Origin: Rhodospirillales bacterium
Lineage (GTDB): Bacteria; Pseudomonadota; Alphaproteobacteria; Rhodospirillales; UBA2165
Assembly: GCA_012960465.1 (NCBI GenBank)
Contig: DUBF01000208.1
Coordinates: forward strand, 6,507 to 60,329
DNA: 53,823 bases
Direction: 5' to 3'
A program made the translations under genes and the position numbers. The notes under the pieces are model-generated. The model was not told the origin of the DNA and searched no databases. It was given only the letters and a program-made list of their open reading frames with translations. Positions 1 to 53,823 of this stretch are shown piece after piece (position 1 is the first letter of the stretch; each line of letters starts with the position of its first letter).

Positions 1-2
1 CC

Positions 3-968
3 ATGGGTATAGCATTGGGGGTTTTAGCCACAGTTAGCACGGGGCAAGCTGAAGGGAAGACGACCCAAATTCGGGTTGGAGTTCTCGCTTATGGAACTGT
101 TAATTGGGAACTTAATACACTTAAACACCACGGCCTTGCCCAAAAAGAAGGGGTCGAACTCGTCGTTACAAAATTATCAGGAAAGGGTGCCAGCGCCATA
201 GCCTTGCAGGGTGGATCTGTAGACGCCATTGTATCTGATTGGATCTGGGTGTCTCGCCAACGAAGTTCTGGTAAAGACTACACTTTCGTGCCCCACTCGC
301 GCACTGTCGGTGGGCTTATGGTTCGACCGGATGCCGGAATAAAGTCCCTGGGAGATTTACGCGGTCATAAAATTGGAATCGCCGGTGGTCCCGTAGATAA
401 AAGCTGGTTAATGCTACGGGCCTTTGCAAAAAAGAAAATAGGTACAGACCTCAAGGAAATCGTTAAACCGACTTTCGCTGCTCCCCCTTTACTGAATAAA
501 ATCATGATAAAAGGTGATATTCCGGCAGCCCTGAATTTTTGGCATTATTCGGCTAGATTAAAGGCCGCAGGAATGGTCGAACTTGTCGGTGTGAATGAAC
601 TGCTTCCAGCACTTGGCGTCGATCGCCAACCCCCACTAATTGGCTGGGTTTTTAGTGATAAATGGGCTGCGTCCAATCTAGTTGTTGTAAAGGGGTTTTT
701 GAGATCACTTCGAGCCGCAAAAAAAATTCTGGCGTCGTCAGATGCTGAATGGAGACGATTGCGTCCCCTGACCAAAGCAAAAAATGATGAGACGTTCATC
801 GCTCTCCGCGACGCTTACCGCGCCGGTATTCCTGATAGTTTTGGTGATCAGGATGTCAAAGCCGCCGGGCAGTTGTTTTCGATACTTGCAGAATATGGAG
901 GGCGGGAGCTAATTGGGGAAAGCCCTTCTCTTGCACCAGGCACCTTTTGGTCAGAATTTCGGTACTAG
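3..968 (+). CDS. NitT/TauT-type ABC transporter substrate-binding protein (5' end outside window)
   Basis: Periplasmic binding protein of an ABC importer of the nitrate/sulfonate/taurine class. The reading frame is open to base 1. The first visible residues (GIALGVLATVSTGQAEG) look like the hydrophobic core and cleavage region of a signal peptide without its positively charged start, so the true start is probably upstream and this entry is 5'-partial. The mature part starts with a typical beta strand (IRVGVLAYGTVNWEL) and carries the 'SLGDLRGHKIGIAGG' pattern seen before the hinge of this family. Permease and ATPase genes follow directly on the same strand. The location beside a YVTN propeller and a second binding protein of PQQ-associated type suggests a substrate linked to periplasmic alcohol or amine oxidation. 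That link is inference; the substrate is unknown. Confidence 0.85.
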   Translation: MGIALGVLATVSTGQAEGKTTQIRVGVLAYGTVNWELNTLKHHGLAQKEGVELVVTKLSGKGASAIALQGGSVDAIVSDWIWVSRQRSSGKDYTFVPHSRTVGGLMVRPDAGIKSLGDLRGHKIGIAGGPVDKSWLMLRAFAKKKIGTDLKEIVKPTFAAPPLLNKIMIKGDIPAALNFWHYSARLKAAGMVELVGVNELLPALGVDRQPPLIGWVFSDKWAASNLVVVKGFLRSLRAAKKILASSDAEWRRLRPLTKAKNDETFIALRDAYRAGIPDSFGDQDVKAAGQLFSILAEYGGRELIGESPSLAPGTFWSEFRY

Positions 969-972
969 CGGT

Positions 973-1734
973 GTGAAATTAACCACTATAAATTTTTCTC
1001 CTCTTTGGATACGAATGGCTTCAGTTGTCGGGGTTTTAGCCATATGGCAAATATCAGTTGAATTTGTTGAGGCGGATGTTCTGCCAGCTCCTTATCTCGT
1101 CCTAAGGAGCTTAATCTATCACACTGGAGATGGTGAACTGCTATTTCATGTTGGGGTCACACTCATTCGTGTCCTGATAAGCTTTACCCTTGCAATGGCG
1201 TTTGGTGTTACGCTGGGCATCATTATGGGGCGCTTCAAACAATGGGATGCTGCGCTTGATGGCATACTTGTTTTGGCCCTCAATCTTCCTGCACTTGTAA
1301 TCATCATCCTCTGCTATCTGTGGTTTGGGTTAGGTGAATTTGCCGCCATTCTCGCCGTAACCATAAACAAATTTCCGATCGTCGTCGTCAATATGCGTGA
1401 AGGGGCAAGAGCCGTAGATCAGGACCTTTTGCAAGTTTCTGAAGTTTTCCGACTTAGTTCTCGGCGGCGTTTATTTCAAGTGTATTTACCGCAACTATAT
1501 CCTTACCTGCTATCTTCGGCACGATCTGGGCTAGCGCTTGTATGGAAAATTGTTCTGGTTGTAGAACTCCTGGGTCGTAGCGATGGGGTCGGGTTCAAGT
1601 TGGGGATCTTTTTTCAGTTTTTCGATATCGCAAGCATTCTCGCGTACAGCTTTGCCTTCATTATCGTTGTTATGGCCATCGAGTACAGATTGATAGTCCC
1701 ACTTGAACGACGTTTAACGGTATGGCGGACATGA
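973..1734 (+). CDS. ABC transporter permease, NitT/TauT (SsuC) family
   Basis: Inner-membrane subunit of the importer begun by the preceding binding protein. About 254 residues with roughly six hydrophobic segments. A cytoplasmic EAA-type loop is visible around 'NMREGARAVDQDLLQVSEVF', which contacts the ATPase. I chose GTG at 973, just after the upstream stop. A longer frame starting from TTG at 913 would overlap the binding-protein gene by 56 bases and adds no recognisable sequence. The 3' end overlaps the ATPase gene by 13 bases or by 4, depending on which ATG the ATPase uses, so translation is probably coupled. Family is clear; substrate is not. Confidence 0.88.
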   Translation: MKLTTINFSPLWIRMASVVGVLAIWQISVEFVEADVLPAPYLVLRSLIYHTGDGELLFHVGVTLIRVLISFTLAMAFGVTLGIIMGRFKQWDAALDGILVLALNLPALVIIILCYLWFGLGEFAAILAVTINKFPIVVVNMREGARAVDQDLLQVSEVFRLSSRRRLFQVYLPQLYPYLLSSARSGLALVWKIVLVVELLGRSDGVGFKLGIFFQFFDIASILAYSFAFIIVVMAIEYRLIVPLERRLTVWRT

Positions 1735-2414
1735 CCATGATACAAATCGATATATCATCAAAGACCTATCCGCAAGATCACGTTCAAACGAATTTGTGTG
1801 TTCTTCAGGATGTTCATTTCAACATCAAATCGGGAGAATTTTGTTGCATTGTAGGGCCGTCAGGCAGTGGGAAAACAACCCTCCTGAATTTAATTAGTGG
1901 ATTGGATAAAAATCTTAAAGGATCGATCCTTATTAACGGGGAAGCCCCTACAGAAGGAGCCGTGCCTGGATATATGTTCCAATCGTCCCGGCTGATGCCT
2001 TGGTTAACCGTTCGCGAAAATGTTACCCTTGTACTGCAAAAAGGGGCATCCGAAGAAAGAGTCGACGACTTGTTACATGAAGTAGGATTAAATGATTTTG
2101 CAGATGTTTATCCAAAACACCTTTCCGGTGGGATGCGCCGTCGGGTCGCTTTGGCACGAGCAATTATCACTGAACCTCCCTTGCTTCTATTGGACGAACC
2201 TTTTCTATCGCTTGATGCCTCTATCGCCAATCATCTGCGGCGACAATTAATCGACATTTGCGAGCGCCGTTCAACGACGGTGGTATTTGTTACTCATGAT
2301 CTCCGTGAGGCACTTTACCTGGCTGATCGGGTGTTGTTTTTATCGAGCCGCCCCGGAAAAATCGTATTAGATCATTTTGTCGAAATTCAACGTCCCAGAG
2401 TTCCCGAAGGTTAA
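1722..2414 (+). CDS. ABC transporter ATP-binding protein, NitT/TauT (SsuB) family
   Basis: Cytoplasmic ATPase of the importer. Walker A is GPSGSGKTT (about residues 45-53), the Q-loop lies in 'GYMFQSSRLMPWLTVREN', the signature is HLSGGMRRRVALARA, Walker B is LLLLDEPF, and the switch histidine is in 'VFVTHDLREA'. All motifs needed for ATP hydrolysis are intact. The 'MPWLTV' segment after the Q-loop is typical of nitrate/taurine ATPases. ATGs at 1722, 1731 and 1737 are all possible starts; the one at 1731 would give an ATGA overlap with the permease stop. No terminator-like structure separates it from the next gene about 80 bases away. Confidence 0.93.
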   Translation: MADMTMIQIDISSKTYPQDHVQTNLCVLQDVHFNIKSGEFCCIVGPSGSGKTTLLNLISGLDKNLKGSILINGEAPTEGAVPGYMFQSSRLMPWLTVRENVTLVLQKGASEERVDDLLHEVGLNDFADVYPKHLSGGMRRRVALARAIITEPPLLLLDEPFLSLDASIANHLRRQLIDICERRSTTVVFVTHDLREALYLADRVLFLSSRPGKIVLDHFVEIQRPRVPEG

Positions 2415-2496
2415 AATTAAATTTATTAAAAAATCACCCGAAATTATTGTCTGGACTGGTTGAGATAAACGCAATTGATATGGGAGCGATAGGTGA

Positions 2497-3498
2497 ATGA
2501 ACATGACCTCAAAAACCAAAAAAACTAGGGATTATTTTGGCTTTGTATTTTTTATATTACTCCTTTTGTCTGGTAATTCTGCATTGGCGGAAATAAAGAA
2601 GATATACGTCTCAAACGAAAAAAGTAGCACCCTCACCGTTTTGGACGGTCAATCCTATAAAGTTCTTAAAACGATTAAAACGTGCAAACGCCCAAGAGGT
2701 GTACATTTCAATAAAGACAAGACAAAATTTTTTGTAGGATGCGCCGATGATAACGTGATTGCGATCTATGAAACTGCGAGTGGGAATCGCGTCGGCAGGC
2801 TTCGGAATATTGCAGAACCCGAAACATTTGATTTAACCCCGGATGGAAAAGTTTTGATTGTATCAAATGAAGAAGATTCAACAGCATCATTTGTTGATAT
2901 CGCGTCCGGGAAAATCATAGGTGATGTCGAGACTGGCGAAGAACCTGAGGGTGTGCAAGTTACAAAAGATGGGTCAATAGTTTATGTTGCGTCGGAAGCG
3001 GCAAATCTTGTTCATGTAATTGATGTGAAATCCATGGAAGTTATAGCGGACATACTGGTTGGTACTCGTCCCCGCAGATTTGCCCTGACACCTGATGAGA
3101 GTGAACTTTGGGTCTCCGCAGAACTGGCAGGGCTAGTTGATATTATCGATACCAAGACCCACAAAGTTATTAGTGATATCTCCTTCCTGCCAACCGGGTT
3201 CCGACGTAATGAAGTGACGCCGGTTGATTTGCTTATGACACGGGACGGCAATACCGCATTTGTCGCCCTTGGTCGTGCCAATCATGTCGCTGTTGTTGAT
3301 GTCGTAAATCGCAAAGTTAAGAATTATTTTTTAGTTGGGAAGCGACCTTGGGGACTTGCGCTTTCATCGGATGAGAAAAAACTTTTTGTCGCCAATGGTC
3401 TATCCGATGATATTTCGGTCATTGATGTCACGAAGAACAAGGTTATCAGGTCGATTCCTGTAGGTCAGGTGCCTTATGGCATTCTGATCGTTGAATAA
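2497..3498 (+). CDS. Periplasmic YVTN beta-propeller protein, PQQ-catabolism-associated type
   Basis: A secreted beta-propeller of 333 residues. The N-terminus (KTKKTRDYFGF followed by a leucine-rich core and SALAE) is a clear Sec signal peptide. About seven repeats of roughly 42 residues follow, each with a VANxxSDxISVID-like core, for example 'LFVANGLSDDISVIDVTKNK' near the end. The length and repeat style fit the propeller family encoded next to PQQ-dependent alcohol dehydrogenase systems (TIGR03866 in the TIGRFAM scheme, from memory). AGGTGA and GGGAG elements precede the start. It sits between an ABC importer and a PQQ-type binding protein. No PQQ dehydrogenase or pqq biosynthesis gene is inside the window. 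The molecular role of this propeller family is not established. Confidence 0.85.
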   Translation: MNMTSKTKKTRDYFGFVFFILLLLSGNSALAEIKKIYVSNEKSSTLTVLDGQSYKVLKTIKTCKRPRGVHFNKDKTKFFVGCADDNVIAIYETASGNRVGRLRNIAEPETFDLTPDGKVLIVSNEEDSTASFVDIASGKIIGDVETGEEPEGVQVTKDGSIVYVASEAANLVHVIDVKSMEVIADILVGTRPRRFALTPDESELWVSAELAGLVDIIDTKTHKVISDISFLPTGFRRNEVTPVDLLMTRDGNTAFVALGRANHVAVVDVVNRKVKNYFLVGKRPWGLALSSDEKKLFVANGLSDDISVIDVTKNKVIRSIPVGQVPYGILIVE

Positions 3499-3510
3499 TA
3501 TGGTGCTCAA

Positions 3511-4713
3511 GTGACTTTTAAAGCACAACTCCTTTTTCTCGCAACAGTTCTAGTATTCGGACCAAGCGGCAACGCATTCGCAGCTGAAGTAGAGAAATTC
3601 ACAATCGGTTATCTTGAAATCACTGGTGACCCCCGCTACGAAGAAAAACGGGCCTACGCGCGAATCAGGGTAAAACCCCATGACCGGCCTTTGGCTGGCG
3701 CCGAATTGGCCATGCAGCAAAGCCGTATACCTGGTCGTGCCATCAAAATGGAATTTACATTAGAGCGAGCGACGGCAGAAAATGCAAAAGGACTAGTCGC
3801 CCAAATTCATCGCATGAAATTGGAATCAGGTATTCGGTTCTTTCTGGTCGATACGAACGCAATTGTATTGAGTGTTATCGCTAAGGCTACGGCGGACAAT
3901 GGCACCGTGCTCTTTAATATCTCCGATTATTATGATCGCTTACGAGGGGCAGAATGTCAGCCTCATCTGTTGCACACAATTCCAAGCCACGCCATGTTGA
4001 CCGATGCGCTAACACAATTCCTCGTATTTAAGAAATGGCGCAAAGTCCTTTTGTTGAGAGGGGCAGAGCCCGACGATATGGTATATGCATCGGCATTCAT
4101 TCGTTCAGCAAAACGCTACGGCATCAAGATCACCGAAACCCACGAATTCAAACACGGTAACGATCCGCGTCAACGTGATAAAAACAATGTGGCTTTATTG
4201 ACCTCTGGAAGTAACGCCGATGTTGTTTTTATTGCTGATATTGAAGGAGAATTTGGTCGCTACGTTCCCTATCAAACGAACCCCCCGTTACTTGTTTTCG
4301 GCACGGAAGGGCTGCAAGCGACAAGTTGGCATTGGGCTTGGGAAAGGCATGGAGCACCTCAACTCAATCAACGGTTTGAAAAGCACGCAAAACGGCGCAT
4401 GCAGGGTCCAGATTGGGCTGCCTGGACGGCGGCCAAATCAATTATCGAATCTGTAATTAGGACAAGGTCAACTGATTTCAAAAAAATACAAACTTATTTG
4501 CTAAGCGATAAGCTCAACCTCGACGTCTATAAAGGAGCCCCTGCAAGCTACCGTTTGTGGGATAACCAATTGCGTCAACCTATTCTTCTACACAGCCATA
4601 ATGCCATCATCGACCGTGCCCCCATTCGCGGTTTTTTACACCAGACCGAGAATATGGATACACTTGGTGATGATATTGGCGATAAAAGGTGTCAATTTCA
4701 GGGTACAAAATAG
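3511..4713 (+). CDS. Branched-chain-amino-acid-type ABC substrate-binding protein, PQQ-system associated
   Basis: A 400-residue periplasmic binding protein of the LivJ-like fold. The signal peptide is visible (hydrophobic LLFLATVLVFG then GNAFAAE). The mature N-terminus 'FTIGYLEITGDPRYEEKRAYARI' and the later 'VADVVFIADIEGEFGRY'-type strands resemble the family annotated as substrate-binding protein of PQQ-dependent alcohol dehydrogenase systems (TIGR03863, from memory). The start is GTG 12 bases after the propeller stop; the nearby ATG at 3500 terminates at once. No cognate LivHMGF-type permease is in the window, so it may instead work with the NitT/TauT permease and ATPase upstream, which already have their own binding protein. 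That pairing is inference. Confidence 0.8.
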   Translation: MTFKAQLLFLATVLVFGPSGNAFAAEVEKFTIGYLEITGDPRYEEKRAYARIRVKPHDRPLAGAELAMQQSRIPGRAIKMEFTLERATAENAKGLVAQIHRMKLESGIRFFLVDTNAIVLSVIAKATADNGTVLFNISDYYDRLRGAECQPHLLHTIPSHAMLTDALTQFLVFKKWRKVLLLRGAEPDDMVYASAFIRSAKRYGIKITETHEFKHGNDPRQRDKNNVALLTSGSNADVVFIADIEGEFGRYVPYQTNPPLLVFGTEGLQATSWHWAWERHGAPQLNQRFEKHAKRRMQGPDWAAWTAAKSIIESVIRTRSTDFKKIQTYLLSDKLNLDVYKGAPASYRLWDNQLRQPILLHSHNAIIDRAPIRGFLHQTENMDTLGDDIGDKRCQFQGTK

Positions 4714-4783
4714 GTCATTGTCATGGGCATGATCACGTTACTTATGCTCGACATAAATAGGCACCACCTGAATGGAGTCCGTT

Positions 4784-5662
4784 CTACCCCCGATCCTTCC
4801 CCTCATAAACTTCTAACACCCGGCTTGCATCATCCTTTGCCCAGCCTGCTGCTTCTGCACGCTGGAACATTTTGCGGGCGGCGGGGACGACTTGGAGGTC
4901 AATGCCGTGTTCCTTAGCGAGGTTGATAGCGATACCCATGTCTTTGGCGAAGATTTCAACCGCGCCCCGGGGGGCAAAATCGCGGTTAAAGAAACGCGGG
5001 CGCATCGTCTCCCACATCGCCCCCTTGACCGAGCCCGCACCTAAACATTCTTCCATGGTCGCATGGCTGAGACCGGTGCGTTCGCCAAGGATGACCATTT
5101 CGGCCATAAGGGCGGTAACAGAATTTACATAAAGGTTGGTCACGACTTTCATGGTTGCACCGGAGCCGACTTCGCCGGTGTGCGTTGTCGCATTGGCCAA
5201 AGGCTCTAAAATCGGTCGAACCCGCTCGAAGACATCGTCTTTGCCACCAACCATGAAGGTAATGGTCCGGTCGTCGACTTTATTGTTAGAACCCGATATA
5301 GGTGCATCCAACATTTCAATGCCGTGGCCGAAGAGTTTGTCAGCGAGGCCGATTTGAAAATCCGGGGGCATGGTGCTCATTTCGACATGAATGAGCCCTT
5401 CTTTTCCTGCTTGAACAATACCATTAGGACCAGTGGTGTTCTCTTCAATGTGTTCTGGTTTAAGCAAAATACTAAACGTGATGTCGCATTTTTCGGCGAG
5501 GACTTTGGAAGACGCCAGAGGGGTGCCGCCTTTGGCTTCAAATAATTTCATTCGTTCTGGATCATTGTCATAGCCAAAGAGTTCATGCCCGTCATTCATC
5601 ATTTGACGTGCGAGTGCTAGACCCATTTTACCGAGGCCGATCATGCCCATTTTTTCACCCAT
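4784..5662 (-). CDS. NAD(P)-dependent beta-hydroxyacid dehydrogenase (3-hydroxyisobutyrate dehydrogenase family)
   Basis: Soluble oxidoreductase of 292 residues that would oxidise a 3-hydroxyacid or reduce tartronate semialdehyde. The Rossmann motif MIGLGKMGLALARQM is at residues 7-21. The substrate-binding 'DAPISGSNNKVDD' matches the family DAPVSGG signature around residue 120, and the catalytic lysine lies in 'GATMKVVTNL' (near residue 170). The C-terminal helical domain is complete. A GGGGAA element lies about six bases before the ATG at 5662; ATG at 5650 is an alternative. Codon use is visibly more GC-rich than in the plus-strand genes beyond 8 kb. Convergent with the preceding ABC cluster. 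The exact substrate cannot be read from the sequence. Confidence 0.9.
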   Translation of the reverse strand: MGEKMGMIGLGKMGLALARQMMNDGHELFGYDNDPERMKLFEAKGGTPLASSKVLAEKCDITFSILLKPEHIEENTTGPNGIVQAGKEGLIHVEMSTMPPDFQIGLADKLFGHGIEMLDAPISGSNNKVDDRTITFMVGGKDDVFERVRPILEPLANATTHTGEVGSGATMKVVTNLYVNSVTALMAEMVILGERTGLSHATMEECLGAGSVKGAMWETMRPRFFNRDFAPRGAVEIFAKDMGIAINLAKEHGIDLQVVPAARKMFQRAEAAGWAKDDASRVLEVYEGKDRG

Positions 5663-5949
5663 TGTTTTTCCCCATTTCTTGATCCAGATTTTTCAATTCA
5701 AATTTCCCCAGTAGGGTGGCGATAATTTGCTTCATTGACAACCGTCCGTTTGGCGCGGCAAAGCAGACATTTGATGAAAAAATCCTCTCTGCGTACCGTT
5801 TGATGTATCTGGGTGCTATTCCCGGTGGCTGGTGAGGTGTAACCAAGATAGAATGACTTGGTGAAAGGGGTTGCAACAGTTGTACCTAAGCCTATGGCTA
5901 ACTCGGTACGCCTCGACCCCGCCATACGCTTTTTATGATCTCTCGTATC

Positions 5950-6198
5950 CTATTCGTCAGGAGCTAATACTTCCACAACACAAACTTGATCAATCAAGTC
6001 TGAACGACCAATATCTGCGAGATGTACCTTCTTTTGATCATTCGTTAGGCTTGCTCCAACTCCTTGCACCATTACCATGATTATTGAACGATCTCCCATG
6101 TCGAGCCAGTACCCTCGTCGCACTAGGTTGCCGTCTCCATCTCGTGCAAACGGGTCTTCGGGATTCGTAGAGAGATCGGGCTGGTAGAAATCAGTCAT
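5950..6198 (-). CDS. Small hypothetical protein, 82 aa
   Basis: I do not recognise this protein. It is soluble, acidic and lacks a signal peptide or membrane segment. The first 30 residues are proline/aspartate rich (DLSTNPEDPFARDGDGNLVRRGYW) and are followed by a strand-forming stretch (RSIIMVMVQGVGASL) and a terminal 'DQVCVVEVLAPDE'. A GAGG element six bases before the ATG supports translation. It lies 90 bases downstream of the flavin monooxygenase-like gene on the same strand and is probably co-transcribed with it. It could be an accessory subunit, but that is inference. Confidence 0.6.
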   Translation of the reverse strand: MTDFYQPDLSTNPEDPFARDGDGNLVRRGYWLDMGDRSIIMVMVQGVGASLTNDQKKVHLADIGRSDLIDQVCVVEVLAPDE

Positions 6199-6288
6199 GT
6201 ATACCTCAATAAATTTTTTATACCATACAGAATGTTCATTTTTTAAAAAGAAGATAGGCAGATTATGTAACTCAGAGTAACGTGTATA

Positions 6289-7449
6289 TTATATCTCATC
6301 AAGTCCGGGCTCAAGACCAAGAACTACCCTGCCGTAGGTAGAGCCACATCTGTCCCAACCGATCACAATATGATTGCTTCCCGCTTTTACGTCTCGATAG
6401 TATCTTTGGAAATGCCTGTCTGTATATAGTCCATTTGCGCCTGAAACATCGAACAGTCTCTCGACACTTCGTTTGGCTAATGTACAAGCATAGGCAGTGT
6501 CACGGCGTGCCTGCGCTCGTTCCTCAATAGATAAAGAACCAAAAGAGCGCATCTTATAAGTTGTCGTCCGCGCCAATCTTTCTATCAAAAATTTGGCGCA
6601 ATCAACCTCAGCTGCAGACTCTGCAATTCGAAGTTGAATACTCTCACGTTCACACAATTTGACACCTCGTTTGGAACTCATTTTCGCAAATTGAATGAAC
6701 TCTCTTAATCCACCCGCGGCACATCCTACCACCACCGCCGCAAGTGCCGCTGGGCCAATGGTTAGATAGGGGGTGGAATATAATTTATCTTTATGGGTTT
6801 TTGTACCTTTGGCGGTACCATCCCTTTGTTCGACACGAGAAATTATTCGATGTTCTGGCACAAAAGCATTTTCAACCTCAATATCGGCGCTGCCTGTACC
6901 TTTGAGCCCCATCACCTCCCAATTATCGTGGATCTGCCAGTGTTCTTTTTTTACCAAACATAGATGATGAGTAGGCGATTTTTTTTTTTGGTTGCCACCT
7001 AGCATAACTCCTACAATTCCCCATTCTGCAAAACGAACTCCACTGGCAAAACTCCACTCACCAGAAATAGTAGCTCCGCCAGAAACTCTATCGCCCTTAC
7101 CGCTCGGAGCCACCCCTGTTATCACGATAGGATCTAAATCAGATAACCAAACTTCTTGCTGGGTCTTTTTAGGGAACATGGAAACATCAAATGCGTGTAT
7201 ACTGTAGACTGCTGCCACCCACGCTTGGGAACCATCGCCTTCAGCTAATTCCATAAGCGATCCCATCAGGGTCTCCCAATCCAACTGATAACCGCCATAT
7301 TGTTTGGGAACAATAATCTTTAAAATACCTGATCCAAGTAAATCCTGGACGGTTTTTGAAGACACGTGTCGTTCCTTCTCAGCTTCGATGGCCCGTTCCT
7401 TAAAAACCGGTGCCAAACGACGCGCTTGCTCTATTAGTTCTTGGTCCAT
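6289..7449 (-). CDS. Acyl-CoA-dehydrogenase-fold flavin monooxygenase, HpaH/HsaA (group D) type
   Basis: A 386-residue member of the acyl-CoA dehydrogenase superfamily that resembles the oxygenase component of two-component monooxygenases (4-hydroxyphenylacetate 3-hydroxylase C2, HsaA, DszC). N-terminal helical domain to about residue 115, beta domain with 'SGEWSFASGVRFAEWGIVGVM' and 'WEVMGLKGTGSADIEVENAFVPEHR', then the C-terminal four-helix domain ending 'RYYRDVKAGSNHIVIGWDRCGSTYGRVVLG', where the D-group signature replaces the usual acyl-CoA dehydrogenase ending. No catalytic glutamate of true dehydrogenases is apparent. Such enzymes need reduced FMN/FAD from a separate reductase, which I do not see next to it. 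An 11-base homopolymer lies inside the gene at 6979-6989. Substrate unknown, probably aromatic or S/N-heterocyclic. Confidence 0.85.
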   Translation of the reverse strand: MDQELIEQARRLAPVFKERAIEAEKERHVSSKTVQDLLGSGILKIIVPKQYGGYQLDWETLMGSLMELAEGDGSQAWVAAVYSIHAFDVSMFPKKTQQEVWLSDLDPIVITGVAPSGKGDRVSGGATISGEWSFASGVRFAEWGIVGVMLGGNQKKKSPTHHLCLVKKEHWQIHDNWEVMGLKGTGSADIEVENAFVPEHRIISRVEQRDGTAKGTKTHKDKLYSTPYLTIGPAALAAVVVGCAAGGLREFIQFAKMSSKRGVKLCERESIQLRIAESAAEVDCAKFLIERLARTTTYKMRSFGSLSIEERAQARRDTAYACTLAKRSVERLFDVSGANGLYTDRHFQRYYRDVKAGSNHIVIGWDRCGSTYGRVVLGLEPGLDEI

Positions 7450-8148
7450 TCCCCTATTACACTATAATTGTTACAGATATTGATAATTATAGTTAAAATT
7501 AGTTTTTGTTTTGTACAAGCACTTTCTGATTATATAAAGGTTAATGAATTTCTAATTGAAAATTTGTGGGGCCACGCGATGCCTTACTCTAGATGCGGTT
7601 TTATATTTCCAACTTCAAATTGTTTTAACGTTAAGTTTATAGGTTATCGGTACGGTTTTAGACCAAGCTTCGTAAGATGACAATGACCAGGCTTCAAACC
7701 ATTCTAAAAATGTTATTTCCCGGGGCGGTTGTCCCTTATTTTATGTGATTGGTTCAACCATGTGCTTTATTTTAGCAACGTTCCCAAAGATAGCTGCAAT
7801 GGGATTGTTCTTACGTATAGCATTCATCGTCTTTTCTTTAGCTAAAGTTTAGATATAAAAAAGCTAAAGTTTAGATCTAAAAAATTTTTACGAATATAAT
7901 CCTTTTAGCACCTGGAATTAACGTTATGAAGTTGGAGCAGCTATGCATTTTGAGAATAGCGTCGACGTGAAATTTTGAAGGCCTAGAAGTTAAATCCTAG
8001 TCAATAAATTATTATTTCTAGTTCTAAGCCAAATTTAATTTTATTCAGATTTGATAGATATCTGATTGTCAGCTTAATGGTTACTTAGCAAAAATGGTTG
8101 CAACGATAAATTGACGCCATATCATAAGTAAATAAAATCGGGGGTAAG
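7450..8148. other. Intergenic region between divergent genes, no gene seen
   Basis: About 700 bases of strongly A+T-rich DNA between the divergently transcribed flavin monooxygenase and amidase genes. The only open frames are short and lack plausible ribosome sites or recognisable protein sequence. It contains a 22-base tandem repeat (listed separately) and is likely to hold the promoters for both flanking transcription units. I could not define -35/-10 boxes with confidence in such A+T-rich sequence. Confidence 0.6.
7840..7883. repeat. 22-bp tandem direct repeat with internal palindromes
   Basis: Two adjacent copies of a 22-base unit that begins AGCTAAAGTTTAGAT and differs at one base (ATATAAAAA versus ATCTAAAAA). 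Each unit contains the 11-base inverted repeat CTAAAgTTTAG, and the first unit is entered through a perfect 12-base palindrome CTTTAGCTAAAG at 7836-7847. A period of 22 bases is close to two helical turns, as expected for cooperative binding of a dimeric regulator. It lies about 265 bases before the amidase start and about 390 bases before the divergent monooxygenase start. Operator function is inference. Confidence 0.6.
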
Positions 8149-10461
8149 ATGGCATTAGTTAAAGATAAATTTGAAGTTGTAGAAGCCTCTATTGATGATC
8201 TGCATGACTCCATTCTGAATGGACGACTCAAAGTTGTTGAAGTGGTGCAAAAATATATTGATCGCATACGAGCTTATAATGGTATCTCGAGTGTCCTTGT
8301 GACTGAAGATGGTCATGAAGTCCCTGAGGTCGCTGGCGTCATTCGCGGAGGTGTGCAATTAAAATTTCCTAAAGAAACCAAAAAAGTAACGGAGGTTCTC
8401 CCTGATCTTGACAAGTACAAGGGACCTCCATTGGAATTTGGTCGTATGGAAACAACAGCCTCCAAGCCTGATGTGTATCAGCAATTTGGAATGATAGCGG
8501 GTATTCCCAAAGCGGGACAGGTCAATGCTCTTTCCACAATCAATATTCGCGGAGAGCGATCAGTTACATGTTGGGGGGAATATGATAAGCACCCCTCAAA
8601 AGGACCCCTGCCTGAGGGCGCACCGCCTGCTTGTGAGCTGTTTAGACATCTCCCCGATGCTCTTGAGCGTGCAACTGAACTAGATTCAAAGTATGGCTCA
8701 AGTCCAGACCTTGAAGCCATGCCGATGTACGGTGTAACTTTTTCATTCAAGGATCCCTTTGATACAAAGGATATGCGATCAACCGGCGGAGCTGATGCCG
8801 CTTACGATATTGACTTTCCTGCTCGAGACCATGGACTTGTGGAGCAACTTAGGAAGAAAGGTGCGATTATTTTCGCGAAGGCTGTAAATACTGAGTATAA
8901 CGGTCGCGCGGGAAATCCCGGTGGCAAGAATAGTCCAGACAAGATTTTGCCCTCTACATTGGGTTACCAACGGGCTACGTGGGGGGGTAATCCATCTAAT
9001 CCCTACGATACAACACGAGCTGCATCACTGGGATCAAGTTCCGGTTCGGCTTTGTCAGTGAGTGTCAATCTGGTAATGGCAAGCTTGGGCGAGGAGACCC
9101 GCGCCTCTTGTCGTGGCCCGTCAAACCATAATGCTGTTTCATTGATACTTCCGCACAAAGCGATGATTGGTTTTGATGGCGGTGCGATAGGTGCTGATAT
9201 ATACTGCGATCGATCAGGAATTCACGGAAAATCACTTCCCGACTGTGCAAAAATTCTTGATGCCCTTAAGGATCCAGATCAGGGTTATTATGACCCCCGC
9301 GATCCATTTACCACCGTACCACGTTCGTCAGTTATCTCGTCGACCTTTGCAAGTAATCTCAATGTTAAAAGCAAACGTGGTGCTTTAGACAATATCAGAC
9401 TTGGTGTGGTGAGAGAATCAATGGTCTATCCGAAGGGCTCTGTAACAGAAAAACCCATCGTAGATGGTGCAACCAAAGAGATAAAAGAGATTTTAGCGGA
9501 TAGATTAGGAGCAACTCTCGTTGAGTCTAGCGACCCTCTTTGGACACCTGACCCTGAAATTGAGCAAATGAAAACCGATTTCAGAAAGGCTCTGACCAAG
9601 CTTATACCTGTTTTTATGCCGGATATCCTATTTCGATTAGGTCAAGATGGGAAACCAATTTTTAAAGAGTTTGCAGCTGTAATAAAGCCGACGGAGTTCT
9701 TCCCACGAAAATTTTTTGGTTCGGGGTCGATGGATCCAATTGACTATTGCGTTGCATTAGCCGAAGGAACGATCCAAGCACCCCGTAATCTTGATATAGC
9801 GACAATTCAGCAGCAACAGCTTGCAAACACTTTCCGTTTTCATATCAGCCAGTACTTGATGAGGCGTGCAGAAGATTGGAAAACAGCTGGTTTCCATGAG
9901 GCGCTAAACAACTGGTCTATGCTCAATGCACGGTCTAAATTTTGGGGAGATGATCAGCGTGCGGCATTCAAAAACTGGGAAGAAACTACTGACCCCCGCA
10001 ATGCTAGCGATGGGCGTCAGGGTATTAACGAGCGGATAATGCTAAGAGAGTTGCTCAGGCGGGTAGATATGATGGTATTAATTGAGAATAAGCTTGATGC
10101 TTTCGTGCGTCTTCATACCCCTTGGCCGCCAGGTGTCATAGGACAGCCTCATCAATATGATATCCTTCATAACTTGCGACCTGAAAGCCTTTATGGGCCA
10201 AACGCAGGGCTTACTGAAATACTGGTTCCAGCGGGATATGTTACGGTCGCTTATGATCCAGTTTTCAAGTTAAACGAGGCGGGAACCAAATACGTTTCCT
10301 CACCATCAAATGTGCCTACGGAGATAGAGGAGCCGGGCCTACCTTTTTCCCTTGTGTTTCGATCAGAGCCCGGCACTGAGGACAAGTTACTACGTATTGC
10401 TTCATCTTATGAATCTGCCTCAAAGCGGCGTATTTCTCCCCCAAATTTTGGAGCACTGTGA
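8149..10461 (+). CDS. Amidase-signature family protein, unusually long (770 aa)
   Basis: Hydrolase of the amidase-signature family, expected to release ammonia from an amide using a Ser-cisSer-Lys triad. Visible are the lysine in 'GVTFSFKDPFDTKDMRSTGG' (K201), the serine cluster GSSSGSA (295-301) and the likely nucleophile in 'GEETRASCRGPS' (S320). The usual GTDTGGSIRxPA motif reads GEETRASCRGPS here, so the flanking residues diverge while the serine and arginine remain. Typical members have 450-550 residues. This one has an N-terminal insertion (about residues 50-180) and a long C-terminal half with a tail 'AGLTEILVPAGYVTVAYDP' that matches the family's end. The ribosome site GGGGG lies before the ATG. 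The nitrile hydratase 4 kb downstream makes amide hydrolysis a logical partner reaction; the substrate is unknown. Confidence 0.82.
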   Translation: MALVKDKFEVVEASIDDLHDSILNGRLKVVEVVQKYIDRIRAYNGISSVLVTEDGHEVPEVAGVIRGGVQLKFPKETKKVTEVLPDLDKYKGPPLEFGRMETTASKPDVYQQFGMIAGIPKAGQVNALSTINIRGERSVTCWGEYDKHPSKGPLPEGAPPACELFRHLPDALERATELDSKYGSSPDLEAMPMYGVTFSFKDPFDTKDMRSTGGADAAYDIDFPARDHGLVEQLRKKGAIIFAKAVNTEYNGRAGNPGGKNSPDKILPSTLGYQRATWGGNPSNPYDTTRAASLGSSSGSALSVSVNLVMASLGEETRASCRGPSNHNAVSLILPHKAMIGFDGGAIGADIYCDRSGIHGKSLPDCAKILDALKDPDQGYYDPRDPFTTVPRSSVISSTFASNLNVKSKRGALDNIRLGVVRESMVYPKGSVTEKPIVDGATKEIKEILADRLGATLVESSDPLWTPDPEIEQMKTDFRKALTKLIPVFMPDILFRLGQDGKPIFKEFAAVIKPTEFFPRKFFGSGSMDPIDYCVALAEGTIQAPRNLDIATIQQQQLANTFRFHISQYLMRRAEDWKTAGFHEALNNWSMLNARSKFWGDDQRAAFKNWEETTDPRNASDGRQGINERIMLRELLRRVDMMVLIENKLDAFVRLHTPWPPGVIGQPHQYDILHNLRPESLYGPNAGLTEILVPAGYVTVAYDPVFKLNEAGTKYVSSPSNVPTEIEEPGLPFSLVFRSEPGTEDKLLRIASSYESASKRRISPPNFGAL

Positions 10462-10545
10462 CAAAATTTAACAGTTTATCCAATTTTACTCGCGAAAGGC
10501 GATGTAGTAATATAATTAAAAATAAGACGTTGGATTAAGTTTAAT

Positions 10546-11607
10546 ATGAACATAACTGGCCATCCTTTGACTATCAGAAATAACCACGTTCTCGGCGAGC
10601 ATGTGGTTGATCCATCGATATGGAGGAAGGATGATCTCGCTTCGAGCGATGAATGGTTATATCGGTTGAGTGATGAGGAGATCGACGGCCTTATTAAAAT
10701 GGCGGGCCGCTATCGAAAGAATTTTGGCGATGATCCAAATGCCTTGCTGAAGACTGTTCGAAAAGATTTTGATCTTGGGACATTTGGTGAAAGGTTGACC
10801 AAAATATACAGTCAATTAAAAAATGGTCTCGGTATTACGTTGCTGCGGGGTTTGCCTATGGATGATCTTGAACTCATTGATGCCGCGGCAATTTATTGGG
10901 GTATTGGTAGGCATATGGGTACTGCGATGTCTAATAATCCCGATGGGGATATGCTAGGCCATATAAGGGACGAAGGGCGCAACATTAACGATCCCAATCA
11001 TCGTGGTTATCAGACAAATGTTACGATGGACTATCATTGTGACCAAACCGATATTGTTGGTCTCTTGAGTATTCGTGCTGCTAAATCCGGGGGGCTTTCT
11101 AAAGTTGTCAGTTCGATCGCAGTCTACAATGAGTTCCTTAGGCGGCGCCCTGATTTGGTTGGGGTGATGGCAAAACCTTTTTGTTGGACCAAACACTCCG
11201 AAATGAGCAGCGAAGAGAAGCCATATTACGAAAGCCCTATCTTTAATTTTCTTGATGGTAAGCTCTGTATTGCTTTTGGACCCAAACATATAGAGAAGGG
11301 TCATCTGTTGCCGGCGGCCCCTAAAATAACGGCCGAGCAAACCGAAGGCATCCGCCTGATGGAACAGATATGTGAAGATCAACATTTTGAAATGTCTCTG
11401 GAACGCGGCGATATTCAATTCGCTAATAATGCGGTTATTCTTCATACCCGAGAAGGTTTTGAAGATTGGCCTGAGTTAGAACGTCGCCGGCAACTCTGGC
11501 GTCTTTGGCTTGTCCAGCCTGAGATTCGCCAAGCAAACCCCTATATTTTGCAGTGGCGTAATGGCGTTCATCCCAAAGGCACTAAATTGAAAGTGACACT
11601 AACTTAG
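10546..11607 (+). CDS. TauD/TfdA-family 2-oxoglutarate/Fe(II)-dependent dioxygenase
   Basis: A 353-residue non-haem iron dioxygenase. The iron ligands are visible as HxD in 'MDYHCDQTD' (H164, D166) and the distal histidine in 'NNAVILHTREGFED' (H300). The 2-oxoglutarate-binding arginine is probably in 'RRRQLWRLWL' (about 315-319). The N-terminal region 'GLGITLLRGLPMDD' and 'YWGIGRHMGTAMSNN' is typical of the large TauD-like group sometimes annotated as clavaminate synthase-like. It lies 84 bases after the amidase and 25 bases before the MetE-like gene, suggesting one transcript. It would hydroxylate or cleave an alkyl or amino-acid-like substrate; which one cannot be told. Confidence 0.88.
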   Translation: MNITGHPLTIRNNHVLGEHVVDPSIWRKDDLASSDEWLYRLSDEEIDGLIKMAGRYRKNFGDDPNALLKTVRKDFDLGTFGERLTKIYSQLKNGLGITLLRGLPMDDLELIDAAAIYWGIGRHMGTAMSNNPDGDMLGHIRDEGRNINDPNHRGYQTNVTMDYHCDQTDIVGLLSIRAAKSGGLSKVVSSIAVYNEFLRRRPDLVGVMAKPFCWTKHSEMSSEEKPYYESPIFNFLDGKLCIAFGPKHIEKGHLLPAAPKITAEQTEGIRLMEQICEDQHFEMSLERGDIQFANNAVILHTREGFEDWPELERRRQLWRLWLVQPEIRQANPYILQWRNGVHPKGTKLKVTLT

Positions 11608-11632
11608 AAAATCGACCCTCTAGGAGGATAAT

Positions 11633-12763
11633 ATGAATAACGATATACTGCTTGTAGGAAGTATACCGCTTAATACGCCGGAGGAAGTCTTTCAAGCTTT
11701 TGGGCCGGGTTTAGGAAAATGGTTAGCATATTTGCCAGACGGTGAGATTGGCGACCGCCGCTACTGGATCGATGGTATAGGCCATCGGGTGCTTAACGGA
11801 CATCGCGAGATGGAGACAATACGTTATCCCGATCCGGATGAGAACGGTGTGGAAACCTGGCGACCTCAAGGTAACCACGATCAATACCAATTCAAAGTTA
11901 AGCCCGGTATCAAGAAGGTACGTTTTGGTGATCCAGGCTGGCGCCTCGGCTACACACGGGATGCTATAAATTCTTACTATGTTTTTCGAAATTTAAAAAA
12001 AGAGGGCCTTGTTCCAAAACACGTCCGGTTTCAGGTCTGTATACCACTGACTTATTCTTGTCTGGCAGCCTTTATTCCAGATTCAGACGATCTGGAGAAG
12101 GTTGTGCCGGGCTTCACCGAAGCACTGATTGCTGAGATTACAGAGATGTTTCGGCACATCCCACCCACGGAGCTTGCAATTCAATGGGACATGGCGATTG
12201 AGAACCGACTGATCGAAGTTCCCCTGAAGGAAGGAAATTTGGCTGGCGCGAAGGCCGAAGCTAAACGCGTTGCCCAACCAGCGAACGATATCTGTTCAGC
12301 TATCCCAGCAGATGTGGCGATTGGCTACCACTCCTGCTACGGCACCCTGGACGGTTGGCCTAGTCGCCATCCACCGGATGCGACGGGTACGGTGCTTCTC
12401 TTAAACGCTGTGGTCGAAGCTAGCGGAAGGCAGGTGGAATTTGTCCACTTTCCCACACTTGCAGCGGCAGATGAAACGTTCTTCCGTCCGTTCGAAGATA
12501 TCGAATTACGGGGTGCCCGCGCTTATGTTGGCGCTATCCATCGCCTGCATGGCCCGAACGGTCTTAAGGCGCAAATAAAATGCATTAGAAAGTTTTTGCC
12601 GAAATTTGGGCTCGCTGCACCCTGCGGTTTTGGCCGTGCACCAGAACGCCCCGGTGAATTATTGAGCGATAAGGGTGGCGATGCGCCTGCAGATTACATT
12701 GAGGAAATTTTGCGGGAGCATGTTAAAGCAGTTGAGGTTTTGCAGGACGTGATGGCTAGCTAA
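11633..12763 (+). CDS. UROD/MetE-like protein with conserved zinc ligands
   Basis: A 376-residue protein that resembles the C-terminal (catalytic) barrel of cobalamin-independent methionine synthase. The start 'LLVGSIPLNTPEEVF' and the end 'AAPCGFGRAPERPGEL' are hallmarks of stand-alone MetE-like proteins. The zinc-site pattern is retained: HxC in 'GYHSCYGTLDG' (H233, C235) and the later cysteine in 'APCGFGR' (C331). The substrate-side aspartate may be D186 in 'IQWDMAIE'. A strong AGGAGG site precedes the ATG. There is no N-terminal folate half, so this is not a full MetE. Stand-alone homologues carry out thiol or methyl-transfer chemistry in some cases. Here, between a dioxygenase and a reductase, the role is unknown. 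Confidence 0.7.
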   Translation: MNNDILLVGSIPLNTPEEVFQAFGPGLGKWLAYLPDGEIGDRRYWIDGIGHRVLNGHREMETIRYPDPDENGVETWRPQGNHDQYQFKVKPGIKKVRFGDPGWRLGYTRDAINSYYVFRNLKKEGLVPKHVRFQVCIPLTYSCLAAFIPDSDDLEKVVPGFTEALIAEITEMFRHIPPTELAIQWDMAIENRLIEVPLKEGNLAGAKAEAKRVAQPANDICSAIPADVAIGYHSCYGTLDGWPSRHPPDATGTVLLLNAVVEASGRQVEFVHFPTLAAADETFFRPFEDIELRGARAYVGAIHRLHGPNGLKAQIKCIRKFLPKFGLAAPCGFGRAPERPGELLSDKGGDAPADYIEEILREHVKAVEVLQDVMAS

Positions 12764-12925
12764 GATCAGTAATGAAATCAATTTGGAAATCTAAACGACG
12801 GAAAAGCAATCTTAGAGGAATGTTAGAGATGAGGAATACCCCAGCGGGTGTTATTGGTGGAAGCTATATTGGAGCTACGAACACCTTTCAGTTGATGAAA
12901 ATAAATATAATCGAGGTTTTAAATA

Positions 12926-13942
12926 ATGTCTTCTAATCTAAATAATCGTCGTTGGGTATTGGTCAATTATCCCGAATCTATGCCAGAAGAGAGGGATTTC
13001 CGTCTTGATTCTAGTCTTAAAGTTCCTGAGTTGAAGGAAGGTGAAATACTTGTACAGGCCAGTTATCTTTCCGTTGATCCCTATATGCGAGGGCGCATTA
13101 GTCCCACTAAAGGATATACTCCAGGCGTTGAACTAGAAGGTTTAATGCCCGCAGGTGGGGTAGGAGAAATTATCGAATCCCGTGCGGATCAATTTGAATC
13201 TGGCGATAAAGTTGCTTTGGAGAATTTCGGCTGGCAAGAATATGCTGTGGTGGAAGCTGATATGGCTCATAAGGTGGATACTGATCTCGCTCCAATTCAA
13301 AGTTATTTGAGTTATATGGGAATGCCAGGCCTTACAGCATATTTTGGTCTTTTTGATGTAGCAAGCGCAAAGCCTGGTGATTGTGTGGCAGTTTCTGCGG
13401 CATCAGGTGCAGTTGGACAAGTGGTAGGTCAATTAGCTAAAGCACACGGTTGTAGGGTGGTAGCGATTGCCTCAAGTGGTAAGAAAATTGATTGGTGCAA
13501 GGAAATTGGTTACGACGCGGGTATCAATTATAGGAAGGTGGAGAACCTCTCGGATGAAATAAAAGCTGTTTGTCCTGATGGTGTGGATGTCTACTTTGAC
13601 AATACCGGCGGACCAATAAACGATGCCATAATGGAAAATTTAAATCTTAATGCTCGAATTGCTGTTTGCGGGGTAATTTCTCTCGCTGATAAAGTTGGAA
13701 AGCCAGATATTGGCCCCCGATATCTCAGACAAATCCTCATCGCAAGAGCCCGTATTCAGGGTTTTTTGGTTTTTGATTATATAGACCGTTACCCTGAAGC
13801 AAGAGAGCACTTGGGGAAACTCATAAGCGATGGTGAGTTTAAATTCAAGGAAGATGTCTCGGATGGAATTGAAAGTATGGCGTCATCGTTTATCCAGCTT
13901 TTGAATAGCGAAAATTTTGGCAAAAAATTAATAAAGATTTGA
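12926..13942 (+). CDS. Zinc-independent MDR-family NADPH reductase (leukotriene B4 dehydrogenase/CurA-like)
   Basis: A 338-residue medium-chain reductase that would reduce an alpha,beta-unsaturated ketone or aldehyde with NADPH. The family mark 'YLSVDPYMRGRIS' is at residues 49-61, the nucleotide-binding 'VSAASGAVGQVVGQLAKAHGCRVVAIASS' region at about 152-180, and 'VDVYFDNTGGPINDAIM' follows. The zinc ligands of alcohol dehydrogenases are absent, as normal for this subgroup. A GAGG element lies before the ATG. It follows the MetE-like gene after a 160-base gap and is followed by a 230-base gap before the nitrile hydratase. Confidence 0.93.
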   Translation: MSSNLNNRRWVLVNYPESMPEERDFRLDSSLKVPELKEGEILVQASYLSVDPYMRGRISPTKGYTPGVELEGLMPAGGVGEIIESRADQFESGDKVALENFGWQEYAVVEADMAHKVDTDLAPIQSYLSYMGMPGLTAYFGLFDVASAKPGDCVAVSAASGAVGQVVGQLAKAHGCRVVAIASSGKKIDWCKEIGYDAGINYRKVENLSDEIKAVCPDGVDVYFDNTGGPINDAIMENLNLNARIAVCGVISLADKVGKPDIGPRYLRQILIARARIQGFLVFDYIDRYPEAREHLGKLISDGEFKFKEDVSDGIESMASSFIQLLNSENFGKKLIKI

Positions 13943-14175
13943 CCTTCGGGCTCAATTTCAAAGCTTAAATCTGCATAAAAAGCACTTTAAAATATGCATA
14001 ACTGACAGTATGCTATTGTATAGAAAAATTTTATATTTAGTGTTTTAGGAGTAGCATTCGAATAATATTGTTTAAAACTTAACCGTAAATTAAATAGCTG
14101 ACTAATTGATTTTAGTTAGTAATTAAATTTAGAGATTATCGATATCGATTTGGATTTATTTAGGGGAGAAACTGA

Positions 14176-15141
14176 ATGACTGAGTTTTTAGCTAAAATGG
14201 GTCCCCATGATATGGGCGGTGAAAATGCAGGTCCAATAGATATTGTTGACCATGGAATGACCCATTGGGAGAAGCACGCAAACGCTGTTAGAATGACGGT
14301 TAGTGGCAAGAAATTGGCAACATTAGATGAGATGCGCAGAGCTTGTGAAGATTTGGGCGAACGCTATTATGAACTTAGCTATTTTGAACGTTTAACGGAG
14401 GCTTTGGTTATTGTCCTTAAAGAAAAGAATTTTTTTACTGAGGAAATATTCAATAATAAAATGGTTGATGTCAGGGAACGTTTTAACGTACCAATAATAT
14501 CCCTCCCAGATTCACATGATCATGATGGTAAACCCATACAGGAAGATGAGGTTGGTGAAGGACCTAATGATCATCAAGTTATGAATTTAGCCATACAAGA
14601 TTTGTTGCAACAGAGTAATCTAATAACGGCAAATGATATCCGTAAAACAATTGAAAAATTTGACGAAGATTATCCGAATAGGGGGCAAAAAGTTGTAGTT
14701 CGAGCTTGGACTGATGAAGATTTTAAATCTCAGTTATTGGAAGATGCAAATCCTGCAATTGAAAGTATGGGCATCGATTTGGAACATGCAGCGAGACTTA
14801 TTGTAGTTGAAAATACAGATTTGGTCCATAACATCATTGTTTGCACCCTATGTTCTTGTTACCCAAGAGTATTAATGGGACAACCACCAACTTGGTATAA
14901 ATCGAGAAGTTATCGATCCCGAGTGGTTAACGATCCGAGAAATGTTCTTAAGGAATTTGGAATAGACTTACCCAGTTCAATTACCGTTAGGACACATGAC
15001 TCAAATGCTGATATGCGATATATGGTCTTACCTCAACGCCCAGAAGGCACGGAAGGTTGGAGTGGTGAGAAATTAGAATCAATAATTTCCAGGGATGCTC
15101 TGGTAGGTGTCAGTATTCCTAACATTGAAGAGGTTATTTGA
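14176..15141 (+). CDS. Nitrile hydratase-type fusion: beta-subunit N-terminal half + cobalt-type alpha subunit
   Basis: A 321-residue hydratase subunit with an unusual architecture. Residues 15-100 resemble the N-terminal half of nitrile hydratase beta subunits, with 'VDHGMTHWEKHANAVRM', 'TLDEMRRACEDLGERYYELSYFERLTEAL' and 'NFFTEE'. A linker with an Asp/His run (SHDHDG, 113-118) leads into a complete alpha subunit (about 135-321). The metal site is CTLCSC (C223, C226, C228); threonine in the second position is typical of cobalt enzymes. The usual 'PPTWYKSRSYRSRVVNDPRNVLKEFG' follows. The missing beta C-terminal half is the next gene. The enzyme should hydrate nitriles to amides or, as in thiocyanate hydrolase, act on a related substrate. 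The beta-N-like part could alternatively be a built-in activator domain, since NHase activators share this fold. A ribosome site AGGGGAG precedes the ATG. Confidence 0.88.
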   Translation: MTEFLAKMGPHDMGGENAGPIDIVDHGMTHWEKHANAVRMTVSGKKLATLDEMRRACEDLGERYYELSYFERLTEALVIVLKEKNFFTEEIFNNKMVDVRERFNVPIISLPDSHDHDGKPIQEDEVGEGPNDHQVMNLAIQDLLQQSNLITANDIRKTIEKFDEDYPNRGQKVVVRAWTDEDFKSQLLEDANPAIESMGIDLEHAARLIVVENTDLVHNIIVCTLCSCYPRVLMGQPPTWYKSRSYRSRVVNDPRNVLKEFGIDLPSSITVRTHDSNADMRYMVLPQRPEGTEGWSGEKLESIISRDALVGVSIPNIEEVI

Positions 15142-15148
15142 GAATCTG

Positions 15149-15472
15149 ATGGCTACTCCTAATTTTTCTTCTTATACCCCAGCGCCGAATAATCTTTTTA
15201 AGGTTGGCGACCAGGTTGAAATCCGTCAAGGCATCCCTCCCGGGCATAGACGAACGCCGGCTTATATTCGGGGCAAATGTGGACTGATCGAACGTATCTG
15301 TGGTTCATTTTCGAATCCAGAAGAACGTGCATATGGTTTTGATGGTCTACCCAAGAGAATATTGTATAGAGTGACATTTAAGCAGGTTGATGTCTGGTCG
15401 AGTTATCAAGGATCTAAGAATGATACGCTTGAGTTAGAAATATTTGAGCATTGGCTTAAACCTATTATGTAG
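15149..15472 (+). CDS. Nitrile hydratase beta-subunit C-terminal half (SH3-like), stand-alone
   Basis: A 107-residue protein equal to only the C-terminal, SH3-barrel-like half of nitrile hydratase beta: 'LFKVGDQVEIRQGIPPGHRRTPAYIRGKCG' with the conserved GHxRxPxYxRGK motif, then 'ILYRVTFKQVDVW' and a final 'LELEIFEHWLKPI'. I chose ATG at 15149, seven bases after the fusion gene's stop; the longer frame from 15107 overlaps that gene and its extra residues do not fit the family. In thiocyanate hydrolase and toyocamycin nitrile hydratase the beta subunit is likewise split into two chains. Here the N half is fused to alpha instead. The two proteins presumably form a hetero-oligomer. Confidence 0.88.
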   Translation: MATPNFSSYTPAPNNLFKVGDQVEIRQGIPPGHRRTPAYIRGKCGLIERICGSFSNPEERAYGFDGLPKRILYRVTFKQVDVWSSYQGSKNDTLELEIFEHWLKPIM

Positions 15473-15697
15473 GTTGTTTGATTTTAAAACTGATAAATCC
15501 ATTGAGAATAAACTTTTACTTACTGCGGCTCCAGACGGATATTTAAAGCGTATTTGACGATGGGGTTTTGCAACGATAACCTACATACAATAGTTGCGTT
15601 TGGTTTCCTGTTAATAGCTGTGAATATAAAATTCCGAATACGGTTGAATCAATGATGGGTCAAACCTCTTAAAGTTATGAGTTGATTGGTTCTGATA

Positions 15698-16420
15698 ATG
15701 CATCAAGCTATTTATTCTAACAAAATTTCGCCTGACACTATTAAGAAAGGTATTGTTGATATATTCCCGATGTTATTGGGCACCGCTCCGTTTGGAATTG
15801 TTTTTGGAGCTTTTGCGCTTGAAATGGAGTTGGGTGTTTCGGGTGGCCAAGGTCTATCAGCATTTGTTTTTGCCGGATCATCTCAATTCGTTGGGGCTAA
15901 CCTATACGGACAAGGAGCTTCATTACTTATAGTTTTCATTACCACATTTCTCATAAATCTCAGGCACGCTCTTTATGGGGCTGCGCTAGCTCCAAAACTT
16001 AGTCAAATACAACCTCGTGAACGACTCCTAATGTCGTTTTTTATAACGGATGAAGCGTTCGCCATTGTCAGTAGGTTTAATATAATTCGATCCAGATATT
16101 TTTGGGGTGCTGCTCTTGGAATGTATGTCAATTGGCAGATTTGGACTTTTATCGGCTTATTATCAGGTGGTTATTTGAAAGAATATTTGTCCCTAAATTT
16201 AGGTTTTTTTCTAGTGCCGGCATTTATCGCAATTATAATTCCCCAGATCAAAACAAAAAGTTCAATTCTTTGCGTTGCAGTGGCTGCAGGGCTGTCACTG
16301 GTTCTATCTAATTTACCGCATCAATCTGGTTTCATAATCGCAGCTATTTCAGCCATTATAGTGACGCTTTTATTTGACCATTTTTTCCCTGCAGGCGCTA
16401 ACCAAAAGGATAATTCATAA
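15698..16420 (+). CDS. azlC: AzlC-family branched-chain amino acid exporter, large subunit
   Basis: Inner-membrane protein of about 240 residues, with the N-terminal signature 'GIVDIFPMLLGTAPFGIVFGAFA' and 'SAFVFAGSSQFVGANL', the diagnostic AzlC motif. Several further hydrophobic segments follow, including 'FITDEAFAIVSRFN' before the mid-protein loop. ATG at 15698 is preferred over TTG at 15686. The partner AzlD gene begins two bases after the stop. AzlCD exports branched-chain amino acids or related small carboxylates. Its position between nitrile hydratase and hydroxyanthranilate dioxygenase suggests removal of a product or toxic intermediate, but this is inference. Confidence 0.92.
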   Translation: MHQAIYSNKISPDTIKKGIVDIFPMLLGTAPFGIVFGAFALEMELGVSGGQGLSAFVFAGSSQFVGANLYGQGASLLIVFITTFLINLRHALYGAALAPKLSQIQPRERLLMSFFITDEAFAIVSRFNIIRSRYFWGAALGMYVNWQIWTFIGLLSGGYLKEYLSLNLGFFLVPAFIAIIIPQIKTKSSILCVAVAAGLSLVLSNLPHQSGFIIAAISAIIVTLLFDHFFPAGANQKDNS

Positions 16421-16422
16421 TC

Positions 16423-16731
16423 GTGAATATAATTATCATAATTTTAATAATGATCCTTGCAACTTTTCCTGTCCGCGCTATCAGCTTATTTGCTTTTTCT
16501 GGCCGGGAGTTGACCCCTGTAACCTTGCGTTTTTTATCATTGATTCCAATAGCAGTATTATCTGCACTATGTAGTCCATGGATATTATATCCTTCCGGAT
16601 ATTGGGAGAACCCATTAATGCTAACTGAGGTGTGGGCTTCATTAGGTGCAATAATAGTCTCGCGGTATGGGATGTTACCTACCATAATTGTTGGGATAAG
16701 TATTTATGTCGTTGGTAATATGTTTAATTAA
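16423..16731 (+). CDS. azlD: AzlD-family small exporter subunit
   Basis: A 102-residue, four-segment membrane protein that pairs with AzlC. It starts from GTG two bases after the azlC stop. The N-terminal 'ATFPVRAISLFAF' corresponds to the conserved T(Y/F)xxR motif of AzlD, and the pattern of four hydrophobic stretches and the C-terminal 'GMLPTIIVGISIYVVGN' fit the family. The tight spacing to azlC indicates translational coupling. Confidence 0.88.
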   Translation: MNIIIIILIMILATFPVRAISLFAFSGRELTPVTLRFLSLIPIAVLSALCSPWILYPSGYWENPLMLTEVWASLGAIIVSRYGMLPTIIVGISIYVVGNMFN

Positions 16732-16936
16732 TAAGTTTAGTTGTACGTGCTATTTTAAACAATGTCATGGATCTATCATCATCTAGTGGGAAGGGTGTCG
16801 GTTTGACTATGGGGGTGTTAAAATAAGTTAATTCAACTTTAAATCTATTTTACACGTTGAAGTAACCCTGGGTTTGATTTTTTTTCAATACTTGATCCTT
16901 GATATTAAAGTGATAGCCTATAGTCCCGTATCTAAA

Positions 16937-17512
16937 ATGGAGTTTTGCATGCGAGCACATCCTAGGCTTGAGGCTTTCAATTTTAAGAAATGGGTCGAAG
17001 AAAATGCAGATCAGCTTAAGCCGCCAGTTGGTAATAAGTTAATGCATACAGACTCAGATATGATTGTAATGGTTGTTGGAGGACCTAACACCCGGGTAGA
17101 TTTTCACGATGATCCGGCCAATGAGTGGTTTTATCAGGTCAAAGGCGATATGATTTTAAAAATCGCCGATGACGGCGGCATTTATGACGTACCTATTTGT
17201 GAAGGTGAGGTCTTTATGCTACCATCCCATACTCTTCACGCCCCGCAACGCCCGCAAGTTGGCTCGATCGGTATAGTTGTAGAAGGCGCCCGCCATGCCG
17301 GAATGCTTGAAGGTTTTGAGTGGTTTTGCTTTGAGTGTGAAAGTCGCGTCCATCGTATTGAAGTACCGCTTGATGGCCCCGAAGGGATTGTCCACAAGTT
17401 ACCAAAAATATTTGAATCATATCATAATGATATAAGTGCAAGGACTTGTTCTGAATGCGGCGCACTACATCCCGGGAAAGGAAAGCCACCAGAAGGTTGG
17501 GTTGGCTTATAG
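16937..17512 (+). CDS. 3-hydroxyanthranilate 3,4-dioxygenase
   Basis: Non-haem Fe(II) cupin that opens the ring of 3-hydroxyanthranilate to 2-amino-3-carboxymuconate semialdehyde. The start 'AFNFKKWVEENADQLKPPVGNKLM' and 'VMVVGGPNTRVDFHDDPANEWFYQVKGDM' are near-diagnostic; iron ligands are the histidine and glutamate of 'FHDDPANEWFYQ' and a second histidine in 'LPSHTLHAPQRP'. The C-terminus carries two CxxC pairs (CFEC and CSEC) that form the rubredoxin-like iron site of bacterial enzymes. ATG at 16937 or 16949 is likely; the upstream extension to 16874 does not match the family. No kynureninase or kynurenine monooxygenase is nearby, so the substrate may come from another route, such as amide or nitrile hydrolysis of a heteroaromatic. 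That last point is speculative. Confidence 0.92.
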   Translation: MEFCMRAHPRLEAFNFKKWVEENADQLKPPVGNKLMHTDSDMIVMVVGGPNTRVDFHDDPANEWFYQVKGDMILKIADDGGIYDVPICEGEVFMLPSHTLHAPQRPQVGSIGIVVEGARHAGMLEGFEWFCFECESRVHRIEVPLDGPEGIVHKLPKIFESYHNDISARTCSECGALHPGKGKPPEGWVGL

Positions 17513-17633
17513 GATACGTCATACTATTCCTAAGACGTAAATGTAGAGTTAGCTTGTTAATCGGTCAGCACAGCCAACGGAGGCCAATTAGCGATTACCA
17601 TGCTGATTTATTTGGGTAGCTTGCAGTAGAATA

Positions 17634-18527
17634 ATGGAAGTTAAATACTTGATCAATCCATCTCCAACGATTTCTGTAGTGATACCTACCCTGAACCGTT
17701 GCTATACACTTCATCGTGCGATCGATTCTATTTTGAAACAAACCTCATCAGTAAATGAAATCATTATTGTTGATAATGGGTCAACCGACGGTACTCGTGA
17801 TATGATCCAGTCGGATTTTGCAATGGTTACTTACGTTACGGAACTAAAACGCGGCGTTAGCGCAGCCCGCAATAAAGGGATTTCGATTGCCAATGGCCAA
17901 TGGATAGCACTTCTTGATTCTGATGACGCCTGGCTGCCAGCAAAGCTAGAGCAACAGTTAAAGGCATACGATGATAATAAAAATATCCGTCTAATTCATA
18001 CTGATGAAATTTGGTACCGAAAAGGAAAACGTGTCAATCAGATGAAGAAACACAAAAAAAGAGGTGGGAATATTTTTGAGTATTGCCTTCCTCTTTGTTG
18101 TATTTCTCCAAGTAGTGTTCTTTTGCATAAAGACCTAGTTGAAGATGTTGGGTTATTTGACGAGAATTTACCTGCATGTGAAGATTATGACATGTGGCTG
18201 CGGATTACCGCAAAGGAGCCGGTTTTATATGTAGATGAACCCCTTACTGTTAAGTATGGTGGTCACGAAGATCAATTGTCGTCTAAGTATTGGGGAATGG
18301 ATCGTTTTCGTATTCAATCTCTTGAAAAAATATTAACTAATAAATTACTGACTTCTTCTCAGGAAGTTGCTGTGCGCACAGAAATGAAACGTAAGATCAA
18401 TGTATTAATTCAGGGTGGAATAAAGCGAGGCAATACAGATATTGTAGATACATATTCAAAAAAACTGAAAAGCTGGGCCGATGGGAGATATTCGCTTAAC
18501 TCCAGCCCACAAGAGGTTTTGTTATGA
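17634..18527 (+). CDS. Family 2 glycosyltransferase (GT-A fold)
   Basis: A 297-residue cytoplasmic glycosyltransferase. The N-terminal half has the GT2 signature 'ISVVIPTLNRCYTLHRAIDSIL', 'EIIIVDNGSTDGTRD', 'GVSAARNKGISIANGQWIALLDSDDAW', where SDD is the nucleotide-sugar/metal site, and the acceptor-side 'CEDYDMWLRIT' motif. No membrane anchor is seen. Its TGA stop overlaps the next ATG as ATGA, which makes this the first gene of a coupled four-gene set with a nucleosidase-like protein, an SPL-like radical SAM protein and an SDR. That company is not typical of polysaccharide loci: there is no flippase, polymerase or sugar-nucleotide gene. The acceptor is unknown. Confidence 0.88.
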   Translation: MEVKYLINPSPTISVVIPTLNRCYTLHRAIDSILKQTSSVNEIIIVDNGSTDGTRDMIQSDFAMVTYVTELKRGVSAARNKGISIANGQWIALLDSDDAWLPAKLEQQLKAYDDNKNIRLIHTDEIWYRKGKRVNQMKKHKKRGGNIFEYCLPLCCISPSSVLLHKDLVEDVGLFDENLPACEDYDMWLRITAKEPVLYVDEPLTVKYGGHEDQLSSKYWGMDRFRIQSLEKILTNKLLTSSQEVAVRTEMKRKINVLIQGGIKRGNTDIVDTYSKKLKSWADGRYSLNSSPQEVLL

Positions 18528-19363
18528 TAGGCGCACCTGCAATCCGTTGGGTCATTGCGTTGAAGTCAGAAGCTAAACCAATTATTGAAAAATTAGACAT
18601 GGTGCCTTCAAAAAAAGGAATAGATTTCCCAGTTTATAGAGATAAAAAGGGGTATCATTGGCTTATAATATCAGGTATAGGTCGAGCACGATCAGCTGCT
18701 GCCACCAATTATCTCCAGCAGGAAAGCGACGCCCCTCCATGGTCAGCCTGGATAAATATTGGTATTGCAGGATACGGCTATGACAGTTACGGCGCTCTTT
18801 ATTTGGTTGATAAGATTACTCTTGAAAAATCAAACCTTGTTGCTTATCCGGGTGTAGCTTTTTCAACAAATCTTCCTCGAGCGGGGCTGTTGACCGTTAA
18901 CAAGCCAAAAATGGATTATAGTGAGCCAAACCTTATTGATATGGAAGGATACGCTTTTTATGAAGCTGTAAATAAATTTTCCTGCCGTGAATTATTACTA
19001 CTTTTAAAAGTCGTTTCGGATGGACCTAAATCAAACGTGAAAGAACTTACTTCAGGAAAGATTTCAAAACTAATTTCGGGTAATATTGAAAATATACTGA
19101 GCTTGGTAGTGCAATTGGAGGATTTCTCAAAATTAGAATTTAAGCGACTAGTACCACCAGATATTTGCCGCCAAATTAAAGAGAAATGGCACTTTACTGT
19201 CTCCCAGGAACATCAGCTTAGTATTTTAGTGCGACGTTGGACGTCCCTATTTAAGGAAAACGCTCTATTTTCTGAGATCAAAAATCAAAAAAGTTCGAAA
19301 TCTGTAATCAGTTACTTATCTAAGGTTTTAGATGAATATGAAGTGGATTGGGGGCAGAGTTGA
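18524..19363 (+). CDS. Nucleoside phosphorylase/MTA-SAH-nucleosidase-like protein
   Basis: A 279-residue protein of the purine nucleoside phosphorylase/nucleosidase superfamily. Visible family elements are 'IRWVIALKSEAKPIIEKL' (first strand and acidic residue), 'GIGRARSAAATNYL', 'WINIGIAGY', the active-site 'NLIDMEGYAFYEAV' (matching the MEGAA signature) and 'LKVVSDGPKS' (matching the catalytic SDxxx aspartate). The middle is shorter than in true nucleosidases. A helical extension of about 75 residues with no clear homology follows the catalytic core. It is coupled by overlapping ATGA to the upstream glycosyltransferase and overlaps the SPL-like gene downstream. It should cleave or bind an N-glycosidic compound; whether a nucleoside or something unrelated is unknown. 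Confidence 0.78.
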   Translation: MIGAPAIRWVIALKSEAKPIIEKLDMVPSKKGIDFPVYRDKKGYHWLIISGIGRARSAAATNYLQQESDAPPWSAWINIGIAGYGYDSYGALYLVDKITLEKSNLVAYPGVAFSTNLPRAGLLTVNKPKMDYSEPNLIDMEGYAFYEAVNKFSCRELLLLLKVVSDGPKSNVKELTSGKISKLISGNIENILSLVVQLEDFSKLEFKRLVPPDICRQIKEKWHFTVSQEHQLSILVRRWTSLFKENALFSEIKNQKSSKSVISYLSKVLDEYEVDWGQS

Positions 19364-20409
19364 TCGATACCATTTATTTTGAGGAAGATATCAGCGAACA
19401 TCCACGTACTTTATCGATATTAGCTAAGTTTAAAGCAGCTCGAACGATTCCAATTAAAAGATTTGGAGAACTTTTTAATCAGCGGAAGCAAAATTTTCGG
19501 ATCCAGAAAAGTAAACCTTCATTGATTTTGGCGCAAAAACATAACGGACACGTTCTGCAGGCGCCTGGAGGTTTTGGCATAGGTGGAACGAAGAACTTTT
19601 ACTTCTCCCATATGTATAATTGTGTATATGACTGTCGTTATTGCTTCCTGCAGGGAATGTTTTCTTCGGCAAATTATGTTGTTTTTGTGAATTTCGAAGA
19701 CTTTGACAAACAAATTGAACGGATTATCAATCAACACCCAGAAGAAACTGTGACATTCTTTTCTGGGTATGATTGTGATTCACTCGCCCTTGAGACTATT
19801 ACAGGCTTCGCTGCCCATATTCTCCCAATTTTTAAAAATTATCCCGGTTCGCTTTTGGAGTTCCGGACGAAAAGTATTCAAGTTAATCCACTAACGTCCA
19901 TGAAGGCAATTTCAAACTGTGTTATTGCCTATAGCCTCATGCCAGAAGTTATGTCTGTTGCTTTGGATAATAAGGCGCCATCGATCAAGAGACGCATTGA
20001 AACAATGTCCAAATTATCCAAGCAAGGTTGGAAGATTGGATTAAGATTTGATCCCCTTATTCACGGTGAAAACTGGCGGACACTTTATGAAGAATTAATT
20101 GAAGATGTGTTCAAGATCATACCGCAGAAATCAATTCATTCTGTTAGCTTTGGTCCTCTTCGATTTCCAAAGGCGATGCACCGAGACATTTTTAAGCTCT
20201 ATCCTGAAGACCCTCTTTTTTCAGGGCCTCTCCAACAGAGAGGGCCCATAGTTGCCTATAGGCAAGAAATTGAGAATGAAATGGCAGATTTTTGTCGCCA
20301 GATGTTTGCCAAATTTATTCCTGACAGTATTATTTTTCAGTGTACACCAGAAGGACAGTCTCCTGAGCTAGAAAATAATGAAAGACAGACATATTCTAAT
20401 AACGGGTAG
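19360..20409 (+). CDS. Spore-photoproduct-lyase-like radical SAM protein
   Basis: A radical SAM enzyme of about 350 residues that resembles SplB. The cluster motif is CVYDCRYC (CxxxCxxC) within 'YFSHMYNCVYDCRYCFLQGM', and the CxYCxLQ continuation is characteristic of spore photoproduct lyases. Later segments 'LLEFRTKSIQV', 'VIAYSLMP' and 'KQGWKIGLRFDPLIHGENW' match the lyase barrel. Near the position of the hydrogen-donor cysteine of Bacillus SPL (ASCTSD) this protein reads SGYDCDS, so the cysteine is displaced by two residues (alignment made by eye from memory). The start is probably TTG at 19360, overlapping the upstream stop as TTGA and preceded by GGGGGCAGAG; TTG at 19348 is the alternative. 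There is no sporulation context. Substrate unknown. Confidence 0.85.
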   Translation: MIDTIYFEEDISEHPRTLSILAKFKAARTIPIKRFGELFNQRKQNFRIQKSKPSLILAQKHNGHVLQAPGGFGIGGTKNFYFSHMYNCVYDCRYCFLQGMFSSANYVVFVNFEDFDKQIERIINQHPEETVTFFSGYDCDSLALETITGFAAHILPIFKNYPGSLLEFRTKSIQVNPLTSMKAISNCVIAYSLMPEVMSVALDNKAPSIKRRIETMSKLSKQGWKIGLRFDPLIHGENWRTLYEELIEDVFKIIPQKSIHSVSFGPLRFPKAMHRDIFKLYPEDPLFSGPLQQRGPIVAYRQEIENEMADFCRQMFAKFIPDSIIFQCTPEGQSPELENNERQTYSNNG

Positions 20410-21082
20410 TTCAAGTGGAATTGGTCGCGCTACTGCTCAGAAACTTCTTGAGGCGGGTGCGGTAGTTTATGGTATTGCCCGTAATCACGAGAAGTTTCAG
20501 CCAGATACTAAACGTTATAAACCTCTGACTATTGACGTTACTGATCTCAAAGCCCTTCCAGGACAACTTTCAGACCTGTTGGCTACACAACCAGAGATAG
20601 ACGGTCTGATCAGCAATGCGGGTTATGGTAGTTTTGAAGGATTTGAGAATTTTTCCCCGGAAAAAATTTTTTCTTATATAAATGACAACTTAACATCGCA
20701 CTTAGTTGTCACGCGTTGTTTGCTGCCGCACTTTAAAACTAAGAATAGAGGAGATGTTATTTTCATTGGATCTGAGGCAGCTCTGGAAGGGGGGAAAAGG
20801 GGTAGCCTTTATTGTGCCACAAAATTCGGATTACGGGGATTTTCTCAGTCAATAAGACAAGAAAGTGCTAATAAAAATATTCGTGTGACATTGATTAATC
20901 CTGGGATGGTTAGAACGTCGTTCTTCGATGATTTAAATTTTCAGCCTGGAGATGATGATGAGAACGCTATCGAGCCAACAGACATTGCAGATATAATAAT
21001 AAATATTTTGTCAATGCGTTCTGGTACGGTCGTTGATGAAATCAACCTAACGCCTCAGAAGAAGGTTATTACCTTTGATTGA
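20378..21082 (+). CDS. Short-chain dehydrogenase/reductase
   Basis: A 234-residue SDR. The cofactor motif is TGSSSGIGRA (about residues 8-17), the structural motif is SNAGYG, the catalytic serine is in 'VIFIGSEAAL', and the YxxxK pair is in 'SLYCATKFGLRGF'. An acidic insertion (GDDDENAIE) precedes the final helix. The start ATG lies inside the preceding SPL-like gene and overlaps it by 32 bases, the tightest coupling in this cassette. It would oxidise or reduce a hydroxyl or carbonyl of the same unknown substrate handled by the neighbouring genes. A 277-base gap without a gene follows, then a convergent operon. Confidence 0.92.
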   Translation: MKDRHILITGSSSGIGRATAQKLLEAGAVVYGIARNHEKFQPDTKRYKPLTIDVTDLKALPGQLSDLLATQPEIDGLISNAGYGSFEGFENFSPEKIFSYINDNLTSHLVVTRCLLPHFKTKNRGDVIFIGSEAALEGGKRGSLYCATKFGLRGFSQSIRQESANKNIRVTLINPGMVRTSFFDDLNFQPGDDDENAIEPTDIADIIINILSMRSGTVVDEINLTPQKKVITFD

Positions 21083-21359
21083 TATGTACTCTGAAAAATG
21101 TACGAGAATTATGTAAACCCCATTGATCCTCTTGCCGGTAAGGTGATAGTGAATGTCGTTCGAAATCAGTACCTACGGGACAATCGAGCCAGCATTTCCT
21201 ACATTCCATTACTGCGCCAAAGCGAGAAATCGTCGCGTTCTGCTAAAGCTCTGCTGGCGTGTCACTTTCGAAGGTAGAGCGGACGCCTTTTGATGGGTTT
21301 AATTCCGGTAGCTTTTAGCCACAAGCGGACATTGGAGAAGTGAGATTCGTTATTTCATT

Positions 21360-22919
21360 TCATTTTTGTTCAAAGGAAGCCCGCAGTGCCATTTTGTCGA
21401 TTTTTGCCGCCGGTGTTTTGGGGAGCGAGTCAACTATAAGTACTTCGGATGGCACTTTGAACTTTGCGAGATTTTCTTTGCAATAGTCGATAATATCATT
21501 TGCCGTAACCGTTGCTCCTTCCGTTGTTACAACGAAAGCTTGGATGGCTTCGCCGCGATGAGAATTCGGCACGCCGATAGCGGCGGCTTCTTGAATTTCT
21601 GGGTGGGCGAAAAGGATTTCATCGATCTCGCGGGGAAACACATTGTAGCCGCCGACATTGACCATATCTTTCTTGCGGTCAACAATAGTTATTCGGCCCA
21701 TTTCATCAATAGAACCTATATCACCGGTATAGAGCCAACCATCCCGAATGGCGTTCGCCGTTTCTTCGGGTCTGTTCCAATAGCTGGTGATCATTTGAGG
21801 GCCGCGGATTCGTAGTTCTCCAGCTTCATCTACCGGCATGACATCGACACCCGTTTCGGGATCGACTGCCTCAACATCAGTCATCACACACGGCAGGCCA
21901 ACAGACCCTATCTTGTTGGGTCGATCACTCGGATTGCCGCTCAGTGGAGCCGCCTCTGACATTCCCCATAATTCATGCACCGTGTTCCCCGAGACCTCTT
22001 CCCATGCAGCAATCGTTGCATCGGCAAAGGCTGATCCGCCCCCAAGGCAAAGACGCAGTTGACTAAGATCGGTTTCTTTCAATGTTGGTACAGCTAATAA
22101 AGCATTGTAGATAACAGATGGGCCACCGGCAAAAATCGTCGCTTTGGTCCGTGCAATCTCAGAGATCACGACATCCGGTATAAACTTAGGTACCAAAACA
22201 ATCGTATTGCAGCCATACATCGGTGCAACCAAAGAAACGCACCACCCCCAAATATGGGATACCGGCGCTACATTGAGCCAAATGTCACCGGCAATTGATG
22301 TGCTGTATAATCCATCCATCGATTTTGCCATTGCCAGCATCATTGCATGCGAATGGATGGCTCCTTTAGGTAACCCTGTCGTGCCACCTGTATAGGCCAA
22401 AAGCGCTAGATCGTTATTTTCAGGCATTGGATCTGGCAGTTTTAAGTCTCGCTTGCCGCGCCATTGATTAATGTCAACGCGTTCGTCGTCGAACGTGTAA
22501 AAATGAGTGACACCATTCGCCTCAGCTAAGGGCGCCAGAATTTCGACATGACTGACATCGCAAAGGATGACTGTTGGTGAAGCGTCTTCTATCAAGGGCC
22601 GAAGCTCGTTCTCGGTGTAAAGTGGATTGAACATGACAACTTGAGCCCCGGCCGCCCAGACTGCATTTGCGGCTACAGCGGTCTCAATTGAATTGGCCTT
22701 TAGAATAATGACCCGTTCATTCTTGGCACCCATCTCAATTAAATTATTAGCTAAACCCGCGACACAGGCATAATAATCGGCAAAGGTAATTTCATTTTCA
22801 CCACTAATGACAGCAGTATGGTCTGGATGTTCTTTTGCCGCATGGGCGAGCATGTGAACCATAGATTCAAATTCAGGACGTTGTAGCTCTGGCGCCCGCT
22901 GTGAATTCTCATTAGTCAT
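21360..22919 (-). CDS. Acyl-CoA synthetase (class I adenylate-forming, ANL superfamily)
   Basis: A 519-residue ligase that activates a carboxylic acid with ATP and CoA. Domain motifs are intact: P-loop 'LLAYTGGTTGLPKGA' (about 192-206), A5-like 'HELWGMSEAAP', 'GWLYTGDIGSID' with the conserved aspartate, the hinge 'VDRKKDMVNVGGYNVFP', and the catalytic lysine in 'LPKTPAAKIDKMALR' at the C-terminus. It is the last gene of a minus-strand operon that begins with TetR and contains two QueG/RdhA-like Fe-S proteins; it starts 15 bases after the second. Base composition is visibly more GC-rich than the plus-strand genes on either side. The acid it activates is unknown. Confidence 0.93.
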   Translation of the reverse strand: MTNENSQRAPELQRPEFESMVHMLAHAAKEHPDHTAVISGENEITFADYYACVAGLANNLIEMGAKNERVIILKANSIETAVAANAVWAAGAQVVMFNPLYTENELRPLIEDASPTVILCDVSHVEILAPLAEANGVTHFYTFDDERVDINQWRGKRDLKLPDPMPENNDLALLAYTGGTTGLPKGAIHSHAMMLAMAKSMDGLYSTSIAGDIWLNVAPVSHIWGWCVSLVAPMYGCNTIVLVPKFIPDVVISEIARTKATIFAGGPSVIYNALLAVPTLKETDLSQLRLCLGGGSAFADATIAAWEEVSGNTVHELWGMSEAAPLSGNPSDRPNKIGSVGLPCVMTDVEAVDPETGVDVMPVDEAGELRIRGPQMITSYWNRPEETANAIRDGWLYTGDIGSIDEMGRITIVDRKKDMVNVGGYNVFPREIDEILFAHPEIQEAAAIGVPNSHRGEAIQAFVVTTEGATVTANDIIDYCKENLAKFKVPSEVLIVDSLPKTPAAKIDKMALRASFEQK

Positions 22920-22934
22920 AAAAATTACTCCTCT

Positions 22935-23921
22935 CTAATTTTTTGGATTAAATTCTCCGATCCAGCGGCGTTGCTTCTCGTAGTTCTTTGGCAGCGTTTC
23001 CTCTGCAACCATCGCCTCAAGACGTTTTAGTTTTTCTGGTGTTTCTTCAGAAATTTCATCGACCCACTTTTTTAACAAGTCTTCATAATCGTTACCCACA
23101 GGACAAACATCGGCGCAGCGGCGGCAGCCGGTAATAATGCCACTGCCACGCAACATCGCCTGAAAAATCTCGGAGGATTCCATGCCGCGCAGTTTGGCAA
23201 TCTGCTGCAACTGATCCTCTTCTGTCAAAATACTGGTGAGGTAATTCGACATAAACTCAAACCCAAAGGGCGAGCGATATGTGTCGCAGCTCTGCCAATC
23301 CCGATCCCAATGTTGGACGGCATCTGCCGGACATGCTGAGAGGCAGCGTCCGCATTCTGGTCCAAGACATAATGCGTCATCCATTTTTTTATCGGGTTCG
23401 ATATCAGCTGATGTCATCACCAAACCGAGAATAACCCGTGGGCCATATTCCGGCGTAATCAATTGGTGGTTTAGGCCAAGTGTGCCAAGCCCCGCTTCGA
23501 CAGCAGCGTGCTCCGCAGATAAGGGATGGGTCGCCTGCGTATCTTGGCCCTTGGTATATTTAAGCGGATCAACATGGTGATAAGGAACCATCAAGGCCGG
23601 TGCTCCGTTGTCTTCCATCCAAAACACCAGATCGAGCGCCAGCTCTTCTAAAGCTGAGATTAACAGCTCATCACCATAGAATTTATGTTGATCATTCCAG
23701 GCAGGCAGGCGAGAGGTTGCAAAGCTAATGCGTTTGGCCAGCACGATTACCCGAGCACCGTCGATCTCCGTGATATGAGAAGGCGTGCGTGGATTTTCAG
23801 AATTCGGCGGAAATTGATCCATCAGGCCACCATCAGCTATGCCTACAAGATCAACACCAAGCTCTTTGGCTTTCGTTTTAATGGCCTCTGAAGTTAGCGA
23901 TGTTGGGATCAGGTCGTTCAT
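22935..23921 (-). CDS. QueG/reductive-dehalogenase-like 4Fe-4S protein (copy 2)
   Basis: A 328-residue cytoplasmic protein with an N-terminal half resembling the cobalamin-binding region of epoxyqueuosine reductase and reductive dehalogenases ('HAAVEAGLGTLGLNHQLITPEYGPRVILGLVMTSAD'), then a ferredoxin-like domain. The first cysteine motif is 'CLGPECGRCLSACPADA'; a later lone cysteine in 'DWQSCDTYRS' and 'GCRRCADVCPVG' would complete a second cluster. The usual QueG tRNA-binding HEAT repeats are missing. It overlaps its paralogue upstream by four bases (ATGA). No Tat signal or B-type membrane anchor is present, so this is not a respiratory dehalogenase. A cobalamin-dependent reduction coupled to the CoA ligase is plausible inference; cofactor content is unproved. 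Confidence 0.8.
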   Translation of the reverse strand: MNDLIPTSLTSEAIKTKAKELGVDLVGIADGGLMDQFPPNSENPRTPSHITEIDGARVIVLAKRISFATSRLPAWNDQHKFYGDELLISALEELALDLVFWMEDNGAPALMVPYHHVDPLKYTKGQDTQATHPLSAEHAAVEAGLGTLGLNHQLITPEYGPRVILGLVMTSADIEPDKKMDDALCLGPECGRCLSACPADAVQHWDRDWQSCDTYRSPFGFEFMSNYLTSILTEEDQLQQIAKLRGMESSEIFQAMLRGSGIITGCRRCADVCPVGNDYEDLLKKWVDEISEETPEKLKRLEAMVAEETLPKNYEKQRRWIGEFNPKN

Positions 23922-24946
23922 GTCGTTTGTTCCGCTTTAAATTTCCTGCGCTGTGCCTTGGCTGCCTTACCTGTATAACCATCGGGGCCGACCCAGCGAA
24001 CATTCCAATCGTTTAAGCCCGGTATTTCATCAACTTGTTTTCTGGCGGCTTTATAGGACTTCCCCTTGGCAATGCGTTCGGGCGTATTCTCTGGTATTTC
24101 CTTTTGTGGTTTGGCTAGAAATTCGTGATAGTCATCGCCAACGGGGCAAACAGCCGTGCATCGTGGACAGGTGCCAAAACAGCCCCAGACGCGGGTAAGT
24201 CCTTGCCAGTAATGCAGAAGGTCTTTCGAGTTTAGAATTTTCTCTCGGTTTTTATCATCCGCTTCGATAAATTTATGGAATAGATCGGCGGCACCATAAA
24301 AGCCCGTTGTTTGCGCTTCGATTGAGCATTGGCGCTTATCAATATGAAAATGTAATACAGCATCGGTCGGACATGCATAGAGACAGCGCGAACATCCCTC
24401 GCCAATACAGAGTTGTTCGGTCATTGGCGTTCCCGGTTCCAGTTCTGCATCGGTCACAACGACCGCCAGATTTACGCGCGGCCCGTATTCAACACACATG
24501 AAATTAACACCTAATCCCAGCGTTCCCATTCCCGCTTCAACAGCGAGATGACGTAAGCTAAGATGACCATAAGTACCAGACTTCAATTCCCAATCGGTTG
24601 AATTGTTGTTCATGACAAGACCAAAATGGCCGCGTTTTTCCAGCTTTTCTGAGACACGTCTAGCGATCTTATCGAGCCGTCGGTTAATCATCATATTCAT
24701 CATCTGATAGGGTTCGGGCTCTCGGGTTCGAAAGCTTGCTACCGGGACACGAAGTGCCAAAACAATGACGCTTTTGGCATCAGGTGACATACGCTCGGGC
24801 GTTTGCGGCCAACGGGGGTCGGGTGGAAAGGCGTTCAGCGTCTCCGCACCTGCGATACCAGCCAGGTCGGCCCCACAGTCTTTTGCAATTTGAATAACAT
24901 CGAAAGACGTTAACTTCATCATTTCACTCATACGAAAAAAACCCAT
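23918..24946 (-). CDS. QueG/reductive-dehalogenase-like 4Fe-4S protein (copy 1)
   Basis: Paralogue of the following gene, 342 residues, with the same order: an N-terminal domain with 'HLAVEAGMGTLGLGVNFMCVEYGPRVNLAVVVTDAEL', then Fe-S motifs 'CIGEGCSRCLYACPTDA', a lone cysteine in 'DKRQCSIEA', and 'CFGTCPRCTAVCPVGDDY'. The last motif has one more cysteine than in copy 2. Several ATGs cluster at the start (24946, 24931 and just after); which is used is unclear because no strong ribosome site is visible. It follows the tetR stop after 20 bases. A tandem pair suggests either a heterodimer or two successive reductions. The family link is from recognisable motifs; the reaction is not known. Confidence 0.8.
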   Translation of the reverse strand: MGFFRMSEMMKLTSFDVIQIAKDCGADLAGIAGAETLNAFPPDPRWPQTPERMSPDAKSVIVLALRVPVASFRTREPEPYQMMNMMINRRLDKIARRVSEKLEKRGHFGLVMNNNSTDWELKSGTYGHLSLRHLAVEAGMGTLGLGVNFMCVEYGPRVNLAVVVTDAELEPGTPMTEQLCIGEGCSRCLYACPTDAVLHFHIDKRQCSIEAQTTGFYGAADLFHKFIEADDKNREKILNSKDLLHYWQGLTRVWGCFGTCPRCTAVCPVGDDYHEFLAKPQKEIPENTPERIAKGKSYKAARKQVDEIPGLNDWNVRWVGPDGYTGKAAKAQRRKFKAEQTT

Positions 24947-24966
24947 ACTAATGTGTTTGGAAATAG

Positions 24967-25542
24967 TTAAGTTGTGGGCCCCTTACTTTCTAACAATGAT
25001 TCCATACAAACCCATAACAGTTCCTCCCGGTTTTGTTTTTTTACCGGAGCAGCAATTGTCATTTCCCCGACATATAGGGAAAACAACAGCCAAGCCTTGG
25101 CTTCTGCAATTTTTGGATCGGCATAAATTTCTGCAAACAGGCCCCGCATATAATCCATCCGCCGCTCATCTTCCTGGGCAATGATATGCCGTATTTTTGG
25201 ATCTTTACGTCCCCATTCCCGGAGCGCTAATTCGAAATTTAACTGATCACCATATCGCTTAAAAATAATGTCAGACATGTGTTTCAGACGGCGTTTGGCA
25301 TCTCCGCCAACCCGCTTAACTTCGTTAAAGACGACCTCGCTTCCGGTCTCTTCCCAGCGCACCAGCATTGCTTTCAGCAAGTCCTCACGGTCTTTGAAAT
25401 GCCAATAGAAACTCCCCTTGGTAACCTTTAGATCACGCGCCAGGGCTGCAACGGTAACTTTGTCGATGCCTTCTTTGGAAAGTTTTTGAAGGGCAAAATC
25501 GATCCAGTCTTTGCGACTTAGGTTGGATATCGGCTTATCCAT
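24967..25542 (-). CDS. TetR-family transcriptional regulator
   Basis: A 191-residue repressor. The N-terminal helix-turn-helix is visible as 'LSKEGIDKVTVAALARDLKVTKGSFYWHFKDREDLLKAML' across residues 18-60, shown here in parts of the standard TetR pattern (TVxxLAxxxxVxxGSxYxHFxxxxxL). The C-terminal ligand domain is variable, as usual. It is the first gene of a minus-strand operon with the Fe-S pair and CoA ligase. A perfect inverted repeat lies about 50 bases before its start, so it probably represses its own operon and responds to the pathway substrate or its CoA ester. AGGA precedes the ATG. Confidence 0.93.
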   Translation of the reverse strand: MDKPISNLSRKDWIDFALQKLSKEGIDKVTVAALARDLKVTKGSFYWHFKDREDLLKAMLVRWEETGSEVVFNEVKRVGGDAKRRLKHMSDIIFKRYGDQLNFELALREWGRKDPKIRHIIAQEDERRMDYMRGLFAEIYADPKIAEAKAWLLFSLYVGEMTIAAPVKKQNREELLWVCMESLLESKGPTT

Positions 25543-25854
25543 AATATTCCTGCAATTTATTAAGTCGAAATATTGTCTATACTTTATTTAAACCATACCC
25601 TAAGGTATGGTGTTTCAAAATGCAATAGCGGGATAATGGACGTTACCGGTTTAAAACATATATTAGGTAATTATCGGGTGCCAATTGAAGAAATTCTTTT
25701 GTCCAATACAAATAATGTCTGGTTTTGGGGTGCAGAAGGGACATTAATATCAGATCATAAAATCTAAATATCGTTTACAACATTGGAATATAAAATCATA
25801 TTATAAAACTATGATTGAATATTAATTAGTTTCTAACGAAAGGAAGAAACAAAA
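25543..25854. other. Divergent promoter region between tetR operon and acyl-CoA dehydrogenase operon
   Basis: About 310 bases between divergent genes. It holds the TetR-type palindrome listed separately and a good ribosome site (GGAAG) just before the acyl-CoA dehydrogenase. A 64-codon open frame (25573-25767) runs through it but overlaps the palindrome, has no family resemblance and no ribosome site, so I do not call it a gene. Confidence 0.5.
25592..25611. promoter_or_regulatory. Candidate TetR operator (perfect 8-bp inverted repeat, 4-bp spacer)
   Basis: The sequence reads ACCATACC, four bases, GGTATGGT. The arms are exact reverse complements and a further A/T base pairs on each side. Length and symmetry are typical of a TetR-dimer operator. 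It sits 50 bases before the tetR ATG, where it would cover the promoter of the tetR-FeS-FeS-ligase operon, and about 245 bases before the divergent acyl-CoA dehydrogenase, so it could act on both. Function is inferred from position and symmetry. Confidence 0.72.
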
Positions 25855-27000
25855 ATGTTATTTGGTATCCCTCGAACTATTTATAAAGAAGAACATGAGA
25901 TTTTTCGGAATAGTGTCGCACATTTTTTAGAAAATGAAGTACTACCAGTGTATGAAGAATGGGAAGAAGCAGGTAGAACGCCACGAGAAATTTGGTTGAG
26001 GGCGGGTGAAGTCGGTCTTTTAGGTACTAGTACGGCAGAAGAATATGGCGGCATGGGAGGTGATTTTCTTTTTGATGCAATCGTACTTGAAGAACTTGGA
26101 CGCTATGGAGTTTCTGCCCCATCCTTTGATATGCACGCCTATATTATTGCCCCAATTTTGAATAATTTTTGCACAGAAAAGCAGAAAAAAAAGTGGCTAC
26201 CAAAAATGGTTAGTGGGGAGTGGATCTCAGCAATTGGTCTAACGGAACCCGGCGGCGGTAGTGATATGAAAGAAATCAAAACTAATGCTAAAGTTGATGG
26301 TGATTCTTATATTATCAACGGCTCAAAAACATTTATCACTAATGGCCATATTGCTGATTATGTGCTTCTGGCGACTAAAACTAACCCATCAATAGGTGCA
26401 ATGGGTGTCTCTATGTTTTGGGTTGATATGTCTCTACCTGGAGTTAATCGCGGTAAAAATTTGAAGAAAATTGGCAATAAAGGTCAGGATACCGCTGAAT
26501 TATTTTTTGATGACGTACGTGTTCCGGCATCCAATATGGTTGGGGAATTGAATAACGGTTGGTCTTTATTAATAGATGGTTTGGCACAAGAGAGGCTCGT
26601 TGTCGCTCTTCGTTCCATTGCTATGGCTGAGGTCGCGGTCGATCAGACTATTGAATATACAAAACAGCGCAAAACATTTGGGCAGACTGTTTTTGATTTT
26701 CAGAATACTCAGTTTAAACTGGCTGAGATGTCAGCAGATGTTGAGGCAGGACGTCCGTTTATTGATCGATGTATTGAACTTCATGTTGAAGGCGGTGTTA
26801 CACCAGAATTAGCGGCAAAAGCAAAACTCTGGGCCACGGAATTGGCTGACCGCGTGTTAGATGAGTGCCTGCAATTGCATGGCGGTTATGGTTATATGTG
26901 GGAATTTCCGATAGCCCGTGCATGGGCTGATGCCCGTGTACATAGGATTTATGCGGGAACTAACGAAGTAATGAAGTATATCATTGCTAAAAAATTATAG
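25855..27000 (+). CDS. Acyl-CoA dehydrogenase, isovaleryl/long-chain catalytic-base type
   Basis: FAD-dependent dehydrogenase of 381 residues that desaturates an acyl-CoA at the alpha-beta position. Motifs: 'AIGLTEPGGGSDMKEIKTNA' (FAD/substrate loop), 'DTAELFFDDVRVPASN', 'QRKTFGQTVFDFQNTQF' and the C-terminal 'QLHGGYGYMWEFPIARAWADARV' with 'IYAGTNEVM'. The MCAD-type base would be glutamate in YEGT, but here this is alanine; a glutamate in 'DGLAQERLVVAL' (about residue 246) matches the base position of isovaleryl- and long-chain-type enzymes. The ribosome site is GGAAG. A CoA ligase follows after 12 bases, so the two probably activate and oxidise the same acid. Confidence 0.93.
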   Translation: MLFGIPRTIYKEEHEIFRNSVAHFLENEVLPVYEEWEEAGRTPREIWLRAGEVGLLGTSTAEEYGGMGGDFLFDAIVLEELGRYGVSAPSFDMHAYIIAPILNNFCTEKQKKKWLPKMVSGEWISAIGLTEPGGGSDMKEIKTNAKVDGDSYIINGSKTFITNGHIADYVLLATKTNPSIGAMGVSMFWVDMSLPGVNRGKNLKKIGNKGQDTAELFFDDVRVPASNMVGELNNGWSLLIDGLAQERLVVALRSIAMAEVAVDQTIEYTKQRKTFGQTVFDFQNTQFKLAEMSADVEAGRPFIDRCIELHVEGGVTPELAAKAKLWATELADRVLDECLQLHGGYGYMWEFPIARAWADARVHRIYAGTNEVMKYIIAKKL

Positions 27001-27012
27001 CTCATAACTCAT

Positions 27013-28512
27013 GTGTATCATGTGATTAATCCAACTATTGCTTCCCTTATTGAAAAATCTTGCCAATCAAAGGCTGATGAGGTCTTTTTAGTAGATGATA
27101 ACCAATGTCTCACCGGTGAGCTTTTATGGAAACTTATTTGTTCGGTTGTTACATGGCTAAATAAGAAGGGTCTTAAAAAAGGAGATGTTGTTGCCTTTTA
27201 TTGCACTAGCTCAATTCCTCATGCTGTAACATTTTTTGCTTGTCTCGTTTGTGGTGTCGTCCCCTGCTGTCTCCATGTCCGCGAAACTAACGAGCGAAAT
27301 AAGAAAAGTATTAATTTTGTTAATGCAAAATATCTTTTCACTGACCAGGTTTTGTTTGAACAAGCTCGCAATCTGATTGAAGACGATGTTGTTATTGTTT
27401 TGTCCCCTGAATTTTTTGAGGGTAAAGAAAATAAATTCAAAACGGATCATATAGATTGGAATGATTTAGCCCTTATTTTAATTTCTTCCGGAACCACAGG
27501 TGAGCCTAAATGTATTTCTCACAACCAGAGGACGTTAGCTGCTACAGCAGAATACGGCCCGCATAGTTATAATTGTTGGTCTAATACCGATAGCACTATC
27601 GTCGTTATGGCACCTTCTTTTGCAGCTTGGGTTCACACAGTTCTTCCATTCATTTTTATTCAAGGGCGTATAGTATTTTCTTCTCAGTTCGATCCGGCCA
27701 CCTTCCTTAAAACCCTCGAAGTTGAAAAGATTACGTTAGCCCCTCTTGTGCCGACTGCTTGGCGAATGGTGTTGGCTGGAAAACCGAAGAATTATGACCT
27801 GTCTCATTTAAAGACCATATTTTTCTCAGGCGAGCCAGGTTCCGAAAGTTTGGTAAAAGACCTCCAAGATAAAATTGGACCAAATGTTATGACGTCTTAT
27901 TTGGCATCAGAGGGTGGATGTGCGTCTGGCGTTGTTGCGGACTCAAATATTCTATCTGTAGAAGGGCAGGCATCGTCGACCGGTTATGTAGTAAAGGATG
28001 CAGAGGTCAAAATTATCAATCCGGAAGGTGATTTTGAGGAAAAAATTCGGGTTGGTGAGGTAGGAGAGATTGTATTAAAAAGTGCTTCTGTCGCGTTAGG
28101 TTATTTTGCTAATCCAGCTTTGAGCCAGAAGAAATTTTTAAATGGTTGGTGGAGAAGTGGTGACTTAGGTGTGATTGAGGAGAACGGTCTGCTTTATGTT
28201 AAAGGCCGGCTAGACAACCAAATAAATACTGGTGGTATTAAGATCCATGCAGAGGAAGTTGAGGCGTGTTTACTCCAACATCCTTATATTCAGGCAGCTG
28301 CAGTTGTTGGAATTCCAGACGATAAATGGGGCCAGAAAATTATTGCTCACATTGTTTCAAATTATTCAGAGATGAATGCTGAAGAGATAGTCAATTTCTG
28401 TCTGATTAATGAGTTGTTACCAAAGGCACACTTACCCAAAGAATTTTATTTCCACGATAAATTACCAGTGGGCCCTACTGGAAAGCTGTATAGGCGAGGC
28501 TTATCAGCCTGA
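27013..28512 (+). CDS. Acyl-CoA synthetase / benzoate-CoA-ligase-like ANL enzyme
   Basis: A 499-residue adenylate-forming ligase. The P-loop is 'LILISSGTTGEPKCISHNQ' (about 155-173), followed by 'FFSGEPGSESLVKDLQDKIG', 'WWRSGDLGVIEENGLLYVKGRLDNQINTGG' in parts, and the catalytic lysine in 'LPVGPTGKLYRRGL'. It starts from GTG 12 bases after the acyl-CoA dehydrogenase stop; the ATG two bases earlier is out of frame and terminates at once. Together with the dehydrogenase and the amidohydrolase downstream it forms a plus-strand operon. The substrate is probably a small aromatic or branched acid, but this is inference. Confidence 0.9.
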   Translation: MYHVINPTIASLIEKSCQSKADEVFLVDDNQCLTGELLWKLICSVVTWLNKKGLKKGDVVAFYCTSSIPHAVTFFACLVCGVVPCCLHVRETNERNKKSINFVNAKYLFTDQVLFEQARNLIEDDVVIVLSPEFFEGKENKFKTDHIDWNDLALILISSGTTGEPKCISHNQRTLAATAEYGPHSYNCWSNTDSTIVVMAPSFAAWVHTVLPFIFIQGRIVFSSQFDPATFLKTLEVEKITLAPLVPTAWRMVLAGKPKNYDLSHLKTIFFSGEPGSESLVKDLQDKIGPNVMTSYLASEGGCASGVVADSNILSVEGQASSTGYVVKDAEVKIINPEGDFEEKIRVGEVGEIVLKSASVALGYFANPALSQKKFLNGWWRSGDLGVIEENGLLYVKGRLDNQINTGGIKIHAEEVEACLLQHPYIQAAAVVGIPDDKWGQKIIAHIVSNYSEMNAEEIVNFCLINELLPKAHLPKEFYFHDKLPVGPTGKLYRRGLSA

Positions 28513-28599
28513 GTTTGTAATAGCAATTTGACATTTATACGGTTTAAGAGAATTATTTTACCAGAAATTAAGTAGGGCCATTTAAGAGGAAAAATAATT

Positions 28600-29568
28600 A
28601 TGTCAATTTTAGATAACCAGCGCGTTATTGCCATTGAAGAGCATTATTACGATGAGGATCTTACAAAACATTTTCAAGGTCGAGATGGTATGCTTGGCGG
28701 GTTCGTTAAGGACAAAATTTCAGACGTTGGTGTCGGGCGTATCAAATCGATGGATGAGGCAGGCATCGATGTGCAAATTTTGTCCCATGGAGCGCCTTCA
28801 GCTCAGAAACTCGATGCTGATACTGGTCCAGGAATTGCGGCTGCTGCAAATGATAGATTATATGAGATTTGTCAGGCAAATCCAGATCGTCTAGCAGGTT
28901 TTGGTGCATTGGCGACAGCGGACCCAACATCTGCAGCGGATGAACTGGAGCGTTCCGTGACAAAGTTAGGGTTTAAAGGTGCGATGATCCATGGTCTTAC
29001 GGGCGGTGAGCTGTTTATAGATGATCCACAATTTTGGCCTATTTTTGAGCGGGCTGAAGCTCTGGATGTTCCCATTTATCTTCATCCCGGCATTCCACAC
29101 GAGAATGTAATCGACGTTTATCTCTCAGACTATATAGAAAAATATCCTGGATTTTTGAATGCCGGCTGGGGGTTTACGATGGAAACAGCAACGGCAGGAA
29201 TTCGGATGGCCCTTTCTGGTATATTTCAAAAATATCCAAATCTTAAAATTATTCTAGGTCATTTGGGAGAGGGGTTGCCATTCTTGATGTGGCGGATTGA
29301 TCTCGCTTTAAACCGCCCTGGCAATGATGGTGTTGAGTTTAGAAAAATATTTTCAAATAATTTTTATATTACGACGTCTGGTTTTTTTTCCGATCCAGCA
29401 TTGATGTTGTGTATTCAGGAAATGGGAGCTGATCACATTCTGTTTGCGATTGATTACCCATTTGTTCCAAATGAGCCGGGACCTAAATGGATGGAGAGAA
29501 TTATGCTTAATAGTGAGGATAAAGCTAAGATACTCCATGGCAATTCGGAACGACTTCTTAAAATGTAA
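28600..29568 (+). CDS. Amidohydrolase-superfamily decarboxylase (gamma-resorcylate decarboxylase-like)
   Basis: A 322-residue metal-dependent barrel enzyme of the ACMSD/gamma-resorcylate decarboxylase group. The N-terminal metal motif is EEH in 'VIAIEEHYYDE' (E13, H15). Further marks are 'VPIYLHPGIPH' (metal histidine), 'METATAGIRMALSGIFQKYP', 'LKIILGHLGEGLPFLMWRID' and 'GADHILFAIDYPF' (metal aspartate). The order and wording match resorcylate/hydroxybenzoate decarboxylases more closely than true ACMSD, which starts IDxHxH. AGAGGA precedes the ATG. It lies between the CoA ligase and glycerate kinase. A non-oxidative decarboxylase or related hydrolase of a hydroxyaromatic acid is the best reading. 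Confidence 0.85.
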   Translation: MSILDNQRVIAIEEHYYDEDLTKHFQGRDGMLGGFVKDKISDVGVGRIKSMDEAGIDVQILSHGAPSAQKLDADTGPGIAAAANDRLYEICQANPDRLAGFGALATADPTSAADELERSVTKLGFKGAMIHGLTGGELFIDDPQFWPIFERAEALDVPIYLHPGIPHENVIDVYLSDYIEKYPGFLNAGWGFTMETATAGIRMALSGIFQKYPNLKIILGHLGEGLPFLMWRIDLALNRPGNDGVEFRKIFSNNFYITTSGFFSDPALMLCIQEMGADHILFAIDYPFVPNEPGPKWMERIMLNSEDKAKILHGNSERLLKM

Positions 29569-29596
29569 TGGGCTGTTATTCCCGCGTCCTTGATAT

Positions 29597-30847
29597 ATGA
29601 CCAATGATCCTCGAGAATTTCTTTTAAACGTGTTTCGTGCGGCGGTCAAAGAGGCACAACCAAAGCTGTGTTTGCCACAGTTTCTTCCGGACAGCCCAAA
29701 GGGTAAGATTGTCGTTATAGGTGCTGGTAAGGCTTCGGCAGCCATGGCAGCTGTTGCAGAGGATCACTATGCTTCAGAAATTAGTGGGCTAGTCATCACC
29801 CGGTATGGTTATGCGGTTGATTGCCAGAATATAGAGATTGTTGAGGCCGGTCACCCAATACCGAATATCGATGGGCATAATGCTACATTAAGAATACTGG
29901 AAAATTTAGCTACCTTGAGTGAGGATGATTTGGTTCTTTGCCTTTTATCCGGGGGTGGATCTTCTTTATTGACTTTACCAACTGAGGGACTGTCTCTTGA
30001 AGATAAACAGCACATAAATGAAATACTAATCCGTTCCGGCGCAGCAGTTAGTGAAATTAATATTATACGTAAACATTTATCTCAGGTTAAGGGAGGAAGA
30101 TTGGCTCAGGTTTGTATGCCAGCAAATCTTGTTACGCTGGTTATTTCTGATGTTGTTGGGGATGATCTCTCAGCAATTGCGTCTGGCCCAACGGTCCCTG
30201 ATCCGTCAACTTTTGCCGATGCTATAGCGGTTGTTAATAAATATGATCTTGAGCTACCGACATCTGCAATGAAAATATTGAACGAGGGTTTACACGAAAC
30301 ACTAAAACCGGGTAACGAGATTTTTGATAAAAATAGGATTGAAATCGTGGCCAATGGGAAAAATTCCTTGGATGCCGCAGCCAAGGTGGCCGAGGCGGCT
30401 GGCATCGAGCCTATCATACTCAATGATTATTTTGATGGTGAGGCCAGAGATATTGGGCAAAAAATAGCAGGCGTTGCAATTGCTCATAAATACCAGGCAC
30501 CATGCGTGTTGTTATCAGGAGGTGAACTTACGGTTAACGTAAAAGGATCTGGCAAAGGTGGTCCGAATACAGAGTTTTTGATCGCTTTGGCAATGGAGCT
30601 TAATGGGGCGGAAGGCGTTTTTGCTATTGCATGTGACACCGATGGGACTGACGGTTCAGGTGATAATGCGGGCGCGATGATTGCTCCAGATACGCTGAGC
30701 CGAGCTAGAAAATTGGGGCTTGATCCAACGGATACACTTATAAGAAATGATGCCTATAGTTTTTTCGATATATTAGACGATTTGGTAATAAGTGGCCCAA
30801 CCCATACGAATGTTAATGATTTTAGGGCAATTATGATTGCTAGTTAG
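29597..30847 (+). CDS. Glycerate 2-kinase / hydroxypyruvate reductase-type protein (MOFRL domain)
   Basis: A 416-residue protein of the GckA/TtuD family; in bacteria the biochemically supported activity is mostly glycerate 2-kinase. The N-terminal domain shows 'IVVIGAGKASAAMA', 'GHPIPNIDGHNAT', 'LCLLSGGGSSLLTLP' and 'NIIRKHLSQVKGGRLA'; the C-terminal MOFRL domain shows 'VLLSGGELTVNVKG', 'GGPNTEFLIALA' and 'ACDTDGTDGSGDNAGA'. All are intact. It follows the decarboxylase-like gene after 28 bases. Its 3' end overlaps the convergent TRAP binding-protein gene by eight bases. It would feed glycerate from C2/C3 metabolism into glycolysis; it may connect to the hydroxyacid dehydrogenase at 4.8-5.7 kb, but they are far apart. 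Confidence 0.93.
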   Translation: MTNDPREFLLNVFRAAVKEAQPKLCLPQFLPDSPKGKIVVIGAGKASAAMAAVAEDHYASEISGLVITRYGYAVDCQNIEIVEAGHPIPNIDGHNATLRILENLATLSEDDLVLCLLSGGGSSLLTLPTEGLSLEDKQHINEILIRSGAAVSEINIIRKHLSQVKGGRLAQVCMPANLVTLVISDVVGDDLSAIASGPTVPDPSTFADAIAVVNKYDLELPTSAMKILNEGLHETLKPGNEIFDKNRIEIVANGKNSLDAAAKVAEAAGIEPIILNDYFDGEARDIGQKIAGVAIAHKYQAPCVLLSGGELTVNVKGSGKGGPNTEFLIALAMELNGAEGVFAIACDTDGTDGSGDNAGAMIAPDTLSRARKLGLDPTDTLIRNDAYSFFDILDDLVISGPTHTNVNDFRAIMIAS

Positions 30848-31769
30848 GATTTTCTATTAAGTCAAACATCATGCTACCAAAAGTCTCCCTGGCATCATCA
30901 TGTTGTGGTTGAACTTCTAGAGAAAATAAATTCTGTTGCTCTGGTGTCAATTCGATAATCTCGTGGCCTTCATCTTCGATAGCTTTACGAGCTTCTATAA
31001 CTTCCTGTTCAGCCTGATTACGCTGCCATAAAACAGCTTCCTGCACTGCTTCATTGATAGCGTATTTTAGTTCTTCGGGCCACGTGTAATAGGCTGTTCG
31101 ATTACACATTATACTGCGTGAAATATAGAAATGATTAGAGACGGTATGATATTTGTGATGTTTGTGTACACCGTAGGTCACAGTATTGGCGAAGGGATTT
31201 TCTTGCGCGTCTAGGCTCCCATCAATAACACCAGCGATAGCCTCGGTTAAGTCCAGACGCTTTGGGCTCGCGCCTAACAATTGAAATGTACGCGCCTGTA
31301 CATCGCTTGGCAAAACACGAATACTCATACCATCAAAGTCTTCCGGTGTGTGGATCGGACGGATTTTGTTTGAAATCTGGCGAAATCCATTTTCAAAATA
31401 CCCTAAAATTTTATAATTGATACGCTCTTCAGTTTTTCTTGATAGATACTTGCCAAGATCCCCATCCATTGCACGCCTTGCCTGCGCGTTATCTTTAAAT
31501 AAGAAGGGTAAATCAACAAAACCAAGTTCTGGTACCCGATCCGTTAAATAACTAGATGATTGGTATGAAACTGTAAGAAAACCGTGTTCGGTTAACCAAA
31601 GTATATCTTCGCCTTTAAAGCCAAGATCCATAATGTTATAAATATACTTGATATCAACATCTTTACCAAATTGGTTTTCTAGTCTGTCACCAATCATTTT
31701 TAGAGACTGGCTGAATGATGTGTTGGCTGGACCGTAGCCGCCTAATCTAATTTGGTAAGTTGTATTCAC
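30840..31769 (-). CDS. TRAP transporter DctP-like binding protein without signal peptide
   Basis: A 309-residue DctP-family solute-binding protein. Family marks: 'LGFVDLPFLFKDNAQARRAMDG', 'LGYFENGFRQISNKIRPIHTPEDFDGMSIRV' in parts with the conserved arginine, and 'DGSLDAQENPFANTVTYGVHKHHKYHTVSNHFY'-type ending of the binding domain. There is no signal peptide: the start is GTG at 31769 with AGGA before it, and an in-frame TAG lies three codons upstream, so no longer version exists. No DctQ/DctM genes are adjacent. It may be a cytoplasmic binding or sensor protein, or a non-functional remnant, although the frame is full length. Confidence 0.83.
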   Translation of the reverse strand: MNTTYQIRLGGYGPANTSFSQSLKMIGDRLENQFGKDVDIKYIYNIMDLGFKGEDILWLTEHGFLTVSYQSSSYLTDRVPELGFVDLPFLFKDNAQARRAMDGDLGKYLSRKTEERINYKILGYFENGFRQISNKIRPIHTPEDFDGMSIRVLPSDVQARTFQLLGASPKRLDLTEAIAGVIDGSLDAQENPFANTVTYGVHKHHKYHTVSNHFYISRSIMCNRTAYYTWPEELKYAINEAVQEAVLWQRNQAEQEVIEARKAIEDEGHEIIELTPEQQNLFSLEVQPQHDDARETFGSMMFDLIENPN

Positions 31770-31915
31770 ACTAAATCCTATAAAATTCTACCTGAGTTAA
31801 TGAGTTTAACCATAGCTAAAATTTTATATCAGTTCCATGCTAATCACATAAATTAGATGTATAGTTAATAAATATCTTTCAGGTTTGGCTCTTCCCGGTT
31901 ATGTAGGGTTCCATT

Positions 31916-33703
31916 ATGTGCGGATTAACAGCAATTTTTAGTTATGAAAATAATGCAGCGTTAGTTGACGAGGCGGAGTTGCTTCGGATGCGTGAAGCTA
32001 TGATTGCGCGCGGACCAGACGGAGCTGGTTCATGGATCTCATCCGACCGACGTGTGGGGATGGCACACCGTAGGTTAGCAATTATCGATATTGGTATTTC
32101 CGGTGCTCAGCCAATGGCATTGCGAGATGACGCCGGTGGCCTACTCCTGCAAATTGCATATAATGGAGAAATATACAATTTTAAGCAATTACGTGCGGAG
32201 TTAATTTCTCAGGGAAGTATCTTCACGACAAATTCCGACACGGAAGTTCTTCTTCGTCTTTATGCCCGTTATGGGATTGATATGGTCAGGCGCCTTCGCG
32301 GCATGTTTGCATTCGTAATCTGGGATGAAGCCAAGAAGGGTATGCTGCTGGCACGAGATCCCTATGGTATTAAACCGCTGTATTATAATGATGAAGGTGG
32401 CACGTTGCGTGTCGCCTCTCAGGTTAAGGCTTTGCTTGCAGGGGAGGCGGTTTCGACTGCTCCTAACCCAGCAGGTCATATAGGATTTTTTACATTAGGC
32501 TATGTACCTGAACCTCATACGATGTATGAGAAAATTCAGAGTTTGCCAGCAGGAACTAGTTTGTGGTTGGACAGAGATGGCAAGAGAAACCAGGGTACTT
32601 ATTTCAATTTTCAGTCCGAAATAACTGAACTTGAAAATATTACCTTGAAGGCTTCCAAGGAAGAATTACGTGCAGCCCTAATTGAAACGGCTAAATTTCA
32701 CTTGATCTCTGATGTACCTGTAGGTGTCTTTTTATCAGCAGGTTTGGACTCTGCAAGTATTATGGCGTTGGCTTCTGAGGTTGCAGGCAAGCAAATGGAA
32801 ACTATGACGTTACGATTTGATGAGTTTGCGGGTAGTAGCCTTGATGAGGCACCAATGGCTGCTGATATTGCTAAACTGTATGGCACGCGTCATCAAACCC
32901 GAACTGTAAAAGGCGCTGATTTTAGCCAAGAAAAAGATGATTTATTAAGGGCTATGGATCAGCCTACAGTAGACGGCGTTAATACTTATTTTGTTGCAAA
33001 AGAGGCGGCAGACATGGGACTAAAAGTCGCTCTGTCTGGTGTTGGCGGAGATGAACTTTTTGGTGGATATGACTCTTTTCGTCAAATTCCATCACTGGTG
33101 GGTAAACTTGGTTGGGTTCCTTGTATTGGTGTGCTGGGGGCTGCGTTCCGTGTTCTTAGCGGTCCTCTACTAAAGCGGCTAACTTCGCCTAAATATGCAT
33201 CATTTTTTGAGTACTCAGGTGATTATGGTTCTGCCTATTTATTACGTAGGGGTTTGTTTCTACCTTGGGAATTAACTGACTTTCTGGAGGCAGAATTTGT
33301 ACAAAAAGGTTGGCAAGATCTTAATTTGTGCCAGAATTTGAATATGACTGTTGATGGGGTGAGAAAATCGCATAATAAAGTCTCCCTGTTAGAAAGTACA
33401 TGGTACATGCGTAACCAGCTTTTAAGGGATGCTGATTGGGCCGGCATGGCTCATTCACTGGAAATTCGCACACCTTTAGTTGATACGACTTTATTTGCGA
33501 AACTCGCCGGCCGCGGATTTTCTAAATCTGATATGGCACTCAGTCCCAAGACGCCATTACCAACCAGCGTGATCAAACGACCAAAAACAGGGTTTGCGAT
33601 ACCTGTACGAGATTGGTTGTTAGATAATGAATTAAAATCTGGTAGTGATCGTGGCGTGCGAGGTTGGGCTAAATCTGTTTATGATGAATTTTTATTGGCC
33701 TAA
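31916..33703 (+). CDS. asnB: Asparagine synthetase (glutamine-hydrolysing)
   Basis: A 595-residue class-II amidotransferase. Met1 is followed by the nucleophile Cys2 (MCGLTAIFSY), then 'RGPDGAGSW', 'AHRRLAIIDIG' and 'YNGEIYNFKQLR' of the glutaminase domain. The synthetase domain starts near residue 240 with the ATP pyrophosphatase loop 'VFLSAGLDSASIMAL' and has 'LSGVGGDELFGGYD' and 'HSLEIRTPLVDTTL'. The C-terminal 'RPKTGFAIPVRDWL' is typical of the AsnO/exopolysaccharide-locus subgroup rather than E. coli AsnB, so it may amidate something other than aspartate. It stands alone between a convergent-divergent binding protein and a thiolase. Confidence 0.92.
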   Translation: MCGLTAIFSYENNAALVDEAELLRMREAMIARGPDGAGSWISSDRRVGMAHRRLAIIDIGISGAQPMALRDDAGGLLLQIAYNGEIYNFKQLRAELISQGSIFTTNSDTEVLLRLYARYGIDMVRRLRGMFAFVIWDEAKKGMLLARDPYGIKPLYYNDEGGTLRVASQVKALLAGEAVSTAPNPAGHIGFFTLGYVPEPHTMYEKIQSLPAGTSLWLDRDGKRNQGTYFNFQSEITELENITLKASKEELRAALIETAKFHLISDVPVGVFLSAGLDSASIMALASEVAGKQMETMTLRFDEFAGSSLDEAPMAADIAKLYGTRHQTRTVKGADFSQEKDDLLRAMDQPTVDGVNTYFVAKEAADMGLKVALSGVGGDELFGGYDSFRQIPSLVGKLGWVPCIGVLGAAFRVLSGPLLKRLTSPKYASFFEYSGDYGSAYLLRRGLFLPWELTDFLEAEFVQKGWQDLNLCQNLNMTVDGVRKSHNKVSLLESTWYMRNQLLRDADWAGMAHSLEIRTPLVDTTLFAKLAGRGFSKSDMALSPKTPLPTSVIKRPKTGFAIPVRDWLLDNELKSGSDRGVRGWAKSVYDEFLLA

Positions 33704-33828
33704 TTTTTTTTCGGTCGTTATTTAAAAGATATCTCGAAATAGTTATGTTCTTCTAGCTAGCAATAAATAATTGTTTGCATGGGTGACAGGCTGTAACCTA
33801 GGCTTCAATTTTTACGAAGGAAAATCTC

Positions 33829-35034
33829 ATGTCATTCACCGCACAAATACCTTATGGCGCTTATTGGTCAACTCCTTTTTCTAAATGGCAAGGTACGTTA
33901 TCCCATTTACATAGTATAGAATTCGGAGCGCACGTTGCTAAAGCTGAGCTTTTAAAACGTAATATCAGTCCAGAAGTTTTTGATTATGGTGTGTTAGGGA
34001 TAACTGTTCCCCAGCATAAGTCTTTTCACGGTTTGCCATGGTTTACAGGAATGATTGGCGCGCCTGATGTTGCGGGGCCAACAATTTCGCAGGTTTGTGC
34101 AACGAGCGTTAGATGCATTCAGGATGCGGTACAAAATATTGAGTGCGATATGGCAAGTGTTGCTCTCGTTGCGACAATGGATCGTGTATCAAATGGCCCG
34201 CAGCTCTATTATCCAGCACCTTCTGGAATAGGTGGAACAGGCAGTCATGAAAACCTCACCCTTGATAATATGCAATTTGATCCGCTTGGTGGACATTCAA
34301 TGCTTCAGACCGCGGAAAATGTTGCTGCAAGGCACCAGATTACGACTGAGCAACAACATGATATTGTTACCCAGCGTCAAGAACAATATCAAATGGCTTT
34401 GGCTAACGATTCTGCTTTTTTAAAGCGATTTATGTCTCTGCCGTTTGACGTGCCGTCGGCTAACTTTAAGAAAACTGCTGCAACGATGGAAGGCGACGAA
34501 GGCGTATTTATTTCTAATCCAGAAAAACTCGCAACCTTGAAACCTGTGCTTGAAGGAGGAACGGTCACTTATGGTGGCCAGACATATCCAACTGATGGCA
34601 GTGCCTGTATGGTAGTCACCACTCCTGATAAGGCAGACGAGTTGAGCAGAGATAAAAAAATAACTATCAAGATCAGGGGTTTTGGTATGGCTCGGGCAGA
34701 GAATGGATATATGCCTGAGGCTCCAGTACCCGCTGCGCAACGTGCTTTGGTCTCGGCAGGCCTATCATTCGATGATCTTGATGCGGTTAAGACCCACAAT
34801 CCATTTGCGGTAAATGATGTCTATTTTATTAAACAAACCGGTTATGACAGTAAAAAAATGAATAATTATGGCTGTACCTTGATTTGGGGTCATCCACAGG
34901 GCCCGATGGGTGTTCGGGGTATTATCGAATTAATTGAAGAACTGGTAATTCGTGGCGGTGGCATTGGATTATTTACCGGTTGTGCTGCTGGTGATACTGG
35001 CATGTCAGTGGTCATCGAAGTTGGTGATAAGTAA
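33829..35034 (+). CDS. Thiolase-family protein (acetyl-CoA acetyltransferase-like)
   Basis: A 401-residue thiolase. The acyl-accepting cysteine is C90 in 'ISQVCATSVRCIQDA'; the histidine is in 'DAVKTHNPFAVND' and the second cysteine in 'GGGIGLFTGCAAGDTGMSVVIEVG'. All three catalytic elements are therefore present. GGAAAA before the ATG gives a reasonable ribosome site. A GMC oxidoreductase starts 16 bases after the stop. A thiolase with an alcohol oxidase/dehydrogenase and a nearby acyl-CoA ligase fits beta-oxidation of a hydroxylated side chain, which is inference. Confidence 0.92.
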   Translation: MSFTAQIPYGAYWSTPFSKWQGTLSHLHSIEFGAHVAKAELLKRNISPEVFDYGVLGITVPQHKSFHGLPWFTGMIGAPDVAGPTISQVCATSVRCIQDAVQNIECDMASVALVATMDRVSNGPQLYYPAPSGIGGTGSHENLTLDNMQFDPLGGHSMLQTAENVAARHQITTEQQHDIVTQRQEQYQMALANDSAFLKRFMSLPFDVPSANFKKTAATMEGDEGVFISNPEKLATLKPVLEGGTVTYGGQTYPTDGSACMVVTTPDKADELSRDKKITIKIRGFGMARAENGYMPEAPVPAAQRALVSAGLSFDDLDAVKTHNPFAVNDVYFIKQTGYDSKKMNNYGCTLIWGHPQGPMGVRGIIELIEELVIRGGGIGLFTGCAAGDTGMSVVIEVGDK

Positions 35035-35050
35035 TTTTGCTGGATATAAG

Positions 35051-36673
35051 ATGAATTCTAGCACAAAAAATTTTGACTATATTATAGTTGGTGCGGGCTC
35101 AGCCGGTTGTGTGCTAGCCAATCGTTTAACGGAAAACCGAGATAATCGTGTGTTGTTAATTGAGGCTGGGCCGACCGACCGTGATCCGATGATAAAAATT
35201 CCCTTATTATGGATGCAGTTTGTGAAGAATAAGTACCATGACTGGGGTTACGAAACTCAACCTGAACCGCATATGGACAATCGAGAAATTGAGTGCGTAC
35301 GGGGTAAGGTGTTAGGAGGATGTTCCTCAATCAATGCAATGACAGTGGTCCGGGGCAATCGTTATGACTATGAACGTTGGAAGAAAATGGGTCTTGATCA
35401 GTGGGGGTATGATGATGTTCTTCCTTATTTTAAGAAACTAGAAAGTTGGGGTGGAGAGACCGGTGACGATGATCTTCGTGGTCTCTCTGGTCCATTTAAA
35501 GTTCGCCCAAGTACATATCAAGATCCTTTATACGATGCTTATTTAGCTGCCGCTAATCAAATGGGAATGGGTTTGGCAGAAGATTATAATGGTAAAGATC
35601 AGTTGGGTTTGGCTCGTTCTCAGCAAAATATATTTAAGGGCCGACGTTTCAGCTCAGCCGATGCTTTTCTTAAACCTGTTCTTAGTCGTCCAAATCTTAC
35701 ACTCAGACTAAAACAATTTGTGACGCGACTTGTTTTTGATGGGCAGAAGGCTGTGGGTATTGAGCTTGCTGGCTCAAATGGTCAGTTGACCGGGGTTAAT
35801 GCAGAACGCGAGGTGATTATTTCTACCGGTGCAATAAATTCGCCGCACCTTTTAATGCTATCTGGCGTGGGTCCTGCTGATCAGCTTAAGAAACAGGGTA
35901 TAGAAGTTGTTCAAGATGCCTCGGAAGTTGGTCAAAATCTTCAAGACCATATTTCAGCTAGTGTAGGTTATCGTAGAAAGCAGCCTGGGCCTTTTTTACC
36001 TAAAACACGTTTTGACAAGCTTGCTGTTGACCTGCTTCGCGCCTACTTCTTCGGTACCGGCGTTGCTGCTGACTTTCCAGGCGGCCTCAATGGTTTTACT
36101 AAAGTAGATGCAACGTTAGATGTGCCCGATACCCAGTTATTATTTAACGGTGCTCCAGCTGATTCGTATCCGTGGTTTCCCTTCATTAAGCCGGCTTGGC
36201 AAGATGGTTTTGGCTGTCGAGCCGTATTACTTCATCCAGAAAGTAGGGGATCTCTGGAATTTGTTTCGGATAATCCACGTACGCTGATGCATTTGAGACA
36301 AAATTTTTTAGCCACTGAGAATGATAGGCGTATCCTGAGAGAGGGATTTAAAATCTGTCGCGAGCTTTCAGAGCAATCTGCTTTAGATGAATTTAGATCT
36401 GAAGAGTTCTTGCCTGGCGTAAAAGTAAAAACTGACGATGAAATTGACGCGCATATTAGGGCAACTGGTATATCTGTTCATCATCCCTGTGGAACTTGCA
36501 GAATGGGAAGTGATGAGAAATCCGTTGTAGATGATTTTTTAAAAGTTAGAGGTGTTGAAAACCTACGAGTGGTTGATGCGTCAGTTATGCCCGATATTAT
36601 TAGTGGTAATATTCATGCGCCAGTTTTAATGATTGCTGAGAGGGCGGCTGAATTTATCCAGGAAGATGGGTGA
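35051..36673 (+). CDS. GMC-family FAD oxidoreductase (choline/alcohol dehydrogenase-like)
   Basis: A 540-residue flavoprotein that oxidises an alcohol. The FAD motif 'FDYIIVGAGSAGCVLANRL' opens the protein, followed by 'GPTDRDPMIKIP', 'GKVLGGCSSINAMTVVRG' and 'REVIISTGAINSPHLLMLSGVG' (the second GMC signature). The C-terminal active-site pair is in 'GISVHHPCGTCRMG' and 'DIISGNIHAPVLMIAERAA', the histidine and asparagine/histidine region. ATG at 35051 is chosen; the open frame extends to 34952 inside the thiolase gene but those residues do not belong to the family. Co-transcription with the thiolase is likely. The natural alcohol is unknown; choline itself cannot be assumed. Confidence 0.93.
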   Translation: MNSSTKNFDYIIVGAGSAGCVLANRLTENRDNRVLLIEAGPTDRDPMIKIPLLWMQFVKNKYHDWGYETQPEPHMDNREIECVRGKVLGGCSSINAMTVVRGNRYDYERWKKMGLDQWGYDDVLPYFKKLESWGGETGDDDLRGLSGPFKVRPSTYQDPLYDAYLAAANQMGMGLAEDYNGKDQLGLARSQQNIFKGRRFSSADAFLKPVLSRPNLTLRLKQFVTRLVFDGQKAVGIELAGSNGQLTGVNAEREVIISTGAINSPHLLMLSGVGPADQLKKQGIEVVQDASEVGQNLQDHISASVGYRRKQPGPFLPKTRFDKLAVDLLRAYFFGTGVAADFPGGLNGFTKVDATLDVPDTQLLFNGAPADSYPWFPFIKPAWQDGFGCRAVLLHPESRGSLEFVSDNPRTLMHLRQNFLATENDRRILREGFKICRELSEQSALDEFRSEEFLPGVKVKTDDEIDAHIRATGISVHHPCGTCRMGSDEKSVVDDFLKVRGVENLRVVDASVMPDIISGNIHAPVLMIAERAAEFIQEDG

Positions 36674-36747
36674 GGATTAGGTAATATTTGCTTTCATACT
36701 AATCTTCTGATCTTTATGCTTATGCTAAATTAACAAGGAAAGAATAA

Positions 36748-37674
36748 ATGAAAATTGCTATACCCGACCTCGTCTCAAACTCATATTTTCCAGCCATCGC
36801 AGCTGTTGATTTAGGCTTTTTTAAAGAAGAGGGTCTGGATATGGAGTTGGAGCTTATTTTCCCGGTAAATCATACATTAGAGAAAATGCGCGACGGCGAA
36901 ATTGATTTTGTAGGTGGTTCAGCTCATTCTACGCCTCATGCATTTCCCGGCTGGAAAGGTGGAAAATTACTTGGTGCATTAGCGCAAGGTATGTATTGGT
37001 TCTTAATATTACGAAGCGACTTAGGTGCAAAACAAGGAGATATTGAGGCTGTTAAAGGTTTGAATATTGGGGCGGCGCCTCTGGTGGACCTTGGGCTCAT
37101 GCATCTCCTGACAGAATATGGTATCGATCTTGAAAAGGATAAAGTTAATATAGCTCCTGTGCCCGGTGCTTTTACTGGTAAAAATGTTAATTTTGGGGTC
37201 ACGGCAGCAAAAGCGTTACAGGATGGAAAGATCGACGGGTTTTGGGCAAATGGAATGGGCGCTGAAGTTGCGGTTAAATCCGGTGCTGGCACTCTAGTTA
37301 TTGATGCACGGCGTGGGGACGGTCCAGCATCAGCGTTTCATTATACCATGCCTGCTTTAATTACATCAGAGCGTCTTATTAATGATGAACCTGAAGTTTG
37401 CGCAGCAGCTGTCCGAGCATTGGTGAAAACCCAAAAGGCCTTGAAAGAAGACGTTAGCCTTGCAACTAAAGTTGGTCGTAAGCGCTTTCCTGCCGAGGAG
37501 GCTGAATTGATTGCAGATATTGTTCAGCGCGATCTACCTTTCTATAATGCGGCTATTACGCCAGACTTTGTTGCAGGTATGAGCAAGTTCTCTCAAGCCA
37601 TGGGATTGATCGATGCACCTGTAACGTTTGAAGATGCTGTGGCAACTCAGTTTAGTGAGTTGTGGACGCAATAA
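36748..37674 (+). CDS. NMT1/THI5-like substrate-binding-domain protein without signal peptide
   Basis: A 308-residue type-2 periplasmic-binding-fold protein of the NitT/TauT/NMT1 group ('FPAIAAVDLGFFKEEGLDMELELIFP', then 'MRDGEIDFVGGSAHS'). A TAA codon stands directly before the ATG in frame and a good AAGGAAAG site precedes it, so the protein lacks a signal peptide. No permease or ATPase is adjacent. The aromatic/glycine segment 'DGFWANGMGAEVAVKSGAG' is typical of the fold's second lobe. It could be a cytoplasmic enzyme or sensor built on this fold, as THI5-type proteins are, rather than a transport subunit. It converges with the FAD monooxygenase two bases away. Confidence 0.82.
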   Translation: MKIAIPDLVSNSYFPAIAAVDLGFFKEEGLDMELELIFPVNHTLEKMRDGEIDFVGGSAHSTPHAFPGWKGGKLLGALAQGMYWFLILRSDLGAKQGDIEAVKGLNIGAAPLVDLGLMHLLTEYGIDLEKDKVNIAPVPGAFTGKNVNFGVTAAKALQDGKIDGFWANGMGAEVAVKSGAGTLVIDARRGDGPASAFHYTMPALITSERLINDEPEVCAAAVRALVKTQKALKEDVSLATKVGRKRFPAEEAELIADIVQRDLPFYNAAITPDFVAGMSKFSQAMGLIDAPVTFEDAVATQFSELWTQ

Positions 37675-37676
37675 GT

Positions 37677-38876
37677 TTAAACAATAGCATTCGACTTGTT
37701 AATCGAATTTATCATTGAAACCTGCATCATTAGTTCGAGAGATTTTTCTTGATCATCAAGGACGGCTTTAATTTCATCTTGGCGTTGCTTTCGAATTTTA
37801 GGATCTTTTTCTTCCATAATTTTTTTGTTACGGATCGTATGTGCTTGGACGTATTCAACCGCAATGGGGCGCCGTTGGCGATCATAGAGATCAAGTAGGT
37901 CATCGCTTTCTCCTTCATTTAGAATCTGAATAAGCTTCTCGGATACATTGACGCTGTCATGAACACCACCGTTCATGCCCATACCGCCCAGTGGATTATT
38001 AACGTGTGCAGCGTCACCGGCTAGTAATACGCGGCCTTTTCTGTAAGTCTCTGCGACGCGTTGATTAACTGGATATAACGTAGAATGTGAGATTGTATAT
38101 TTTTGTTTTTTTGGAGCGAACCCCTGAATGCGCGATTCGAGAAAGTCAATATCAAGGAGTTCTTCTTCGGTCATATCTGGATCGGTCGGAATTAAAAATC
38201 GCCACATTTCTGGAGCACGTATGACAGCGCACCATTCTTTTGGATCAGTAATATAAGCAACGGGACACATATCAGGTACAACTTCTGTGATATCATCCGT
38301 CGTACTTACAACCATAAAAAGCTCAGGATATGTAAAGCCTGGAAAACCAATATTCAAGGTTTTACGTGCGAAACTTCTCGAGCCATCACAGGACATCAGA
38401 TAATCGCCTGTAATAGATTGTGACCCATCTGGGGTATCAAAATGAACCGTTACTGAGCTATCATCTTGTTGAAGACTGGTCGCCCGTGCGTTAAATTTTT
38501 GCTCAACGTTAGGGTAATTTACGAGAATATCTGAAATAATCCGGGTGAGTTTATACTGTTCGGCCTGAACTCTATAGGGGTGTTTGGTAAATTCAGATAT
38601 TGCGGTCATATCGAATTCAGCGATCAACCCTTTCTGGCGGTCACGATATTGGAATTGGGGTGTTATCAATCCCTGTTTAATAATTTCCTGTACAACGCCG
38701 AGCTCATCCAACATATCTAGGGTGGGAGGGTGAAACGTTGACGCACGCATGTCTAAAGGGAGATCACTCTCTGCTTCCAGAAGCGTGACATGAATACCTG
38801 CTTTCGCCAGGATAAGAGCTGCAACGCAACCAACCGGCCCCGCGCCTGTGATAATGACATGCTTCTTGTTGGTCAC
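37677..38876 (-). CDS. FAD-dependent aromatic-hydroxylase-type monooxygenase (copy A)
   Basis: A 399-residue group-A flavoprotein monooxygenase. FAD motifs: 'VIITGAGPVGCVAALILAKAGI' (GxGxxG), 'MSCDGSRSFARKTL' (DG motif) and 'LLAGDAAHVNNPLGGMGMNGGVHD' (GD motif). Substrate-domain strands lie between. The short C-terminus lacks the thioredoxin-like domain of phenol hydroxylases. It is a clear paralogue of the gene at 43799-45007: both share 'HPPTLxMxD', 'YRDRxxGLIAxF' and 'NNPLGGMGMN'. A TTGTATACAA palindrome lies 36-45 bases before its start. It would hydroxylate an aromatic or heteroaromatic acid using NAD(P)H and O2. Confidence 0.92.
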   Translation of the reverse strand: MTNKKHVIITGAGPVGCVAALILAKAGIHVTLLEAESDLPLDMRASTFHPPTLDMLDELGVVQEIIKQGLITPQFQYRDRQKGLIAEFDMTAISEFTKHPYRVQAEQYKLTRIISDILVNYPNVEQKFNARATSLQQDDSSVTVHFDTPDGSQSITGDYLMSCDGSRSFARKTLNIGFPGFTYPELFMVVSTTDDITEVVPDMCPVAYITDPKEWCAVIRAPEMWRFLIPTDPDMTEEELLDIDFLESRIQGFAPKKQKYTISHSTLYPVNQRVAETYRKGRVLLAGDAAHVNNPLGGMGMNGGVHDSVNVSEKLIQILNEGESDDLLDLYDRQRRPIAVEYVQAHTIRNKKIMEEKDPKIRKQRQDEIKAVLDDQEKSLELMMQVSMINSINKSNAIV

Positions 38877-38911
38877 ATATTTTACTCAAGATTTAATTAT
38901 TTACACTGTAA

Positions 38912-38921
38912 TTGTATACAA
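38912..38921. promoter_or_regulatory. GntR/FCD-type operator, TTGTATACAA
   Basis: A perfect 10-base palindrome 36-45 bases before the FAD monooxygenase A start codon. TTGTATACAA is the established operator core of FCD-type GntR regulators such as MatR/MdcY of malonate catabolism. Related copies occur at 39076, 40621, 43682, 43756, 48141 and 48236. Confidence 0.7.
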
Positions 38922-39075
38922 AGCATGATTATGTAATTCAAACGCAAATATTTAGATATTTTATGAGTTTGGTTTATAAAGCGGTTAGAAACAGTATGTT
39001 AATTTATTATATGACACGTTATGATGTAGCATTTCGTGTGTAATGCTTTGAAACCACCATTTTTATAAAGAAGTA

Positions 39076-39085
39076 TTGTATCCAA
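39076..39085. promoter_or_regulatory. Imperfect GntR-type operator, TTGTATCCAA
   Basis: One mismatch from TTGTATACAA, 74-83 bases before the gntR start. Position suggests autoregulation. A single near-match in A+T-rich DNA is weak by itself; its place in the series gives it weight. Confidence 0.45.
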
Positions 39086-39158
39086 ATTTATACTTTAGAT
39101 AAATGTGTAATTTTATTACCATACTCTGAATTTTTGTGATCATATCGTTAGTTTTAAT

Positions 39159-39809
39159 ATGGGGGGGATGTCTAAAGCAGCTCAACGTGCTTACACAGCA
39201 ATTAGAGACTCGATTATCGGCGGCGCTTATGCGCCGGGGATGCATCTCACAGAATCTGAATTAGCCGAAATTGTCGGTGTCAGTCGTACTCCTGTCCATG
39301 ATGCTTTATTACGCTTGAAGGCTGACGGATTGATTGAGATGCAACGTAACCAGGGTGCGCGGGTAAAAACCTATCCTGACCGTGACATCGATGAAATATT
39401 TGAATTACGTGCTTATCTCGAAGGTTATGGAGCGGAACTGGCCGCACATGATATTAGCGATGAAGATATTACACAACTTGAAAAACTCGCAAATGAGATG
39501 GAGGCTCTTGGAAGGGTTCAGGATACTGCGGGCCTCTATGAATTTGCCCGGATAAACAGTAGTTTTCATAAAAAAATAATAGAAGCTTCCGGAAGTGTTC
39601 TTTTAACTTCATTGCTTTCGCAATTGATAGATATGCCTTTGGTTGTCTTGAAAGAACATTCATGGCGTGGTCGGGCTAATCAGCATCGTTCAAACCAACA
39701 GCATCGTAATATTATTGATGCGCTCAAAAGCCATGATCCAAAGTGGGCAAGATCAGTTATGTATGGCCACATTATTTCAACTCGGCCCCACCCTGAATCA
39801 AAACCCTAA
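39159..39809 (+). CDS. GntR-family transcriptional regulator, FCD (FadR) subfamily
   Basis: A 216-residue regulator. The winged helix-turn-helix spans about residues 5-70 ('AYTAIRDSIIGGAYAPGMHLTESELAE', 'VSRTPVHDALLRLKADGLI' and 'NQGARVKTY'). The all-helical FCD ligand domain follows, with the family metal-site histidines probably in 'INSSFHKKIIEASG' and 'HRNIIDAL'. Start is ATG at 39159 or, three codons on, 39168. It sits in the middle of the 37.7-52.1 kb catabolic island and is the best candidate to bind the TTGTATACAA palindromes found in that island's promoters. The inducer is probably a pathway acid or CoA ester. Its 3' end overlaps the convergent racemase-family gene by four bases. Confidence 0.93.
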   Translation: MGGMSKAAQRAYTAIRDSIIGGAYAPGMHLTESELAEIVGVSRTPVHDALLRLKADGLIEMQRNQGARVKTYPDRDIDEIFELRAYLEGYGAELAAHDISDEDITQLEKLANEMEALGRVQDTAGLYEFARINSSFHKKIIEASGSVLLTSLLSQLIDMPLVVLKEHSWRGRANQHRSNQQHRNIIDALKSHDPKWARSVMYGHIISTRPHPESKP

Positions 39810-40588
39810 AACTGTTCAAATAGCATACCTTTACCAATAAATTTGTCGTCAATACCCATGGTTCGAAACGAATGCCAGATGGAAGCTACATTAATTGGGA
39901 TGACAGGTTTTTGTAATTGTTTTTCCAACGTCGGAAACTGATCTACTGTACTCAAATTTGTTCCAACCTGAACGATGGCATCAACTTTATCGCTATCAAG
40001 TTGATTTAGAACGACGTCGACCACATCGTGGCGCGGTGTATGTGAAATTGAAGTTGCAGTATCGCATTTTAGACCAATCACTTTAATAACATTAAATCCT
40101 GATTCTGTGAAAAATCGATAGACCTGCTCATCACCAACAGGTTGGTAAGGCGTAATTACCGCCACATTTTTAACTTTAAATGCATTAAGCGCATCCTGCA
40201 CCGCTTTAGCCCCTGAGGTCAGTCCCATATCTGGTCCCATGATATCGCGGAGACGATCCTCAAATTCTGCATTACCCTCAAGTCCACCCCAAAAGGTTTC
40301 AGCCGACATTCCCATCATTATATAGTCCATCTCTGCCGTGAGAATATCACGCATTGCGAGGGGGATTGTTGGACGAATGGCATCAATAAATGCTAAAAAC
40401 ATATTGTCGCTGGTCAAGTCAGGTTGATTGACCCAGAAACGGGCAAAGTGCCATGTGACACCTTCAGGCATAAAGCGCTGGCAGTCATATTCGACGGCTG
40501 TATTCGTTGACGGAATAACAACTCCAATGCGGCCTCTTGATCCAATCCAGGGCTCCTGCGGTTTTGTCAGCTCAACAGCTTGATCCAT
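39806..40588 (-). CDS. Asp/Glu racemase / maleate isomerase-family protein lacking both catalytic cysteines
   Basis: A 260-residue protein of the maleate cis-trans isomerase/arylmalonate decarboxylase family. The start 'GRIGVVIPSTNTAVEYDCQRFMPEGVTWHFARFWV' and the end of the fold 'KPVIPINVASIWHSFRTMG' are typical. However, the first cysteine position (family pattern YxCTSGS) reads MMGMSAETFW, and the second (family SCTNL) reads VQVGTNLSTVD. Both catalytic cysteines are therefore replaced, while the paralogue at 51363 keeps both. Cysteine residues elsewhere (for example in GLKCDTA) are not at active-site positions. It may bind a dicarboxylate, or act by a cysteine-independent mechanism. A TTATATACAA near-operator lies 33-42 bases before its start. 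Confidence 0.85.
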   Translation of the reverse strand: MDQAVELTKPQEPWIGSRGRIGVVIPSTNTAVEYDCQRFMPEGVTWHFARFWVNQPDLTSDNMFLAFIDAIRPTIPLAMRDILTAEMDYIMMGMSAETFWGGLEGNAEFEDRLRDIMGPDMGLTSGAKAVQDALNAFKVKNVAVITPYQPVGDEQVYRFFTESGFNVIKVIGLKCDTATSISHTPRHDVVDVVLNQLDSDKVDAIVQVGTNLSTVDQFPTLEKQLQKPVIPINVASIWHSFRTMGIDDKFIGKGMLFEQF

Positions 40589-40620
40589 AATTTATATCCT
40601 CGTATGCATTTATTTTTATT

Positions 40621-40630
40621 TTATATACAA
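40621..40630. promoter_or_regulatory. Imperfect GntR-type operator, TTATATACAA
   Basis: One mismatch from TTGTATACAA. It lies in the divergent promoter region, 33-42 bases before the racemase-family gene and about 80 bases before the acyl-CoA dehydrogenase, the same distance from the start codon as the perfect copies at 38912 and 43756. Confidence 0.45.
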
Positions 40631-40708
40631 TTTATTTATTAACTTAAATAATTTTATATGTTTTAGAGCATTTGCCCGTTTGATCCTGAGTCTATAGGCT
40701 AAAGGTAA

Positions 40709-41893
40709 ATGAGTGTAAATGGAAATTGGTTTATGGCGCAAGAATTTGATAAATTTGAGGATATCAGATTATCCATCCGGTCGCTCTGTGGCAATTTTCC
40801 GGGTGAATACTGGCGAGATCTCGACAGGAAGAAATCTTATCCAACCCAATTTGTGAAGGCAATGACTGAAAGTGGTTTCCTTGGTGTTTTAATACCAGAG
40901 AAATATGGCGGCAGTGGTATGGGTATTTCGGCGGCTGCCGCAATCCTAGAGGAAATTCATAAATGTGGTTGTAACGCGGCTGCCTGTCATGCGCAGATGT
41001 ATATTATGGGGACTATCTTAAGGCATGGTAGCAATAGCCAAAAATCTGAATATTTACCAAAAATAGCTTCTGGAGAATTACGTCTGCAGGCTTTTGGAGT
41101 AACTGAACCGAGCAGTGGTACTGATACTACCAGGATCAAGACGACAGCAGTTAGAGATGGTGCTGGATATATAGTTAACGGACAGAAAGTATGGACGTCG
41201 CGGGTTGAGCATTCTGACCTCATGCTGCTTCTGGCGCGAACCAGCCCTCGTGGGGAAAAAGAAAAGCGGCACGAAGGTATGTCAGTTTTTCTTATTGATA
41301 TTAGGGAATCTGTTGGGAATGGTCTGACAATCCATCCTATTTCAACAATGATAAACCACGCGACAACTGAGGTCTTTTTTGATGATCTTTGTGTTCCGCC
41401 CGATGGCTTGGTAGGTAATGAAGGCGAGGGCTTTAAATATATCCTCGATGGAATGAATGCAGAGCGTATTTTAATTGGGTCCGAATGTATTGGTGATGCT
41501 TACTGGTTTATTGAAAAGGCGACGAATTACGCCAAGGAACGCAAAGTGTTTGGACGGGCGATCGGACAAAACCAGGGAGTTCAATTTCCGATCGCTAAAG
41601 CGTATGCCGCGACAGAAGCAGCCAAATTGATGGTCGAGAAAGCGTCTGCATTATTTGATACTGGGAAGGATTGCGGTGCAGAGGCTAATATGGCGAAAAT
41701 GCTGGCGGCGGATAGTTCCTGGGAAGCTGCTGACATGTGTCTGCAAACCCATGGTGGATACGGGTTTGCTGAGGAGTATGATGTTGAGCGAAAATTCAGA
41801 GAGACACGCCTCTATCAAATTGCACCGATCTCTACCAACTTAATCCTCTCATATATTGCTGAGCATGTGCTCGGCCTTCCAAGATCGTATTAG
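40709..41893 (+). CDS. Acyl-CoA dehydrogenase
   Basis: A 394-residue FAD-dependent acyl-CoA dehydrogenase. Motifs: 'GVTEPSSGTDTTRIKTTA', 'ATTEVFFDDLCVPPDGLVG', 'ERKVFGRAIGQNQGVQFPIAKA' and the C-terminal 'QTHGGYGFAEEYDVERKFRETRLYQIAP'. The classical YEGT glutamate is missing (YQIAP), and a glutamate in 'DGMNAERILIG' matches the alternative base of isovaleryl-type enzymes. AAGG lies before the ATG. A MaoC-like hydratase gene follows after ten bases, so dehydrogenation and hydration of the same acyl-CoA are likely consecutive steps. Confidence 0.93.
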   Translation: MSVNGNWFMAQEFDKFEDIRLSIRSLCGNFPGEYWRDLDRKKSYPTQFVKAMTESGFLGVLIPEKYGGSGMGISAAAAILEEIHKCGCNAAACHAQMYIMGTILRHGSNSQKSEYLPKIASGELRLQAFGVTEPSSGTDTTRIKTTAVRDGAGYIVNGQKVWTSRVEHSDLMLLLARTSPRGEKEKRHEGMSVFLIDIRESVGNGLTIHPISTMINHATTEVFFDDLCVPPDGLVGNEGEGFKYILDGMNAERILIGSECIGDAYWFIEKATNYAKERKVFGRAIGQNQGVQFPIAKAYAATEAAKLMVEKASALFDTGKDCGAEANMAKMLAADSSWEAADMCLQTHGGYGFAEEYDVERKFRETRLYQIAPISTNLILSYIAEHVLGLPRSY

Positions 41894-41903
41894 GACGCTA
41901 TAG

Positions 41904-42758
41904 ATGATTGAAGTTCCAATCAAAGAGTTACAAAACTGGGTTGGTCGTAGTGAAATTGTTGAGGATGTAATATCTTTGTCTGCGGTAGCTAATCTGAGTG
42001 CAACTGTTGGCCGTGATCCCGGTGAGTTACAATATGGCGATCCATTGCCACCCTGTTGGCATTGGCTATTTTTTAACCGTGGAGCTGGCCCGAAAAATTT
42101 AAGGGTCGACGGTACATTTGCTAACAGCGATTATATGCCTCCTATATCATCACCGCGTCGAATGTGGGCAGGAAATAAAATAAAGACTGATAAATCCTTG
42201 ACGATTGGGAGTTTGGCAAAGCGCATTACAACTATAGAAGAAATTATAGAAAAAAGGGGAAGCTCTGGCCGTCTAATATTTTTACGTGAACGCACGGAGG
42301 TTGCTGATGATAACCACGGTAGTTTAATAGATTGGAGGACACTTGTCTTTCGTGATGAAGCCGTTAAATCAGAACGGCAAAAACATAATCCCGCACCGAC
42401 AACAGGAATTTGGCTTCGGAAAATTAATCCAGATCACATATTACTATTTCGCTACTCGGCTCTAACTTTTAACAGTCATCGTATTCACTATGACCAGGAG
42501 TATACTAAAAATGTTGAGGGTTATCCGGAGCTATTGGTTCATGCACCTTTGACCGCAACATTACTATTGGATTTATTACGTCAGGAGATGCCCTCGTCTG
42601 AGGTTAAAGAAATAAATCTAACGGCAATGGCTCCGATCTTTGCTAATAATTCTTTTAGTGTTAACGGGATGCCTTCAGAAGATGGAAAAAAAATTCAGCT
42701 TTGGGCTACGACAAAAGACGAGAATTTGGCGATGAAGGCCGATGTTTTATTGGTTTAG
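41904..42758 (+). CDS. MaoC/HTD2-like hydratase (mesaconyl- or itaconyl-CoA hydratase type)
   Basis: A 284-residue double-hotdog hydratase of the FAS1-like dehydratase group that includes mesaconyl-C4-CoA hydratase and itaconyl-CoA hydratase. The N-terminal hotdog carries 'GDPLPPCWHWLFFNRGAGPKNLRVDG' and 'PPISSPRRMWAGNKIK'; the C-terminal one carries the catalytic region 'LLFRYSALTFNSHRIHYDQEYTK' and 'EGYPELLVHAPLTATLLLDLL'. The aspartate/histidine pair of hotdog hydratases is probably in SHRIHYD. It is coupled with the acyl-CoA dehydrogenase upstream. With CaiB and HMG-CoA lyase genes in the same island, a branched unsaturated dicarboxyl-CoA is an attractive substrate (inference). Confidence 0.85.
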   Translation: MIEVPIKELQNWVGRSEIVEDVISLSAVANLSATVGRDPGELQYGDPLPPCWHWLFFNRGAGPKNLRVDGTFANSDYMPPISSPRRMWAGNKIKTDKSLTIGSLAKRITTIEEIIEKRGSSGRLIFLRERTEVADDNHGSLIDWRTLVFRDEAVKSERQKHNPAPTTGIWLRKINPDHILLFRYSALTFNSHRIHYDQEYTKNVEGYPELLVHAPLTATLLLDLLRQEMPSSEVKEINLTAMAPIFANNSFSVNGMPSEDGKKIQLWATTKDENLAMKADVLLV

Positions 42759-42789
42759 TTATAACCAATATTTAATACACAATTATTGA

Positions 42790-43671
42790 TTAGACGCTAC
42801 TGACCTGTTTATCACGACTGAGCAATGTCGCCGCGAGAATAATGACGGCGCTACCAGCCCACACCCATATATCCGGCACTTCGTTGAAGAAGATGTAACC
42901 AAAGATAGCACCGGCTATCAGGCGAAAAAATATCATTGGGTCTGCTATCGTTATATCTGCAATTCTGTATGCCTGGGTTGTTGCAAGGTGTGCAATGGTT
43001 GAGCAAATTGCGTTTATCGACACCAGATACCATCCCCATAGATCTGGCCAGGACCAAACAAATAATGCGGGTATCAATGTTAAGGGGGTCGAAAGAAGGG
43101 TCATCCAGGCAACGACAGTTGAAACAGGTTCATATTGAATGAGTTTTTTGGCGGTTAAATTTGATGCCGCCTGCTGTATGGCGTAAGAAATAACCAACAT
43201 AACGCCAAAGCTGACTATAATAAAACCTGGTCTCATGATAATGAGAGCACCGCCCAGACCCAATAAGACCGCCCCCCATCGATTTAATTTTGAAGGTTCA
43301 CCCATAAATGCTATGGCGCCGCCGGCAGTAAATAAAGGCGTGATAAAAGCGAGCGCAATAACTGTCGCTAATGGTGTAACGGTAATTGCAGTGTAAAGAC
43401 ATAAGAGGGCCGTTGTTTGCATAATGCCTCGGAAAATATGCAGTTTAAGGCGATGCCCTGGGTGCCAGTTAAAGTCTTTGGCTAGGAAGACATGCAACAA
43501 TAATAGAACACCGAGGATGCTTCTAAAGAAAACGATAATAAATGGATGCATGTCCACCGCAGCCATACGGACAGCTACGTTGCTGGCACCAAAGGCAGCA
43601 CCGGCGAGTATCATCCAGAAAACTCCAAGTATATTAGCATTTATCTGGCTTTGTATATTTTTAGCCGCCAT
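42790..43671 (-). CDS. EamA-family (DMT superfamily) transporter
   Basis: A 293-residue inner-membrane protein with ten hydrophobic segments in two EamA repeats; the first begins 'GVFWMILAGAAFGASNVAVRMA' and the second 'FGVMLVISYAIQQAASNLTAKKL'. 'FMGEPSKLNRWGAVLLGLGGALIIMRPG' is the typical end of repeat one, and 'FFNEVPDIWVWAGSAVIILAATLL' the end of repeat two. It would export or import a metabolite of the pathway. A perfect TTGTATACAA palindrome lies 11-20 bases before its start, where a bound regulator would also block ribosome access at the mRNA 5' end or the promoter itself. Confidence 0.93.
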   Translation of the reverse strand: MAAKNIQSQINANILGVFWMILAGAAFGASNVAVRMAAVDMHPFIIVFFRSILGVLLLLHVFLAKDFNWHPGHRLKLHIFRGIMQTTALLCLYTAITVTPLATVIALAFITPLFTAGGAIAFMGEPSKLNRWGAVLLGLGGALIIMRPGFIIVSFGVMLVISYAIQQAASNLTAKKLIQYEPVSTVVAWMTLLSTPLTLIPALFVWSWPDLWGWYLVSINAICSTIAHLATTQAYRIADITIADPMIFFRLIAGAIFGYIFFNEVPDIWVWAGSAVIILAATLLSRDKQVSSV

Positions 43672-43681
43672 AAGATTTATG

Positions 43682-43691
43682 TTGTATACAA
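43682..43691. promoter_or_regulatory. GntR/FCD-type operator, TTGTATACAA
   Basis: Perfect palindrome in the 127-base divergent region between the EamA transporter and FAD monooxygenase B; second perfect copy of the motif in the island. Confidence 0.68.
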
Positions 43692-43755
43692 TTATTGAAC
43701 TTTGCCAATAAGATTGGACGGAAAATAAACATTAGGGATTTATTCCCCTTTTATT

Positions 43756-43765
43756 TTGTATACTA
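43756..43765. promoter_or_regulatory. GntR-type operator variant, TTGTATACTA
   Basis: One mismatch from the palindrome, 34-43 bases before FAD monooxygenase B. It lies 74 bases from the perfect copy at 43682, about seven helical turns, so two dimers could sit on the same face of the DNA and control both divergent genes. Confidence 0.55.
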
Positions 43766-43798
43766 TATTGGCTAGAAAATAAAAAAGAGCAGTGGACG

Positions 43799-45007
43799 AT
43801 GAATGATGATAATCGTGTTTTAATAGCGGGTGGTGGACCAATTGGTTACACGACAGCTCTTAATCTGGCTAAATTTGATATTCCGTTTACATTGTTTGAA
43901 GCTGGAGAAGAAATTTCCGAGGATCCTAGAGCAGCCACAATCCATCCTCCCACCCTAGAGATGTTTGATACCATCGGTCTAACAAAAATATTTATGAAAC
44001 GGGGATTTGTTACACAAAACTATCATTTCCGCGACCGTAAGCAGGGATTGATTGCTGATTTTAATCTTGGTGTATTAAAAGATGATACTGCCTTTCCCTA
44101 TCGCGTTATGCTGGAACAACATAAGATTAGCCGAATTATTGCTGATGTACTTGAAGATTATGACCAACATGAAATTCTGAATAATCACACTGTAGAAAGC
44201 GTTAGCCAGGATAACGATGGCGTTATTGCCACTATAAATACCCCAGATGGACTTAAAGAATTCAGAGGTCGTTATATGATTGGCTGTGATGGTGGCAGGA
44301 GTAATGTTAGAAAATCAATCGAAGTTGATTTTGAAGGCTTCCAGTTTGAGGAAAGGTTCCTGGTAGTTAGTACACCATATGATTTTGGCCAACATGGCTA
44401 TGCGATCACTAATTATATTGCTGATCCTGAAGAGTGGTGTGCTTTATTCTGCGTTAAAGGTCCAGATGATAAGGGTCTCTGGCGTGTTGTATTTCCAATT
44501 GATTCTGACTTTACCGAAGATGAAATTTTTGATGATGACGCTATTGAAAAAAGACTACAAGGCTTTCATCCGAGAGAGACTAAATTCACAGTAGTTCATA
44601 GAAATCTCTACCAAGTACACCAGCGCGTTGCGACGAAATATCGAGAGGGACGGATTTTAATTGCCGGGGATGCAGCACACATAAATAATCCGCTTGGTGG
44701 TATGGGCATGAACTTTGGATTTCATGATGCATTTAATCTGACCGATAAACTAAATAAAATCTGGTTTAATGGTGCCAGCGAAGACTTATTTGATCAATAT
44801 GAGCGTCAACGTAAAACTGTTGCTTCTGAATACCTGCAGGCCCAAAGCATCGAGAACAAAAAGAATCTGGAACGTAAGAACCAAGCTGATCGGGAAAAGT
44901 TTTTTGATGAATTGCGCGGGATCGCGGCCGATGATGAAAAACAGCGCAAATACCTGCGGCGAGTAGCCATGATTGAGGGTGTTGAGCGTGCGGCCTCCAT
45001 TTCTTAA
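43799..45007 (+). CDS. FAD-dependent aromatic-hydroxylase-type monooxygenase (copy B)
   Basis: A 402-residue group-A flavoprotein monooxygenase, paralogue of the gene at 37677-38876. FAD motifs: 'VLIAGGGPIGYTTALNLAKF', 'IGCDGGRSNVRKSI' and 'LIAGDAAHINNPLGGMGMNFGFHD'. Shared family text includes 'HPPTLEMFDTIGL', 'FRDRKQGLIADFNLG' and 'PYRVMLEQHKISRIIADVL'. The C-terminal 60 residues are highly charged and helical ('ENKKNLERKNQADREKFFDEL'), as in copy A, and could pair in a dimer. Two operator-like palindromes lie upstream. It would hydroxylate a ring substrate different from, or successive to, that of copy A. Confidence 0.92.
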   Translation: MNDDNRVLIAGGGPIGYTTALNLAKFDIPFTLFEAGEEISEDPRAATIHPPTLEMFDTIGLTKIFMKRGFVTQNYHFRDRKQGLIADFNLGVLKDDTAFPYRVMLEQHKISRIIADVLEDYDQHEILNNHTVESVSQDNDGVIATINTPDGLKEFRGRYMIGCDGGRSNVRKSIEVDFEGFQFEERFLVVSTPYDFGQHGYAITNYIADPEEWCALFCVKGPDDKGLWRVVFPIDSDFTEDEIFDDDAIEKRLQGFHPRETKFTVVHRNLYQVHQRVATKYREGRILIAGDAAHINNPLGGMGMNFGFHDAFNLTDKLNKIWFNGASEDLFDQYERQRKTVASEYLQAQSIENKKNLERKNQADREKFFDELRGIAADDEKQRKYLRRVAMIEGVERAASIS

Positions 45008-45031
45008 ACTGCAATAAAATGTTTAGACAGC

Positions 45032-46960
45032 CTAAATTTTAGCTGTGCGCTCCAATAACAAAGTTATTCCACATAGAACGCCTCCTGCGATTTCGACAAT
45101 ATACGCATTTGCGAAAGCTTGTGATGGTAACAATAAGGCCAAGCCGCCAATTATGTAACAGGCTCTTTGAAATAAAGTTAACTCTCTTGTTAAGTATCCA
45201 GTCAATCCTGCTGAAGCAAACCAAATACCGATAATGGCCGTGATAAAAACAATTGCTATATCGATTGGAGCACCAACCATGATGAGGTTCGGTGCTATGA
45301 CAAATAAGAACGGAACCACAAATGCAGGCCAGCCAAATCTACATGCGGCGACAGCAGTTTTCATCGCGTTTGTTTCAGCGAGTTTTGCGGCTGTGAAAGC
45401 GGCAAGTGCAACGGGCGGCGTGATCATCGACATTAATCCAAAATAGAGGACAAATAAGTGCGCCGCCATTGGTTCGACGCCCAATTCGATAAGTGGTGGG
45501 GTTGCTAAAACGGCCAGCAGAAAATAGATCGCCGTCGTTGGCATTCCCATACCCAGAATAATACAAATAATGGCCGTTAGCCCTAAGAGAAGAAAGAGAT
45601 TACCTTCACCAACCTGAACTAGGAGGAATGTCAGCCCAAAACTCAGGCCCGTAGCATCAAGGATGCCAATAATCATACCCGCTGTAGCACCTATAATAAG
45701 AATATCAACTGACATCTCACCGGTACGTTGGAGGCACGAAACTAAAATTGGTAATGTAAGCTTCTTCCCATTATAGCTAAATATCATACCAAGAACGACA
45801 ATCGAAATAGCCCCAAACAGTGCCGCCGTTTCTGGCGGCGAATTCCATGAAAATAATGCAGTTATCAAAACCGCGAAGGGTACAATGAAATACCATCCTT
45901 TTTTCAAGACTTTAAAAATTGGCGGGATTTGATCTTTTGGAACCGGTTTAATACCAGTTTTTCCTGCTTCGAGATCAGCCTGCAGGAAGACGGCTATGTA
46001 ATACAACAAAGCCGGCAAAATAGCTGCAATAACGACTTCCTGGTATCGGACTTCTAGCAGTTCTGCCATGAGAAATGCAGCGGCTCCCATAATGGGTGGC
46101 ATGATTTGTCCGCCGGTTGATGCAACAGCTTCGATTGCTGCAGCAACGGGAGCCACATAGCCTCCCTGGCGCATCAAAGGAATGGTAATCACACCCGTAG
46201 ATGCAACATTGGATACTGCACTACCTGATATTGATCCAAATAAACCTGAAGCAACAACAGCGATTTTTGCCGAGCCACCTCTCGAGCGGCCCATAATTGC
46301 GGCAGCAATATCGGTAAAAAATTCAGAGCCTCCTGAGTGCAGCAATACCTGACCCAGGAATATAAAAATAATGACGACAGTAGTGATGATTGTTAGTGGA
46401 ATCCCTAAAATACCAGTTGTGTCAATGCCGAGAAATGAGAAAAACTGAGCAGGCGCCATAGCACGGCCATTTAATTTTCCAGGGATTAAATCGGCAAAAA
46501 AAGCATAAACAAAAAAGCCGAGTAATACCGCACATAAACCCCAGCCAGCGGTTCTACGAAGCGCTTCCGTTGTTAAACTAACCAGAATTATACCGACTAT
46601 GGCAGTTTCAACTGGCAGATAAGCAAAGTCTAGGAGAAGTCGTGGGTAGCGGAAAAATAAATAAATTCCAATGCTAAACCCTATTAGGGAGAATATTTTA
46701 TCGTACCAGGGAAGGGTGCCTCGTATATTTGGGCTGGCGGGAACATTTAAATAAATAATAGCAAAAGATAGACCTAGGACAAGACACATTACCTGTTCGG
46801 CTATAATTTCTATACCCAGATCAACAACTAAGCCACTTGCCCAGAATAATCCGATAGCACCGAGGCTAATGCCAAGTATAGGTGTTAACGCCTGCGCTAC
46901 CGGTGAAGGTGGCGCAGGCGTTTTATTAGACTTTATTTCGGTATTTTCTACCGGTTCCAA
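45032..46960 (-). CDS. TRAP transporter fused permease (DctQ/DctM type, TAXI-associated)
   Basis: A 642-residue inner-membrane protein with about 15 or more hydrophobic segments. The N-terminal ~170 residues correspond to the small DctQ-like part and the rest to DctM: 'FIFLGQVLLHSGGSEFFTDIAAAIMGRSRGGSAKIAVVASGLFGSISGSAVSNVASTGVITIPLMRQ' in parts, then 'IMPPIMGAAAFLMAELL' and 'GLTAIICIILGMGMPTTAIYFLLA'. Fused permeases of this size are the usual partners of TAXI binding proteins. Its ATG overlaps the stop of the TAXI gene by 13 bases. A strong stem-loop lies inside its first 25 codons (listed separately). It imports an organic acid with sodium or protons. Confidence 0.95.
   Translation of the reverse strand: MEPVENTEIKSNKTPAPPSPVAQALTPILGISLGAIGLFWASGLVVDLGIEIIAEQVMCLVLGLSFAIIYLNVPASPNIRGTLPWYDKIFSLIGFSIGIYLFFRYPRLLLDFAYLPVETAIVGIILVSLTTEALRRTAGWGLCAVLLGFFVYAFFADLIPGKLNGRAMAPAQFFSFLGIDTTGILGIPLTIITTVVIIFIFLGQVLLHSGGSEFFTDIAAAIMGRSRGGSAKIAVVASGLFGSISGSAVSNVASTGVITIPLMRQGGYVAPVAAAIEAVASTGGQIMPPIMGAAAFLMAELLEVRYQEVVIAAILPALLYYIAVFLQADLEAGKTGIKPVPKDQIPPIFKVLKKGWYFIVPFAVLITALFSWNSPPETAALFGAISIVVLGMIFSYNGKKLTLPILVSCLQRTGEMSVDILIIGATAGMIIGILDATGLSFGLTFLLVQVGEGNLFLLLGLTAIICIILGMGMPTTAIYFLLAVLATPPLIELGVEPMAAHLFVLYFGLMSMITPPVALAAFTAAKLAETNAMKTAVAACRFGWPAFVVPFLFVIAPNLIMVGAPIDIAIVFITAIIGIWFASAGLTGYLTRELTLFQRACYIIGGLALLLPSQAFANAYIVEIAGGVLCGITLLLERTAKI
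46887..46922. other. 11-bp perfect stem-loop inside the TRAP permease 5' coding region
   Basis: Arms AACGCCTGCGC (46887-46897) and GCGCAGGCGTT (46912-46922) are exact reverse complements with a 14-base loop. In the minus-strand mRNA the hairpin starts 26 bases after the TAXI binding-protein stop and within the first codons of the permease. It is not followed by a U-run in that direction, so it is not a classic terminator. A role in protecting the binding-protein mRNA 3' end or damping permease translation is inference. Confidence 0.6.
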
Positions 46961-47901
46961 GTACCCTTTACCTTATAGAGTTTCATTGCACCCGGGTGGT
47001 ATGCCAATTTTTGATCTTTGGACATTCCTTTTGCAGAAAATCCACGCCACATTCCAGAAGCAGCAACCAACGCCTTTTTGTTTTCGAACATTGCTTTTGT
47101 TACGCGATAAACAACGTCATTGGAGACGTGTTTTCCAGCAAACAAGATGTAGTCAAAGTGAAAGAGATTAGTTGGAACCTCAACACCTGGAATTTTTGGA
47201 TTTGGTTTTACAGTTTTGATAAAGGCACCCGGGATAATTTTTGCGATTCGGGCCTGTGCTGCAGCTGAATTATCCAGCGACAGGAAACGAATGCCCCCGG
47301 TTTTCTGGGCGATACGTTTCATAAAACCAGAACCATAGGCGCCAATAGCAAAATCAATTTTACCAGCCATCAAAGCTTTCCAGCTTGGAACAAGTGCTGA
47401 AATTGGAACACCCTTCAGGTCTGCCGGTGTCATTGAGCTTGATGCCATGGCTGCTTTAACTAATTCGTTAAATAAGGGAGCTGCCTTAAAGCCAGATGGA
47501 CCTCTGGCACCCTTTAGATCTTTGACGGACATATATTTAGAGGGTTTAGCCACCAAAGGCGCAACGCGGAATTTCATTAACGTGGCCACAATCTTGATAT
47601 TTGGATTTGGATGGCCTTTGGATAAGACCTCTCCTTTTATGGCCCACGTCGTTTGCATTATATTAGCAGCACCAAATTCCAACGATCCTGAATTTACAGC
47701 TGGTATATATTTTTGTGTTCCTGCCATTGGGGCAGGGCGCATTTGCATGCCAGCAAATTTAGAGGTGATGCTGGCAATAGCTGCTGTTACCTGGCTTGTT
47801 GCACCGGTTTTGGTTGTCCCGATACCAACTGTTTGGGCAACGACTGGACTTACTGCAAATGCAGTTATACCAGCAAGTGTTAATATTTTTGTGAAATTCA
47901 T
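46948..47901 (-). CDS. TAXI-family TRAP transporter solute-binding protein
   Basis: A 317-residue periplasmic protein. The signal peptide 'MNFTKILTLAGITAFAVSPVVAQ' is clear. The mature part starts 'TVGIGTTKTGATSQVTAAIASIT', followed by 'VNSGSLEFGAANIMQTTWA', a layout typical of TAXI proteins. A textbook AGGAGG site lies eight bases before the ATG, far stronger than that of the permease. It is co-transcribed with the fused permease. The ligand is probably a carboxylate fed to the surrounding catabolic genes; exact identity unknown. Confidence 0.92.
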   Translation of the reverse strand: MNFTKILTLAGITAFAVSPVVAQTVGIGTTKTGATSQVTAAIASITSKFAGMQMRPAPMAGTQKYIPAVNSGSLEFGAANIMQTTWAIKGEVLSKGHPNPNIKIVATLMKFRVAPLVAKPSKYMSVKDLKGARGPSGFKAAPLFNELVKAAMASSSMTPADLKGVPISALVPSWKALMAGKIDFAIGAYGSGFMKRIAQKTGGIRFLSLDNSAAAQARIAKIIPGAFIKTVKPNPKIPGVEVPTNLFHFDYILFAGKHVSNDVVYRVTKAMFENKKALVAASGMWRGFSAKGMSKDQKLAYHPGAMKLYKVKGTWNR

Positions 47902-48140
47902 CCTTTTTTCCTCCTGGAAGTTATAAATTTGGTCTTTAAATAATTTTAGACTACGGCTTTATTCTCTCGTTTATTAGTTAGATCGTTTTTTTTTCTTATT
48001 TGCAACGTGTTAGGGAGCCTTTTATAGGTAGTATCGTCGCGTATTCAGATTTAAACAAGAAATTTCAAACTATGCATCAAATAAATGACACTCGTCCGAT
48101 ATTTTAATCCAATGGCAGAATTATACCAAATCACTATGTA

Positions 48141-48150
48141 TTGTACACAA
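48141..48150. promoter_or_regulatory. GntR-type operator variant, TTGTACACAA
   Basis: One base from TTGTATACAA. About 240 bases before the TAXI gene and 178-187 before the NmrA-like gene. Confidence 0.55.
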
Positions 48151-48235
48151 TAATTAATGATCTCATTAACATAGATCCGAGCTAAACTTGGTACCACATG
48201 AATTTTCCAAAGAATTTGCAATTAGAAAGTTAAAA

Positions 48236-48245
48236 TTGTACACAA
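48236..48245. promoter_or_regulatory. GntR-type operator variant, TTGTACACAA
   Basis: Identical to the copy at 48141, with a centre-to-centre distance of 95 bases (about nine helical turns). It lies 83-92 bases before the NmrA-like start codon. Confidence 0.58.
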
Positions 48246-48327
48246 TTATGCTATCATTTGGATAAATAAGCGTCTAATTTTGCGGCCAGAATGTTACGAA
48301 TTATTGGTAGGGGATGAATAGAAGAAC

Positions 48328-49194
48328 ATGCCAGACAAAACTTCCATACTCGTGACGGGTGCCTCAGGACGCACAGGACGCGCTGTTATTTCTGCATTAA
48401 AAATGCACGACGTTACAATTAGAGGTTATATTCGTAGACGGGAAGTTGCTCAAGAGTTGAAAACCCTCGGCGTGGATGAGATCGTGCTGGGGGATCTTTT
48501 CGATTTTAGTGTTTTAGAAGGAGCGGTTTCCGGCTGTGGACATGTGATCCATATTTGTCCGCCAATGAACCCTCGTGAGACTGAATTGGCCACAAAAGTT
48601 ACCGATTTGTGCCTTAAGCATGGTGTGCGTCGTCAGCTACTTTATTCTGTTTTACATCCATTATTATCCGACGTACGCCACCATAATCTCAAACTCAAGG
48701 CTGAAGAATATCTGGTCAATTCCGGCCAGACGTATACTATTTTGCAGCCGGGGCGTTACATGCAGCATCATGTGCCGATCTGGAAAGAGATTATGGAAAC
48801 TGGCAGACATCGTATGCCGTTTAGTGTCGACGCTAAATTTAATATTGTTGATCTGGCTGACCTCGCGGAGGCCGTAGCAAATGTGTTAACAGGGGACGGA
48901 CACGCGTCGGCGACTTACCAACTGGCGGGTCCGCAAGCGCTAAATCAGATTGACATGGCCCGGATAATTTCCGAGGTAACTGGTAAATTGATTGCAGCCG
49001 AACCCAAGCCCGCTGACGAATTTCGTGCTGGAGCAAAAAAAATTGGTATGCCGGCTGATCGAATTGAACAACTTTGTATTATGAACGAACATTACGATAA
49101 GCACGGGTTAAAAGGTAACTGTAACGTTCTTGAGTGGATCCTTGATCGTCCCGCAACGGATTTTGCTACTTACATCAAAAATAATTTAGCCTAA
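48328..49194 (+). CDS. NmrA-like atypical SDR, NAD(P)H-binding protein
   Basis: A 288-residue Rossmann protein with 'SILVTGASGRTGRAVISALK' at the N-terminus (TGxxGxxG cofactor motif). 'VSGCGHVIHICPPMNPRETELA' and 'YTILQPGRYMQHHVPIWKEI' fit NmrA/HSCARG-like proteins. A YxxxK catalytic pair is not evident, so a sensor or an isomerase/reductase of the atypical class are both possible. It opens a plus-strand operon with CaiB, HMG-CoA lyase and a maleate-isomerase-like gene, preceded by two operator-like palindromes. Confidence 0.88.
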   Translation: MPDKTSILVTGASGRTGRAVISALKMHDVTIRGYIRRREVAQELKTLGVDEIVLGDLFDFSVLEGAVSGCGHVIHICPPMNPRETELATKVTDLCLKHGVRRQLLYSVLHPLLSDVRHHNLKLKAEEYLVNSGQTYTILQPGRYMQHHVPIWKEIMETGRHRMPFSVDAKFNIVDLADLAEAVANVLTGDGHASATYQLAGPQALNQIDMARIISEVTGKLIAAEPKPADEFRAGAKKIGMPADRIEQLCIMNEHYDKHGLKGNCNVLEWILDRPATDFATYIKNNLA

Positions 49195-49225
49195 TATTAT
49201 AGTTAATAAATTTGGAGATACCTAG

Positions 49226-50461
49226 ATGACTATTCCCGCAAAAGATCGTGACCCAAAGTTAAAGGGGCCGCTGGCCGGTGTCCGCGTAATTGAAATGGGA
49301 CAATTACTTGCCGGACCTTTTACAGCTTCCCGTTTAGCTGACTTTGGTGCTGAAATTATTAAGGTTGAGACACCGGGCAAGGGTGATCCAATGCGTGAGT
49401 GGGGACATCACCGCTGGGAAGGAAAATGTCTTTGGTGGGCGACATTGGCTCGGAATAAAAAATCAGTAACAGCAAATCTACGCGATGAACGGGGACAGAA
49501 CCTCGTTAGAAAACTCATTGTTGAGGCGGATGTTTTGACCGAGAACTTTAAACCAGGTACTTTGGAGAAATGGGGTCTCGGTCCTGATGAGTTGCACAAA
49601 ATCAATCCAGGCCTGATTATATCGCGGGTGTCGGGTTATGGACAGACGGGCCCCTATGCTGAGAGACCTGGCTTCGCTAGTGTAGGAGAGGCCATGAGCG
49701 GCATGCGTTATATTAATGGCTTTCCAAATCAGGCGCCTCCCCGTACGGGTTTATCTTTGGGTGATACCCTGACCGGTATGTTTGCAGCACAAGGTATATT
49801 GATGGCGCTTTACTGGCGGGATGCAATGGGCGGCGGTAAAGGCCAGGTGGTTGACACCTCTATTGCAGAATCATGTCTCTCGATGATGGAAAGTGCATTG
49901 CCGGAATATGATAAGCTTGGGGTCATCCGGGAGCCTAGTGGTACTGGCCTGGCGAATGTAGCCCCCTCAAATTTATATCCTACGAGAGATGGAAAATACG
50001 TGATAATAGCGGCAAATATTGATGCTATGTTCCGGCGTCTTTGTACGGCAATGGATAAGCCCGAGTGGATTGAAGATCCCCGCTTTGTTGATCATAAGTC
50101 GCGCGGCGCTAACGCCGAATTACTCGATGGCTTAATTGGTGAATGGACGGCAACCATGACGGCGGTGGATCTTACCAAACATCTTGATGATAATGGCGTT
50201 GTCGTCGGGCCCATAAATACAATCGCAGATGTCGCTGCGGATCCCCATTATCAAGCACGGAATATGATCCGCCGCGAAAAAGACGATTTCTTTGGTGAAA
50301 TTGCTGTTCCGGGGATTGTCCCAGTTTTAAGCGAGACGGGGGGTGACGTCGGTTGGCTTGGCTCGCCAGCTCCGGGAAGTCATAATGAAGAAGTTTATAA
50401 TGGTGTTCTGGGCATTAGTGTTGATGAGTTAACGGAGCTTGCGAAAGATGGTATCATCTAA
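49226..50461 (+). CDS. CaiB/BaiF-family (class III) CoA-transferase
   Basis: A 411-residue CoA-transferase that moves CoA from a donor such as succinyl-CoA to a carboxylic acid. Motifs: 'GVRVIEMGQLLAGPFTASRLADFGAEIIKVETP' in parts, 'NRKSVTANLRDERG'-like segment, 'GYGQTGPYAERPGFASVGEAMSG' and the catalytic aspartate probably in 'GLSLGDTLTGMFA'. 'GTGLANVAPSNLYPTRDGKYVIIAAN' is typical of the second half. The ribosome site is GGAGA. The HMG-CoA lyase gene overlaps its end by 14 bases. This pair (acid to acyl-CoA, then C-C cleavage) is a strong functional link. Confidence 0.94.
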   Translation: MTIPAKDRDPKLKGPLAGVRVIEMGQLLAGPFTASRLADFGAEIIKVETPGKGDPMREWGHHRWEGKCLWWATLARNKKSVTANLRDERGQNLVRKLIVEADVLTENFKPGTLEKWGLGPDELHKINPGLIISRVSGYGQTGPYAERPGFASVGEAMSGMRYINGFPNQAPPRTGLSLGDTLTGMFAAQGILMALYWRDAMGGGKGQVVDTSIAESCLSMMESALPEYDKLGVIREPSGTGLANVAPSNLYPTRDGKYVIIAANIDAMFRRLCTAMDKPEWIEDPRFVDHKSRGANAELLDGLIGEWTATMTAVDLTKHLDDNGVVVGPINTIADVAADPHYQARNMIRREKDDFFGEIAVPGIVPVLSETGGDVGWLGSPAPGSHNEEVYNGVLGISVDELTELAKDGII

Positions 50462-51362
50462 AATTGAAATTTGTGAAGTTGGGCCGCGAGATGGATTGCA
50501 GAGTGAGCCACGGATCTGGAGCGTCGAAGAGCGCGTTGAATTAATTGATCGCCTCTCGTCAACGGGTGTTCCCAGGATCGAAGCGGTAAGTTTTGTCAAC
50601 CCAAAGCGGGTGCCGCAAATGGCAAGTGCGGAAACTGTAATGGCTAAAATTAAAAGACGAAGTGGAGTTTCTTTCGCAGGGTTGGCATTGAATGCACGCG
50701 GCGCTGAACGAGCAATTGAAGCTGGGGTAGATGAGGTGCGTTATGTCGTCGTTTCCAGTGAAACCTTTAATCAGCGTAATCAGGGAGCCACTATCGATGA
50801 GAGCCTGGCGGGCTTCTCACAAATTGCAGACAAGGTAACTAATGCGGGTCTCAAGCTTTCGGCAACGGTAGCGGCGGCTTTTGGGTGCCCTTTTGAAGGG
50901 AAAGTTGAACCGCCACAAGTAGCGCGGATTGCCAAACAGCTCGTCGATGGTGGTTGCGTGGAGATTGGTATGGCCGATACAATTGGCTCCGGCGTTCCAA
51001 CCCAGGTAACCGAGATTCTTGGCTTGGTACGTGATACTGTTGGCTCTGATATTGGTCTGGGTTTTCATCTTCACAATACGCGAAATACAGGCTTTGCAAA
51101 TGCCGCGGCTGCTGCAAATGAGGGAGTGTTGTTTCTGGATGCGTCAGTTGGCGGCTTGGGAGGCTGTCCTTTCGCGCCCAAGGCGACCGGTAATATTGCA
51201 ACAGAGGACCTCTGTTTTATGCTCCGTAATATGGGGTTTGAGACAGGTATTGATATTAATGCGTATGTGGAGACAGCAAACTGGGCTGAAGGTTTCTTTG
51301 AGGTGCCTCTCCCTGGCCAGATTATGAAGGCTGGCTTGTTTCCTGAAACAGCCGCCGTGTAA
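50448..51362 (+). CDS. mvaB: Hydroxymethylglutaryl-CoA lyase
   Basis: Metal-dependent TIM-barrel lyase of about 304 residues that cleaves HMG-CoA to acetoacetate and acetyl-CoA or acts on a close analogue. 'EVGPRDGLQSEPRIWSVEER' holds the catalytic RD pair. 'SFVNPKRVPQMA', 'DTIGSGVPTQV', the metal histidines in 'GLGFHLHNTRNTGFANA' and the loop cysteine in 'DASVGGLGGCPFAPKATGNIATED' are all intact. ATG at 50448 is chosen, with GGAG ten bases before; TTG at 50439 is less likely. It overlaps CaiB and abuts the isomerase gene with no spacer, so it is tightly coupled to both. Substrate analogues such as citramalyl-CoA cannot be excluded. Confidence 0.93.
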   Translation: MVSSKIEICEVGPRDGLQSEPRIWSVEERVELIDRLSSTGVPRIEAVSFVNPKRVPQMASAETVMAKIKRRSGVSFAGLALNARGAERAIEAGVDEVRYVVVSSETFNQRNQGATIDESLAGFSQIADKVTNAGLKLSATVAAAFGCPFEGKVEPPQVARIAKQLVDGGCVEIGMADTIGSGVPTQVTEILGLVRDTVGSDIGLGFHLHNTRNTGFANAAAAANEGVLFLDASVGGLGGCPFAPKATGNIATEDLCFMLRNMGFETGIDINAYVETANWAEGFFEVPLPGQIMKAGLFPETAAV

Positions 51363-52118
51363 ATGGCGACTTTATTTTCAGCTGATACGACTTATGGAAC
51401 ACGTGCCAAGTTGGGGCTCATTGTGCCGCCTACTAATACCGTTAATGAGGCTGAATGGCAGGCGATGGTTCCGGAGGGTGTTACGTTTCATGTTGCGCGC
51501 ATGCCGCTTCACGCGGACACTTTGAGCACTGAAGGGAAAAAGGCTCTCTATTCAGATATTGAAAAATCGACGGGGGATTTAGCACAGGCGGGCTTAAGTG
51601 TGATTGCTTACGGCTGCACCTCAGGCTCAATGGTCCAGCCCTTCGAGCAATTGAGTAATTTTATGAGCGATGCCTCAGGTATACCCTGTGTCACGACAGC
51701 TGGATCAATTGTTGGCGCTCTTAATGCTTTAAAAGTGAAAAAAATTTCTATTGCAACGCCTTATCATGAGGCTCTTAACAATCATGAAGTTGAATTTCTG
51801 GCAGGTAATGGTTTTGAAACATTACAAATTTCTGGTCTTGGCATCGGAGTTGCCGGCCCACATGAATACATTGAGATCGCCCGAACACAGATCAATAAAA
51901 TTAAAGCACATATTTTATCGGTAGATCACCCAGATGCTGAGGCCATTCTTGTTTCCTGTACTGACTTCCCGTCGCTCTCGCTCATACCGGAGCTTGAAGA
52001 AGAACTCAGAAAGCCGGTGATATCGAGCAATCAGGCAATGTTCTGGGCAGCTTTAAGGGCTGCCGGCATTAAAGATTATTTTGATGATTTTGGGATCTTG
52101 TTAACTGATCATATTTAA
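51363..52118 (+). CDS. Maleate isomerase / arylmalonate decarboxylase-family protein (both cysteines present)
   Basis: A 251-residue Asp/Glu-racemase-superfamily enzyme. The start 'KLGLIVPPTNTVNEAEWQAMVPEGVTFHVARM' is typical. The first catalytic cysteine is in 'VIAYGCTSGSMVQ' and the second in 'AILVSCTDFPSL', as in maleate cis-trans isomerase. Its ATG immediately follows the HMG-CoA lyase stop. Isomerisation of a cis-dicarboxylate such as maleate or citraconate to the trans form would supply the MaoC-like hydratase or CoA-transferase in this island (inference). Compare the paralogue at 39806-40588, which lacks both cysteines. Confidence 0.9.
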   Translation: MATLFSADTTYGTRAKLGLIVPPTNTVNEAEWQAMVPEGVTFHVARMPLHADTLSTEGKKALYSDIEKSTGDLAQAGLSVIAYGCTSGSMVQPFEQLSNFMSDASGIPCVTTAGSIVGALNALKVKKISIATPYHEALNNHEVEFLAGNGFETLQISGLGIGVAGPHEYIEIARTQINKIKAHILSVDHPDAEAILVSCTDFPSLSLIPELEEELRKPVISSNQAMFWAALRAAGIKDYFDDFGILLTDHI

Positions 52119-52368
52119 AAGAGTTCTGTGTCTTCTTAGTCTTATAATTTGAAGATCACAGGTTTAAACCCGCTCCCATAAATAAATCTGGAAGCCAAAA
52201 ACTGGTTTCCGGCTCCGAGCAAAAATTCCCCATAGTTACTTCTGCTTTATCAGCGCATACAAACATCACTGCATTTGGATGATTTGTTTCTATATAGAGG
52301 GTGAAAGTGCAACAGAGGTACATTCAAAGCCAATTGATCTTAAAGCCGCCCAATCAAATTTCTGATTT

Positions 52369-52530
52369 TTACATTAAGTTCAGTAAAACTCTTGCAATAT
52401 TGTCATAACCTTCTTTCATCAGCCAACCAGAAATGACGCCTAGAACAAATTGGGTATTGAAAATGAAATTAAATAGCCAACCAGTTATCAGTAAACATAA
52501 AGCATAAAAGGTCCGTTTAATGAGTATCAT
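52369..52530 (-). CDS. Small membrane protein, 53 aa, coupled to GFA gene
   Basis: A 53-residue protein with a positively charged start (MILIKR), one or two hydrophobic segments (FYALCLLITGWLFNFIF and FVLGVISGWLM) and no recognised family. The ATG at 52530 overlaps the stop of the GFA-domain gene as ATGA, which supports translation by coupling; the longer frame to 52563 would overlap more and adds no useful sequence. Function unknown. Confidence 0.5.
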   Translation of the reverse strand: MILIKRTFYALCLLITGWLFNFIFNTQFVLGVISGWLMKEGYDNIARVLLNLM

Positions 52531-52994
52531 GATTGGCCTGCCCCGGTGGCATAGGTGATCCACAGCCGGCTTAATTCATCAATGTTTTCTGGTGCTTGTT
52601 CGAATTTTGGCAATCCGTCGGCAAAGGGGAACCAGCTTTGCGCACTGCGTGTCCAGATATGAGCGATTGGCTTGAACCAATTGGGATTGTCAAGCGTACC
52701 GGCCTTGACGATAACCAAATCGCCCACGGCGGGCTTGCTGCAAATGCGGGTGCCACATTCTGGGCAAAAAAGTCCGTTCTTGGTGCGCCCACTATCGGCC
52801 ACCGTTTCAACTGATTTACTCTCACCCTGAGTAATATTGAAATCATCGGCGCTGACCCGCACCGACATACCGAAGGCACTGGATGATACTTTCTGACATT
52901 CGGTGCAGTGGCAGATATAAACGGTCGTTGGTTCCGTTATAAATTCATAACGTAAGGCACCACAGACGCAACCACCAACGTATGGACCAGGCAT
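52527..52994 (-). CDS. GFA (glutathione-dependent formaldehyde-activating)/CENP-V domain protein
   Basis: A 155-residue zinc-binding protein of the Mss4-like/GFA fold. The cysteine pattern is complete: 'GGCVCGALRYEF', 'ICHCTECQKVSSSAFG' and 'GLFCPECGTRICSKP'. GGAGAG lies seven bases before the ATG. GFA proteins were named for glutathione-formaldehyde adducts, but most members have other or unknown roles. It is coupled to a small membrane protein downstream and stands apart from the catabolic island. Confidence 0.92.
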   Translation of the reverse strand: MPGPYVGGCVCGALRYEFITEPTTVYICHCTECQKVSSSAFGMSVRVSADDFNITQGESKSVETVADSGRTKNGLFCPECGTRICSKPAVGDLVIVKAGTLDNPNWFKPIAHIWTRSAQSWFPFADGLPKFEQAPENIDELSRLWITYATGAGQS

Positions 52995-53823
52995 AGTTTA
53001 CTCTCCGCTAAATTGTACATTAATCACAGTTTGCATCGTCGAGTATTAATTTGCAATTCATTTCAAACCAGCGTGATACCTCAAAGGAAAAGTCCGACCC
53101 GAAGGTCAACCAAGTGATAGTTTCACAAACAAAGGCTTGGCGAGCGTAGCGTTTGGAAGAACATCGGCAAGGATATGGATAAGTTTATTTCCAGATCGAT
53201 GCAGTCTCTGCTTTTCTAATCAGAGTTTGTTTCCGTATAACGCGAATTCTATTTTTGCCAATGAGAAAAACTTGCTTCGTTCGGTTAAACTATTTTTATC
53301 ATAGCCATTAAACGTTTTCCGTGCGGTGTCTAGGGTGTCTAGCCTAAGCTTCTTACTAGCTTTTGGTTCAGGTTTCGAGCCACCTGAAGAAGGGGTTAGC
53401 GTTGGCCGGCTACACTTCGATGGGTCAGATTGGCTCAACCATTTGATTTATCTCGGCACCGGTTCCAATGATGGCTTCTGCGATCGTGTTTTAGGGATAG
53501 CGTCAAAAAACATTCCTTTTAATCAATTTTGCTGAGTACGGCATACAGATGAGCTGTTAAGTAAATGTGGCGATCATGTTACACGTTTGTTGCGATGGCG
53601 TTAATGGATTGCCAGAAAATTAAAACGGTGTTTCCTGAGCCATCCGTACAAGCGACCACAAAAAAATTTAGTCAAAGCATTTTGATCACCTGGGCCTATT
53701 GCCATACAATCTCAATAAGGACTATGCTTATCCCTAGAATTTATAACTTCGAAAGGATTAGAGGGGGAGGGAATGCTTCTAAAACTAAAGGGTCTTATTA
53801 TTTTATTTAATTATGTTGTGGTC
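52995..53823. other. Window end, no gene seen
   Basis: About 830 bases upstream of the GFA gene. Several open frames of 70-80 codons exist on both strands, but they overlap each other, have no ribosome sites and contain no recognisable protein sequence. Possible decayed coding sequence cannot be excluded. No tRNA, repeat or terminator was recognised here. Confidence 0.5.

Follow-up and report, generated by a model that had tools for sequence, protein, structure and literature searches.

The window analysed here is the whole of a 53,823-nucleotide stretch of a Rhodospirillales contig (DUBF01000208.1, assembly GCA_012960465.1). At 14176..15141 on its forward strand, to which all window features described below belong, lies an open reading frame for a 321-residue protein that matches both PF21006 and PF02979 and joins the N-terminal half of a nitrile hydratase (NHase) beta subunit (beta-N) to an alpha subunit. 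A Shine-Dalgarno-like AGGGGAG, read directly from the letters, is placed 7 nt 5' of the fusion ATG (14162..14168) and may direct its translation. The beta-N domain spans residues 9-104 (14200..14487), carries an HDMGG motif and Arg54-Arg55 (14335..14340), and scores well above the PF21006 cut-off (E 8e-10, 39.2 against 21.5 bits); among PDB sequences its best matches are the beta chains of thiocyanate hydrolase (2dd4_B, E 1.6e-6) and of NHase (4fm4_B, E 5.1e-6). It is followed by an Asp/His-rich linker, residues 105-133 (14488..14574), which includes SHDHDGKPIQEDE, and then by the alpha domain, residues 134-312 (14575..15111; PF02979 E 4.5e-73, 245 against 27.2 bits), with its metal-binding CTLCSC at Cys223/226/228 (14842..14859) and Arg231 after CSCYP (14866..14868). 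NHase alpha chains are the closest PDB sequences to this domain (best E 1.9e-58), with thiocyanate hydrolase gamma at E 5.7e-45, and the beta C-terminal half (beta-C) is absent from the fusion protein, in which PF02211 has no match at E <= 1. An earlier note on this DNA had read the same succession of beta-N, His/Asp linker and CTLCSC-bearing alpha from the letters, and the Pfam and PDB sequence matches confirm it.

The next gene (15149..15472) encodes 107 aa, an SH3-like barrel by family. Its start was set here at ATG 15149, 7 nt past the fusion TGA, the mechanical ORF list beginning at GTG 15107. PF02211 is its sole family match (E 1.4e-19, 70.8 against 27.7 bits), so that it holds the beta-C half alone, and its motif GHRRTPAYIRGK lies at 15242..15277, read from the sequence and counted in alignments. 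Among PDB sequences it matches an NHase beta chain (3qyg_B, E 9.6e-13) and thiocyanate hydrolase alpha (2dd4_A, E 3.1e-9).

With an alpha bearing the CxLCSC claw, a beta-N and a beta-C domain all recognised by Pfam, the locus belongs to the nitrile hydratase superfamily, and its alpha scores below the curated cut-off of the NCBIfam equivalog for NHase alpha (TIGR01323, 238.3 against 249.85 bits). The beta subunit of the classical two-subunit enzyme is here divided over two genes. The host genome (3.74 Mb, 98.8% complete) holds a single alpha, a single beta-N and a single beta-C match, all in this locus (three Pfam models, E <= 0.001); there is no second PF21006 match and, since the only one is in the fusion, no separate activator is found by the beta-N model, which a distant activator could escape.

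An AlphaFold2 model of the fusion reached a mean pLDDT of 78.6 and a pTM of 0.67, with residues 1-17 and, within the linker, 113-127 below 50. VIA-align 2 matched its alpha part, at Z 21-22.6, to alpha chains of NHase and gamma chains of thiocyanate hydrolase (for gamma Z 21.5, rmsd 2.1, 192 residues) and beta-N residues 27-99 to 3a8m_B (Z 7.6, rmsd 2.4, 73 aligned); the best beta row was 3qz9_B at Z 8.4 and the first unrelated row had Z 3.9, although helical bundles can reach such Z through common arrangement. In Foldseek no beta chain scored better than E 0.23. The sequence evidence for the identity of beta-N is firmer than the structural. In one relative (L061, genome G014) a single TGA separates the fusion gene from the beta-C gene, which continues in the same frame, and reading this TGA as Gly gave a 425-residue chain, its linkage forced, whose AlphaFold2 model (pLDDT 78.6, pTM 0.72) fitted 203 of the 219 residues of 3qz9_B by VIA-align 2 (Z 11.0, rmsd 3.6, model range 7-425; unrelated rows from Z 6.7). 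Because beta-N and beta-C together are about one beta chain long, the 203-residue fit is read as placing both halves and skipping alpha. Their placement would then resemble that within a single normal beta chain, a reading of an output that gives range ends only. Foldseek joint alignments of this model were poor (7qou_B, 423 columns, rmsd 16.5; 1v29_B, rmsd 13.2). Both models are of middling confidence and AlphaFold2 was probably trained with NHases seen.

Gene order in relatives and in known enzymes

Matches were found in 98 of 317 genomes in an order-level search and in 54 of 385 in a class sample (E <= 1e-60). A phylum sample of 398 genomes, at the same threshold, which could hide distant fusions, gave no further full-length fusion, its four matching genomes being the host and three alpha-only ones known from the class sample; viral contigs held nothing matching the peptide patterns. 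Among 108 alpha rows from the fetched loci, a non-random sample, 78 have the three-gene order betaN-betaC-alpha, a class formed of all rows that were not assigned by hand and with which the printed gene orders agree. A second split order, betaC-alpha-betaN, accounts for three rows (Agrobacterium L189, Polymorphobacter L188, L093) and the two-chain type for eight, one of them (L028) with a broken beta frame. The betaN-alpha fusions total 18, six with beta-C and 12 further. The His/Asp linker corresponds to the His-rich stretch with which alpha begins in split relatives and is not new: 71 of the 78 split three-gene alphas have at least three His in the 35 residues preceding the alpha domain.

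Of the known enzymes, the NHase of Streptomyces canus CGMCC 13662 (AnhD-AnhE-AnhA, PMC7329996) likewise has three domains, split beta halves and, in the text available, no reported activator gene. Its three domains are separate chains ordered betaN-betaC-alpha, whereas in the window beta-N is fused to alpha and beta-C comes last, so that the window departs from the AnhDEA gene order and resembles that type in having no separate activator gene by PF21006 in the host genome. The thiocyanate hydrolase of Thiobacillus thioparus (2dd4) also has beta in two pieces, Arg-Arg at R54/R55 and an alpha-like gamma fold, but is described as three chains plus an activator (PMC7193024, available part), against two chains here, one beta-N match in the genome and a score below the family cut-off. 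In the Monosiga brevicollis fusion NHase the beta part is again N-terminal to alpha with a His-rich stretch between, yet the accessible portions of PMC2603476 and PMC3323583 describe each subunit there as complete, while the window fuses beta-N only and keeps beta-C separate. The engineered NHase-(BA) of Pseudomonas putida likewise has beta preceding alpha within a single chain and needs no swapping in vitro; it differs in being artificial, in containing the full beta and in requiring P14K (PMC4709657, available part).

The arrangement therefore differs, as the earlier note had held, from the two-chain NHase, the three-chain enzymes and the eukaryotic full beta-alpha fusion, and betaN-alpha plus betaC is not among the six NHase gene organisations in the available text of a 2020 review (PMC7193024). 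Eukaryote-type fusion genes were absent from prokaryotic data in 2012, according to the part of PMC3323583 at hand. In the literature searched, which covers few subscription papers and is represented partly by excerpts, no account of a naturally occurring betaN-alpha fusion was recognised; the enzyme of strain THI201 (Hussain et al. 2013), termed a solo-subunit NHase in the same portion of PMC7193024, may be related.

Active site, neighbouring genes and substrate

CxLCSC is present in 108/108 alpha rows. Ser replaces the Thr of CTLCSC in three fusions that have no neighbouring beta-C (L146, L180 and L182), presumably the iron-type spelling. Arg54 is found in all 89 beta-N rows counted, fusions without beta-C included. 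Arg55 is kept in 18/18 fusions and is Arg in 42 of 59 three-gene rows (residue counts leaving out 19 of the 78 three-gene beta-N rows, whose stored segment is short) and His in seven of eight two-chain rows. Arg231 (CSCYPR) is likewise Arg in all 18 fusions and in 72/78 three-gene rows, with Trp in six of the eight two-chain rows; it aligns to the Trp of 4ob1_A, 1v29_A and 2dpp_A. With positions counted from the alignment, R54-R55 correspond to Arg-Arg 90-91 of 2dd4_B and Arg54 to an Arg of 4fm4_B. Through 4fm4_B, Arg54 of the window would be the equivalent of beta Arg56, whose change to Tyr or Glu abolished activity (PMC7193024, available part).

Upstream of the fusion, at 8149..10461, is a gene for a 770-aa amidase-signature protein (PF01425, E 4e-23, the match covering part of the profile), a possible amide-hydrolysing partner that lies 3.7 kb away with three genes between. 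Its Lys (FSFKD) and two Ser (SSSGS, RASCRG) presumably form the catalytic triad of the amidase signature. Amidase-signature genes 79-80% identical to it lie upstream of the fusion at two other loci (L071, L072), where homologues of a zinc-type reductase (12926..13942 in the window, PTGR/curcumin-reductase-like, PF16884/PF00107; cluster F5) are also found near the fusion; a homologue occurs too in L059. At L063 the fusion shares 4 bp with an overlapping amidase gene and, by mechanical starts, the L182 fusion begins 2 bp past an isochorismatase-family hydrolase gene, so that with the window an amide-hydrolase-type gene is close to the fusion at 5/18 loci. At the other 13 no amidase was seen among those neighbours that the scan covered, one contig being only 3.5 kb long. 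An N-formylglutamate amidohydrolase gene about 1 kb from the L136 fusion was left out of the five. As for cobalt supply, a CbtA-family gene is carried on another contig of the host genome, which gave no match to a NicO-family Co/Ni transporter.

Since the arginines of the pocket resemble those of thiocyanate hydrolase, an anionic substrate is possible. An enzyme akin to thiocyanate hydrolase, with thiocyanate or some other small anionic nitrile as its substrate, would explain the alignment of R54-R55 with the Arg-Arg pair of 2dd4_B, the Arg at 231 where two-chain NHases mostly have Trp, and the beta split in two as in that enzyme; the titles of 3vyg (R136W, thiocyanate hydrolase) and 3vyh (W116R, NHase) show what is presumed to be the same pair swapped. 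It is nonetheless rather unlikely, because the fusion alpha scores far under the curated cut-off of the thiocyanate hydrolase gamma model (TIGR03887, 189.7 against 291.45 bits), three-gene relatives commonly carry these arginines too, and the S. canus enzyme, of the three-gene type and with a sequence outside this comparison, hydrates acetamiprid according to the available text of PMC7329996. The amide-hydrolase neighbours at 5/18 fusion loci, moreover, fit a nitrile-amide-acid route and would favour nitriles as the substrate.

The interpretation preferred here, and considered likely, is that the locus encodes a functional metal-dependent enzyme of the NHase family, probably a cobalt one, made of two chains, (betaN-alpha) and betaC, derived from the three-gene type, loaded with cobalt in cis and handing its amide to the upstream amidase. 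The first half of beta would be joined to alpha via alpha's own His-rich leader, and the free beta-C barrel would bind back, bringing the three domains together as an ordinary NHase protomer in which Cys223/226/228 grip the metal with beta Arg54 alongside. The amide product would probably be cleaved by the amidase.

The fused beta-N domain and cobalt loading

How cobalt enters NHases is debated, either swapping of alpha between the enzyme and an activator complex or direct insertion being invoked. For the S. canus operon anhD-anhE-anhA (betaN-betaC-alpha), in the accessible part of its description (PMC7329996), an activator gene was not recognised and AnhD, the beta-N chain, is reported as both metal and swapping chaperone. 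In the same text holo-AnhDA had 0.21% of full-enzyme activity and gave 54% when mixed with apo-enzyme, compared with 36% for apo-enzyme with Co and DTT and 12% for apo-enzyme with holo-AnhEA; AnhA alone bound 0.57 Co per mole, which shows that insertion does not strictly require beta-N. By analogy, the betaN-alpha fusion is a covalent form of the AnhD-AnhA complex (S. canus stoichiometry AnhD2A). The three-subunit enzyme studied dispenses with a separate activator, its beta-N chain serving as chaperone for cobalt and swapping; a beta-N tied to alpha would therefore most likely mean cobalt loading in cis and would remove alpha swapping. The engineered full beta-alpha fusion of P. putida offers a partial parallel: it is active and in vitro is given its cobalt directly by the activator complex, with no swapping, and it remains dependent on the activator P14K (PMC4709657, available part).

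The earlier note had proposed that the fused domain might be a built-in metallochaperone. As a domain of the activator type this is improbable, whereas as a chaperone function of a beta-N half it is plausible, AnhD providing the precedent. A rival reading is that the fused domain is a captured activator and that a true beta-N is lacking. Activators do resemble the beta subunit (PMC4709657, available part), no separate beta-N or activator match exists in the genome, and the His-rich linker could bind metal. The domain, however, starts with GPHDMGG as beta subunits do, and HDxGG, a criterion devised for this work, is absent from 7/7 activator-like rows, of which one is an annotated accessory protein and six were inferred from their place, the annotated L192 being left out. 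Furthermore, the best PDB sequence matches are beta chains of thiocyanate hydrolase and NHase, and in the split relative L008 the domain is the beta-N gene of a three-gene operon. A captured activator is accordingly improbable. The arginines do not separate the two types, as one activator-like row (L139) has Arg-Arg at R54-R55.

Recurrence, origin and fusions lacking beta-C

The same domain order was found in five more genomes, so that a betaN-alpha gene followed by beta-C is present in 6/6 genomes of this type including the window (the others being L003/L071, L004/L072, L005/L073, L006/L061 and L036/L062); the five other fusions are 67-74% identical to the window protein. Neither of the flaws raised in the earlier note, a separate beta-N or activator gene and an assembly error, was encountered. 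The fusion might be suspected of being an ordinary three-gene operon that was misassembled or frameshifted, as most records are metagenome assemblies and that operon is the usual state among the fetched loci. This is excluded for practical purposes by the uninterrupted frame in six genomes (67-100% identity) and by the position of beta-C after alpha, unlike the gene order of split operons. Within the genus the fusion is patchy: among eight genomes two have it (G004, G007), five have three genes (G001, G002, G005, G006, G008) and one (G003) has no match.

In a tree of 108 alpha domains, from which segments under 150 residues and identical ones were left out (for example the G110 fragment L065), the fusions fall in four places. 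The window clade has its closest relative in L008 (genome G025; support 100/99), a split operon of the order betaN-betaC-alpha with 58% identity to the query in alpha and 52% in beta-N. Clade I contains ten fusions and is separated from L008 at 93/49 only, the six with beta-C grouping at 99/89. When all 18 fusions, grouped by their architecture, were held to a single origin, this was rejected (AU p = 0.0003). For clade pairs, chosen after the tree was seen, holding I and III together was rejected (p = 0.0046) and I with II (p = 0.089), II with III (0.168) and II with IV (0.184) were not. As clade II could join I, III or IV, the tests force at least two origins, and four fit best. The window fusion is one among 18 with more than one origin.

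As to route, the common betaN-betaC-alpha type would have lost its middle beta-C gene, with beta-C kept or regained after alpha. An in-frame deletion of beta-C could yield a fusion without beta-C in one step, and the window type, with beta-C after alpha, would take an extra step such as duplication and differential loss.

No beta-C gene was detected beside 12 of the 18 fusions, two of which have short flanks: L048 (L066) is cut by a contig end inside the fusion and L180 is on a contig of 4 kb, and in both cases a neighbouring beta-C is possible. These 12 span eight genomes, with two each in G012, G317, G342 and G473 and one each in G075, G076, G110 and G570. Profile searches of stop-to-stop frames (at least 25 residues) for a hidden beta-C gave best E values of 1.8 at seven loci and 6.9 at eight more (L136, L137, L177-L182), the positive controls L061, L062 and L135 reaching E 2e-40 or better. 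One further genome (G525) has adjacent unfused betaN and alpha genes without beta-C. Elsewhere in the genome beta-C is present in seven of the eight genomes and in G525; G110 (91% complete) has none genome-wide, and a contig end truncates its second alpha. A beta-C elsewhere is by itself no proof of use in trans, three-gene operons being common in these orders.

Conserved alpha columns are retained at 43-45 of 45 in fusions lacking beta-C (38 in the truncated L048), 43-44 in window-type fusions and 41-45 in two-chain rows, a count that left out the long-branch rows L139 and L042. The fusions lacking beta-C are thus not decaying, although the range of the two-chain rows means that column conservation hardly discriminates on beta-C binding. 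The most telling case is the Hyphomicrobiales genome G317, in which two fusions are on two contigs and a solo beta-C (L135 3511-3849) on a third, and a two-chain enzyme with an activator-like gene is also present; the solo gene falls, with weak support, in a set of eight in the beta-C tree, the other members being the beta-C of L008 and the six of the window type.

It is possible, though tentative, that betaN-alpha fusion is recurrent in three-subunit NHases and that beta-C is shared in trans, or else that fusions lacking beta-C are covalent AnhD-AnhA cobalt loaders for a sister NHase. G317, with two fusions and one unlinked solo beta-C, is an example of the arrangement that sharing would entail. 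The L063 and L182 fusions, which hug hydrolase genes, would speak for enzymes and against loaders.

NHase is a major industrial catalyst, and in the two-chain enzyme proposed for the window a chaperone-like beta-N half that cannot leave alpha should rule out swapping, making the question of cobalt entry directly testable. The relatives lacking beta-C ask whether an SH3-like barrel with conserved arginines is dispensable or shareable and, if true, sharing or loading would be a modular NHase system of a kind that, to our knowledge, is undescribed.

A helical hairpin possibly shared by beta-N and alpha

The fusion protein contains two similar helical hairpins, at window positions 14395-14487 and 14578-14673 (approximately residues 74-104 and 135-166). 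In profile-profile comparison of the split relatives, in which beta-N, beta-C and alpha are separate genes, the hairpin at the N-terminal end of alpha matched the one at the C-terminal end of beta-N along 31 columns, with a probability of 94% and an E of 2e-8; for the remainder of alpha the probability was 0.5%. The hairpin may be a duplicated element common to the beta and alpha subunits. The NHLP leader-peptide model TIGR03793 matches the alpha part (window 14902-15084, residues 243-303) with 71.4 bits, above the cut-off of 50.9, in agreement with the already known kinship between RiPP leaders of the NHLP kind and nitrile hydratase alpha (PMC2887384).

Neighbouring genes and possible uptake

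Window 3-4713 holds genes of ABC transport, among them NMT1-like and further binding proteins, and a beta-propeller protein. In L062/L036, a locus that has the same fusion followed by beta-C, homologues of these genes start approximately 1.2 kb away from the fusion. These transporter genes possibly provide uptake for the pathway of the fusion enzyme. Adjoining the fusion cluster, a 376-aa protein (window 11633-12763) matched neither Pfam nor NCBIfam models at E <= 1. Downstream of the nitrile hydratase genes lie a 3-hydroxyanthranilate dioxygenase-like cupin (window 16874-17512; PF06052, E 5.1e-44) and a spore photoproduct lyase family protein (window 19348-20409; PF20903, E 8.7e-22), and the gene run holding the latter is also present in L072, a further locus of the fusion type.

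Unusual arrangements in other loci

In genome G030 (L092, 5619-6603), two tandem beta-N genes precede beta-C, and no alpha match was found in the 8-kb contig. The operon of G075 (L139, 7329-9008) is very divergent, with an alpha end branch of 1.73 in the alpha tree and a small beta-N-like gene 3' of alpha; it perhaps encodes a thiocyanate hydrolase and its activator. In G525 (L177, 7524-8495), the beta-N and alpha genes are adjoining and unfused, with beta-C neither between nor beside them, an arrangement that could represent a half-way state toward the betaN-alpha fusion.
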